In this document: positions 1 through 37,515 of the stretch, one piece after another
How positions within the stretch are numbered: the first letter of the stretch is position 1
Layout: the number at the start of each line of letters is the position of its first letter
Source: a virus
Reading direction: 5' to 3' (one strand)
Virus record (IMG/VR): IMGVR_UViG_3300030116_003389
Location: 1 to 37,515 of that record
Length of the DNA stretch: 37,515 nt
Position numbers and translations under genes: made by a program
The notes under the pieces: generated by a model
Database searches by the model: none
The model's input: only the letters and a program-made list of their open reading frames with translations
Told to the model about the DNA's origin: nothing

Positions 1-1032
1 TAAACTCATTAAAGTTTCTTTAGCATTATTTAAAGATTTTTGAAATTGAAAACTTGCTGATTGTTCAGTTATACGAAACGCTTCAGCAGTTGAACCAGCA
101 CTATCTGCAAGTGCATCAAATATTTTTTTAGATTCTTCCATTCCAGCGCCAGTTAAATCTAACACCCCTTTTAGCGCTCTAATATTTGGAAATATATCAG
201 TAATGTTAACACCAAATTCTGTTGTCTTGTTTTTAAGCATTTCAAGTGTTGCCATTAGCCCTTCTTCAGCTAAACTTTGTTGAACTCCTTGTGTGCTTAA
301 TCCCATACTTGCAAATGCCTGTTCAGCTTCGTTTGTTGGTTTTTTTAATGATGCTAGTATTTGTGTTAATTGTGTGGCTCCAACCGCCGCATTTGTACCT
401 GTACGTGACATTGATGCCATAGCGGCGCCTACTTGGTCAAACGACACTCCCATATTAGATGCAAGTGGAATCACAGCACCCATTGCTCCTGCAAGTTCAC
501 CAGCTTCTAATTTACCCTCACGTACTGAGGCAGTCAACACATCAGTTGCATGTTCAGCGCTCAATACGTCTTGTCCGTAGGCGTTCATAGCCGATGTGGT
601 TAAATCAGCAATAGTTTTAGTTTCTCCTAGTCCACTAGCGGCGGCTTTTGATGCAAATTCTAATGTATGAAGTGCTTTTGAAGTGTCTTTAATACCGGCA
701 GATGTTATAAAAAACAATGCATCAGCGGCTTCACGTGAAGAAATACCGACATCACGTGCCATGTTTTTTGCACCTTCGCCTAATTTTTGGACGTCTTTAG
801 AAGCAACACCAACTAACGCTTGTATTTTAGTTAATGATTTGTCAAAGTCCAATGCCATTTTAACACTAGCACCACCAGCCAATGCAAGTGGCAATGCAAA
901 TTTTTGCATTGAACCACCTATTGATTTTAATTTGCCACCAAATTTTTGAAGTTTACTTGATGCAGTATTTAATGCGCCAGTAAATCCTGAAGTGTTTGCA
1001 GTTAAATTTAATTGTAACCTTTGTTGAGCCAT
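1..1032 (-). CDS. Tail tape measure protein, N-terminal part (runs off left edge)
   Basis: This is the first 344 codons of the tape measure protein, which sets tail length and is threaded through the tail tube. The ATG at 1030-1032 begins MAQQRLQLNLTANTSGF. The following region, with RDVGISSREAADALFFITSAG and later GTNAAVGATQLTQILASL, looks like the TP901-type tape measure core. The frame is open to base 1. The 3' part enters at 37515 in the same frame, so the full protein would be about 833-835 aa. The gene follows the tail assembly chaperone genes, the standard place for a tape measure gene. The plus-strand open frames here are shadows. Confidence 0.88.
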   Translation of the reverse strand, partial: MAQQRLQLNLTANTSGFTGALNTASSKLQKFGGKLKSIGGSMQKFALPLALAGGASVKMALDFDKSLTKIQALVGVASKDVQKLGEGAKNMARDVGISSREAADALFFITSAGIKDTSKALHTLEFASKAAASGLGETKTIADLTTSAMNAYGQDVLSAEHATDVLTASVREGKLEAGELAGAMGAVIPLASNMGVSFDQVGAAMASMSRTGTNAAVGATQLTQILASLKKPTNEAEQAFASMGLSTQGVQQSLAEEGLMATLEMLKNKTTEFGVNITDIFPNIRALKGVLDLTGAGMEESKKIFDALADSAGSTAEAFRITEQSASFQFQKSLNNAKETLMSL

Positions 1033-1068
1033 AAGAAATATATATTAAGCAAAAATACAAAAAAATGA

Positions 1069-1404
1069 CTACTTCTTTTTTTTAGAAACACTATCAATTT
1101 TTGCCTTAAATTTTTCGTATTGTTCTCGTGTAGATTTTGGTTTACCACGCTCTAAATATACGTCTTGTGGCAGTGGAAATAATTTATCAGGCGTTATCAT
1201 ATTTGCACGTTTATCTACATTAATATTATATAGCATCATCGCAATATAGCGTGTGCGTTCCCAATGTAAATTTTGTTTGATTGTGTGTGCTTCGCCTAAT
1301 AGTTGATTTTCTTTCCAAGTTTGCGACCAAAAGTTTTTAGGCGAAATTCCAACTTGACCTATATAATAATCTAATATATCGTCCCAACTAATAGTCGCAT
1401 CTAC
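1069..1404 (-). CDS. Tail assembly chaperone, frameshift extension (gpT-like)
   Basis: This 111-codon frame has no start codon near its 5' end; its first in-frame ATG is deep inside. It overlaps the end of the preceding chaperone gene in the -1 frame. It encodes VDATISWDDILDYYIGQVGI at its start and ends in a lysine-rich KKKK. It is reached by a -1 slip at GGGAAAG (1404-1410), just before the TAG of the upstream gene, giving a fusion of about 239 aa. Known for the family: lambda G/GT and many siphoviruses make such a G-T fusion to load the tape measure protein. The sequence shows the open frame, the overlap and the slippery site; use of the shift is inferred. Confidence 0.85.
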   Translation of the reverse strand, partial: VDATISWDDILDYYIGQVGISPKNFWSQTWKENQLLGEAHTIKQNLHWERTRYIAMMLYNINVDKRANMITPDKLFPLPQDVYLERGKPKSTREQYEKFKAKIDSVSKKKK

Positions 1405-1787
1405 TTTCCCTTGCTAGATTTTTTAGTAGATTTTTCAACATTTCTTTTTATACCAACATTTAATTCATTACCAAGTATTTTAGATTCCATCATTGCGCCA
1501 ACAATTTCCTCTATTTTTTCAGCTGGCAATTCATCTAACCAACTACCTACTTTATAAATAGTATAATCAATTTCATTATCTTCTTCTTGGTCAAATGCCA
1601 AAAGCGCTGAATATATCAGCGCTCTAATACTTGATAGTGATATTCCTTTTTGAAATATTTCACCAATTTGTTCTATTGGTACATTTAATTCATCAGTAAA
1701 ATTCGCCCAAAAATTCATTGAAAAATGCATTGTACGATTTTTACCACCCATTTTTATTGAGTAATAACCCCTCTTTCTGTTTGCCAT
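1401..1787 (-). CDS. Tail assembly chaperone (gpG-like)
   Basis: This 128-aa protein lies between the tail tube gene and the tape measure gene, where the tail assembly chaperone G is expected. It begins MANRKRGYYSIKMGGKNRTM and has an acidic helical middle (EEIVGAMMESK region) and a lysine/serine-rich end. Its last sense codons GGA AAG and the preceding G form the slippery heptamer GGGAAAG directly before TAG, so some ribosomes should continue into the -1 frame. Sequence similarity to lambda G cannot be seen by eye; the call rests on position, size and the frameshift architecture. Confidence 0.82.
   Translation of the reverse strand: MANRKRGYYSIKMGGKNRTMHFSMNFWANFTDELNVPIEQIGEIFQKGISLSSIRALIYSALLAFDQEEDNEIDYTIYKVGSWLDELPAEKIEEIVGAMMESKILGNELNVGIKRNVEKSTKKSSKGK
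1404..1410 (-). promoter_or_regulatory. -1 ribosomal frameshift slippery site GGGAAAG
   Basis: In the zero frame the bases read G GGA AAG and are followed at once by TAG, a perfect X XXY YYZ heptamer. It is the same heptamer as the lambda G-T site. A weak hairpin (CGACT, three-base loop, AGTTG with one G-U pair) begins a few bases downstream and could help pausing. Confidence 0.87.
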
Positions 1788-1804
1788 AAATTTTTAATTA
1801 ATTA

Positions 1805-2212
1805 TTAATTAGTAGATTTGGTAATGCTTCCAGTTAATGTAATCGAACCTGAATAACTTACAGGAGATTCCATTTCAGCTGATTGCTCTACACTAGATAA
1901 ATAACCTTCAGCAGTATATACAGCATCACCAGTTTCGGCAGTACCAAACACACAAGTTATTTGCGTTCTAGCTAAAAGAAAATCAGCCATTTCAATAGCA
2001 TTACTACTATCACTATAATCAACTAACCCTTCAAAAGATATTTCACCACTTATAACACCAGCAATTACTTCTTGAAAACCACTTGAATTTTTAGTAGTCG
2101 CTTCTGGTAAGTCGTTAGATAGTGTTAATGAACAACTTGTTGTGTGTCCTAGTGTTACAGTTTCAATCTTTAAAAGCAAATTAGTTCCATTAAATACTGA
2201 TGTTGTAGCCAT
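1805..2212 (-). CDS. Major tail tube protein (paralogue 2)
   Basis: This 135-aa protein is probably a tail tube subunit of the TP901-1 major tail protein type. It carries SLTLSNDLPEATTKNSSGF, EVIAGVISGEISFEGLVDYS and an ending in LTGSITKSTN, a beta-rich pattern typical of tube proteins. It aligns with the neighbouring 155-aa protein over most of its length (DLPxATxKxSxGFxEVIAGxxSGxISxxGLVDYSD), so the two are tandem paralogues. It lies immediately upstream of the tail chaperones. Which paralogue is the main tube protein is not visible. Confidence 0.8.
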   Translation of the reverse strand: MATTSVFNGTNLLLKIETVTLGHTTSCSLTLSNDLPEATTKNSSGFQEVIAGVISGEISFEGLVDYSDSSNAIEMADFLLARTQITCVFGTAETGDAVYTAEGYLSSVEQSAEMESPVSYSGSITLTGSITKSTN

Positions 2213-2266
2213 TTTTTATTTTTTTTATTCGTTATTAATATTTACACAAATATACAATTTTTTTTA

Positions 2267-2734
2267 TTAAGCATTGTTCCATTCAAAGTTGGCATTATTC
2301 CATAAAACATCAGTTGTATTCCAATACCTATCGCCAGAATCATCTTGAATTGTGAAAGGATTTACTAACGTAATTTCCAAGTCATATGATACAAGATTTT
2401 CCATATCACCAACTTGCTCTACATTGTTTATATATCCTTTGCCAGTTAATGTTAATCCCTCAAATGCTTCTTGTGTAAATACCCATTCATTGATTTCTTT
2501 AGTTAAAACCATTGATGCGAGTTGGTCAAAATTAACTGTATCGCTATAATCTACTAGACCAGCAACAGAAATTGTTCCTGACCTAATACCAGCGATTACC
2601 TCTTTAAAACCTAACGAATCTTTTGATGTTGCATCAGGCAAATCTACATTCAATGAAAATCTTGATTGTGTGGAATGACCTAATAAATTCCCATTATGGA
2701 ACAACCCAAAAGATGTCCCATTAATTAGTGCCAT
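2267..2734 (-). CDS. Tail tube-like protein (paralogue 1, with extension)
   Basis: This 155-aa protein is related to the next gene downstream: it shares the block FSLNVDLPDATSKDSLGF followed by KEVIAGIRSGTISVAGLVDY. It adds a C-terminal tail rich in Trp and Asn (RYWNTTDVLWNNANFEWNNA), absent from the other copy. Such an extension could be a surface decoration or a special tube ring at the tip or at the head-proximal end; this is inference. Spacing to the next gene is about 55 bases. Confidence 0.75.
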   Translation of the reverse strand: MALINGTSFGLFHNGNLLGHSTQSRFSLNVDLPDATSKDSLGFKEVIAGIRSGTISVAGLVDYSDTVNFDQLASMVLTKEINEWVFTQEAFEGLTLTGKGYINNVEQVGDMENLVSYDLEITLVNPFTIQDDSGDRYWNTTDVLWNNANFEWNNA

Positions 2735-2979
2735 TATTCTTTATTTTGTTCTTCTTCTTTTATGACTTCAAACGAACCATCCTTTAAATCAACATTAATC
2801 TTACCATATTTTTCTACTAACTCTTTTCTAAAATTTTCAGCATCTTCTTCAAGATTGTCAAATGCTTTATGTAGTTTTTTAGTTTGTGTTGCCATTGCAC
2901 CAATATCATGATGTATAGCGTTTCTAGTAGCTTCTTGTTGCTTTAATTTTTCAAATTCTTCTTCAGATAAATTCCCCAT
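2734..2979 (-). CDS. Small coiled-coil protein of the tail gene block
   Basis: This 81-aa, highly charged helical protein begins MGNLSEEEFEKLKQQEATRN and has a probable coiled coil over residues 5-60. The end IDLKDGSF-like segment (KINVDLKDGSFEVIKEEE) resembles small hypothetical proteins seen near tail genes of other aquatic phages. Its stop overlaps the start of the tail tube paralogue by one base, suggesting coupled translation. The function is unknown; a structural or assembly helper is the best guess. Confidence 0.7.
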   Translation of the reverse strand: MGNLSEEEFEKLKQQEATRNAIHHDIGAMATQTKKLHKAFDNLEEDAENFRKELVEKYGKINVDLKDGSFEVIKEEEQNKE

Positions 2980-3001
2980 TTTTTTTGTTTTAAATTATTA
3001 A

Positions 3002-3325
3002 TTATTCTTCACTTGGTAGTGGTAAAGTTTCCGTAGTTGGATTTTCCTTTTCGCTTATTTGTGCATCAATATTTGATTTCATTTGCACCATATCCATTTC
3101 TGGTTCAATCCAAGATACAACAATATCTTTTGTTAAATCAGAAAATGGCGTAAAATTATCAGGGTCAGGCGCACCAACTGTTTGTGTACCGATTATAGTA
3201 GCTGTGTTGCCACTAGCATCAGCGCCATTATAACGCCAATGCACATTATATACAACAGTTGACAAATCACCTTCAGTCGGTCTGCAATCAACAGCTGGAA
3301 TATCCCATGTGTATGTATTTGCCAT
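3002..3325 (-). CDS. DUF7936-like conserved phage protein
   Basis: This 107-aa protein begins MANTYTWDIPAVDCRPTEGD, followed by VVYNVHWRYNGAD and a VGAPDPDNFTPFSDLTKDIV segment. The same order (TYTW, IHWRY, GxPD..NFxxxxDLT..VVxWxE) is remembered from conserved proteins in cyanophages and other aquatic phages grouped as DUF7936. It lies between the giant fibre gene and the tail tube genes. The role is unknown; a structural or fibre-associated role is inferred from position. Confidence 0.7.
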   Translation of the reverse strand: MANTYTWDIPAVDCRPTEGDLSTVVYNVHWRYNGADASGNTATIIGTQTVGAPDPDNFTPFSDLTKDIVVSWIEPEMDMVQMKSNIDAQISEKENPTTETLPLPSEE

Positions 3326-3357
3326 AGTATTTATTTTTTACAAATATACAAATTATA

Positions 3358-6300
3358 TTATTTTTCTAGTGCTTCTAATCTAGCTTCTAGTTCTTTATTT
3401 TTTTCAACCAATTCTTTAATAGCTTTCATTAAATAAGGTGTCATTTCCATAGGATGAAAACCATAACGTGCATCATCGCCTTCGCCATTTAATTGATAAA
3501 CTTCAGGAAAATTATCAACTTCTTGTTGTGCAATATATCCTTTGTTTTTTTCTTCACTATCATCTTGTTTATTAAAATGAAATTGCTTTGGTTCAAGTGC
3601 TAAAAATTTAGGCAATACTTCTTCGTCCCAATCAACTATATTCTTTTTTAATCTTTCATCAGAACTAGACGTTGAATATGTTGTTGCAGTATTAGTAGCA
3701 TTATAACCAATCCACCCAATTATATCGTCTGAAGTATTTCCTCCTCTGAAGAAATTAATATATCTACAATAAGTGTCGCCATCGTTTTGCATTTGGAACA
3801 TATTAGCACCATTGCCTGTGTTCTCATTCCAAAAATAACCTACACCATCAAAATAAGCACCACCAGTGTCACTAGTTTTTATAGCAATACCTTGTGTTGT
3901 GCCTGGACTAACGCCATATTTGAATCCATACCCAGAACCAGTTGATGCAAAGTCATAATATCCAGTTGCTTCTACACCTGTACTTGTAGTTTCAATTTTT
4001 TTATTTCCATTATGGTATAACTCAACAGCACCACCATTAATGAATTTTGCCATTTCTGTGGAATCGTCATTATCTCTAATAACAACATCATCTTCAGCTA
4101 ATATTTTTATATCATCGCTATCACATCTAATAATCAAATCACCTGTATTATTATCAATCACACCATTTGCCCCATTTGAATATATTTGCATATCGTTATC
4201 ATCACCTAGTTGTAATTGGGCTGAGTCATTATCTAAATGAACGCTACCAGCAAAAGTTGCATTTTGTGATGTATCTATTGTAATGGCAGCAGTATTATTA
4301 GTATCAATTATTAAAGAATGATTAGTAATAGTGCCAATATGTGAATTTGAATCTTGTGAATATGCTTTAAATGTTACCGTATTAGTTGTATCTGTGATTT
4401 GTAATGTTGGACTAGAAGCACTTTCTAAATGTAGCAATGAACTAGGCGTTGTAGTACCGATTCCTAAACGCCCATCTGTCGTAAATGACATTTTTTCATT
4501 ACTAGCTGTTGTTTTAGAACCAACCCAAAACCCTAACCTATTTGAACCATAACCTCCTATGTACCATTTAGCTGTTGTTTTGTCAAAAAACTCAATTCCA
4601 TAATAACCATCAAAACCACTTCTTGCTTTAAAATATGCACCAGCAGAATCATCAGCATTTCTAACTTGTATATAAGCATCATTTGATGCGCCAGAACTAA
4701 CGTCTAATAAATAATCAGGCGAAGTAGTTCCAATTCCCAATTTATTATATACAATGACATTACCACCAGCAGCAGCTGTTCCATTTAACTTCATTGTTAA
4801 TAATTCAGAACCACCAGTTGATTTTACATAAAAATCCATATCAGTTCTGGTAGCACTTGCATTAGTATCTAATTCTATACGACCCCAATTTTGATGTGAG
4901 CCACCATAATCTGCCATAAATTGAATCCTACCTAGTAATTGGTTTGTTGATGGGTTGTCACCATCCCTTAATAATTGTAAAATAGGGTAATCATTGTTTG
5001 TAGCTATTGTTACATTAGTGCCACTAGATGAAATAATAGAATCACCAATAGTATCGCTATCAGTCCATTTAGTTATATAGTTAGCAGTACCAGAACCATC
5101 TATTGTGCCACCACCACCACCTGATGGTGTTTCCCACGCAACACCACTACCTGTTGATGTTAATACTTGACCATCACTACCTTGTGCGCCATTAATTTTA
5201 TAATTTGTAGCATCAACACTACCAGCAAAAGTTGCAGCACCACCATTGACAAAATATATGTTAGGATTACCAGAACCATCTATAAATTCTAATCTATCAT
5301 TACTTCCATCTTTAACATATTTTAATCTGTAAGCGTTCCAAGAACCAGATGAATCACCTGATTTAAGATATATGTTACTATGTGCATAACTCCCAGACGC
5401 TCTACCATCAATAACAACAGAACTACCACTAGAACTTTTAATTTCCAATTTACCACCAGGCGAAGTAGTTCCTATACCAACTAACCCATTATCTAATATA
5501 TTAATTGAAGCACTATCGCCAGTATTAATCTGTAAACCACCAACTGATGTATTTCTTTCAATCGAATTATAGCCAATATTTGTGTCAATAAAATCTATTG
5601 CTTGTCCAGATGCCATACGGAAACCTATTGCTGATTTTACATAACTAGAAGTTGTTACGCTACCAGCAAAAGTTGCGTTGCCATTTAAATCAAATTGCAT
5701 TTTAATATCAGTACCAGCACTTCCTTTAATTATATCTAATCCATAAAGATTGTCGCCACTTGTAGGGTTTGACCTTAAACGCCAAGTTGCACCACTTGTA
5801 ATATCTATTTCAGATGCAGTTGCACCACCAGTGGTTATTGCTCTTATATTACCCTCTACATCTAATTTTTTACTAGGCGAATTTGTCCCTATACCTGTAT
5901 TTCCATTTAATATATAAAATTCCCAAGTAGATGTACCATAACTATATAGCCCATAATGACTGCTGTCAGCCCTCATTTCCCACCTATTTGCACCACTTTG
6001 CGCAAAAAATAATGCTGGTTGACCAGTGCTTGCATCAAGTTTCATTGTGTTTTCATCACCACCTAAAACGTGCAACATTTGAGAAGGCGCAGTAGTTCCG
6101 ATTCCCAATTTTCCAGTGCTAGTAATACGCATTCTTTCATTACCTTGCGTAAACCATCTTTGATAGTTAGCCCCTGATGAATCTTTAACCATTTGATAAT
6201 CGGTTGATACGAAACCACCTGTTGAATTTCTTGTATCAAAAGAAAGATTACCACCACCATTTGAAATACTTGTAATATTATATGTATTAGTACTATCGGA

Positions 6301-9300
6301 ATCTTCTATATAAATAGCACCACCATTGGTGTTTGATAAATGAAGTTGGGTTAAAGGCGAAGTAGTACCTATTCCAATATTTTGTGAAGTATCTATATAT
6401 AATGCTGTAGTATGATTTGTCATTAAAGAGAAATGCGAATTTGTTGTTGTTCTAATACTATTTTGGTCTATTCTTAAAGATTGTGACGAATGTGTTAAAT
6501 TTAAAACAGCATCACCAGATGGAGGGTCTATTGTTATGCTACTACCAGTAGTTGTTATGTTACCAACAAAAGTTGCATCACCACCACTATCTAACGTTAA
6601 AGGCGTTACTACAGTTCCGCTAGAATTTTCTGTTTTAAATACAATATCATCACCATGACTTTGATTAACTAAGTTTAAATTACCTTCTTTAGTTAAAACT
6701 GTAGCTTCGCCACCTGACCCTGTATGGTAAATATGCATTCTTGAATCACTACCACCTAAATATATTTTTTGACCAGCACCCATATTTAAAGCACCAGTAA
6801 TATCCACAGATTGGTCTGAATGGTCTATTAAAAATGCAGTTGTCCCACCAGAATTTTTAAATGCCCAAGTGTCTGTTCCTGATTCTAAATAATTATTTCC
6901 TGTTCCACTACCATTATAATCAAATGTTATTCTTGAATTTGTTGTTATATTGCCTGATGTAATTGTACCAGAAATAGTTGCATCACCAGAAACGTCTAAT
7001 GTAGTGCTAGGCGAAGTATTGTTTATTCCCACCTTGCCTGAATAGTCAGCGTGAAGAATAACACTACCACCATCACCTAATAATTGTACATTGTCATCCC
7101 CTTTAATTTGTAAATTCAAACCATTAGAATAAACATAACTTTGTGCGCCTGTTGCTGAAGAAGAATCAGAACCTCTAAACCATATTCTTGAACCATCGGT
7201 TTGCCCAATATCACCACTTACATATAATTTATGTTTAGGGGAGGTAGTACCGATTCCAACTTGACCACTAGAATCAATTCGCATCCTTTCAGCACTATTA
7301 ACAGTTAAGTTAAAATGTGAACTACCAGCATTTAGATTTAAAGTTGTACCTGAATAAGATGTAATTCCGTTTGTATAAAAAGTTCCACTTTGAACATAAG
7401 CATTTCCAACTACGTGCAATGGTGCGCCAGGTGAAGTAGTTCCTATTCCAACTCTTTTTGTTGTTTTAGTAAGAACCATTGTTGGCGTTGTTAAACCATC
7501 ATTAGTTTCATCAAAAGCTAAATATGTTTGACCATCAGGAATACCAAAAGCCCATTTACTATGACCTGGTCTTTCAAATTTTATATTTGCTGTTGCGCCA
7601 TCACTTATATGCAGTTTAGCATCAATACTAGTTTCACCTATTCCTACATCGCTAACAAAAATTGCATTGCCACCAAATTTTGAAGTAGTGCTAACCCCAA
7701 AAGTTCCTTCAACATTTAATGTAGATGCATTATATTCATTATAACCACCAACAATTACCCTATTGTTGTTGTTAATTCTCATAATTCTTACATCACTACC
7801 TCCATTTTGTGCTAATGAAAAATCAACTGCTGATGCATCGTTTTCGTGTTTTATTTTAAAGTAATCATCACCACCACTACCTCTAGTTTTTTGCCATATA
7901 ATATGTGGTTCGTATGCTTTTGCTGTAATAACTGAAGTGTCATTATCTTCTACGAGTAAACCATTGCCTAATTGCAACTCACCACTATCAACTACTATAT
8001 TAACATTTGACGTTAAAGTATCTGTATCTGACCATATTGCTAATCTATTAGCAACACCACTACCATCTACAGCACCACTACCTATTGGAAGTTCTATAAT
8101 GTTACCAGAACTATCAACAGCTAATCGTTGCGTAGCAGTACCAGTATATGTGCCTGAACCATATGAAGGCAATGTAAATTTTCCAGCTGTATCTATTTCT
8201 AATAATACATCACCAGCAGACATAGATGCATAACCTGATGTTATTGCAAGATTAGTAGTTGACCTATCTATACCAAAACTATATTGTCTTGAACCGTGAG
8301 TTTTAAAACTAATTAGTGCATCATCGTGTGTGTTTGTGCCTTCATTGTATATAGCTAAATATTTTTGTGCGTTACCAGCATCGCCTTGCAATATTGCATT
8401 GCCAGATAATTTTATATTACCAGCAACATCTAATTTTTCACTAGGCGAAGAAACCCCAACCCCTAAATTGTTACCATCTTCCATTAACACTATATCACCA
8501 CCAGCTTTAGCGTGAATTGGATATGTTGTGGCTGATGCATTATAAAGATAAAAATCATTATTAGTTTCTTTGTAAAGTGTCCATTTTGTAGCCCCAGTAT
8601 CTCTATAATGTAAATATGAACCAGCTGTTCCATCATTATCACCATCTGAATCAATTATTATTGTAGCAGAACTATCACTTTTAACCCTTAATGACTGCGC
8701 CCCAACACCAACAATGTCTAAATTTGTACCAGGTGAAGTTGTGCCTATACCGACATTTTGTGAAGAATTTATTGTAAGGGCAGAACTATCATTTGTACCT
8801 AAATGTAAAGATGCATTTTCCCTTTGCCAAACATAAGCAGTTGAACCATTTACGCCAAGAGTTAAGCCATCACTTGTAGTATTACTACCTGTTGTGCTAT
8901 TTTGTATTTGAACATAAGAAACAGTACCAGTACTTCTTGCATAAAGAGAAACAACCCCATCACCACCTATAACGCTACCATCATCCCCAGCAGTTATATT
9001 ACCAGTAAAAGTTGCGTTACCATTAGATGCTATATCTAATGCAACACCAGATGCATTTTTAAATTTTAAATTATTTACACCAGCATCACCAAATTGTATG
9101 CTATCAGTACCAGTAGATGCGATTGCTCTTTGTGTTGTAGCTGACAAATCTATTCTGTAACCATCTGATTTTATTTCACCATCAACATCTAATTTATAAC
9201 TAGGCGAAGTAGTGCCAATACCAACTCGACCATTTGTGTTGTCTATTCTTACAACTTCACCGTTTGTTGTGCTACCTAATCTTATATTTCTAGTACCATC

Positions 9301-11964
9301 ACCGTCTAAAGATAAAACGCCAGAAACATTATATAATTTACCTATTTTTGTGTCACCAATACTGCCACCAATCATAATAGACGAACCATTGGCAACAGCA
9401 ATATTGCCACCACTAACAGATAATTTTTCACTAGGGTCGTCTGTTCCAATACCGACTTTGCCACTATCTGTAAGCACTAAAATTTTACTACTTTCATTTA
9501 CTACAAATCCAAAACCGTATTTTGAAATAATATAAGAATCTGCGCCTGTTCCACCAGAATATCCTATTTCAGTATGACCTATTTGTGTATAACCTTGCGT
9601 AGCTGTAGTGCCGCCGTTTCTTTCAGCTTTAAATGCTGGATAACTAGTTTGTACAATATGAAGTTTAGCACCAGGCGAAGTAGTGCCTATTCCAATTTGA
9701 CCTGAACTATTAATAAACATACGTGTAGAACCACCTGTTTTAAATGTTTGAAAAGAACCTTGATTAGTACCAAAAATATTAATTGCATTGACGTCATTGC
9801 TTACGCCTGATGCATTTAATCTTAACCAACCATCATTCCCAGCGCCATTAACATAAACAGCATTAGTTGAACTATGATATGAAATAGATGCATCGCTTGG
9901 GTATAAAGTAGTATTTTCAGTTAATTTTAAACCCTTGCTTGTTACTTCACCAACAAAAGTTGCGTTGCCACCATTTGACATATCTAGTCGAAGTGCATCT
10001 ATTTCAGTTGTGTCGTCAGTACCTCTTAATATTATATCTTTATCTGCTGTTGATGCTTCTATGATAAAATGACTAGAATCTTGTCTTAAAGTACCATAAT
10101 GAGTACCACCATCTTTAAATCTAATATTACCACCATCAGCATCTAAATTTATTTGACCAGTAGCATCAACATTAAAATCATCAGCAGAACTGATAGTAAA
10201 ATGACCTGATGCATTAGATATATCACCACCAAAAGTTGCATTGTTAGATGAATCTAATAAAAGAGTAGATACATTTGTGCTACCTGATATAGACCCAGTT
10301 TTTAAATTAATTTGTAATGCTTCTATATCTACATTTTGGTCTGTACCTGTATTAGTGTCGTGTGTTTGTATTCTAGCATTACCACCTACAGATGCTTGTA
10401 TTCTAATTTGTTTATTACTACTTGTATCTCTAACTTTTAATTGGCTGTTTTGCACTTCAGTATCACCCCCAATAATAAGTGGGTCATTAATCCAAACACC
10501 ACTAGTGGCTGTTGTTGAAATTCTATAATAGTTTCCATTAAAATCGTAAGTAGTGTACTTACCATCATCAGATGCACTATAATGATATAGATTTGTGCCA
10601 TTTGCTGAATCACCTAAATATATGTGACCTGATGCATTTGGTTTTAAAAATAAACTAGCACCAGACCCAGTAGTAATAGTTGGTGTTCTAACGCTACCAG
10701 CAACAGCAGTACCACTAGCTTCTAAATTTGTTGTAAATATTGTATCGCCATCAACATAAAAATCTGTGTCATATGTTAATGTAGAATCATTTGACCAATA
10801 CGCAATTTTGTTTGCACTACCAACACCAGACAAAACACTAGTATTGTCAATTTTCATCCATTTATCAGTACCACCAGCTTCAACAAATACTGCCCAATCT
10901 CCAATTTTCCAATCCGTTTCACCATCTAAATCAGTAGAACCAGGCGTAGACACATTATAGAAGTGTCCAACAGTACCTGTGCCACTTGCTAGTGTTGGAC
11001 TATTAGTGTCAGCGTTCCAATTCCCTTGAAAATTTAAACCACTTGGTACAGAAGCTATTTCAGATTCAACAAATGCTTTAATACTTTGTTGTGTAGCTAA
11101 TGAAGTATTGCTATCACTAGCCATGTCATCTTCATCTAATATTGTTGTAACCCTAGAGCCACCAGCTAAAGCAACACCACTATTGTTTACACTAAAGCGT
11201 TCTACATCATTTGTTCTAACAACAAAAGTGTCAGTAGTAGAAAACCCAAATTTAGTAGTTGTATTGCCTTGATGAAATATATAGGTTGGTATTCCTAGCG
11301 TAGATTTGTAAAGATTTGTTTCACTATTGTTTGAATCTATTTCTAAATATGAATTACCTTCACCACCATCAATATCACCAATTTTATAAACATAACCCCC
11401 ATCATCAATATCTAAATATTTTTCATTACCAGAACTAACCCTAAAACTGCCATTAACTTCTAATTTAGTTTGTGGCGTTGCAGTGCCAACACCTAATCTA
11501 TTGTTGGATGAATCCCAATGCAAAAGATTATCATATGTAATTGTTTCAGTATCAAGCCAATACGCTAATTTATTTGCCACACCAGTACCGTCAACACCAC
11601 CAATTTCGCTTAAAGTAACCCAATCAGTACCACTACCAGTAGAACTTAAAACTTGATTTGATGTACCAGTAGAATTATTAGAATCATAAAATCTTGCAGT
11701 TAATCTTAAATCGCCAACAATATGTAGTGTTGTTGTTGGTGAACTCGTACCTAACCCAATTTTAGAAGATGCTGGTGTGCCTGAATTTATGTCAACATAA
11801 AAGAATGTAGATATTTGAAAATCCTCACTTGAAATATACACACTAGAATCATTACCAAGTCCATCAGTAATGATTTTTTTAGTTGATGTTATACCTACAT
11901 TGTCACTTACTTTTAATAAGCCATCATAAGTATCTTTAATTTTAGTTCCAAATAGAGTTGACAT
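3358..11964 (-). CDS. Giant tail fibre with S74 intramolecular chaperone
   Basis: This 2868-aa protein is the largest gene of the window. The body is an array of diverged repeats, each with a core like GxVGIGTTSPxxKLxVxG; about 17 copies are recognisable, separated by beta-rich segments full of Gly, Ser, Thr and Asn. This is the usual texture of trimeric fibres. The C-terminal ~100 residues begin with SSSDERLKKNI and form a Peptidase S74 chaperone domain. Ser2768 and Lys2773 have the S+5K spacing of the autocleaving dyad, and the very end (ELVEKNKELEARLEALEK) is a coiled coil. Known for the family: the domain guides trimerisation and then cuts itself off. A receptor-binding role is inferred. 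Confidence 0.9.
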   Translation of the reverse strand: MSTLFGTKIKDTYDGLLKVSDNVGITSTKKIITDGLGNDSSVYISSEDFQISTFFYVDINSGTPASSKIGLGTSSPTTTLHIVGDLRLTARFYDSNNSTGTSNQVLSSTGSGTDWVTLSEIGGVDGTGVANKLAYWLDTETITYDNLLHWDSSNNRLGVGTATPQTKLEVNGSFRVSSGNEKYLDIDDGGYVYKIGDIDGGEGNSYLEIDSNNSETNLYKSTLGIPTYIFHQGNTTTKFGFSTTDTFVVRTNDVERFSVNNSGVALAGGSRVTTILDEDDMASDSNTSLATQQSIKAFVESEIASVPSGLNFQGNWNADTNSPTLASGTGTVGHFYNVSTPGSTDLDGETDWKIGDWAVFVEAGGTDKWMKIDNTSVLSGVGSANKIAYWSNDSTLTYDTDFYVDGDTIFTTNLEASGTAVAGSVRTPTITTGSGASLFLKPNASGHIYLGDSANGTNLYHYSASDDGKYTTYDFNGNYYRISTTATSGVWINDPLIIGGDTEVQNSQLKVRDTSSNKQIRIQASVGGNARIQTHDTNTGTDQNVDIEALQINLKTGSISGSTNVSTLLLDSSNNATFGGDISNASGHFTISSADDFNVDATGQINLDADGGNIRFKDGGTHYGTLRQDSSHFIIEASTADKDIILRGTDDTTEIDALRLDMSNGGNATFVGEVTSKGLKLTENTTLYPSDASISYHSSTNAVYVNGAGNDGWLRLNASGVSNDVNAINIFGTNQGSFQTFKTGGSTRMFINSSGQIGIGTTSPGAKLHIVQTSYPAFKAERNGGTTATQGYTQIGHTEIGYSGGTGADSYIISKYGFGFVVNESSKILVLTDSGKVGIGTDDPSEKLSVSGGNIAVANGSSIMIGGSIGDTKIGKLYNVSGVLSLDGDGTRNIRLGSTTNGEVVRIDNTNGRVGIGTTSPSYKLDVDGEIKSDGYRIDLSATTQRAIASTGTDSIQFGDAGVNNLKFKNASGVALDIASNGNATFTGNITAGDDGSVIGGDGVVSLYARSTGTVSYVQIQNSTTGSNTTSDGLTLGVNGSTAYVWQRENASLHLGTNDSSALTINSSQNVGIGTTSPGTNLDIVGVGAQSLRVKSDSSATIIIDSDGDNDGTAGSYLHYRDTGATKWTLYKETNNDFYLYNASATTYPIHAKAGGDIVLMEDGNNLGVGVSSPSEKLDVAGNIKLSGNAILQGDAGNAQKYLAIYNEGTNTHDDALISFKTHGSRQYSFGIDRSTTNLAITSGYASMSAGDVLLEIDTAGKFTLPSYGSGTYTGTATQRLAVDSSGNIIELPIGSGAVDGSGVANRLAIWSDTDTLTSNVNIVVDSGELQLGNGLLVEDNDTSVITAKAYEPHIIWQKTRGSGGDDYFKIKHENDASAVDFSLAQNGGSDVRIMRINNNNRVIVGGYNEYNASTLNVEGTFGVSTTSKFGGNAIFVSDVGIGETSIDAKLHISDGATANIKFERPGHSKWAFGIPDGQTYLAFDETNDGLTTPTMVLTKTTKRVGIGTTSPGAPLHVVGNAYVQSGTFYTNGITSYSGTTLNLNAGSSHFNLTVNSAERMRIDSSGQVGIGTTSPKHKLYVSGDIGQTDGSRIWFRGSDSSSATGAQSYVYSNGLNLQIKGDDNVQLLGDGGSVILHADYSGKVGINNTSPSTTLDVSGDATISGTITSGNITTNSRITFDYNGSGTGNNYLESGTDTWAFKNSGGTTAFLIDHSDQSVDITGALNMGAGQKIYLGGSDSRMHIYHTGSGGEATVLTKEGNLNLVNQSHGDDIVFKTENSSGTVVTPLTLDSGGDATFVGNITTTGSSITIDPPSGDAVLNLTHSSQSLRIDQNSIRTTTNSHFSLMTNHTTALYIDTSQNIGIGTTSPLTQLHLSNTNGGAIYIEDSDSTNTYNITSISNGGGNLSFDTRNSTGGFVSTDYQMVKDSSGANYQRWFTQGNERMRITSTGKLGIGTTAPSQMLHVLGGDENTMKLDASTGQPALFFAQSGANRWEMRADSSHYGLYSYGTSTWEFYILNGNTGIGTNSPSKKLDVEGNIRAITTGGATASEIDITSGATWRLRSNPTSGDNLYGLDIIKGSAGTDIKMQFDLNGNATFAGSVTTSSYVKSAIGFRMASGQAIDFIDTNIGYNSIERNTSVGGLQINTGDSASINILDNGLVGIGTTSPGGKLEIKSSSGSSVVIDGRASGSYAHSNIYLKSGDSSGSWNAYRLKYVKDGSNDRLEFIDGSGNPNIYFVNGGAATFAGSVDATNYKINGAQGSDGQVLTSTGSGVAWETPSGGGGGTIDGSGTANYITKWTDSDTIGDSIISSSGTNVTIATNNDYPILQLLRDGDNPSTNQLLGRIQFMADYGGSHQNWGRIELDTNASATRTDMDFYVKSTGGSELLTMKLNGTAAAGGNVIVYNKLGIGTTSPDYLLDVSSGASNDAYIQVRNADDSAGAYFKARSGFDGYYGIEFFDKTTAKWYIGGYGSNRLGFWVGSKTTASNEKMSFTTDGRLGIGTTTPSSLLHLESASSPTLQITDTTNTVTFKAYSQDSNSHIGTITNHSLIIDTNNTAAITIDTSQNATFAGSVHLDNDSAQLQLGDDNDMQIYSNGANGVIDNNTGDLIIRCDSDDIKILAEDDVVIRDNDDSTEMAKFINGGAVELYHNGNKKIETTSTGVEATGYYDFASTGSGYGFKYGVSPGTTQGIAIKTSDTGGAYFDGVGYFWNENTGNGANMFQMQNDGDTYCRYINFFRGGNTSDDIIGWIGYNATNTATTYSTSSSDERLKKNIVDWDEEVLPKFLALEPKQFHFNKQDDSEEKNKGYIAQQEVDNFPEVYQLNGEGDDARYGFHPMEMTPYLMKAIKELVEKNKELEARLEALEK

Positions 11965-11999
11965 ATTATATTTTTTACAAATTTACAAAAAATAAAAAG

Positions 12000-12131
12000 T
12001 CAATTTTTTCCTTGACCCTTGTACTTTTTTTTGCGTTGTGAAAGTGATTGATTCTTTGAATGTCGTCCAGGTCTTTTTTTAGGAGGTCGTCTATATTCAA
12101 TAGGGTTAACAGCTTTTTTTCTTTTTCTCAT
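12000..12131 (-). CDS. Short, very basic protein
   Basis: This 43-aa frame begins MRKRKKAVNPIEYRRPPKKR and continues PGRHSKNQSL to a Lys-rich end (KKKYKGQGKN); nearly half of the residues are Lys or Arg. It fits between the holin gene and the fibre gene with an A-rich leader. Small basic proteins with a PGRHSKN-like segment are remembered from other Bacteroidetes phages. Binding to nucleic acid or to an acidic surface is plausible, but the function is unknown. Confidence 0.6.
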   Translation of the reverse strand: MRKRKKAVNPIEYRRPPKKRPGRHSKNQSLSQRKKKYKGQGKN

Positions 12132-12190
12132 TATTTTTTAATATTAAAAATAAAGCAACTATAATGTATAACACACAATGTGGACACATA

Positions 12191-12646
12191 CTATTTACCT
12201 ATTGATTTGCCCTTTTCATAACTACGGCCACCGAAATAAGCCAAAATCGTTGACATCATCACTTTTTCAAAGGTATCATTCCAAGTTTCGTTTATATGAA
12301 ATCCTATACTATCTACGCTGTCTAATATTCCAGCAAATGAAAAAATTACAATGCACCATACCAATACTAATGGTCTTACGTTTTTAGTCAACCAACTTGA
12401 ATTAGGCGACATATCTGCTTTCCATCTTTCACTAACTTCTTCCATTTCTTTATTTTGTTGGTCATAAATCATTTGTTGTAATTTGATTTTATCATCAACA
12501 GAAATATCAGATTTTGTAATTTCAGACAATGCTTCTTTTGGCGATGTCACGCCATTTAAAACACTACCTAATGTAGGGTTAATCATTGTAGCGGCGCCTA
12601 ATAATACTTGACCAATTTTTGTGTCTTTAAAACGCTTTTTGCTCAT
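12191..12646 (-). CDS. Holin, 3-TM GTA type
   Basis: This 151-aa protein has a soluble N-terminal half, then SSWLTKNVRPLVLVWCIVIF, further hydrophobic stretches and the ending AYFGGRSYEKGKS. That pattern (W-TRPxxxLW ... YFGxRxxEK) is typical of the GTA_holin_3TM family, which permeabilises the inner membrane at lysis. The ATG at 12644-12646 was chosen over an upstream TTG because it overlaps the stop of the Cys-rich micropeptide by one base (TAATG). The M15 endolysin gene is close upstream, giving a compact lysis pair. Confidence 0.8.
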   Translation of the reverse strand: MSKKRFKDTKIGQVLLGAATMINPTLGSVLNGVTSPKEALSEITKSDISVDDKIKLQQMIYDQQNKEMEEVSERWKADMSPNSSWLTKNVRPLVLVWCIVIFSFAGILDSVDSIGFHINETWNDTFEKVMMSTILAYFGGRSYEKGKSIGK

Positions 12647-12759
12647 TACCACCAAGTTTTTAATTCATTAACAAAATTTTTTATTTTGGATTTTATCCAT
12701 TGACATACTTGACAAAATTTACAATTTATGCAAGTACATACACATTTTTTATTTTTCAT
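12646..12759 (-). CDS. Cys-rich micropeptide
   Basis: This 37-aa frame reads MKNKKCVCTCINCKFCQVCQ followed by an amphipathic WIKSKIKNFVNELKTWW. Six cysteines are packed into residues 6-19. It lies between the endolysin and holin genes and its stop overlaps the holin start (TAATG), so coupled translation is likely. The cysteine cluster could bind a metal or sit at the membrane. No family is recognised; the reading frame itself is convincing because of the overlap and the Cys pattern. Confidence 0.6.
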   Translation of the reverse strand: MKNKKCVCTCINCKFCQVCQWIKSKIKNFVNELKTWW

Positions 12760-12764
12760 AATTT

Positions 12765-13238
12765 TTAATTTACAATTTTATATACTGTTTTGCCAAATTC
12801 CTTTTCGGCAACTAAACATCTATTTCTATTTTTTTTACCATCAATATAACTTACGTGAACCCAAGCTGGATTGCCATTTGGGTATGGCGTTCCAAACTCG
12901 TATATAAGCTGGTCGAAATTACAATTCAATTTTATCCATTCAAACATTTCTTTATTGGTTTTATAACCATACACATCATCCAAATCAATCGCCTGTCCTT
13001 TACAATGCTGTGATGAAGAGGCGCCACCTATGGCTTTGTTTAAATCTTCTGACCTAAAAAAGCTATTAACTTTTATTGCACCGCCAACCCATAATCGAAG
13101 TGGCTCAAAAATATTCTCTGCCAATGCTTTCATGTTTTCTATTTGCTTTGCATCAGGCACATTTTCTATTCCTAATCTTTTTGCTGTGTTTGAATGTATT
13201 GCTTCATTGTAAGTAATATGTTTACTTATATTTTCCAT
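12765..13238 (-). CDS. Endolysin, M15 zinc peptidase
   Basis: This 157-aa protein is a Peptidase M15 (D-Ala-D-Ala carboxypeptidase / L,D-peptidase type) that cuts the peptides of peptidoglycan. Zinc ligands are visible as SSQHCKGQAIDLDD (His78, Asp85) and WVHVS (His128), with Glu114 in LIYEFG as a possible catalytic acid. It has no obvious signal peptide, so it should depend on the holin encoded close downstream. It sits in the lysis block between an outer-membrane-type protein and the Cys-rich micropeptide. Confidence 0.88.
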   Translation of the reverse strand: MENISKHITYNEAIHSNTAKRLGIENVPDAKQIENMKALAENIFEPLRLWVGGAIKVNSFFRSEDLNKAIGGASSSQHCKGQAIDLDDVYGYKTNKEMFEWIKLNCNFDQLIYEFGTPYPNGNPAWVHVSYIDGKKNRNRCLVAEKEFGKTVYKIVN

Positions 13239-13241
13239 TTA

Positions 13242-14321
13242 TTATAATTTTATATTTATACCGGCTTTAATTGATTCAAGTTTTCTGTCCCAAAACTTTT
13301 GTGCTTGTACTTCTGTAAATAAACCAATGTTTTTAGTTATTTTAAATCCAATAACGCCTCCATATTGATAATCAATCCAATCATCGCTACCATTATAAGT
13401 GCCATAACTATATTGTTCATCGCCTTCAACTAATTTATGTACTGGCAATACATTGGCATACAAGTGTGTCCAAAACTTTGGTCTGTGATGATAGAAATCT
13501 ACGCCCAACACTAAAGACACATCAGCAAATCCACCAATTAAATCTAGTTGTTCTTCATTGTATTGATTAACTACATTCTCAAATATTGAATTGCGATAAT
13601 CAGCATCTGATGATGCTAAAAGTTCGCCATTAGCATCAAACCATTGATAATCATAACCCATAGATTGTCCAGTAAAAGGGTCTATCATTTCATATAAATT
13701 ATCAGTATGTCCAGCATAATCATATGCCAAATTCCACCACATATTATCTTCAAGATAATTTTCAATAGGATTATATCCATATGCTTTGTCATATGTTCTA
13801 TAAATAGCACCCACACTTAAAGAAAGTTTTTTGCCTATTGGCAAACGAAATCTAGCTTCACCACTTATATAGTTTAAATCTAGTATTTCATTTTGTAGAT
13901 ATTCAGCTTTCAATAAATAATAGTTACCTAAATATCTAACAAACGCTTGGTGATTTTCAAACTCATCGCCAGTTCTTCTGCCTTTGCTATATTCAACTAA
14001 CCACTCTAGCCCTTTATTTATATTTCCAATGTTACTTTTTGTTCCAACATTGTTTGTTTGTGTTACAAATTTTTCTCTATTTTCATATTGGAAAAATGCA
14101 ATCTTACGCCATCCATAAGTTACCATAAAATCCGATGGATTTCTTTCAGTCGTTTCTATCAATTCATTGTCTTGCGTTACATAAAAACTTTGATTATCTT
14201 GAATAGGGTCAGTTTGTGTATATGCACCATAAAGTGTTGAATATTTAAAAATGTCCTTTAAGAATTGGGCGTTTGCGCTTACGCTTGTAACTAGTAATAA
14301 TATTAGTAATAATTTTTTCAT
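13242..14321 (-). CDS. Predicted outer-membrane beta-barrel-like protein
   Basis: This 359-aa protein starts with a clear signal peptide, MKKLLLILLLVTSVSANA, with likely cleavage before QFLKDIF. The mature part is rich in Tyr, Trp, Phe and Asn with alternating segments such as GNYYLLKAEYLQ, GEARFRLPIG, LSLSVGAIYRTY and KFWTHLYANVLPV, and it ends IKAGINIKL. This looks like an outer membrane or periplasmic barrel protein. It lies inside the lysis block. Possible roles are disrupting or changing the outer membrane late in infection, or blocking superinfection; both are inference. No exact family is recognised. Confidence 0.75.
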   Translation of the reverse strand: MKKLLLILLLVTSVSANAQFLKDIFKYSTLYGAYTQTDPIQDNQSFYVTQDNELIETTERNPSDFMVTYGWRKIAFFQYENREKFVTQTNNVGTKSNIGNINKGLEWLVEYSKGRRTGDEFENHQAFVRYLGNYYLLKAEYLQNEILDLNYISGEARFRLPIGKKLSLSVGAIYRTYDKAYGYNPIENYLEDNMWWNLAYDYAGHTDNLYEMIDPFTGQSMGYDYQWFDANGELLASSDADYRNSIFENVVNQYNEEQLDLIGGFADVSLVLGVDFYHHRPKFWTHLYANVLPVHKLVEGDEQYSYGTYNGSDDWIDYQYGGVIGFKITKNIGLFTEVQAQKFWDRKLESIKAGINIKL

Positions 14322-14655
14322 CTTTTTTCTTAATTAAATTAATTGTTAAACCTATAATTATACCACCACCTATTGTGGCTATTAAATCGTTATTGTCAAA
14401 CTTGTTATTAGGGCGTGTGCTGTCATAACTTTCTTTTAATGTACCAACTATTAACGCACCAGCGATAGCGCCTAAAAACGCTTTATTTTCATTCTTTGTT
14501 TTTTCATATATAAGTTCATATCCTATTGTGCCACCAAAAGTACCACCTAACATATGACTTTGTTTGTCAGTTTCAATTAATTGCCCATACATATTACAAG
14601 TTAGAATCGCTGTTCCAATAATACATCTATATGTTCTTGCAATGTGTCTAAACAA
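14245..14655 (-). CDS. YfiM-like small membrane protein of the lysis block
   Basis: This protein has the core TDKQSHMLGGTFGGTIGYEL, then a hydrophobic AFLGAIAGALIVGTLKESYDS and a glycine-rich DLIATIGGGIIIGLTINLIKK, ending in a very basic tail. The DKxxHxxGG start and KExxDSxxxxxxFxxxDxxAT pattern resemble YfiM/DUF2279-like envelope proteins common in Bacteroidetes phage lysis regions. The start is uncertain. The TTG at 14653-14655 gives a signal-peptide-like N-terminus (RCIIGTAILTC) but overlaps the previous gene by 55 bases. The ATG at 14590-14592 would give 115 aa and starts 9 bases after the previous stop. Its 3' end overlaps the next gene. Confidence 0.65.
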   Translation of the reverse strand: MFRHIARTYRCIIGTAILTCNMYGQLIETDKQSHMLGGTFGGTIGYELIYEKTKNENKAFLGAIAGALIVGTLKESYDSTRPNNKFDNNDLIATIGGGIIIGLTINLIKKKDEKIITNIITSYKRKRKRPILKGHF

Positions 14656-14936
14656 TTTTCTGGCAATTTTAACATTATGTTGGCTTTAATAACCAATATT
14701 TCTTCGCCATCACTAAACAATTTTATTGTAGGTAGTGATGTAATTTTTTCCTTTTGAAATATCTTTTGATTTTTAGATAAATACAATGTTTGTGTATTAT
14801 AATCTTTAAATTTTTTTAAAGATATTTCAGAATCTTTTACAAACTCTGCACTAAATTGCACAACAGATATACCATCTTTAATTTGTGCAATACTCACAGA
14901 AGTCCAAAAGAATACAACTAGTACAAACCATTTCAT
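14601..14936 (-). CDS. Secreted thioredoxin-fold protein lacking catalytic cysteines
   Basis: This 111-aa protein has a signal peptide (MKWFVLVVFFWTSVSIAQ). The mature part has SVVQFSAEFVKDSEISLKKF, then NTQTLYLSKNQ and KITSLPTIKLFSDGEEIL. The order beta-alpha-beta and then S-L-P-T with a cis-proline-like Pro is typical of thioredoxins. The CxxC active site is absent: residues after QFSAEF are VKDSEIS. It could therefore bind a partner in the periplasm but cannot act as a redox enzyme. Similar proteins are remembered from flavobacterial phages. Confidence 0.7.
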   Translation of the reverse strand: MKWFVLVVFFWTSVSIAQIKDGISVVQFSAEFVKDSEISLKKFKDYNTQTLYLSKNQKIFQKEKITSLPTIKLFSDGEEILVIKANIMLKLPENCLDTLQEHIDVLLEQRF

Positions 14937-14938
14937 AA

Positions 14939-15244
14939 TTATTTTGTTAGTTCATAAATTCTTTCGTCTAATTTTTTTACCGTTTCTTTTATTTCCTCCA
15001 CATTTTCCTCAATATTGTCTATTTGTAATTGCGTTTGTTCTAAATTAGAACGAATCATTTCATCTTTAAAACTAAATTCAACTTTTTGAACAGCATTAGT
15101 TTCAAGATTTTCTATTGATTCTTGTGCAGATGCAATACTACTTTGCATAGTAAAATATATTCCAAATAAACTTGATAATCCTATGACAGCGCCAATAATT
15201 TCTTTGATGCTTAATGAAAATTTTGATTCAGGGTTAAGTGCCAT
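14939..15244 (-). CDS. Membrane protein with long coiled coil (lysis block)
   Basis: This 101-aa protein has one transmembrane segment (EIIGAVIGLSSLFGIYFTM, about residues 15-33), followed by a charged helical region with heptad pattern to the end (NLEQTQLQIDNIEENVEEIK and KKLDERIYEL). It opens the lysis/envelope block just after the tail terminator gene. The layout suits a small holin-like, antiholin-like or spanin-like protein. The true role cannot be decided from sequence alone. Confidence 0.65.
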   Translation of the reverse strand: MALNPESKFSLSIKEIIGAVIGLSSLFGIYFTMQSSIASAQESIENLETNAVQKVEFSFKDEMIRSNLEQTQLQIDNIEENVEEIKETVKKLDERIYELTK

Positions 15245-15245
15245 T

Positions 15246-15683
15246 TTAATTTTGTGTTATACGATTTGATAATTCAATAATACCTCGATAATATGTATGG
15301 TCTGTAAAGTCATCTTCTAAATATGTTACACCAGCACTTTCACTAGTGTAAACAGTAAAGCCATCAGACGATAAATCAATATAGTTTGCTGGTCTTGTTC
15401 GTAATAACTCTAAACATTGTGACACCATAGAATTAACATCTAGTTCGCCACCATCGTCAGATACATATCTACTTATACATTCAATTCTTGTAATTGTTTC
15501 CATATTATATTGTGTTTGATTTTGGTCAACTTCATTGGTTGAAACTGAATAAATTCTAATGTGTGGGTATGTTGCATTGGTAGGTACTCGCCCATAGATA
15601 GGCACATTAGATGAATCAATAGAAATATTATTATTTAACTTACCAATTATCGCCTTGCGTACATATTGAATAGCTTCTTTCAT
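15246..15683 (-). CDS. Tail terminator / completion protein (DUF3168-like)
   Basis: This 145-aa protein begins MKEAIQYVRKAIIGKLNNNI with VPIYGRVPTNATYPHIRIYS and an HTYYRGIIELSNRI-like end. This is the usual pattern of tail completion proteins (DUF3168 / HK97 gp10-neighbour type): short helix, Y-P-H-I, late beta strands. It caps the tail tube where it meets the connector. Its start overlaps the end of the gp10-like gene by one base, and it follows the connector genes as expected. Confidence 0.75.
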   Translation of the reverse strand: MKEAIQYVRKAIIGKLNNNISIDSSNVPIYGRVPTNATYPHIRIYSVSTNEVDQNQTQYNMETITRIECISRYVSDDGGELDVNSMVSQCLELLRTRPANYIDLSSDGFTVYTSESAGVTYLEDDFTDHTYYRGIIELSNRITQN

Positions 15684-16129
15684 TATCTATTAATTATATT
15701 TTTTAATCTATTATTGACCCTATCATATAAATTTTTAAAACCAATTCTAGCACTACTAAAAAAGAATGGACGTGCTGGTAAATGGATTCTGTCTTGACTT
15801 TTACCTTTAAATTGTTCAGCGTATTTGTCATCGCCAAATAATTCTATTAAATCAGCGCCATTGTATTTACCACCTGTACCAAATTCGACATAAGGCGCAT
15901 ACATTTTATCAGCAACCACCACAACTTGTTTACCTCTAGCGCCAAAACTAATTGATTGTTGTAACGCCCCAGTATCTTTTGGTGCAGAACGCTTTGCAAT
16001 TCTTGATATTTCAGCGCCTGTCCTAGCCATTTCTGTAGCTAATCCACGCTTATCAAATGCCTTTAAATTAGCTAATTTTTTTTGTAACTTATTATAATCG
16101 CTTCTATTTATCTTAACATTAACATCCAT
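15683..16129 (-). CDS. HK97 gp10-like tail component
   Basis: This 148-aa protein shows the HK97 gp10 family pattern: an N-terminal charged helix, AEISRIAKRSAPKDTGALQQ, VVADKMYAPYVEFGTGGKYN, and LPARPFFFSSARIGFKN near the end. The APxDTGxLxxSI ... YAxyVEFGTG ... ARPFFxxA signature is strong. Such proteins sit at the head-tail joint or the neck of the tail. It lies between the head-tail joining and tail terminator genes. Confidence 0.88.
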   Translation of the reverse strand: MDVNVKINRSDYNKLQKKLANLKAFDKRGLATEMARTGAEISRIAKRSAPKDTGALQQSISFGARGKQVVVVADKMYAPYVEFGTGGKYNGADLIELFGDDKYAEQFKGKSQDRIHLPARPFFFSSARIGFKNLYDRVNNRLKNIINR

Positions 16130-16130
16130 C

Positions 16131-16457
16131 TTAATCTATTTTAGTTGCTTTAAGTTCAACATAATAATTTAATTCAGATTGATACATTTCATTAATTCTA
16201 TATTGGTCAGTGCCACCCTCTCTAATAAATATATCGCCAACTTGAATATCGTCAGCTGTCTTTTTTCTAATAATCATTTCAACAAACAATCTTCTTTCAC
16301 GCATTCCATTTTCCATTTTAACTTCACCAGAAACTTCTTTTAAATCACACCATAGTGTTTTCACATCAGCTAGTGTTGAGTTATAACCACCATAGTTGTC
16401 ACTAACTCTAGTTAATCGTTTTATAGTAATACGATTTTTTAAACGTCCAGGATTCAT
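16131..16457 (-). CDS. Head-tail joining (head closure) protein
   Basis: This 108-aa protein begins MNPGRLKNRITIKRLTRVSD, with NYGGY and WCDLKEVSGEVKMENGMRE and the ending YYVELKATKID. The start G-x-L-x-x-R-I-T-I-x-R, the D-x-Y-G-G and W-x-x-L motifs match the Phage_H_T_join (SPP1 gp16-like) family that closes the head exit and links it to the tail. It lies directly after the connector gene and overlaps it by one base. Confidence 0.85.
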   Translation of the reverse strand: MNPGRLKNRITIKRLTRVSDNYGGYNSTLADVKTLWCDLKEVSGEVKMENGMRERRLFVEMIIRKKTADDIQVGDIFIREGGTDQYRINEMYQSELNYYVELKATKID

Positions 16458-16978
16458 TATATAAACATTGTTCTATATGAACTTAATATGTTTTTAACTG
16501 ATGTAGGTATTTCAACATTTCCAAATCTTGAACTACCTTCAAATACATCACTTCTATTATCATAATAAGTTGCTGTTAATTGTAAGATAGCTTGTATTAA
16601 TAAACTATCATCTAACCCACTTGTAACATAAGTTACTTTGACCTTTTCAGAATCACCAGCATCCAATTCCATCGTTTCATTATCTAGTCCAATCATTGTG
16701 TAATTGGTAGTAGCTGTACCATCAATAGTAACGCTACTAATACTAGATACTGGCGCAAATGGAATATCAAAAATACCATTAGTAGAATCCATATAATACG
16801 TTCTGTTTTTAGCAACAATATCACGACTTATATAGTTCTCACACCAAATACGTGCTTGGGTTATCATCCTAGCAATTAATGTATCATCAGCTGAAGTGTC
16901 AATTCTAGCATATGATTTAACATCTGCTGTAGTGACAATCTCACTGCCTGTTGTTGAATTGATTTTAACTTGTCGCAT
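16457..16978 (-). CDS. Head-tail connector protein (gp6-like adaptor)
   Basis: This 173-aa protein fits the Phage_connect_1 / HK97 gp6 adaptor family. It has VTTADVKSYARIDTSADDTL, MITQARIWCENYISRDI, a central beta region (FDIPFAPVSSISSVTIDG), then LIQAILQLTATYYDNRSD and VKNILSSYRTMFI at the end. The order of short helices around a beta insert is typical. It forms the ring beneath the portal. Its start overlaps the small gene upstream by 14 bases. Confidence 0.85.
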   Translation of the reverse strand: MRQVKINSTTGSEIVTTADVKSYARIDTSADDTLIARMITQARIWCENYISRDIVAKNRTYYMDSTNGIFDIPFAPVSSISSVTIDGTATTNYTMIGLDNETMELDAGDSEKVKVTYVTSGLDDSLLIQAILQLTATYYDNRSDVFEGSSRFGNVEIPTSVKNILSSYRTMFI

Positions 16979-17159
16979 CGTCTTTAGTTTCTACTGATTT
17001 TTTTTTAAGTTCTTTAGTTTCTCTTTTTGGCTTTGCTTCTTTTGAAGCCCAACCTTTGTCTATAAAAACTTGTGCTTTATCGTCAGCTACGTTTATTTCG
17101 TCACCAACTTCATAATTTTTTCCCTTGTTAATCAAAGGCATTAAAACTTTTAATTTCAT
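16965..17159 (-). CDS. Small head-region protein
   Basis: This 64-aa protein begins at ATG 17157-17159 with MKLKVLMPLINKGKNYEVGD, continues INVADDKAQVFIDKGWASKE and ends Lys/Glu-rich. A longer reading would start inside a terminator, so the internal ATG is preferred. The K-x-Y-x-V-G-D-x-I-x-V / A-x-x-x-I-x-x-G-W-A pattern is common in short proteins next to connector genes of siphoviruses. The function is unknown. Confidence 0.65.
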   Translation of the reverse strand: MKLKVLMPLINKGKNYEVGDEINVADDKAQVFIDKGWASKEAKPKRETKELKKKSVETKDDATS

Positions 17160-17186
17160 AACATTATTTTTTTTGTAAAGATAAAA

Positions 17187-17218
17187 AAAAAGTGTCACAA
17201 TATTTTGCGACACCTTTT
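17187..17218 (-). terminator. Intrinsic terminator after the nuclease gene
   Basis: On the minus strand AAAAGGTGTC pairs with GACACTTTTT (one G-U pair) around a loop of about 12 bases and runs into a long T tract. It ends the nuclease gene and precedes the connector operon. Confidence 0.75.
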
Positions 17219-17238
17219 AATCAATGAAAACAATAAAA

Positions 17239-17610
17239 TTAAACAATAAGTGCAAAGTTATTAAAATTTTTTGAATATTTACCATTGCGAGTAAATTTAA
17301 AAGCACTATTGCTACCAGTGTTTTTTATAATAAAGAACCCATTGAAAACTTGAACCCAAATTGCAAAGTAATCAACTTCATCTAATTTATAGTATCTATT
17401 TGTAGTGTGAAGGGTTACATGAATACCACGTGGTACAATTGGTTTTGCAGTCGATTTGATTTGAATTTTTTTTAATGATGAATCAGGCAATTCTAATATA
17501 CAATCGTAAGGAGAAGAATCTAGTAATGGCATTGACACACAAAGATTGTTTTCCATTGCCATAACAGCAAATCTATATTCAGCTGTACATCCTAGTAAAT
17601 TACTATTCAC
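17239..17610 (-). CDS. PD-(D/E)XK nuclease, PDDEXK_5 (intron-endonuclease) like
   Basis: With the GTG at 17608-17610 as start, the protein has 123 aa. The core reads LLGCTAEYRFAVMAMENNLC, then SPYDCILELPDS and KKIQIKSTAK: Glu11, Asp36, Gln50 and Lys52 fit the E ... YD ... xIQxK active site of the PDDEXK_5 family, which includes homing enzymes such as I-Ssp6803I. The rest (YYKLDEVDYFAIWVQVFNGF) also fits. The longer TTG start lies inside a terminator stem and was rejected. The gene is boxed in by terminators on both sides, as for a moron or free-standing homing endonuclease. Confidence 0.72.
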   Translation of the reverse strand: MNSNLLGCTAEYRFAVMAMENNLCVSMPLLDSSPYDCILELPDSSLKKIQIKSTAKPIVPRGIHVTLHTTNRYYKLDEVDYFAIWVQVFNGFFIIKNTGSNSAFKFTRNGKYSKNFNNFALIV

Positions 17611-17622
17611 GCTTAAATATAC

Positions 17623-17654
17623 AAAAAAACCACGCAAATTATTTACGTGGTTTT
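17623..17654 (-). terminator. Intrinsic terminator before the nuclease gene
   Basis: On the minus strand AAAACCACG pairs perfectly with CGTGGTTTT around an 11-base loop, followed by more T. It lies between the 76-aa membrane protein gene and the nuclease gene. Confidence 0.8.
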
Positions 17655-17688
17655 CGGACTAACAATTAAACTAAAAAAAACTACTTAA

Positions 17689-17919
17689 TTAAAAGCAACT
17701 ATTAATCATCATAATAAAAGCAAATACAAGCAATAATACAAGCGCTATATTCAGCGATTTTGTAATGTGTTGCTTGACCTCACGTTGTTCACGTTCTAGC
17801 TTTAAATGATGGTCTAAATGTCTTATGCAATCTAATTGTTCTGCTTTAGTACAATATCTGTACTTTTCGCCATAATGTTTTTTGGCGATATTGTCTAGTA
17901 ATATTTCTATTTCTGCCAT
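17689..17919 (-). CDS. Small tail-anchored membrane protein
   Basis: This 76-aa protein has a charged, His-rich N-terminal part (EQLDCIRHLDHHLKLEREQR) and a C-terminal transmembrane segment (IALVLLLVFAFIMMINSCF). It belongs to the group of small genes after the major capsid gene. Codons for EKYRYCTK include a 20-base stretch (17849-17868) identical to part of the structured RNA at 18670-18689. The function is unknown. Confidence 0.6.
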   Translation of the reverse strand: MAEIEILLDNIAKKHYGEKYRYCTKAEQLDCIRHLDHHLKLEREQREVKQHITKSLNIALVLLLVFAFIMMINSCF

Positions 17920-17921
17920 AA

Positions 17922-18170
17922 TTATTTGTTTTTTATTACGTTAATATATAATCTACAAGTTTCATGTATGTAGTTCCATAGCTTTTTTGTAAATGGTTCA
18001 TAAGTGCCATAATTATTTTCCATAAGAAACGAATTTAATCTTCTTTCAAATGGATACAAAAGCCAATCTCCTTTATTGTATTTACTTTTCATAAAATCGT
18101 TCACAAGAGTATTCACACTTATTTGATATTCTCGGTCACTTCTATTGTTTTTCCAAAATTTAATTTTCAT
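17922..18170 (-). CDS. Hypothetical protein
   Basis: This 82-aa protein begins MKIKFWKNNRSDREYQISVN, is rich in Lys, Asn, Tyr and Trp, and contains WLLYPFERRLNSFLMENNYG. No signal or membrane segment is seen. The gene starts one base after the stop of the 42-aa gene (TAA T ATG) and ends two bases before the next, so it is part of a small tightly packed operon. No family is recognised. Confidence 0.55.
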   Translation of the reverse strand: MKIKFWKNNRSDREYQISVNTLVNDFMKSKYNKGDWLLYPFERRLNSFLMENNYGTYEPFTKKLWNYIHETCRLYINVIKNK

Positions 18171-18171
18171 A

Positions 18172-18300
18172 TTATTTGTTTTTAGCTTTAATTATAAAAG
18201 GTTTTATTCTTTCTTCTGCTTCTTTTCTTGTTAATCCAAATCTATCTATATACATTTGAATCCAAAATTTTGGGTCTTGATTAATTTTTACTTTTATCAT
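18172..18300 (-). CDS. Small hypothetical protein (42 aa)
   Basis: The frame reads MIKVKINQDPKFWIQMYIDR, then FGLTRKEAEERIKPFIIKAK and NK. It is preceded by an A-rich leader (AACAAAAATAAA) typical of Bacteroidetes genes and is tightly linked to the next gene. A short helical, charged protein; the function is unknown. Confidence 0.55.
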   Translation of the reverse strand: MIKVKINQDPKFWIQMYIDRFGLTRKEAEERIKPFIIKAKNK

Positions 18301-18329
18301 TTTATTTTTGTTTTTAGTTATTAATTATT

Positions 18330-18392
18330 TTAGGGTTTCGCAGAGCATCTTGAATTTCTTCCCGTCCTGTTTCTTTTAAGGGTTCTCGACAT
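18330..18392 (-). other. Possible 20-aa basic peptide / gene remnant
   Basis: A minus-strand ATG frame encodes MSRTLKRNRTGRNSRCSAKP. Another frame of the same bases gives EETGR-like text without a start (KETGREEIQDALRNPKIINN before the stop), which looks more protein-like. The stretch is more GC-rich than its surroundings. It may be a remnant or a non-coding stretch; neither reading can be confirmed. Confidence 0.2.
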
Positions 18393-18418
18393 AGCTGTTA
18401 ATGACCCCCCTAATATTG

Positions 18419-18574
18419 TTAATGATTATGTCTTTTAAATTGTTCTTGATGTTTTGCATATTCTCTAGCAAGAATTTCTTCGTTTAAATCTTTAGCTAAT
18501 TGTAATGCATTTGTTAATTCGCCTTTTAATGAGTTCATACCCATTCTTTTTATATCTTTTGGTGAAATCCACAT
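18419..18574 (-). CDS. Small hypothetical protein (51 aa)
   Basis: The frame begins MWISPKDIKRMGMNSLKGEL and continues TNALQLAKDLNEEILAREYA, ending His-rich. It is a likely all-helical protein. It starts about 30-40 bases after the structured RNA, behind an A/T-rich leader (ACAATTAAAACAATAATT). It may be the first gene of the small operon 18.57-17.69 kb. The function is unknown. Confidence 0.55.
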   Translation of the reverse strand: MWISPKDIKRMGMNSLKGELTNALQLAKDLNEEILAREYAKHQEQFKRHNH

Positions 18575-18604
18575 AATTATTGTTTTAATTGTTATTATTT
18601 TTTT

Positions 18605-18857
18605 AAAGAAAACCTTACGAACCTAGAGTTGATTACTCCTTTAAGCTAACCGTTGGCTCGTTCTTTAGCGTACAATATCTGTACTTTTCTCAACTTCAAT
18701 AAGCCAGTCCGTAAGGAATCTTATTCAGGTGGATTGCAAAGGTGGAGTAAACTCTATCTTGTACCCTTTGCTTAGTAAATGTCCCCATTTACGCCTGTTA
18801 GCAGTAACGTTGCGCATTTCCGTTACTATTTATTTTAATATTTTATTTTCAATGAAC
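18605..18857 (-). ncRNA. Candidate structured non-coding RNA behind the capsid gene
   Basis: This gene-free stretch is GC-richer than its surroundings and, on the minus strand, folds strongly. Paired arms (plus coordinates): 18821-18826/18804-18809 (6 bp); 18786-18792/18775-18781 (7 bp, GGGA tetraloop); 18765-18771/18736-18742 (7 bp); 18710-18716/18613-18619 (7 bp) closing a domain with 18690-18695/18627-18632 (6 bp), 18680-18684/18670-18674 (5 bp) and 18665-18669/18645-18649 (5 bp, adjacent and stackable). GGCU(U) at 18701-18705 can pair with the GAGCC loop at 18655-18659 (pseudoknot). A promoter is placed just upstream and UUUUCUUU follows the last stem. No known family (RNase P, tmRNA, group I intron) was recognised. 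It could be a free RNA or a leader for the small genes. Confidence 0.65.
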
Positions 18858-18863
18858 TTACAA

Positions 18864-18894
18864 CAAAAGTAAAAAAATATTTTCAATTACCAAA
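18864..18894 (-). promoter_or_regulatory. Bacteroidetes-type promoter for the structured RNA
   Basis: On the minus strand TTTG (18891-18894) is followed after exactly 19 bases by TACTTTTG (18864-18871), matching TTTG-N19-TAnnTTTG. The predicted start is near 18857. It directly follows the capsid terminator. Confidence 0.75.
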
Positions 18895-18944
18895 CTTTTT
18901 TAAAACTTTTTTTCATTTTTTTTTATTTAACAGATAAGAAAGAG

Positions 18945-18974
18945 CAAAAAAAAAGGCGCAATAAAGCGCCTTTT
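18945..18974 (-). terminator. Strong intrinsic terminator after the major capsid gene
   Basis: On the minus strand AAAAGGCGC pairs with GCGCCTTTT around a 6-base loop, followed by a T tract of about ten. It closes the terminase-to-capsid transcript. Confidence 0.88.
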
Positions 18975-18993
18975 CTATATAGATAAACTATGA

Positions 18994-20199
18994 TTATGAT
19001 GCTGTCATAGATGTTATCGCAGAACTAAATGTACCATTAATGATACCATTTGGTAGATAAGTTGCAAGTGCAACTCTTTCAACTGCTCTAACAGTTACGA
19101 AACCATCTCTAACATTTGTTCCATCTTGGCTAAAGAACTCAATAGATACATTATCCCTAACCCAAACTTGACATGAATTAGCGAAATCACCTACTAGGAA
19201 TTTCCCAGCAGTCATATTCACATTCTGTACAACAGGTACACCCATAAAACTAGGAGAAAGACCTTGATAAACTTGGTCTTTAATATAGTTATTAGTAGTG
19301 TCTTTTGTTAACAAGATTTTGTGAAAATCAGTTGGATTTAAAAGAATATAATTTGGTCTATAATTGTTTAATGCCATCTGGTTAATAGCGGCAACTAATA
19401 CGTCAAACTCATTTGGCGCAGTTACAGCTTGGTAAAATTTACCATTACTACTTTCATCAAAGTCACTAGATGAATTTAATAAACCTTTTAGATTTGGTGC
19501 AACACCAGAACCACCTAATAATTGGTCATCTTCAACTTCCATTAATTTAGCTGGCACTCTATTAGATATATAACTAGTAAGTTGAGGCGTATCCGCTAAC
19601 ATTTCTTCAGAAATTCTTAAATAAGTACCGATTTTCTCAATATTAACACTAGTCGCTGTCATATCGAAATCAGTTTGCCCAAATGTAGCGCCTTCAGCTG
19701 TTGCTCCAGCACCATTTGAATAACCAGATTCCTCGACATATCTAACAACATCAGAAGTAGTTGAACCTACTGGTAACATTTGTCTAATGTTTTGTGGTCT
19801 ATTTGGGTCATGGTAATAACCAGGAACTCTTTGTGCTGGAATTACTTCGCCAGTAAAATCACTTGCAACCGTCATATCAGCTTTCACTTCAAAACTAGCG
19901 GCACGTGAATTACCTTTTCTTAATGAATCAATAGCACCATCTTTGATTGCTTTGATTAAACCACTTTTAAATGACTTACTTTCTCTTTGAGTATTTAACG
20001 ATTCAAAAGATTTCTTATTAGAAACTTCCATTTCGTCCATTCTCTCATTGAATTTTTGAGTAAGATTGTTGATTTCACCTTTTAAAGTTTCTTCAATCTT
20101 CCCATCGGCACGTGTCTGCACCTGTTCACTAGCTTTCTCAATTTTTTCGTCAATTATATTGCCTAATTGGTCAAGCTGTTTTTTTACATTTTCTTCCAT
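18994..20199 (-). CDS. Major capsid protein, HK97 fold
   Basis: This 401-aa protein has an N-terminal coiled-coil scaffold domain (residues about 1-100, Lys/Glu-rich), followed by the phage_capsid family part: VASDFTGEVIPAQRVPGYY, MLPVGSTTSDVVRYVEESGY, KIGTYLRISEEMLADTPQLT, NYILLNPTDFHKILLTKDTT, FMGVPVVQNVNMTAGKFLVG and VTVRAVERVALATYLPNGII. The scaffold part is expected to be removed by the protease encoded just upstream. It lies in the standard portal-protease-capsid order and is followed by a strong terminator. Confidence 0.93.
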   Translation of the reverse strand: MEENVKKQLDQLGNIIDEKIEKASEQVQTRADGKIEETLKGEINNLTQKFNERMDEMEVSNKKSFESLNTQRESKSFKSGLIKAIKDGAIDSLRKGNSRAASFEVKADMTVASDFTGEVIPAQRVPGYYHDPNRPQNIRQMLPVGSTTSDVVRYVEESGYSNGAGATAEGATFGQTDFDMTATSVNIEKIGTYLRISEEMLADTPQLTSYISNRVPAKLMEVEDDQLLGGSGVAPNLKGLLNSSSDFDESSNGKFYQAVTAPNEFDVLVAAINQMALNNYRPNYILLNPTDFHKILLTKDTTNNYIKDQVYQGLSPSFMGVPVVQNVNMTAGKFLVGDFANSCQVWVRDNVSIEFFSQDGTNVRDGFVTVRAVERVALATYLPNGIINGTFSSAITSMTAS

Positions 20200-20201
20200 T
20201 T

Positions 20202-20894
20202 TTATGATTTTTTTAATGAATTAATAAAATAATTATATACATCAAAATCATCTTTTTTACTTTCGACATTCGGCAAAGTGACTTCATCAGTCGGCTTTGT
20301 GAACTCTATAAATAGAGATTTCAATTTTAAAATCTCGCCTTCAATAGCATATCCCATTTCATCAGATATATTACCTTTGCGAATGATTTTACATAAGTTG
20401 TCGTAGCGCTTTGATAATTTTTCAACATCTACATTGCCTTTAACATCCAAGATTTTAGCTTGGTCATTAGCGGCTAATGTAACAGCGCTAATTTCATATA
20501 GTTTAACTTCACTTATTTCACGATAATCTCCTTTGTTTTCTTTTTGCATTGGCATAATTCCAACACTATTTTCTGTAAGAACGCCACTTTTCATTAGTTC
20601 AACAACATCTTTACCTAGTTGTGTTTTAGCGATTTCAGCAACAAATACCAGCCCTTTATCATCTTCATACAACTCACGCATTTTGCCAATAGGCATATCC
20701 ATTGAATGTTGATATAAGTATTTTACACGCTTACCATTTTCTTGAATAGTTTTCTTATATGCACCTTTGGTGATTATATCACCATCGGAATCTTTATTTC
20801 CAAAATAAGAACCATAACCTTTGATGATTCCAGCGTACTCGTCAGCATCTAATAATTCGCCAACAGGCGCTTGTTTATATATAATAGTGTTCAT
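20202..20894 (-). CDS. Prohead protease, HK97 family (S78)
   Basis: This 230-aa serine protease matures the capsid. It shows GIIKGYGSYFGNKDSDGDII, KYLYQHSMDMPIGKM with His63, LTENSVGIMPMQ with the likely nucleophile Ser, and LYEISAVTLAANDQA with the conserved E-S-x-V-x-x-P/A-N-like segment. Its stop lies two bases before the capsid start. It also has a C-terminal extension of about 60 residues that may act in assembly. Confidence 0.9.
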   Translation of the reverse strand: MNTIIYKQAPVGELLDADEYAGIIKGYGSYFGNKDSDGDIITKGAYKKTIQENGKRVKYLYQHSMDMPIGKMRELYEDDKGLVFVAEIAKTQLGKDVVELMKSGVLTENSVGIMPMQKENKGDYREISEVKLYEISAVTLAANDQAKILDVKGNVDVEKLSKRYDNLCKIIRKGNISDEMGYAIEGEILKLKSLFIEFTKPTDEVTLPNVESKKDDFDVYNYFINSLKKS

Positions 20895-20932
20895 AACAAA
20901 AAATTTTTTATAAATATACGAAATATTTAACT

Positions 20933-21769
20933 TTAAATTATTGACGAGCCAGACATGCCAAAACCAATGCTTTCAAAGTCATCAATAGCACTTGCATCAT
21001 CAACTGGAAATGGAGCAACACTACATCTACAATTTATAACTTCATTGGATGGTGCGCCTGGTTCACCAGGATATTGCATTTGATATCCTCCTACAAAAAA
21101 TGGGTCATTATAATTAACAACTTGTCCGTCAGCTTCAGCATGTGTATCTCTAGTTCTATCATCAAAAGATGCTATCCATTCTTTCTTCATTTCTTGTCCA
21201 GGAAAAACACTCAACGCACTTTGCATTGTACCAAAATTAGCGGCATTAGTAGCTTCAGTTCTAACAAATCTTTCAGCTTGGAATTGTGAATAATGATTAA
21301 ATGTTTTTCTTAATATTCTAGCTTGTTGAGGCACGCCTAACATCATAAATTCTGGGTCTGATAAAAAAGTGTTTGCAATACGCATAAATGTTTTCTTTGC
21401 AGTATTTGAAACCATTAACGCTCTAGCAACAGCTACTTGTTCGCCAAAATAAAAAAATCTTTCTTCCCAAAACACTTCATAATCAGTAATTGATAATTGT
21501 TTGTTTAATAGTTTTTTGCTATTTCTAAAATACCATTTAGCAAAACGCATACCAACATTCCTATATAATTGTTTATATAGATTAATGAAATCTGACATCT
21601 TAAATATAAAGCTAGGTTGAGTTTGTTTGTTTTTTAGAAATAAATCAATAGCAATATTATATTGCGATTTATAGAAACGCTTTGTTGTAGTAATGTTTTG
21701 GCGCTCTGCTATATGCATTTGTTGTTCAAATGCTTTTTGCCAATTATCCTTTTGTCTTTGTGTCAACAT
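20933..21769 (-). CDS. MuF/SPP1 gp7-like head morphogenesis protein
   Basis: This 278-aa protein has a helical N-terminal part and a C-terminal MuF domain: VRTEATNAANFGTMQSALSV, KKEWIASFDDRTRDTHAEAD, QVVNYNDPFFVGG, and EVINCRCSVAPFPVDD. The R-T-E ... W....D.R.R..H ... G..v....pF ... P.....NCRC signature is clear. Such proteins are packaged in small number in the head. The start overlaps the portal gene end by 26 bases, suggesting coupled translation. Confidence 0.9.
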   Translation of the reverse strand: MLTQRQKDNWQKAFEQQMHIAERQNITTTKRFYKSQYNIAIDLFLKNKQTQPSFIFKMSDFINLYKQLYRNVGMRFAKWYFRNSKKLLNKQLSITDYEVFWEERFFYFGEQVAVARALMVSNTAKKTFMRIANTFLSDPEFMMLGVPQQARILRKTFNHYSQFQAERFVRTEATNAANFGTMQSALSVFPGQEMKKEWIASFDDRTRDTHAEADGQVVNYNDPFFVGGYQMQYPGEPGAPSNEVINCRCSVAPFPVDDASAIDDFESIGFGMSGSSII

Positions 21770-23342
21770 ATTCTTTGTGTGATTTAAAAGGCATATAATA
21801 TCCAGCTATTTTATGACTTCCTTCACCACCCAGTTCAATGGCACGTTGTTCTGCTAACTCTTTTGTTTGAAATAAATCTTTTTCAGCTTCTATATCTACC
21901 AATTCTTTTTTAGGTTTTTCTTCTACTGGTTCTTTAATTTCTTCTTCATCTTGAACTAAATATTCTGATACATCTACATCTACTGGTTCATCTAATACTT
22001 GATTCATTTCGTTTTCCACGCCATTTATCGGAAGTAGATTTGCTGGTATATAATAATCATTCATTGATTCATCATCTTCAACTTCACCATAATTCATTGC
22101 CATACGTTTTTCATTTGGTGTTAACCACCATGACTTTGACATTTGGTCAACAACTTTATCGGTTTCTTCTTGAAGTTCTGGTATTACACTAAAATCAAAA
22201 TCAATACAAAGTTTTTCGCCATACATAGGTGTTAACCATCTATTTAATTCATCACGTATTTTACATAATTCAGGAATAACAGAGTTTTGATACAATGCCT
22301 TTTTTGCTTCCTTCATATTGTGATAAGTACTTGATTCTGTATTGTTTAATAGCTGTACTGGCACACTATAAATATTACATAAATCTTTTATTGATGCATT
22401 GTATTGCTCTATTAATGATACATCACTTGCGTTTAATCCAAAATTAACCCAAGATAATTTCTTTGGTGTAATAATAATATCGCCAGCATTATTAGCACCT
22501 TGATGTGATTGACGAAATTTATCTTTTAATTGTTGTGCTTGTACTTCGTTTAAGTCACCTTCTTCAGACATCAACACACCACGTGCTGTTTGATTTTGCA
22601 GATATTTTACACCTGTTTGAACTGCTTCGTTGTTAGTGGTAAGAGAGCGTAAACCAGCACGTAGTGGCGATTGTCCATATAAGTGTGTGCCTGTCCCGTC
22701 GTAATGTGGATTAAAATCTTTAATATGGCATATTTGTTCAGCTGGAATTTCATATGTGCCATTGTATTGTATTTTATATTTTTCTACTGGTTGCATAATA
22801 CCACCACTAATGATTTCCATTATTTGTGACGGCATTACATATAATTCCTGGTATTTACCAAGATTAACACCAGTTTCAGGCGCTATTCCATAAATGTATC
22901 TATTGCCAGTTAGTTTACCAAAAGCTATTAATTCTGTTAACCAAGTGCTATATGATTGTGCTGGATTTGGTCTGTTTAACAATTCATGCAATTCTGTATC
23001 TTCAACTTCTGATAATGCACGTTTGCGTAATACATTAGATTTTTGAATTATACCAGAATCATATATACCACTTGTTAATGATTTATAACGCTTATAGTCA
23101 TTGGCGTTTTCTATTTCATAAATTTGCAATGGTATTGTAGTTGCGGCTTTTGTAATTATATTAATTAACGCATATATAGTTGCGTTCTTTCTATATCCTT
23201 CATTGATATAGGAATCATCATTTTCGTCATTCCAAACAACACTTTCACCTAGCCAATTATAAATTGCTCGATTATATTCTAGTGACGTTCTTTGGGCGCT
23301 TTTTGATAATAAGGATTTTAGTCGGTCAAAGATTGATGCCAT
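21744..23342 (-). CDS. Portal protein, HK97/SPP1-like
   Basis: This 532-aa protein forms the dodecameric DNA gate. Visible portal features are TIYALINIITKAATTIPLQI, ELLNRPNPAQSYSTWLTELI, GNRYIYGIAPETG, HIKDFNPHYDGTGTHLYGQS, PLRAGLRSLTTNNEA, and LIEQYNASIKDLCNIYSVPV followed by LNNTESSTYHNMKEAKKALY. The final 50 residues form an extra domain with LAEQRAIELGGEGSHKIAGY and YMPFKSHKEY, a motif also remembered at the ends of other phage head proteins. It follows the large terminase gene. Confidence 0.92.
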   Translation of the reverse strand: MASIFDRLKSLLSKSAQRTSLEYNRAIYNWLGESVVWNDENDDSYINEGYRKNATIYALINIITKAATTIPLQIYEIENANDYKRYKSLTSGIYDSGIIQKSNVLRKRALSEVEDTELHELLNRPNPAQSYSTWLTELIAFGKLTGNRYIYGIAPETGVNLGKYQELYVMPSQIMEIISGGIMQPVEKYKIQYNGTYEIPAEQICHIKDFNPHYDGTGTHLYGQSPLRAGLRSLTTNNEAVQTGVKYLQNQTARGVLMSEEGDLNEVQAQQLKDKFRQSHQGANNAGDIIITPKKLSWVNFGLNASDVSLIEQYNASIKDLCNIYSVPVQLLNNTESSTYHNMKEAKKALYQNSVIPELCKIRDELNRWLTPMYGEKLCIDFDFSVIPELQEETDKVVDQMSKSWWLTPNEKRMAMNYGEVEDDESMNDYYIPANLLPINGVENEMNQVLDEPVDVDVSEYLVQDEEEIKEPVEEKPKKELVDIEAEKDLFQTKELAEQRAIELGGEGSHKIAGYYMPFKSHKEYVDTKTKG

Positions 23343-23395
23343 AGTATTTTATGCCTATAATAATTTTTTTGTAAAAATACAAAATTTTAAAGTAA

Positions 23396-24754
23396 TTATA
23401 CGACAAAGAAATTTTTCAACAAATTTCGTTCAATCGCATAGCTTGTAACATCAATATGTTCATCATGTTTAGCATTTGGAAACGTAGCTACTTGTTGTAA
23501 ATATGCATCATTCCAATGGTCTTTAATTAAGTAAACTCGACCACCCTCAATAAATGGTGAAGAAGCTCTAGCACGTTCTATTTTAGAATATCTAACAAAA
23601 TCTGTTTTTATCTCACTAACATTATAATTAGTTTCACGCCTTAATAATTGAACTAATGATTTACCACTTGCTTTTGGCTCTACTAAAATTATATGAATAT
23701 CAACACCACAGCTTTTAATAAAGTTTGTAATAAATGATTTTAATTCTGGCATTTCTAAATATTTATCAATGCTTTTTAACACATATAGGTTGCCACCACT
23801 TCGCCCACTTATTTGAATCCCAGTTGGGTCATTTTTTGTGTCTTTAGTATAAGCGCCATCAACATACATTTCCCATTGTACGTCTGTTGGAATTTCAGCT
23901 TTACTAATTATATTAAACCATTCTTTACGCCATTCACCGCCTTCTTCTGGCGCTGGTTCTTGCATGTATTGACCAGCAAATGTATATCTATCTGCTTGTC
24001 TTATATTCTCTAACTCTTTAAAAGAATGTTTACTAGACCATAATGGTTTATTGTCTTTATCAATAGCGGCTAACTTTAAATGATGCCATTTCTCACCACT
24101 ATTTCCATCTAATAAAAACCCACTTAAATCATCTTCATGTAATCGTTGCATTATAACGATTATAGGCACTTCTCTATCATTAACCCTTGAACGAATAGTA
24201 GTATTATATCTATTGTTAATAAACTTTCTTTTAACATCACTAATAGCATCATCTGGCTTTAATGGGTCATCAATTATTATAGCACCTCCATTACCAGCAC
24301 CAAATCCAGTAATCGCCCCACCACTAGCTGTAGCATATACGCCACCACCTTGAATTGTGTACCATTTCTTTTGACTTTGACTATCTTTTTTTAATTGTAA
24401 TTGCCATAATCTTTGGTAAGCATCACTTTGAATATATTCCCTTGTTAAAGAACTATTATCAAGTGCTAATGCATCACTATAAGATAAATGAATGAATCTA
24501 GCTTTAGGATTGTTTGCTAATGTCCAGGATATGTACATTTTAACAGCCAATTCTGTCTTTCCATATCTAGGAGGAATATTAATAATTAAGCGTTTTATAT
24601 CGCCTTTATTTACCTTTTCTAATGTGTTTGCTAATGCTATATGAAATTTAGCAACTTCAAATCTAGTACCAGAATTTTCTTTAAATATATATCTAGTAAA
24701 GAATAAAAGAGATTTTTCGCAATTCTCTTTAATTATGCCATTAATATTCGTCAT
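23396..24754 (-). CDS. terL: Terminase large subunit
   Basis: This 452-aa protein is the DNA-packaging motor. The ATPase has Walker A PPRYGKTELA (61-70) and Walker B GAIIIDDP (158-164). The C-terminal RNase H-like nuclease has MYVDGAYTKDTKNDPTG (Asp299), VEPKASGKSLVQLL, and HDEHIDVTSYAIE (Asp431/Asp435). The start overlaps the small subunit gene by 14 bases. The terminase type might hint at headful packaging, which would agree with the circular map, but this needs a phylogeny. Confidence 0.95.
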   Translation of the reverse strand: MTNINGIIKENCEKSLLFFTRYIFKENSGTRFEVAKFHIALANTLEKVNKGDIKRLIINIPPRYGKTELAVKMYISWTLANNPKARFIHLSYSDALALDNSSLTREYIQSDAYQRLWQLQLKKDSQSQKKWYTIQGGGVYATASGGAITGFGAGNGGAIIIDDPLKPDDAISDVKRKFINNRYNTTIRSRVNDREVPIIVIMQRLHEDDLSGFLLDGNSGEKWHHLKLAAIDKDNKPLWSSKHSFKELENIRQADRYTFAGQYMQEPAPEEGGEWRKEWFNIISKAEIPTDVQWEMYVDGAYTKDTKNDPTGIQISGRSGGNLYVLKSIDKYLEMPELKSFITNFIKSCGVDIHIILVEPKASGKSLVQLLRRETNYNVSEIKTDFVRYSKIERARASSPFIEGGRVYLIKDHWNDAYLQQVATFPNAKHDEHIDVTSYAIERNLLKNFFVV

Positions 24755-25121
24755 TTAATATATCGTCAATTTTGGCTCTAGCTTCTGGCGATATTTTACT
24801 TGTGCTTATATCAGCTTCGACTTGTATATTTTGACGTTCAATATATCCCCTTTTTCGACCTCTTGTTTTTAATAGAAATATAGTTGCTGTTGTGTTGCCT
24901 TCCTGAATTTGTTGATGCAAATTAGTTTCAGCAAAATCTAACATTAGATTTTCCAAGTCATCAACCTTTTGCTTATATTCACTATCTTTTTTTAACCATT
25001 CATAATGTGTTGAACGATTAATACCAACCATAGTACTGGCAGTAGATACAACTCCCATTGTTTTTTCAAGTGCTTTAAGCATTGCTTTTTTAAGTGTTGG
25101 ATTTTGTCGTTTTTTACTCAT
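24741..25121 (-). CDS. Terminase small subunit
   Basis: This 126-aa protein has an N-terminal helix-turn-helix of the terminase small subunit type: LKKAMLKALEKTMGVVSTAS, TMVGINRSTHYEWLKKDSEY, followed by a helical oligomerisation part and TATIFLLKTRGRKRGYIERQ. It recognises phage DNA for packaging. The gene immediately precedes and overlaps the large subunit gene. Confidence 0.9.
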   Translation of the reverse strand: MSKKRQNPTLKKAMLKALEKTMGVVSTASTMVGINRSTHYEWLKKDSEYKQKVDDLENLMLDFAETNLHQQIQEGNTTATIFLLKTRGRKRGYIERQNIQVEADISTSKISPEARAKIDDILNDEY

Positions 25122-25124
25122 ATG

Positions 25125-25391
25125 TTAACTATATTTTTTGTAAAGATACAAATATAATTCCCATAATTTGTTTTGTAATTCATTTTGCTCATATGTTTTA
25201 TTAGATATTATAATCTTATCATTATGTTTTATTTCAATTTTAATGCCTTTTATTGTAGGTAATGCGCCTACAAATATATTGTTATTAATACACCATTGAA
25301 TAGCTTTATAATGATTTTGAGTTAATTCGACATTATAAACAATTTTTTTCTTTTTTAATCCTTGATGATATGGTATTTTTTTTTTAGTCAT
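25125..25391 (-). CDS. Hypothetical protein, first gene of the late operon
   Basis: This 88-aa protein begins at ATG 25389-25391 with MTKKKIPYHQGLKKKKIVYN (a TTG six bases upstream is less likely) and contains TQNHYKAIQWCINNNIFVGA and KIEIKHNDKIIISNKTY. It is basic and has a possible alpha-beta fold. The ATG follows the leader terminator by about 11 bases, so expression should depend on read-through of that terminator or on the TATATTTG box between them. The function is unknown. Confidence 0.65.
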   Translation of the reverse strand: MTKKKIPYHQGLKKKKIVYNVELTQNHYKAIQWCINNNIFVGALPTIKGIKIEIKHNDKIIISNKTYEQNELQNKLWELYLYLYKKYS

Positions 25392-25401
25392 GTACAAATA
25401 T

Positions 25402-25446
25402 AAAAAACCCTCGATGATAGAAGTGCAATCTTAACTTTCTCGAGGG
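25402..25446 (-). terminator. Leader terminator of the late operon with repeat in its loop
   Basis: On the minus strand CCCTCGA... read as TCGAGGG/CCCTCGA arms (25440-25446 and 25408-25414, 7 bp) enclose a 25-base loop and are followed by six T. The loop is the second copy of the 24-nt repeat. It lies directly before the start of the 88-aa gene and the terminase genes, so it can act as an attenuator. Confidence 0.75.
25416..25440 (-). repeat. 24-nt repeat, copy B (terminator loop)
   Basis: The minus-strand copy reads AGAAAGTTAAGATTGCACTT then CTATC. It is identical to copy A (25472-25497) except for one missing T. It forms the loop of the leader terminator. Confidence 0.85.
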
Positions 25447-25471
25447 CTTTTTTTAAGTTAGTGTAACTTTA

Positions 25472-25497
25472 GATAGAAGTGCAATCTTAAACTTTCT
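25472..25497 (-). repeat. 24-nt repeat, copy A
   Basis: The minus-strand copy reads AGAAAGTTTAAGATTGCACT then TCTATC. It lies 56 bases from copy B, in the same orientation, in the leader of the late operon. The first bases also take part in a small hairpin. Confidence 0.85.
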
Positions 25498-25518
25498 TAA
25501 GTTTCCTATTTCTTATTT

Positions 25519-25568
25519 CAAATATACATAATTTTTTTAAAATAAAAAAATATTTTCACTTTTTTTTA
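25519..25568 (-). promoter_or_regulatory. Promoter-like element, copy 1 (late leader)
   Basis: The -7 box is TATATTTG (minus strand, 25519-25526); the -33 position has TTTT rather than TTTG. The 50-bp element is nearly identical to 26419-26467 (about 4 differing bases) and shares TGAAAATATTTTTTTA with the promoter at 18864-18894. It lies after the 271-aa gene and before the late leader. Confidence 0.55.
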
Positions 25569-25572
25569 TAAA

Positions 25573-26388
25573 TTATAGTTCTTCATCGTTTTCAATTAAT
25601 TCTTTAGTTGTTTTATTGGCTCTTACAAAACTCCAAATCATATCAAAGAAAGCACTTTTTTTAAGATTTTTTGTAACAACTCTTGGCTCTGTTAAACCTC
25701 TTGATTTGATAAATGAACATTTAATTGACTTATCATTAACTTTGTCAATTCTAAATGTTTCTGCATATTCATAAGAATAATTGCCATTACCCCACCACAT
25801 TTGCGCATTAATTTCTAAATCATTATTTAATAAAGTTTCAATTATTTCTAAACTTTTTACTTCAGCAATAGCACTAGAAATTTTTGAATTTTCTTTTTCC
25901 AATTCCCATTTTTTTGATTCTGTTAACAATGCAAAATCTTCTTCTTCACCTAAATGTACTGAGTTAGCTATAACTCCTAATTCCTCTTGATATTCTTTAG
26001 TCAAGTAAGGTGTTAATTGTAATGCCTTAATTCTATCTTCTATTGAATTAGGTTGATATACATATCTATCAGGGCTAGAATGATAATTACATGAATTGAA
26101 TGTTGACATATTAACTTCAAATCTTATATCAAAGTCACTATAGTGTTTACCAAATAAATATTGACCCTCATATCTTGACAAATCATGAACTTCTAAATCC
26201 ATTCTAATTGAACTTGAATAATCATTTGTTTCGATTCCAGAAATGTCAACACCTGTATCTTCTTTTATAACTTCTGTTATTAATGATTTAACAACTTCGC
26301 TTTTAAGTTCTTTAAAATCAAAAATAACGTTGTTAAAACCTTGAATTGTTTTGTTGTTTCTTTCGTGTAATAAATTTAAGTTTTTCAT
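25573..26388 (-). CDS. Hypothetical protein, 271 aa, with own promoter
   Basis: This protein begins MKNLNLLHERNNKTIQGFNN. It shows an acidic, mixed alpha-beta composition: SSSIRMDLEVHDLSRYEGQY, SDFDIRFEVNMSTF, a helical middle (ELEKENSKISSAIAEVKSLE), then NAQMWWGNGNYSYEYAETF and a final helical part. No signal peptide, membrane segment or known motif is seen. It stands alone between two copies of a promoter-like element, at the border of early and late regions, so a regulatory or host-takeover role is possible but unproven. Confidence 0.75.
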   Translation of the reverse strand: MKNLNLLHERNNKTIQGFNNVIFDFKELKSEVVKSLITEVIKEDTGVDISGIETNDYSSSIRMDLEVHDLSRYEGQYLFGKHYSDFDIRFEVNMSTFNSCNYHSSPDRYVYQPNSIEDRIKALQLTPYLTKEYQEELGVIANSVHLGEEEDFALLTESKKWELEKENSKISSAIAEVKSLEIIETLLNNDLEINAQMWWGNGNYSYEYAETFRIDKVNDKSIKCSFIKSRGLTEPRVVTKNLKKSAFFDMIWSFVRANKTTKELIENDEEL

Positions 26389-26417
26389 TTTTTTATTGTT
26401 TTAATTGTTTGATATGT

Positions 26418-26467
26418 CAAATATACAACACTTTTTTAAAATAAAAAAATATTTTCACTTTTTTTTA
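26418..26467 (-). promoter_or_regulatory. Promoter-like element, copy 2 (271-aa gene)
   Basis: TATATTTG (26418-26425, minus strand) lies about 35 bases upstream of the ATG of the 271-aa gene. The adjoining A/T-rich stretch repeats the element at 25519-25568. The -33 position has TTTT. Confidence 0.55.
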
Positions 26468-26503
26468 AAGTTTTTTTTCAATTTAACCTGTTGAGAAGAT
26501 ATT

Positions 26504-28189
26504 TTAAAATGGAATATTTGTGTCTTTTATTACCTCTAATGTCTTATTTTCTGCATTTAATGGCTTATAAACACCTCCATTATAGAAATCAGGGGCTACA
26601 TCAAAATCGCCTAATTGACCATTTTCTTTACGTTTAACCTTTTCAATATATATTTTTATTACATCGCTCTTATATTTAGATTTTTGCCCTATACATCTAT
26701 ATATAATTAATCCATTATATGCTTTATTGAAGAAATCAGCTGACCCAGAAATATCATACAATGTAGGTTTTCTATATGTACCCTCAATAGATTCTATTTT
26801 TCTAGGATGTGCCACTAAAAAAAGATGTGTCTTTGTTTGTTGACAAAATTGTGTTATTTGTGATAATATTCTACCAACATAAGAATAGTCACGCTGTGCA
26901 GAATGGTCTAACATATTATAAGGGTCAATCACACATATGTTTATACCTTTTTGAAAAACAAGTTCTTTAAATGCTTTTAAAATGCCTTTTAATGTAAGAT
27001 TTTCCAAATCTATTTTAACCCAATTAAAATGTTCTTGTATAAAATCTTTAGTATTATTTAAGTCATCATTAGCACAATTTTTGGCATTTAATTTATTTGC
27101 TATTCTTTTAATGTGTCCTTCATAAGGAAATGATTCAGGCGAAAACATAGCACATCTGAAACCATATTTTGTTGCCATATTACAACATATTTGGTCAACA
27201 ATATCACTTTTCCCGCTATTCGGAATACCAGTCACAACCGTCCATTCACCAAATGCTAGTTTAAAGTAATTGTCTGAATTGCCTAATCCAATAGAATAAT
27301 TTTTTATACCCTTTTCATTATAGTTCAAAACATTATTCCAAATGTTATCTAAATTTAAAACACCTTCTAATGGAAAGTTTTTAGCATTTTTTATTAAATC
27401 TCTTAACACATCTTTACCCCCTTGCACCAAAGTATCATTTGCATCTTTATATTCGCCAAAATCAACGTATTTACATTTGTAATAACCAAAACGTCTAGCA
27501 AGTTCGTTTCTTAATAATAAACCAGCTTCATCATTATCAGTACATAAGACAATAATTTTCTTATTTAGAAAGTATTTGTAGCAATTATCTAAATATTCTA
27601 ATTTTTGATTTCCTTTAGATGCACCATTAGGCACACTACATACGCTATATAGACCAGCTTCATGTAAACTTAATGCATCAATTTCGCCCTCAACTATATA
27701 AACAATATCTAGTTTTTTAATATTATCTAGTCCATAGAAAATTAATTCTGCACCAGAAACCATTTTAAAATTCTTTTGCGAATCTCTATATTTTACATTT
27801 ACTAATTGATTATCTCGATAATAATTGAAATTTATTACACGCCTTTTTTTATTGACTTGTGGCATATATTCTAATGATTCGCCTATTTTCCAATGTAATA
27901 ATGTGCTTTCGCTAATGCCTCTAGCATCGAACCATTTTAAAACTCTTTCGTTTATGCCTGTGGATTCTCTATGTGGTAAGGCATAATCAATTCTGGTAGA
28001 AAACTTTGATGCGCTTCCAGACCATCCACAGTGGTGGCAATTATATAGTCCTTTGTCCACATCAACAGATAAACATCGTTCCTTTTTATTTCTTCTATCA
28101 TTAGAACACTTTGGGCAAATTGTTTTGAATTGACCATTTCTTTTTTTTATAGTAATACCTAGATTACTTAATTCATTGTAATAACTCAT
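26504..28189 (-). CDS. Primase-helicase (T7 gp4-like)
   Basis: This 561-aa protein joins a DnaG-type primase to a DnaB-type helicase. The zinc ribbon is ICPKC (Cys25/28) and CHHC (Cys51/54). TOPRIM shows VYIVEGEIDALSLHEAG (Glu168) and IIVLCTDNDEAG (Asp218/220). The helicase has Walker A GIPNSGKSDI (321-330) and ICVIDPYNMLD as Walker B, then LFLVAHPRK and ISGSADFFNKAYNGLIIYR. It works at the phage replication fork. Upstream genes provide a replisome organiser and nucleases. A promoter-like TATATTTG precedes its ATG. Confidence 0.92.
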   Translation of the reverse strand: MSYYNELSNLGITIKKRNGQFKTICPKCSNDRRNKKERCLSVDVDKGLYNCHHCGWSGSASKFSTRIDYALPHRESTGINERVLKWFDARGISESTLLHWKIGESLEYMPQVNKKRRVINFNYYRDNQLVNVKYRDSQKNFKMVSGAELIFYGLDNIKKLDIVYIVEGEIDALSLHEAGLYSVCSVPNGASKGNQKLEYLDNCYKYFLNKKIIVLCTDNDEAGLLLRNELARRFGYYKCKYVDFGEYKDANDTLVQGGKDVLRDLIKNAKNFPLEGVLNLDNIWNNVLNYNEKGIKNYSIGLGNSDNYFKLAFGEWTVVTGIPNSGKSDIVDQICCNMATKYGFRCAMFSPESFPYEGHIKRIANKLNAKNCANDDLNNTKDFIQEHFNWVKIDLENLTLKGILKAFKELVFQKGINICVIDPYNMLDHSAQRDYSYVGRILSQITQFCQQTKTHLFLVAHPRKIESIEGTYRKPTLYDISGSADFFNKAYNGLIIYRCIGQKSKYKSDVIKIYIEKVKRKENGQLGDFDVAPDFYNGGVYKPLNAENKTLEVIKDTNIPF

Positions 28190-28222
28190 TGTTTTATTTT
28201 ATTGTTTAACAAATATACTTAA

Positions 28223-28567
28223 TTATATCTTTTCTAGTGGCACTAGAACACCACTTGAAGTGTTGTTGTCGCCTCCTTTAATATCTCTTTTAGTGTTTAA
28301 ATACTTACGACATATTTCTTTTAATTTTTTTGTTGCTATTAATTTAATTTTTTCATTACTAATAATAAATGCATACCAATCAGATTGACTTGTAGATATA
28401 CCGCTTGGTTTATTTCTGCTAGAATATTCTACAAATATATTACCTGTTTTTTCAGCTTGAAAATCTGTTTTTACTTCAATCTTTTTATTTTTTAAAATTC
28501 TTGATAAATGTTTTTCTCCTAATTGACCAAGTTTTAAATCATATTTAAAGTCAGAATTAAAGTTCAT
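28223..28567 (-). CDS. PD-(D/E)XK nuclease-like protein
   Basis: This 114-aa protein has GQLGEKHLSRIL (Glu18), KIEVKTDFQAEKTGNIFVEY (Glu31, Lys33, Asp35, Glu47), and SSRNKPSGISTSQSDWYAFI. The E ... EVKTD ... TGNxxxEyxSrxKPSGIxxxxxDwY pattern is that of small phage PD-(D/E)XK nucleases, probably resolving or trimming branched DNA. The gene overlaps the replisome organiser end and lies before the primase-helicase. The exact substrate cannot be read from sequence. Confidence 0.72.
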   Translation of the reverse strand: MNFNSDFKYDLKLGQLGEKHLSRILKNKKIEVKTDFQAEKTGNIFVEYSSRNKPSGISTSQSDWYAFIISNEKIKLIATKKLKEICRKYLNTKRDIKGGDNNTSSGVLVPLEKI

Positions 28568-29420
28568 TTAAAATTGTTTTTATATTTGATTCACTTAATA
28601 TTGTTTTTAACATATCATAATCAATGTCGCCATTAATCGTTTTCACACCCACTAGTTTTTTACCCGATGGGTCGTTATACTTATAAAATTTAATAGCGCC
28701 TGGTATTTTCTTTCTTATATCATTTAAGTTTGGTTTTGCTTTATACATAAAATAATCAATGTATCTAATACCATCCCTATTATAATTTCTTAATTTTACT
28801 AGTGATAAAAAGTTGGTTTCCCAAAAAGGGTCATTTCTTAATTCTTTACATTTTAAATATACTTCACGCAAATCGTATTTATCAATGCGTTGTATTTTAT
28901 CTAATATGTCTAACCATTTATTAATATTTGTTTTTGTCTTGGGGCGATTTTTTTCAGGAAATAATTCTACAAAATAATCAAATGATGAAACAACAAGTGG
29001 GTCATATTTTTTATCATTTGCTTTTATATTACTTATAGTATTAATATTATTATTAATACTATTATTATTACTTTGTTGTTCTTTTCTGGTCAGAGGCTTT
29101 CTGGTTAGTGGTTTTTTGGTTAGTGGCTCATCATTCAATATATAATTGTACCCTTTTATTTTTCCATTCTCTCTAACTTGTTCACGCACAAGAAACCCCA
29201 TTTGTGTTAAATCTTTTATTCTATTTTGTAATGCTTTACGCCCTTCTTTAAAATGATTTTGAATAAAAGTAAATGTTATTTCTTGTTTTTCACTATGAGA
29301 AAAAAGCCAACAATATAGCCCAGTTGCACTTGCAGATATTTTCTTATATCTAAATATAGCAGAAGGCACTACTACAAAACGTGAAAAACGCTTTGGTTTA
29401 ATAATTTTATTTACTTTCAT
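28557..29420 (-). CDS. Replisome organiser / replication initiator (O-like)
   Basis: With ATG 29418-29420 as start (an upstream TTG was not used) the protein has 287 aa. The N-terminal part is a winged helix: RFVVVPSAIFRYKKISASAT, GLYCWLFSHSE, IQNHFKEGRKALQNRIKDLT, QMGFLVREQVRENGKIKGYN. Then come three PLTxK repeats and an Asn/Ser-rich linker, then a C-terminal domain (DPFWETNFLSLVKLRNYNRD) like those that recruit helicase. The repeats on DNA level look like iterons, so the origin probably lies within the gene as in lambda O. Confidence 0.8.
   Translation of the reverse strand: MKVNKIIKPKRFSRFVVVPSAIFRYKKISASATGLYCWLFSHSEKQEITFTFIQNHFKEGRKALQNRIKDLTQMGFLVREQVRENGKIKGYNYILNDEPLTKKPLTRKPLTRKEQQSNNNSINNNINTISNIKANDKKYDPLVVSSFDYFVELFPEKNRPKTKTNINKWLDILDKIQRIDKYDLREVYLKCKELRNDPFWETNFLSLVKLRNYNRDGIRYIDYFMYKAKPNLNDIRKKIPGAIKFYKYNDPSGKKLVGVKTINGDIDYDMLKTILSESNIKTILNEL
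29030..29128. other. Candidate replication origin (iterons plus AT-rich tract)
   Basis: Three tandem 15-bp repeats at 29084-29128 (TTCTGGTCAGAGGCT, TTCTGGTTAGTGGTT, TTTTGGTTAGTGGCT) lie beside an almost pure A/T stretch (29030-29075) that includes the inverted repeat AGTATTAATA/TATTAATACT (29037-29060). Repeats beside an unwinding-prone tract inside the initiator gene match the layout of lambda ori. Confidence 0.6.
29084..29128 (-). repeat. Three tandem 15-bp iteron-like repeats
   Basis: The units are in frame and encode PLTKK, PLTRK and PLTRK in the linker of the replisome organiser. Copies 2 and 3 differ at 2 positions; copy 1 is more diverged. Confidence 0.8.
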
Positions 29421-29428
29421 TTTATTGT

Positions 29429-30607
29429 TCAAAATAAACTTATTTGATTTTGTGCAACGTCTTTATATACTTCATTTTTAAATAACATAATTGAAATATC
29501 ATCTTTGTGTTTTTCGCCTATGTATTTATATGATTTTGTAATACTCTCTTTTCTTAATTTCATGCCATTGTCTTTTCCTTCCTCTATTAGTTTTTGATTT
29601 TGTTTTTTTATTGCCTCAACATTTTTATTCTCAACAACTAAAGACCAATTTTTTGTATTTCGTTTCATTCCTTTAAATAAAGAAGGATTTGATGTTTTAA
29701 TGTATAATATTTGATTGTTTTTTTTATACATTGCTCCAAATAAATTTAATATTTTCATTCCAATACTTAACCCTTGAAAGTCAGGTAAAACAACCAATCT
29801 GCTAACACGAAAAGCATTTTGTATTGTACCGCTTGGCATTGGCAATATACCCATAAAACAAACTGGCTTGTCATTATATAAAATAATAAATGATTTTGCT
29901 GACTTATTTAATTCTTGACTTAAATAATGATGATTTTTGAATAAATTCCAAGTTTCATATCTACATCGAAATATCTGAAGTTCAATTTTTGGTCTTTGCC
30001 GAAGCCGTGACGCTGTTTCAAGACGCCGTTTTTGTGGTGAATAAATCCAATTTGGTTGCAACCAATCCATAATATCAAAATGACAAGATGCCAATACAAT
30101 TTTTTTATTTTTTCTTCTAATATATTTTTGTAATGCATTAGACATTGCTTTTGCAACATCCCTATCAACAACACTTGTATATTCATCTATTAATATTACT
30201 TCATTTTGTTTTGCTTTACCTACAATGTATGAAAGTTTTGCACGATATTGTTCGCCATTTGACAATGTATGATATGGGCGCAACCAAGTCGGAACACTTG
30301 CTAAACCCATAGCTGAAAGTAGAAATGTTGCTTCTTTTGGCTCTAACCAATCAAAATTAGATATTAATGGCTTATTATAATCAAAAGTACAATTATCAAT
30401 ATCTTTATTAAAAAATTTTTTTAATATAGTGGTCTTTCCGCTTCCACTACCTCCATAAATTACACCAATATTCCATTGTTTAGGTAAATTTTCTAAATTA
30501 GCTTCAATATTAACAACACTAATTTCTTTGTTTTGTATATCAAATGCTTCATAAACATAAGCAGTATATTTATCATTTAATATTCTTTGTTTTAATTCTA
30601 TTTTCAT
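29429..30607 (-). CDS. ABC ATPase fused to a GNAT acyltransferase domain
   Basis: This 392-aa protein has an ABC ATPase (1-200): Walker A GGSGSGKTT (52-60), signature LSNGEQ (115-120), Walker B VILIDEYTS (137-145), H-loop His176 in ASCHFDI. It is followed by a GNAT domain (about 205-330) with ETWNLFKNHHYLS, AKSFIILYNDKPVCFMGI, FRVSRLVVLPDFQGLSIGMK (CoA-binding) and LYIKTSNPSLFK. No membrane segment exists, so it is not a transporter. GNAT domains such as Mu Mom modify DNA bases, so base modification is one possibility; this is inference. It sits in the replication gene block. Confidence 0.85.
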   Translation of the reverse strand: MKIELKQRILNDKYTAYVYEAFDIQNKEISVVNIEANLENLPKQWNIGVIYGGSGSGKTTILKKFFNKDIDNCTFDYNKPLISNFDWLEPKEATFLLSAMGLASVPTWLRPYHTLSNGEQYRAKLSYIVGKAKQNEVILIDEYTSVVDRDVAKAMSNALQKYIRRKNKKIVLASCHFDIMDWLQPNWIYSPQKRRLETASRLRQRPKIELQIFRCRYETWNLFKNHHYLSQELNKSAKSFIILYNDKPVCFMGILPMPSGTIQNAFRVSRLVVLPDFQGLSIGMKILNLFGAMYKKNNQILYIKTSNPSLFKGMKRNTKNWSLVVENKNVEAIKKQNQKLIEEGKDNGMKLRKESITKSYKYIGEKHKDDISIMLFKNEVYKDVAQNQISLF

Positions 30608-30619
30608 TTTATTTATTTT

Positions 30620-30859
30620 TTAAATCATAGTTTTTAATCTATCGCAAAAACTTCTTATTTCTTTGTAATGCTTCATAAAATCTTTTAGTGAAATATCTTT
30701 ATCTTCAAATATTTCCCATAAAATTTCAATTAATAAATCAAATTCCACTCTTGTCATTTTACCGACATAATTATATGCTATGTCCATGTCGTTAGTAGAT
30801 GTTTGTGTCCATCTTACTTTTTGGTTGTTTTCGTCAAAATACACTTTACTAAATTTCAT
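30620..30859 (-). CDS. Hypothetical protein (79 aa)
   Basis: This short acidic protein begins MKFSKVYFDENNQKVRWTQT and continues with helical text (EFDLLIEILWEIFEDKDISL, KDFMKHYKEIRSF). It overlaps the VRR-NUC gene end by 11 bases and precedes the ABC-GNAT gene by about 12 bases, so it is part of the replication operon. No family is recognised. Confidence 0.6.
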   Translation of the reverse strand: MKFSKVYFDENNQKVRWTQTSTNDMDIAYNYVGKMTRVEFDLLIEILWEIFEDKDISLKDFMKHYKEIRSFCDRLKTMI

Positions 30860-31223
30860 TTTTTATATAAGAATTAATAATATCAATACACATATCGTAA
30901 TCATTGACACAATAGGTTGACCAACCACATTGTTTTAACTTTTCTAGCCATTCTTTTTGATGTGTTGTTGGCTTATTATAACCTACTTTTAATTCTATTG
31001 CTAAGCCATTGTGTTTATTGTTTGCGTAAAAAATAAGTATGTCAGGTACACCAGCTTTAGCGCCTAAATACTTGAATTTATACCTTTCAAATTTACTTCG
31101 TTTACCTTCATTAGGTACGTGGGTAAATAATATTTTTGGATGTTGATATTGTAAGTAGCTAATTATTCTATGTTGTAGCTTATCTTCTTTTGTTAAGTAT
31201 TTATAAAATGGATTAGTTGACAT
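30849..31223 (-). CDS. VRR-NUC domain nuclease
   Basis: This 124-aa protein has the VRR-NUC core: EDKLQHRIISYLQYQHPKIL, HVPNEGKRSKFERYKFKYLG, AGVPDILIFYANNKHNGLAI with Asp61, ELKV with Glu77/Lys79, and KPTTHQKEWLEKLKQCGW with Gln89. The order (P-N-E-G, G-x-x-x-G-x-P-D, E-x-K, Q) is typical of phage VRR nucleases that act on branched DNA. It lies in the replication and recombination block. Confidence 0.88.
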   Translation of the reverse strand: MSTNPFYKYLTKEDKLQHRIISYLQYQHPKILFTHVPNEGKRSKFERYKFKYLGAKAGVPDILIFYANNKHNGLAIELKVGYNKPTTHQKEWLEKLKQCGWSTYCVNDYDMCIDIINSYIKNEI

Positions 31224-31251
31224 TTATTTTAATACAAAGTTAGAAAATTTT

Positions 31252-31638
31252 TTACCACTTCTTATTTTTAGCTTCTAGTTTTTTATACATTGTTTCTAAA
31301 ACATCAAACTTTATTAATAATCTATTATACATATTTACAAGTTTATCAACATCAATTTTTTTATTTTTTTTATTAATATTAGCTAATTCTTTTATTAGAA
31401 AATAATCAGTATTTAATTTACTGGAATGTTTTAGCATATATGGAAATGTTTTTAATGAATGTAAAATAGTAGCATGATTCATATTCAAACTCTTTGCAAT
31501 TTCAACTACTTTGGCATTTGTAAATTCGTAGCATAAAGTAAAATAAATTGCACGTGCATATACATATTCTAATTTCCTTGTTTTCGTAGATATATCAATT
31601 TTAAAATATTTTTCAATTATCTCTCTGAATTTTTTCAT
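31252..31638 (-). CDS. DnaA domain IV-like DNA-binding protein
   Basis: This 128-aa protein has YARAIYFTLCYEFTNAKVVE and IAKSLNMNHATILHSLKTF, matching the DnaA C-terminal DNA-binding domain in which a helix is followed by the signature D/N-H-S/A-T-V/I-x-H. No ATPase domain is present. The rest (KKIDVDKLVNMYNRLLIKFD) is helical. It could bind DnaA-box-like sites on host or phage DNA and act in replication or its control; this is inferred. It lies directly after the RecE-like gene. Confidence 0.7.
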   Translation of the reverse strand: MKKFREIIEKYFKIDISTKTRKLEYVYARAIYFTLCYEFTNAKVVEIAKSLNMNHATILHSLKTFPYMLKHSSKLNTDYFLIKELANINKKNKKIDVDKLVNMYNRLLIKFDVLETMYKKLEAKNKKW

Positions 31639-31643
31639 ATTTT

Positions 31644-32399
31644 TTAAATTACAAATGAACCATCATTGTCATATAGATGCCAATTATAGCTAGTTATTAC
31701 TTGGGTTTCTTTATATATTTCATAATCTTTGAACGCTTGTTTCCATGCTTGTCTGCCACGCTCTAATAATTCTTCACCTAATGTGTACACCTCGACAGTA
31801 TAAGGGTGTGTATTTTGAACAGCTATAAATTTAAAATTATTAATACCCAACATATCCATATAGAATGTAGCTTGAAGATGATATGCATATTTATAGATGT
31901 CACGCTTAAATCCTATTGGCGAATTATCTTGACAAGTTTTTACATCAGAAATAAAATCTTCTTTACGATTTAAAACATCTGGTCTTATTCTAACATCAAT
32001 ATCATTATATTTTCCATAGTGAGATAATTCAATTTCACCTTTTGCATATTGATTTGCTAAAGAATTTTGTTTAAAATTTTTAATGATTTCATTTATTTTA
32101 TCGCCTTCATCTTTAGTTAATATTTTTTTATCATTTGCAAATTTTAATCGCTCTTTATAAATAGCTTGACCCTCTTTAGTTCTTCTATCTAATTTTGGCA
32201 TTATATAATATTCATCATCAAAATTTTTTGGTTCTAACAAAGCACAATGTACAGCTGTACCTAGCGCCATTGCTTTTGATTCAAATGGCTTTTGAAATAA
32301 ATAATGATACATTGATTTTAAATATATTGTTTTAAGCCCTGATGCGCTTATTGCTGATGATGAATGATATGCTTCATTCGTATCTTTTTTACTTATCAT
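31644..32399 (-). CDS. RecE-like exonuclease (PD-(D/E)XK, DUF3799)
   Basis: This 251-aa protein matches the exonuclease VIII-like family: SAISASGLKTIYLKSMYHYL, ALGTAVHCALLEPKNFDDEY, RIRPDVLNRKEDFISDVKTC, with Asp141, Asp152, Lys154, and YAYHLQATFYMDMLG with His174 and Gln176. It degrades one DNA strand to give 3' overhangs for annealing. Together with the ERF-like and SSB-like proteins encoded upstream it forms a recombination module. Confidence 0.9.
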   Translation of the reverse strand: MISKKDTNEAYHSSSAISASGLKTIYLKSMYHYLFQKPFESKAMALGTAVHCALLEPKNFDDEYYIMPKLDRRTKEGQAIYKERLKFANDKKILTKDEGDKINEIIKNFKQNSLANQYAKGEIELSHYGKYNDIDVRIRPDVLNRKEDFISDVKTCQDNSPIGFKRDIYKYAYHLQATFYMDMLGINNFKFIAVQNTHPYTVEVYTLGEELLERGRQAWKQAFKDYEIYKETQVITSYNWHLYDNDGSFVI

Positions 32400-32601
32400 T
32401 TTCTTCTAATTTTTCTATTAAATATTGAACTTCACTAAAATTAAATCGTTTACCACATTTTATACAAATGCACTTATCGTCTATGTATTGAATTTTAGTT
32501 ATTATTTGTGGAGGTTTGCTCACACCATAATTGTAACAAGCATAACCAAATAATAGAATTATAAAAAATAAAGCTATTATTATTGTTTTTTCTTTTGACA
32601 T
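32389..32601 (-). CDS. Membrane-anchored small protein with Cys cluster
   Basis: This 70-aa protein has one N-terminal transmembrane segment (TIIIALFFIILLFGYACYNY) and a soluble part with KCICIKCGKRFNFSEVQYLI, a Cys-x-Cys-x2-Cys cluster that may bind zinc. It overlaps the genes on both sides: the coiled-coil micropeptide (22 bases) and the RecE-like gene (11 bases). The function is unknown. Confidence 0.6.
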   Translation of the reverse strand: MSKEKTIIIALFFIILLFGYACYNYGVSKPPQIITKIQYIDDKCICIKCGKRFNFSEVQYLIEKLEENDK

Positions 32602-32687
32602 ATCTCTAATTGTTTTTTTAATTTTTTGTTTTCTTTCTCTAATGCCTCTATGCGATAGTAAAGAAATTTTAATGATGAATCATCCAT
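32580..32687 (-). CDS. Coiled-coil micropeptide (35 aa)
   Basis: The frame reads MDDSSLKFLYYRIEALEKEN followed by KKLKKQLEICQKKKQ, a clear leucine-heptad coiled coil. It overlaps the stop of the 72-aa gene and the start of the 70-aa membrane protein. The tight overlap supports real translation. The function is unknown. Confidence 0.5.
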   Translation of the reverse strand: MDDSSLKFLYYRIEALEKENKKLKKQLEICQKKKQ

Positions 32688-32898
32688 TTTGTTCTAATTT
32701 TTCTAACTCAAATGTTAAATGGTCTATTGCCTTTTGAATATCTGAATTTGGGGTTTTATGTTTTCTATAAGCACGTAATATATATGTACACGCTGTAGCT
32801 AAATGATATGGCAATTCAAAATTATCAACAACTTCACGTGCTGTATAATTGTTTTTGCCATTATAATATTCAGGTGTTTTTACTTTTGTTTTTGTCAT
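32680..32898 (-). CDS. DUF3310-like protein
   Basis: This 72-aa protein begins MTKTKVKTPEYYNGKNNYTA and continues REVVDNFELPYHLATACTYI, LRAYRKHKTPNSDIQKAIDH. The pattern (helix, LGxxxxYxxRaxxKxxxxxDlxKAixhLxxEL) matches small phage DUF3310 proteins, sometimes called nucleotide kinase-like. It follows a terminator and precedes small membrane or coiled-coil genes. Confidence 0.75.
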   Translation of the reverse strand: MTKTKVKTPEYYNGKNNYTAREVVDNFELPYHLATACTYILRAYRKHKTPNSDIQKAIDHLTFELEKLEQNG

Positions 32899-32905
32899 AA
32901 TAAGA

Positions 32906-32935
32906 AATAAAAAAGCGCCCTAAAATAGAGCGCTT
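32906..32935 (-). terminator. Intrinsic terminator after the SSB-like gene
   Basis: On the minus strand AAGCGCTCT pairs with AGGGCGCTT (10-bp stem with one G-U, 5-base loop) and is followed by a T-rich tract. It may reduce read-through from the recombination genes to the rest of the early operon. Confidence 0.8.
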
Positions 32936-32941
32936 AATTAA

Positions 32942-33232
32942 CTAAAATGGTAAATCATCAGCCCCCTTCTCATCTTTGCTATTACCACTTTGATTTGGCT
33001 TGTAAGTGTTAAAAGTAAGATTGTATGTGCCATCTTCATTTTTCCATAATTGAACCTTGTATTGCTCGTTTCCTTTATACTCACTTTTAGCATTTTCAAT
33101 GCCATCTTGTTTTAATGCTTCGCCTAACTCTTTAGGCGTAATTACACCATTAGCACATAAACTTTCTGGTGCATTTTCACTAGGTGTAAAAAATCTCACA
33201 CCACCGACATACTTTGTTTTTGTTTCACTCAT
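32942..33232 (-). CDS. Single-stranded-DNA-binding protein-like
   Basis: This 96-aa protein ends in an acidic SSB-type tail (SKDEKGADDLPF). The middle has YKVQLWKNEDGTYNLTFNTY, suggesting beta strands. The acidic tail with a final Pro-Phe is the partner-binding tip of SSB proteins. The gene is coupled to the ERF-like gene (ATGA overlap) and is followed by a terminator. The fold itself cannot be seen by eye. Confidence 0.65.
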   Translation of the reverse strand: MSETKTKYVGGVRFFTPSENAPESLCANGVITPKELGEALKQDGIENAKSEYKGNEQYKVQLWKNEDGTYNLTFNTYKPNQSGNSKDEKGADDLPF

Positions 33233-33705
33233 TTTATTTTAAATTTGGTTAATATTTCGTTTCTATATTCTTTTTTCATTTTATATTTTTCTAATACATT
33301 TTGGGCTTGTTTTTTAGTGCCTTTTAATGTATTAACAAATTGTGTTTGCGTTAGCCATTGTTGTTGCTTTTGACTATTAGTAGCATTAACAACTTCATCA
33401 GCACTAGCAACACTAGTATCTATTCCAATACCAAAATTACCTAATGCTCGACCCCACGCACTTGTTTCACAATTTTCAACATATGAAGTTTCATTTATAT
33501 ATGTTGTACCTTTAATTTCTTCAGCCATTCCAGTAGCAACAACAACACCATCTTGTGTTTTAATAGTTGCTTTAATTAGAATAGATTCAGGGGTTTTTTC
33601 AATTACTTCAGACGTTAATGAATAATCAGGAAAATTTTCACGAAAAAATTTTATTCGTTCATTGACTTCAATGTAATCTTTACCTTTAATTTTTATTGTT
33701 TTCAT
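33229..33705 (-). CDS. ERF/RAD52-like single-strand annealing protein
   Basis: This 158-aa protein has VNERIKFFRENFPDYSLTSE, TIKTQDGVVVATGMAEEI and YINETSYVENCETSAWGRAL, then GNFGIGIDTSVASADEVVNA. The FxxxxPdyxl ... a.g.A.E ... vN.tSyvEnxETSAiGRALgxxGiGid..iASadEv pattern is that of phage ERF/RAD52-like annealing proteins, which pair single strands with help from an exonuclease. The RecE-like gene is in the same block. Confidence 0.72.
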   Translation of the reverse strand: MKTIKIKGKDYIEVNERIKFFRENFPDYSLTSEVIEKTPESILIKATIKTQDGVVVATGMAEEIKGTTYINETSYVENCETSAWGRALGNFGIGIDTSVASADEVVNATNSQKQQQWLTQTQFVNTLKGTKKQAQNVLEKYKMKKEYRNEILTKFKIK

Positions 33706-33707
33706 TT

Positions 33708-33893
33708 TTAATTAATTAAATTTTTAAACTCAAACCCTTTGTCTTGTAATATTTTAACTTCATTTAAAGTAAAAGTAAGTGGGTTTTTTAATCTTGATTT
33801 TAGCGTTGGCATTGTGCATTGTAGAAATTCACACACATCATAACGCTTTAAGCGAAGGCGCTTTAATTCGCCTTTAAATTCATTTTCAAACAT
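33708..33893 (-). CDS. Small HTH-like regulator, first early gene
   Basis: Starting at ATG 33891-33893, the protein has 61 aa: MFENEFKGELKRLRLKRYDV, then CEFLQCTMPTLKSRLKNPLT and FTLNEVKILQDKGFEFKNLI. The middle looks like a helix-turn-helix of the Cro/XRE type (YDVCEFLQCTMPTLKSRL). An upstream TTG lies in the -7 box and was rejected. It is the first gene behind the early promoter and could control it. Sequence support is modest. Confidence 0.6.
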   Translation of the reverse strand: MFENEFKGELKRLRLKRYDVCEFLQCTMPTLKSRLKNPLTFTLNEVKILQDKGFEFKNLIN

Positions 33894-33917
33894 ACATTTA
33901 ATTTTAAAGTTCAAATG

Positions 33918-33948
33918 CAAAATTAAAAATATATTTTAATAAAACAAA
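33918..33948 (-). promoter_or_regulatory. Early promoter (TTTG-N19-TAATTTTG)
   Basis: On the minus strand TTTG (33945-33948) is followed after exactly 19 bases by TAATTTTG (33918-33925), the Bacteroidetes housekeeping pattern. Its -33 box is part of the T tract of the preceding terminator. It starts the early operon. Confidence 0.8.
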
Positions 33949-33985
33949 AAAAAAGCGCAAAAACTTAAAAAATTCTTACGCTTTT
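33946..33985 (-). terminator. Intrinsic terminator of the tail operon
   Basis: On the minus strand AAAAGCG pairs with CGCTTTT, extended inward by A-U and G-U pairs, and is followed by a nine-T tract. It follows the tail-tip gene and ends the late transcript. Confidence 0.82.
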
Positions 33986-34015
33986 CACACAGAAAAGGGG
34001 GCTTCTGAATAACCT

Positions 34016-36037
34016 TTATTCTGTTGTAATTCTTAAATTAACACTAATATCATCATCATCATTTGGTAGATGCGCAATGACTTTTGCGTTTGCAGATTTT
34101 ACTTTATATTCAAGACCATCTATATAACAACTTTGTGAATCTTGAAATACTGATGCGCCAAAATTAAACCAAATTCTATTGTTAAATGTTAATGGCTCAA
34201 CATCTTGATTTCTAAAAGTGCCTTCATATCTAACGACAAAATCTCTGTAATCATTCATTATGTTTTGTAGATTACGACCTAGACAAGTTTTATTTAAGCC
34301 ATAATCTCTAGTTCTAGCATATACAAAATCATTTGCTTGTGTGCCATTAAAATAATAAATACCTTTTTGTTCATAATCTTTACTAAATGTTTTTCCAGTA
34401 TTGTTTTCAGCATATTCAATAAATTTTGTTGGCAATTTTTTAGCTTCTGCATTAACACTTCCTGGATGCATATTGAATCCTCCAACAATTCCTACATTAT
34501 CAAAATAAATATCATTAATGTCAGAACTCGAATATGTACAATTATAGACCACAATGCCTACATTGAATTGCGTGGCAGTTGATATATTCGATGCAGTCAT
34601 AGGAACGGTAATTGTGTGCCAATTATTATGTACGTTAAAATCTCTAGTAATAACATGATAATCACTGCCGTCTAATCCCCATGTTTCATTTACATCGTCC
34701 CAAGATGTAGTATTAGGCGACACAGATGTTGAATAAGCTAAAATTGAAAATTGCACAGTAATTGTTGGAGAAGAATCAGCATCATTCAAATCAGAAAAAA
34801 ATGACAATTCTGCATTTCCTCCATGATAATAACGCCAATATTGTGAAGTGTTTAAAGTATTTCTAAACATTTCTGTTGTTCCACTACTAGGAGCAGACCC
34901 AGTTAATTTGATTGATGCATTTCCTTGTGCTGTATTTGAATTTGTGACAATACTAGCATATGTAGAATTAATAGTAAATCCGTAATCACCAAATTCAAAT
35001 CCCATATTATCATTATAAAAATATTTATTAATTTGTGAACTTTCTAAAATATATTTTGCTTTTGCAAATGGGTCAAGATATTCTCTTGTTAAATCACCAC
35101 CTACATTTTTCAATGTAGTTGGACAAATTCTTAAAATTGATTCTTGACTTGTTGATTGATAAACGCCACTAGAGTTATATTTAAAAGTATTTATAGTTTC
35201 AGCACTAGCACTTATTAATTGCGCTTTAATATCATCCCTAATACCAGTAACACTGCCACCTCCGGCAAGTGTTGAATTAATTGAACTTTTAACATTAGAA
35301 TCAAATATATTAGAATTTTCAACTACATACCAACGACCATAAGATTGATAAATTCTACAATTATAACTAGTCAATATTCCTTCTAATTGGTCTTTACATT
35401 TTGGAACATCATTGCCTTTAACTAATTGGTCATTGTGACCACTAGTTGTTAAATAACCTATTATTCTATTTCGTAAAACTGATGGCACATATGGATATGT
35501 ACCAGAATTATCATCATATGAAGGGTATATGTCGGCTTGAACCCAAATTTCCAAATCTAACCCTAGATTATCTAAAATATCTGCAACTCTGTTGCTATTC
35601 CAATAACTACTAGATGTGTTTAATGGTGCATCATAATTATTTAAAGTACCAAGACCATCATATGCTTTTAAAGTAATTGCAGTTGGCGTAGCTTTAAATT
35701 CTTCTTTATATCTATCAACAACTATAAATCCTATCCAGTAGGTTTGCCACGCAGATGAACTATCTTTATATGAAACTTTTATTTGATATTCTCTTTCATC
35801 ATATTCATAGAAATTATCATAAGTAACACTATCGGTAATAAATAAATTCAAACTACAAACACTACCAATTATAGGTTTGTAAAAATCATTTTGACTATTC
35901 CATTTAATAACAACAGGTTCTGCTTGACCTATCATGTCGTTAACAGAACCACTATAATTTTTTTTTAATATTTCAACTTTTTTTTCATAAGTTAAAACAT
36001 CGCTAAATTCTAATCTATATTTAACCCCATATGACAT
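34016..36037 (-). CDS. Tail-tip / baseplate hub-like protein
   Basis: This 673-aa protein directly follows the tape measure gene, the usual place for distal-tail or hub proteins. It begins MSYGVKYRLEFSDVLTYEKK, with VSYKDSSSAWQTYWIGFIVV, FKATPTAITLKAYDGLGTLN and KDQLEGILTSYNCRIYQSYG, features remembered from Bacteroidetes phage tail-tip proteins. The middle, about residues 340-520, is a beta-rich, carbohydrate-binding-module-like insert (SIKLTGSAPSSGTTEMFRNT, NNWHTITVPMTASNIST, DIYFDNVGIVGGF). The family has no specific confirmed activity, so adhesion to the host is inferred. Confidence 0.75.
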   Translation of the reverse strand: MSYGVKYRLEFSDVLTYEKKVEILKKNYSGSVNDMIGQAEPVVIKWNSQNDFYKPIIGSVCSLNLFITDSVTYDNFYEYDEREYQIKVSYKDSSSAWQTYWIGFIVVDRYKEEFKATPTAITLKAYDGLGTLNNYDAPLNTSSSYWNSNRVADILDNLGLDLEIWVQADIYPSYDDNSGTYPYVPSVLRNRIIGYLTTSGHNDQLVKGNDVPKCKDQLEGILTSYNCRIYQSYGRWYVVENSNIFDSNVKSSINSTLAGGGSVTGIRDDIKAQLISASAETINTFKYNSSGVYQSTSQESILRICPTTLKNVGGDLTREYLDPFAKAKYILESSQINKYFYNDNMGFEFGDYGFTINSTYASIVTNSNTAQGNASIKLTGSAPSSGTTEMFRNTLNTSQYWRYYHGGNAELSFFSDLNDADSSPTITVQFSILAYSTSVSPNTTSWDDVNETWGLDGSDYHVITRDFNVHNNWHTITVPMTASNISTATQFNVGIVVYNCTYSSSDINDIYFDNVGIVGGFNMHPGSVNAEAKKLPTKFIEYAENNTGKTFSKDYEQKGIYYFNGTQANDFVYARTRDYGLNKTCLGRNLQNIMNDYRDFVVRYEGTFRNQDVEPLTFNNRIWFNFGASVFQDSQSCYIDGLEYKVKSANAKVIAHLPNDDDDISVNLRITTE

Positions 36038-36039
36038 AA

Positions 36040-37515
36040 CTACAATATTCTATCTCTAGTAGAATTAGCCCTTTCTAATGCTACTACTAAATCTTGTCCA
36101 CGTAATTCAAAAGAACCGCCTACATTAACTTGTTGTGTTCTATTATTAGTTCCAATAAGTCCCTTTAATCTATCTAATGGAGCAACAACCTCTGGGTTAC
36201 TTCTGGCACCAGGATATTCGCCCATAAGTCCCATTGTAGGCGCACTAATTATTCCGCCTTTTGCAAACTTTTTAGTTTTTTTCATTGCAGAAGATACTGC
36301 TCCGACAGCCATTGCTATAAGTGCTGGTAGTACAAAAGCCGCTAAGGGTCCGAAAGATTTTGCACTTTGTCCAGCGCCTTCTACTGCATGACCAATAGAT
36401 GCTCCGCCTGAAGCAGATATTTTAGAAGCCGCATTTGCTCCTAAAACAGCAGTTAAAGCTGAATCTGATGCCATTTGCATAGCATCAGTAGTTGTTTTAT
36501 TTGTCGCTTTTTGTTTATCAGCAATCATCATTTGTAATTGTCCAGCTAAATATTCAGTAACCATATTCATAAAGTTGCTTAAAAACTCACCTAGAGCAGT
36601 ACCAGCAACGCCCATAGTTTCAACTATTGAATTGCCTAAATGACTAAAACTAGCTTGTAATGATTGTGCTGTGCTGTCAGCTGTCCATCCTAATTTTTCT
36701 AATAAAGTAATTTTTTCTTCTATTGCTTTATTATCATCGCCACCTGTAGGCAATACTGTATCAGAACCAATTAAAGTGTCATTTCCAGCACTAGTGTCAC
36801 CACTAGTAGATGTAGTTGAAGTACCTCCACCACCACCAGAAAATAAACTATTCACATTGTCTTTTATGTAGTTTCCAACATTATCTAAACTGTTTTGTAC
36901 TTGTTCAACTGTTTTATGCTCTAGTGAATTACTTAATGCATTTGTATAACTATCAGTAAAATCTTTTGCTATTTTTTTACCAGCATCAGATGCAATAGTT
37001 TGTGCATTATCAAATCCTTCTTCTAATATATCGCCAAAACTACCTTTAAAACCCTTTTCTGAAAATTCTTTTATTAAATTCCACATTGTAGCCCACGCAT
37101 TTACAAATTGGTCAACATATGATTTTATTTTTGTAAATACACCTCTAAATACTGAACCAATTCCAGCAATAGCTACTCTAATAAATTTTGATGAATTATA
37201 TAAATCAACAAATCTATTATATAAGCCAACAACAACTGGTAAAACTTCGCCCCAATTTTTATAAATTACATAAGCAATAGCAGAAAGTCCAGCAACCACC
37301 AATCCAATAGGCGATAATAATGCACCCAATAAACTAACCAATGAACCCACTAATGTTATTATAGTTGGCAATGCAATAGCAACGCCACCTAATGCTAAAA
37401 TTAGCTTTTGCATTGTAGGGTCTAGTTCTGTAAATCTTTTATATAAATTTTGTATAAACCCAACTAATTTTTGAACAGCTGGAACAACAGCAACCATTAA
37501 TTGTTGCCCTAAACT
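36040..37515 (-). CDS. Tail tape measure protein, C-terminal part (enters at right edge)
   Basis: The frame is open to the right edge and reads SLGQQLMVAVVPAVQKLVGF, typical of the tape measure region after the core domain. It has hydrophobic stretches (LILALGGVAIALPTIITLVG, PIGLVVAGLSAIAYVIYKNW; near the end FGPLAAFVLPALIAMAVGAV) and the end region AKGGIISAPTMGLMGEYPGA, EVVAPLDRLKGLI, typical of tape measure C-termini. It continues in frame from base 1, with TAAACT at both edges. The stop TAG (36040-36042) is 2 bases from the next ATG. Confidence 0.88.
   Translation of the reverse strand, partial: SLGQQLMVAVVPAVQKLVGFIQNLYKRFTELDPTMQKLILALGGVAIALPTIITLVGSLVSLLGALLSPIGLVVAGLSAIAYVIYKNWGEVLPVVVGLYNRFVDLYNSSKFIRVAIAGIGSVFRGVFTKIKSYVDQFVNAWATMWNLIKEFSEKGFKGSFGDILEEGFDNAQTIASDAGKKIAKDFTDSYTNALSNSLEHKTVEQVQNSLDNVGNYIKDNVNSLFSGGGGGTSTTSTSGDTSAGNDTLIGSDTVLPTGGDDNKAIEEKITLLEKLGWTADSTAQSLQASFSHLGNSIVETMGVAGTALGEFLSNFMNMVTEYLAGQLQMMIADKQKATNKTTTDAMQMASDSALTAVLGANAASKISASGGASIGHAVEGAGQSAKSFGPLAAFVLPALIAMAVGAVSSAMKKTKKFAKGGIISAPTMGLMGEYPGARSNPEVVAPLDRLKGLIGTNNRTQQVNVGGSFELRGQDLVVALERANSTRDRIL

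Follow-up and report, generated by a model that had tools for sequence, protein, structure and literature searches.

A stretch without a recognizable protein gene on the minus strand of a tailed-phage record, which we call R, almost certainly represents a conserved family of structured RNAs. An alignment of five distinct sequences shows that its proposed fold is kept by compensatory changes. It is this covariation among homologues, and not the stability of the fold, that lifts R above chance. Our best overall explanation, which we consider likely, is that R is a conserved structured noncoding RNA of Bacteroidota phages that is made as its own late transcript and acts in trans.

The element and its setting

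The window analyzed here is the whole 37,515-nt stretch, positions 1 to 37,515 of IMG/VR virus record IMGVR_UViG_3300030116_003389. It is a tailed-phage record that carries genes for portal, large terminase, head protease, HK97-type capsid, and head-tail connector proteins. The tape measure gene is apparently split over both ends of the window (1-1032 and 36040-37515), and the record is therefore probably a circularly permuted, near-complete genome. Its promoters appear to be of the Bacteroidota type, from which we infer a Bacteroidota host. When bacterial genome contigs were searched with the capsid protein, a single contig was found, L085 (PBPJ01000031.1; L numbers are our own handles for loci and contigs), whose capsid is 85% identical; it sits in a Woesearchaeota MAG bin and is probably a misbinned phage contig.

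R lies between the capsid gene and the small genes that lead to the connector genes. An earlier note on this DNA had described an ORF-free, GC-enriched stretch preceded by a terminator and a TTTG-N19 promoter, and all of these are there: no ORF exceeds 47 aa on either strand, GC is 0.41 in the element and 0.31 in the window, and both signals lie ahead of R. The features of the locus are as follows.

18949-18976, minus strand: intrinsic terminator of 11 pairs after the major capsid gene (18994-20199, minus strand), from a terminator scan
18864-18894, minus strand: predicted Bacteroidota-type promoter TTTG-N19-TACTTTTG, with TTTG at 18894-18891 and TACTTTTG at 18871-18864 (direct reading, spacer counted)
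18843-18860, minus strand: boxA-like leader TAAGTTCATTGAAAATAA, with its boxA-like core GTTCATTGAAA at 18857-18847; found in noncoding RNA units, not in 54 coding slots
18605-18834, minus strand: R, conserved structured RNA domain, whole model match (leave-one-out covariance model R2, 88.7 bits, E 1.4e-18, a rough value; R1, 132.6 bits)
18802-18828, minus strand: P1 hairpin (18828-18822 / 18808-18802); 4 of 7 pairs changed on both sides, all cells paired
18726-18797, minus strand: P2, CAGG/CCUG (18797-18794 / 18729-18726), which closes P3; invariant in 5 sequences
18775-18792, minus strand: P3 hairpin GUAAAUG-GGGA-CAUUUAC with a GNRA-type tetraloop; sequence-invariant in 5 members
18736-18771, minus strand: P4, GCAAAGG/CCUUUGC, in the window copy only; 38 nt that the four homologues lack
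18606-18722, minus strand: P5, long-range helix (18722-18719/18609-18606 and 18716-18706/18623-18613) that closes a three-way junction; 5 of 15 pairs changed on both sides, all cells paired
18644-18705, minus strand: P6 (18705-18702 / 18647-18644), with a compensatory U-A to G-C change and an apical 46-nt insertion in the window only
18670-18689, no strand assigned: 20-nt exact direct repeat, a segment of the P6 insertion identical to 17849-17868 in a downstream small gene (17689-17919, minus strand)
18626-18638, minus strand: P7 hairpin GAGU-AAUCA-ACUC; compensatory G-C to A-U in L133
18605-18612, minus strand: U-rich 3' end UUUUCUUU, read from the sequence; homologues have U7-U8

The promoter motif before R has the form TTTG-N19-TAnnTTTG, and the window's promoter also stands before an ORF in L004, a relative with a 98% identical capsid. 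Read from its 5' end, R consists of P1, CUAA, P2 enclosing P3, and P5 closing the three-way junction with P6 and P7, with the U-tract directly 3' of P5. The 14 stem letters of P3 are constant in all five sequences, the loop of P7 is AAUCA, and P5 is a continuous helix of 17 bp in the four homologues. P4 and the P6 extension are peripheral insertions specific to the window copy. The stems proposed in the earlier note are present, including the GGGA hairpin (18792-18775). Its possible pseudoknot (18701-18705 with 18655-18659) finds no support: this pairing is nested in the family structure, where the homologous partner strand is 18647-18644 in P6, with a U-A to G-C change.

The gene copy of the 20-nt repeat, ~0.8 kb downstream in the window, is also found in L004, which is without R. 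Thus, the P6 extension probably acquired this segment from the gene, whose copy looks older. GTACA-N5-TGTAC showed no enrichment as a repeated operator. An attC-like or intergenic-repeat origin (GCTAAC...GTTAGC) was dropped because the bases concerned sit in other family helices or in single strands.

Homologues and covariation

R is present in four further IMG/VR contig types, namely L133, L154/L160, L156, and L163. They were sought by scanning IMG/VR for the 5' leader (pattern TAAGTTCATTGAAAWWAA) and then for the conserved core (final pattern CTAACAGGCNNNNNNGGGGAC), and the core scan added L154/L160, L156, and L163. In L133, three blocks behind the leader are identical to the window (CTAACAGGCGTAAATGGGGACATTTAC, ATCCACCTGAATAAGA, and AGTAATCAACT) and the intervening sequence is different. 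The element had no similarity match among 50,697 phage or 72,556 plasmid records, and similarity searches with the L133 RNA or the core gave nothing beyond chance. Two exact 16-mer scans of IMG/VR returned chance matches only, a longer core pattern proved too strict, and the leader of L043 as a scan pattern matched L043 only.

In an unbiased helix search of the window against L133, the top ranks went to P5, with double changes in 5 of its 11 pairs, and to P1, with double changes in 4 of 7. We then consider alignment A2, which was made with MAFFT on sequence only from the five distinct sequences (the window, L133, L154/L160, L156, and L163). All 41 proposed pairs form in each of them (205 of 205 cells), and structures slid along the same alignment as a control are 35-48% paired. 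Double changes occur in 11 pairs, distributed across P1, P5, P6, and P7, a result reached in 0 of 500 shuffles, and the covariation score is 0.339 against 0.174; three of the five sequences are close to each other, and some of these changes may go back to a common ancestor and not have arisen separately. One of the controls argues against such shared inheritance, as do P1 in L156 and P5 in both L133 and the window, which are strongly divergent. P2 and P3 never vary and hence give no covariation signal. Furthermore, a covariance model from which the window had been left out matches it at 88.7 bits (E 1.4e-18, from a short calibration that makes E-values rough). The earlier note had looked to an alignment of related phages for covarying pairs, which were found in these four helices, and had named relatives lacking the paired positions or keeping an intact frame as evidence against an RNA; the relatives keep every pair, and indels break the frame between members.

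These indels also bear on whether the conserved core (NRRKWGHLHIHLNKKPYKWSRG) is the remnant of a small peptide gene that has decayed in the window. In L154 (47 aa with ATG), L163, and L133, the core can be read in this frame without a stop, and the product looks protein-like. Against this, indels of 1, 4, 38, and 46 nt interrupt the frame between members, and the copies in the window and L156 contain stops or lack a common start. Third codon positions in the core are identical in all five sequences, which is not how a coding sequence is conserved, and the helices change in ways that preserve their pairs. Given the indels, the absence of synonymous change, and the lack of a Pfam or PHROG match, we reject the coding reading as very improbable.

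Fold stability alone is weak evidence for R. The z of the window copy lies between -2.0 and -2.4 (p of ~0.02-0.03), a similar score is obtained for the plus strand, and the fold ranks 15 of 173 minus-strand windows in the same phage, with 14 better. A z of only about -2, together with the complete absence of R from its 98% relative L004, is what might be expected of a GC-richer foreign fragment that landed in a variable slot and folds by chance. However, the minimum-energy fold of each homologue is the consensus (z -3.5, -4.6, -4.7, and -5.0; 0 of 200 shuffles), and these strong folds, the covariation, the leave-one-out match, and the recurrence of R in the same slot leave such generic filler hardly credible.

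The transcription unit and its boxA-like leader

R forms the 3' end of noncoding units of ~0.25 to 0.8 kb whose 5' parts differ. In L163 (L172), ~0.8 kb extends from the promoter and GTTCATTAACA to R and T8 with no ATG ORF longer than 27 aa; the units of L154 and L156 are ~0.5 kb and share one 5' domain unlike that of L163. Structured-looking long 5' domains are seen at L172:2670-3327, upstream of R in L154 and L156, at L133:8854-9070, and at L043:3954-4023. The start of one of them, TAAGGAAAATTGCT..., is common to L154, L156, and L043, and L133 and L163 share another that has a covarying GGAGUUGCAAAUCC/GGGGUUGCAAACCC hairpin. The 5' domains of L154, L156, and L163 have no Rfam match at E<=1.

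By direct reading, L154, L156, and L163 have TTTG-N19-TATATTAG or a similar promoter-like sequence after the U-tract and ahead of the next gene, so R appears to close its own transcript in these phages. In the window, the U-tract is weaker than those of the homologues and no promoter was seen between R and the next gene, which makes read-through into the downstream small genes likely there; L133 likewise shows no such promoter, and its transcript may read through as well. The separate transcript proposed by the earlier note thus stands as far as the dedicated promoter, the boxA-like leader, and the U7-8 tract followed by promoter-like sequence (L163, L154, and L156) are concerned, and is less clear at the 3' end of the window copy.

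This 3' end is also where R could be taken for a 5' leader that controls the small-gene operon in the manner of an attenuator or riboswitch, P5 and the U-tract being the terminator that decides on read-through. P5 and the U-tract do resemble a terminator, and the U-tract is followed after ~15-40 nt by the next ORF in both the window and L133, with no second promoter seen in between. However, the promoter-like sequence before the next gene in L154, L156, and L163 would have the RNA end earlier, the downstream genes vary among phages, R closes a long noncoding unit in these three contigs, and no alternative anti-terminator pairing was seen by eye. We consider a cis-acting leader quite unlikely, and it is very likely that R is its own transcript.

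Three kinds of noncoding unit share GTTC[A/T]TT[G/A]A[A/C]A downstream of the promoter, and such a boxA-like leader occurs in 0 of 54 coding slots. The IMG/VR scan with the leader pattern returned mostly unrelated coding sequence, and its matches of noncoding type adjoin RNAs or candidate RNAs: RNase P RNA and then tRNA-Met in L137, a tRNA array in L144, the L031-type RNA described below, a structured stretch in L150, and L133. A near-identical leader stands before the L137 RNase P RNA and the L144 tRNA array. The former (L137:12720-13005, minus strand), directly behind the leader, is a class A RNase P RNA with 53 bits (E 1e-15), under the Rfam gathering score. On the minus strand of L150, a 180-kb phage contig, the leader TAAGTTCATTGAAATAAA is followed by a candidate RNA closed by AAACUCUUA/UAAGAGUUU, the whole covering ~100 nt from the motif onward. 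In L146 and L148, the leader motif comes after a tRNA and before an ORF.

The rRNA boxA of Bacteroidota probably looks much like this leader. The gamma-proteobacterial boxA consensus is GYTCTTTAANA (PMC5725501), and boxA is the NusB/S10 site of rRNA antitermination. The likeness to the rRNA boxA leader and its Nus-factor antitermination (PMC5725501, PMC4807359) lies in a short GTTCATTGAAA-type motif right after the promoter of untranslated RNAs. GTTCATTGAAA departs from this gamma-proteobacterial consensus at two positions, and its role as a boxA is proposed by resemblance. By this analogy, we lean towards boxA-type antitermination of the R transcript.

The capsid-connector slot and the role of R

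We surveyed 80 IMG/VR loci found by their capsid protein, which gave 58 distinct readable slots. The order of capsid gene, terminator, and promoter is largely kept across the 80 loci, and one variable cargo follows. A small ORF opens 54 of the 58 slots. The exceptions are L003 (the window's own virus, with an identical element), slots with a tRNA-like RNA (L031, L036, and others), and L043, in which a second promoter leads to another non-ORF stretch. A 75-aa ORF occupies exactly the place of R in L004. R follows the capsid gene in L154, L156, and L163/L172, whose capsids are 70-72% identical; L133 carries R though no capsid relative was found in its contig. From these sequences, the slot is hypervariable: most of its versions hold a protein gene, and a few hold structured RNAs that are unrelated to each other.

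The tRNA-like RNA is found at L036:6290-6640 and L031:2150-2500, and also in L027, L038, L061, L131, L140, and L145. It has an AAGGTGG/CCACCTT acceptor, a TAGGG-GTGAATG-CCCTA arm with GAA in the anticodon position, a GGCGG-TGCAAGT-CCGCC T-arm, and no D-arm. Next to it come the hairpins GGTAG/CTGCC and GGTTG/CAACC, which are related and whose loops are nearly the same. Neither ARAGORN nor Rfam matched it. The window also encodes a PD-(D/E)XK endonuclease-like protein (PF11645; 17239-17637, minus strand), and a similar protein is encoded a few genes past the slot in L004, L154, L156, and L163.

The company that R keeps in this slot bears on what it does. If the slot is shared with accessory anti-host genes, R could be a late, abundant decoy that ties up a nuclease or RNA-binding protein of the host, which would be a special case of a trans-acting RNA. 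The hypervariable slot, with one cargo per phage and a tRNA-like RNA among the cargoes, fits such a decoy; R resembles no known defense target, however, and its sequence points to no partner, and we regard an anti-defense function as rather unlikely.

Rfam covariance models found no match in the window at the gathering threshold. As the earlier note had supposed, R belongs to no known family that it named: neither Rfam nor ARAGORN matched RNase P RNA, tmRNA, 6S RNA, or a group I intron in the element. The tailed phage phi29 likewise encodes a small structured RNA, its pRNA, from which R differs in having no Rfam match. GOLLD had no Rfam match in the R region at E<=10 or in L154, L156, and L163 at E<=1, and ROOL had no covariance-model match in the window, the R region, or these three contigs. 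GOLLD RNAs are phage-encoded, have a conserved 3' and a less conserved 5' region, and are raised during lysis, and many exceed 800 nt (PMC12286853). R is likewise phage-encoded and structured, with a conserved 3' region and a less conserved 5' region when L163, L154, and L156 are compared with the window. In contrast, the conserved domain of R is only ~145 nt and lies behind the capsid gene, whereas GOLLD, a homo-oligomeric RNA cage, lies near a tRNA island. ROOL (PMC12286853), too, is a structured RNA that phages encode and for which no protein partner is known, but R is much smaller and, again, sits behind the capsid gene and not near a tRNA island. R may work like GOLLD, yet it is not a member, since the GOLLD covariance models fail on it. 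A GOLLD- or ROOL-like role is a tentative analogy.

We favor the explanation in which R is a trans-acting late RNA. A sigma-ABfr-type promoter would start the R transcript at ~18856, and the boxA-like 5' leader would load antitermination of the NusB/S10 type and so protect the untranslated transcript from Rho, as happens with rRNA. P5 and the U-tract would form the 3' end. Judging from its position, the RNA would accumulate late in infection and would act in trans through its fold and not as a message, with an architecture that, by analogy, comes closest to GOLLD and ROOL. The window phage would carry a short form that lacks the 5' domains, and its downstream small genes may also be expressed in part by leaky read-through. 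More speculatively, phages could have a new class of large, modular RNAs that are led by a boxA and occupy a slot used elsewhere by protein genes. R would be the conserved 3' domain of these RNAs, which would act as RNA alone (as GOLLD/ROOL-like assemblies or host-takeover RNAs) and whose 5' domains would be swapped between phages.

To the large phage RNAs such as GOLLD and ROOL, R adds a family whose structure is supported by covariation and whose size of only ~145 nt suits it to chemical probing, structural studies, and reporter assays. The search rule of a promoter followed by a GTTCATTGAAA-type leader picked out RNase P RNA, tRNAs, and further candidate RNAs in phage contigs. Additionally, comparison of its sequences shows one and the same phage slot taken by a protein gene in some phages and by structured RNAs of unrelated kinds in others.
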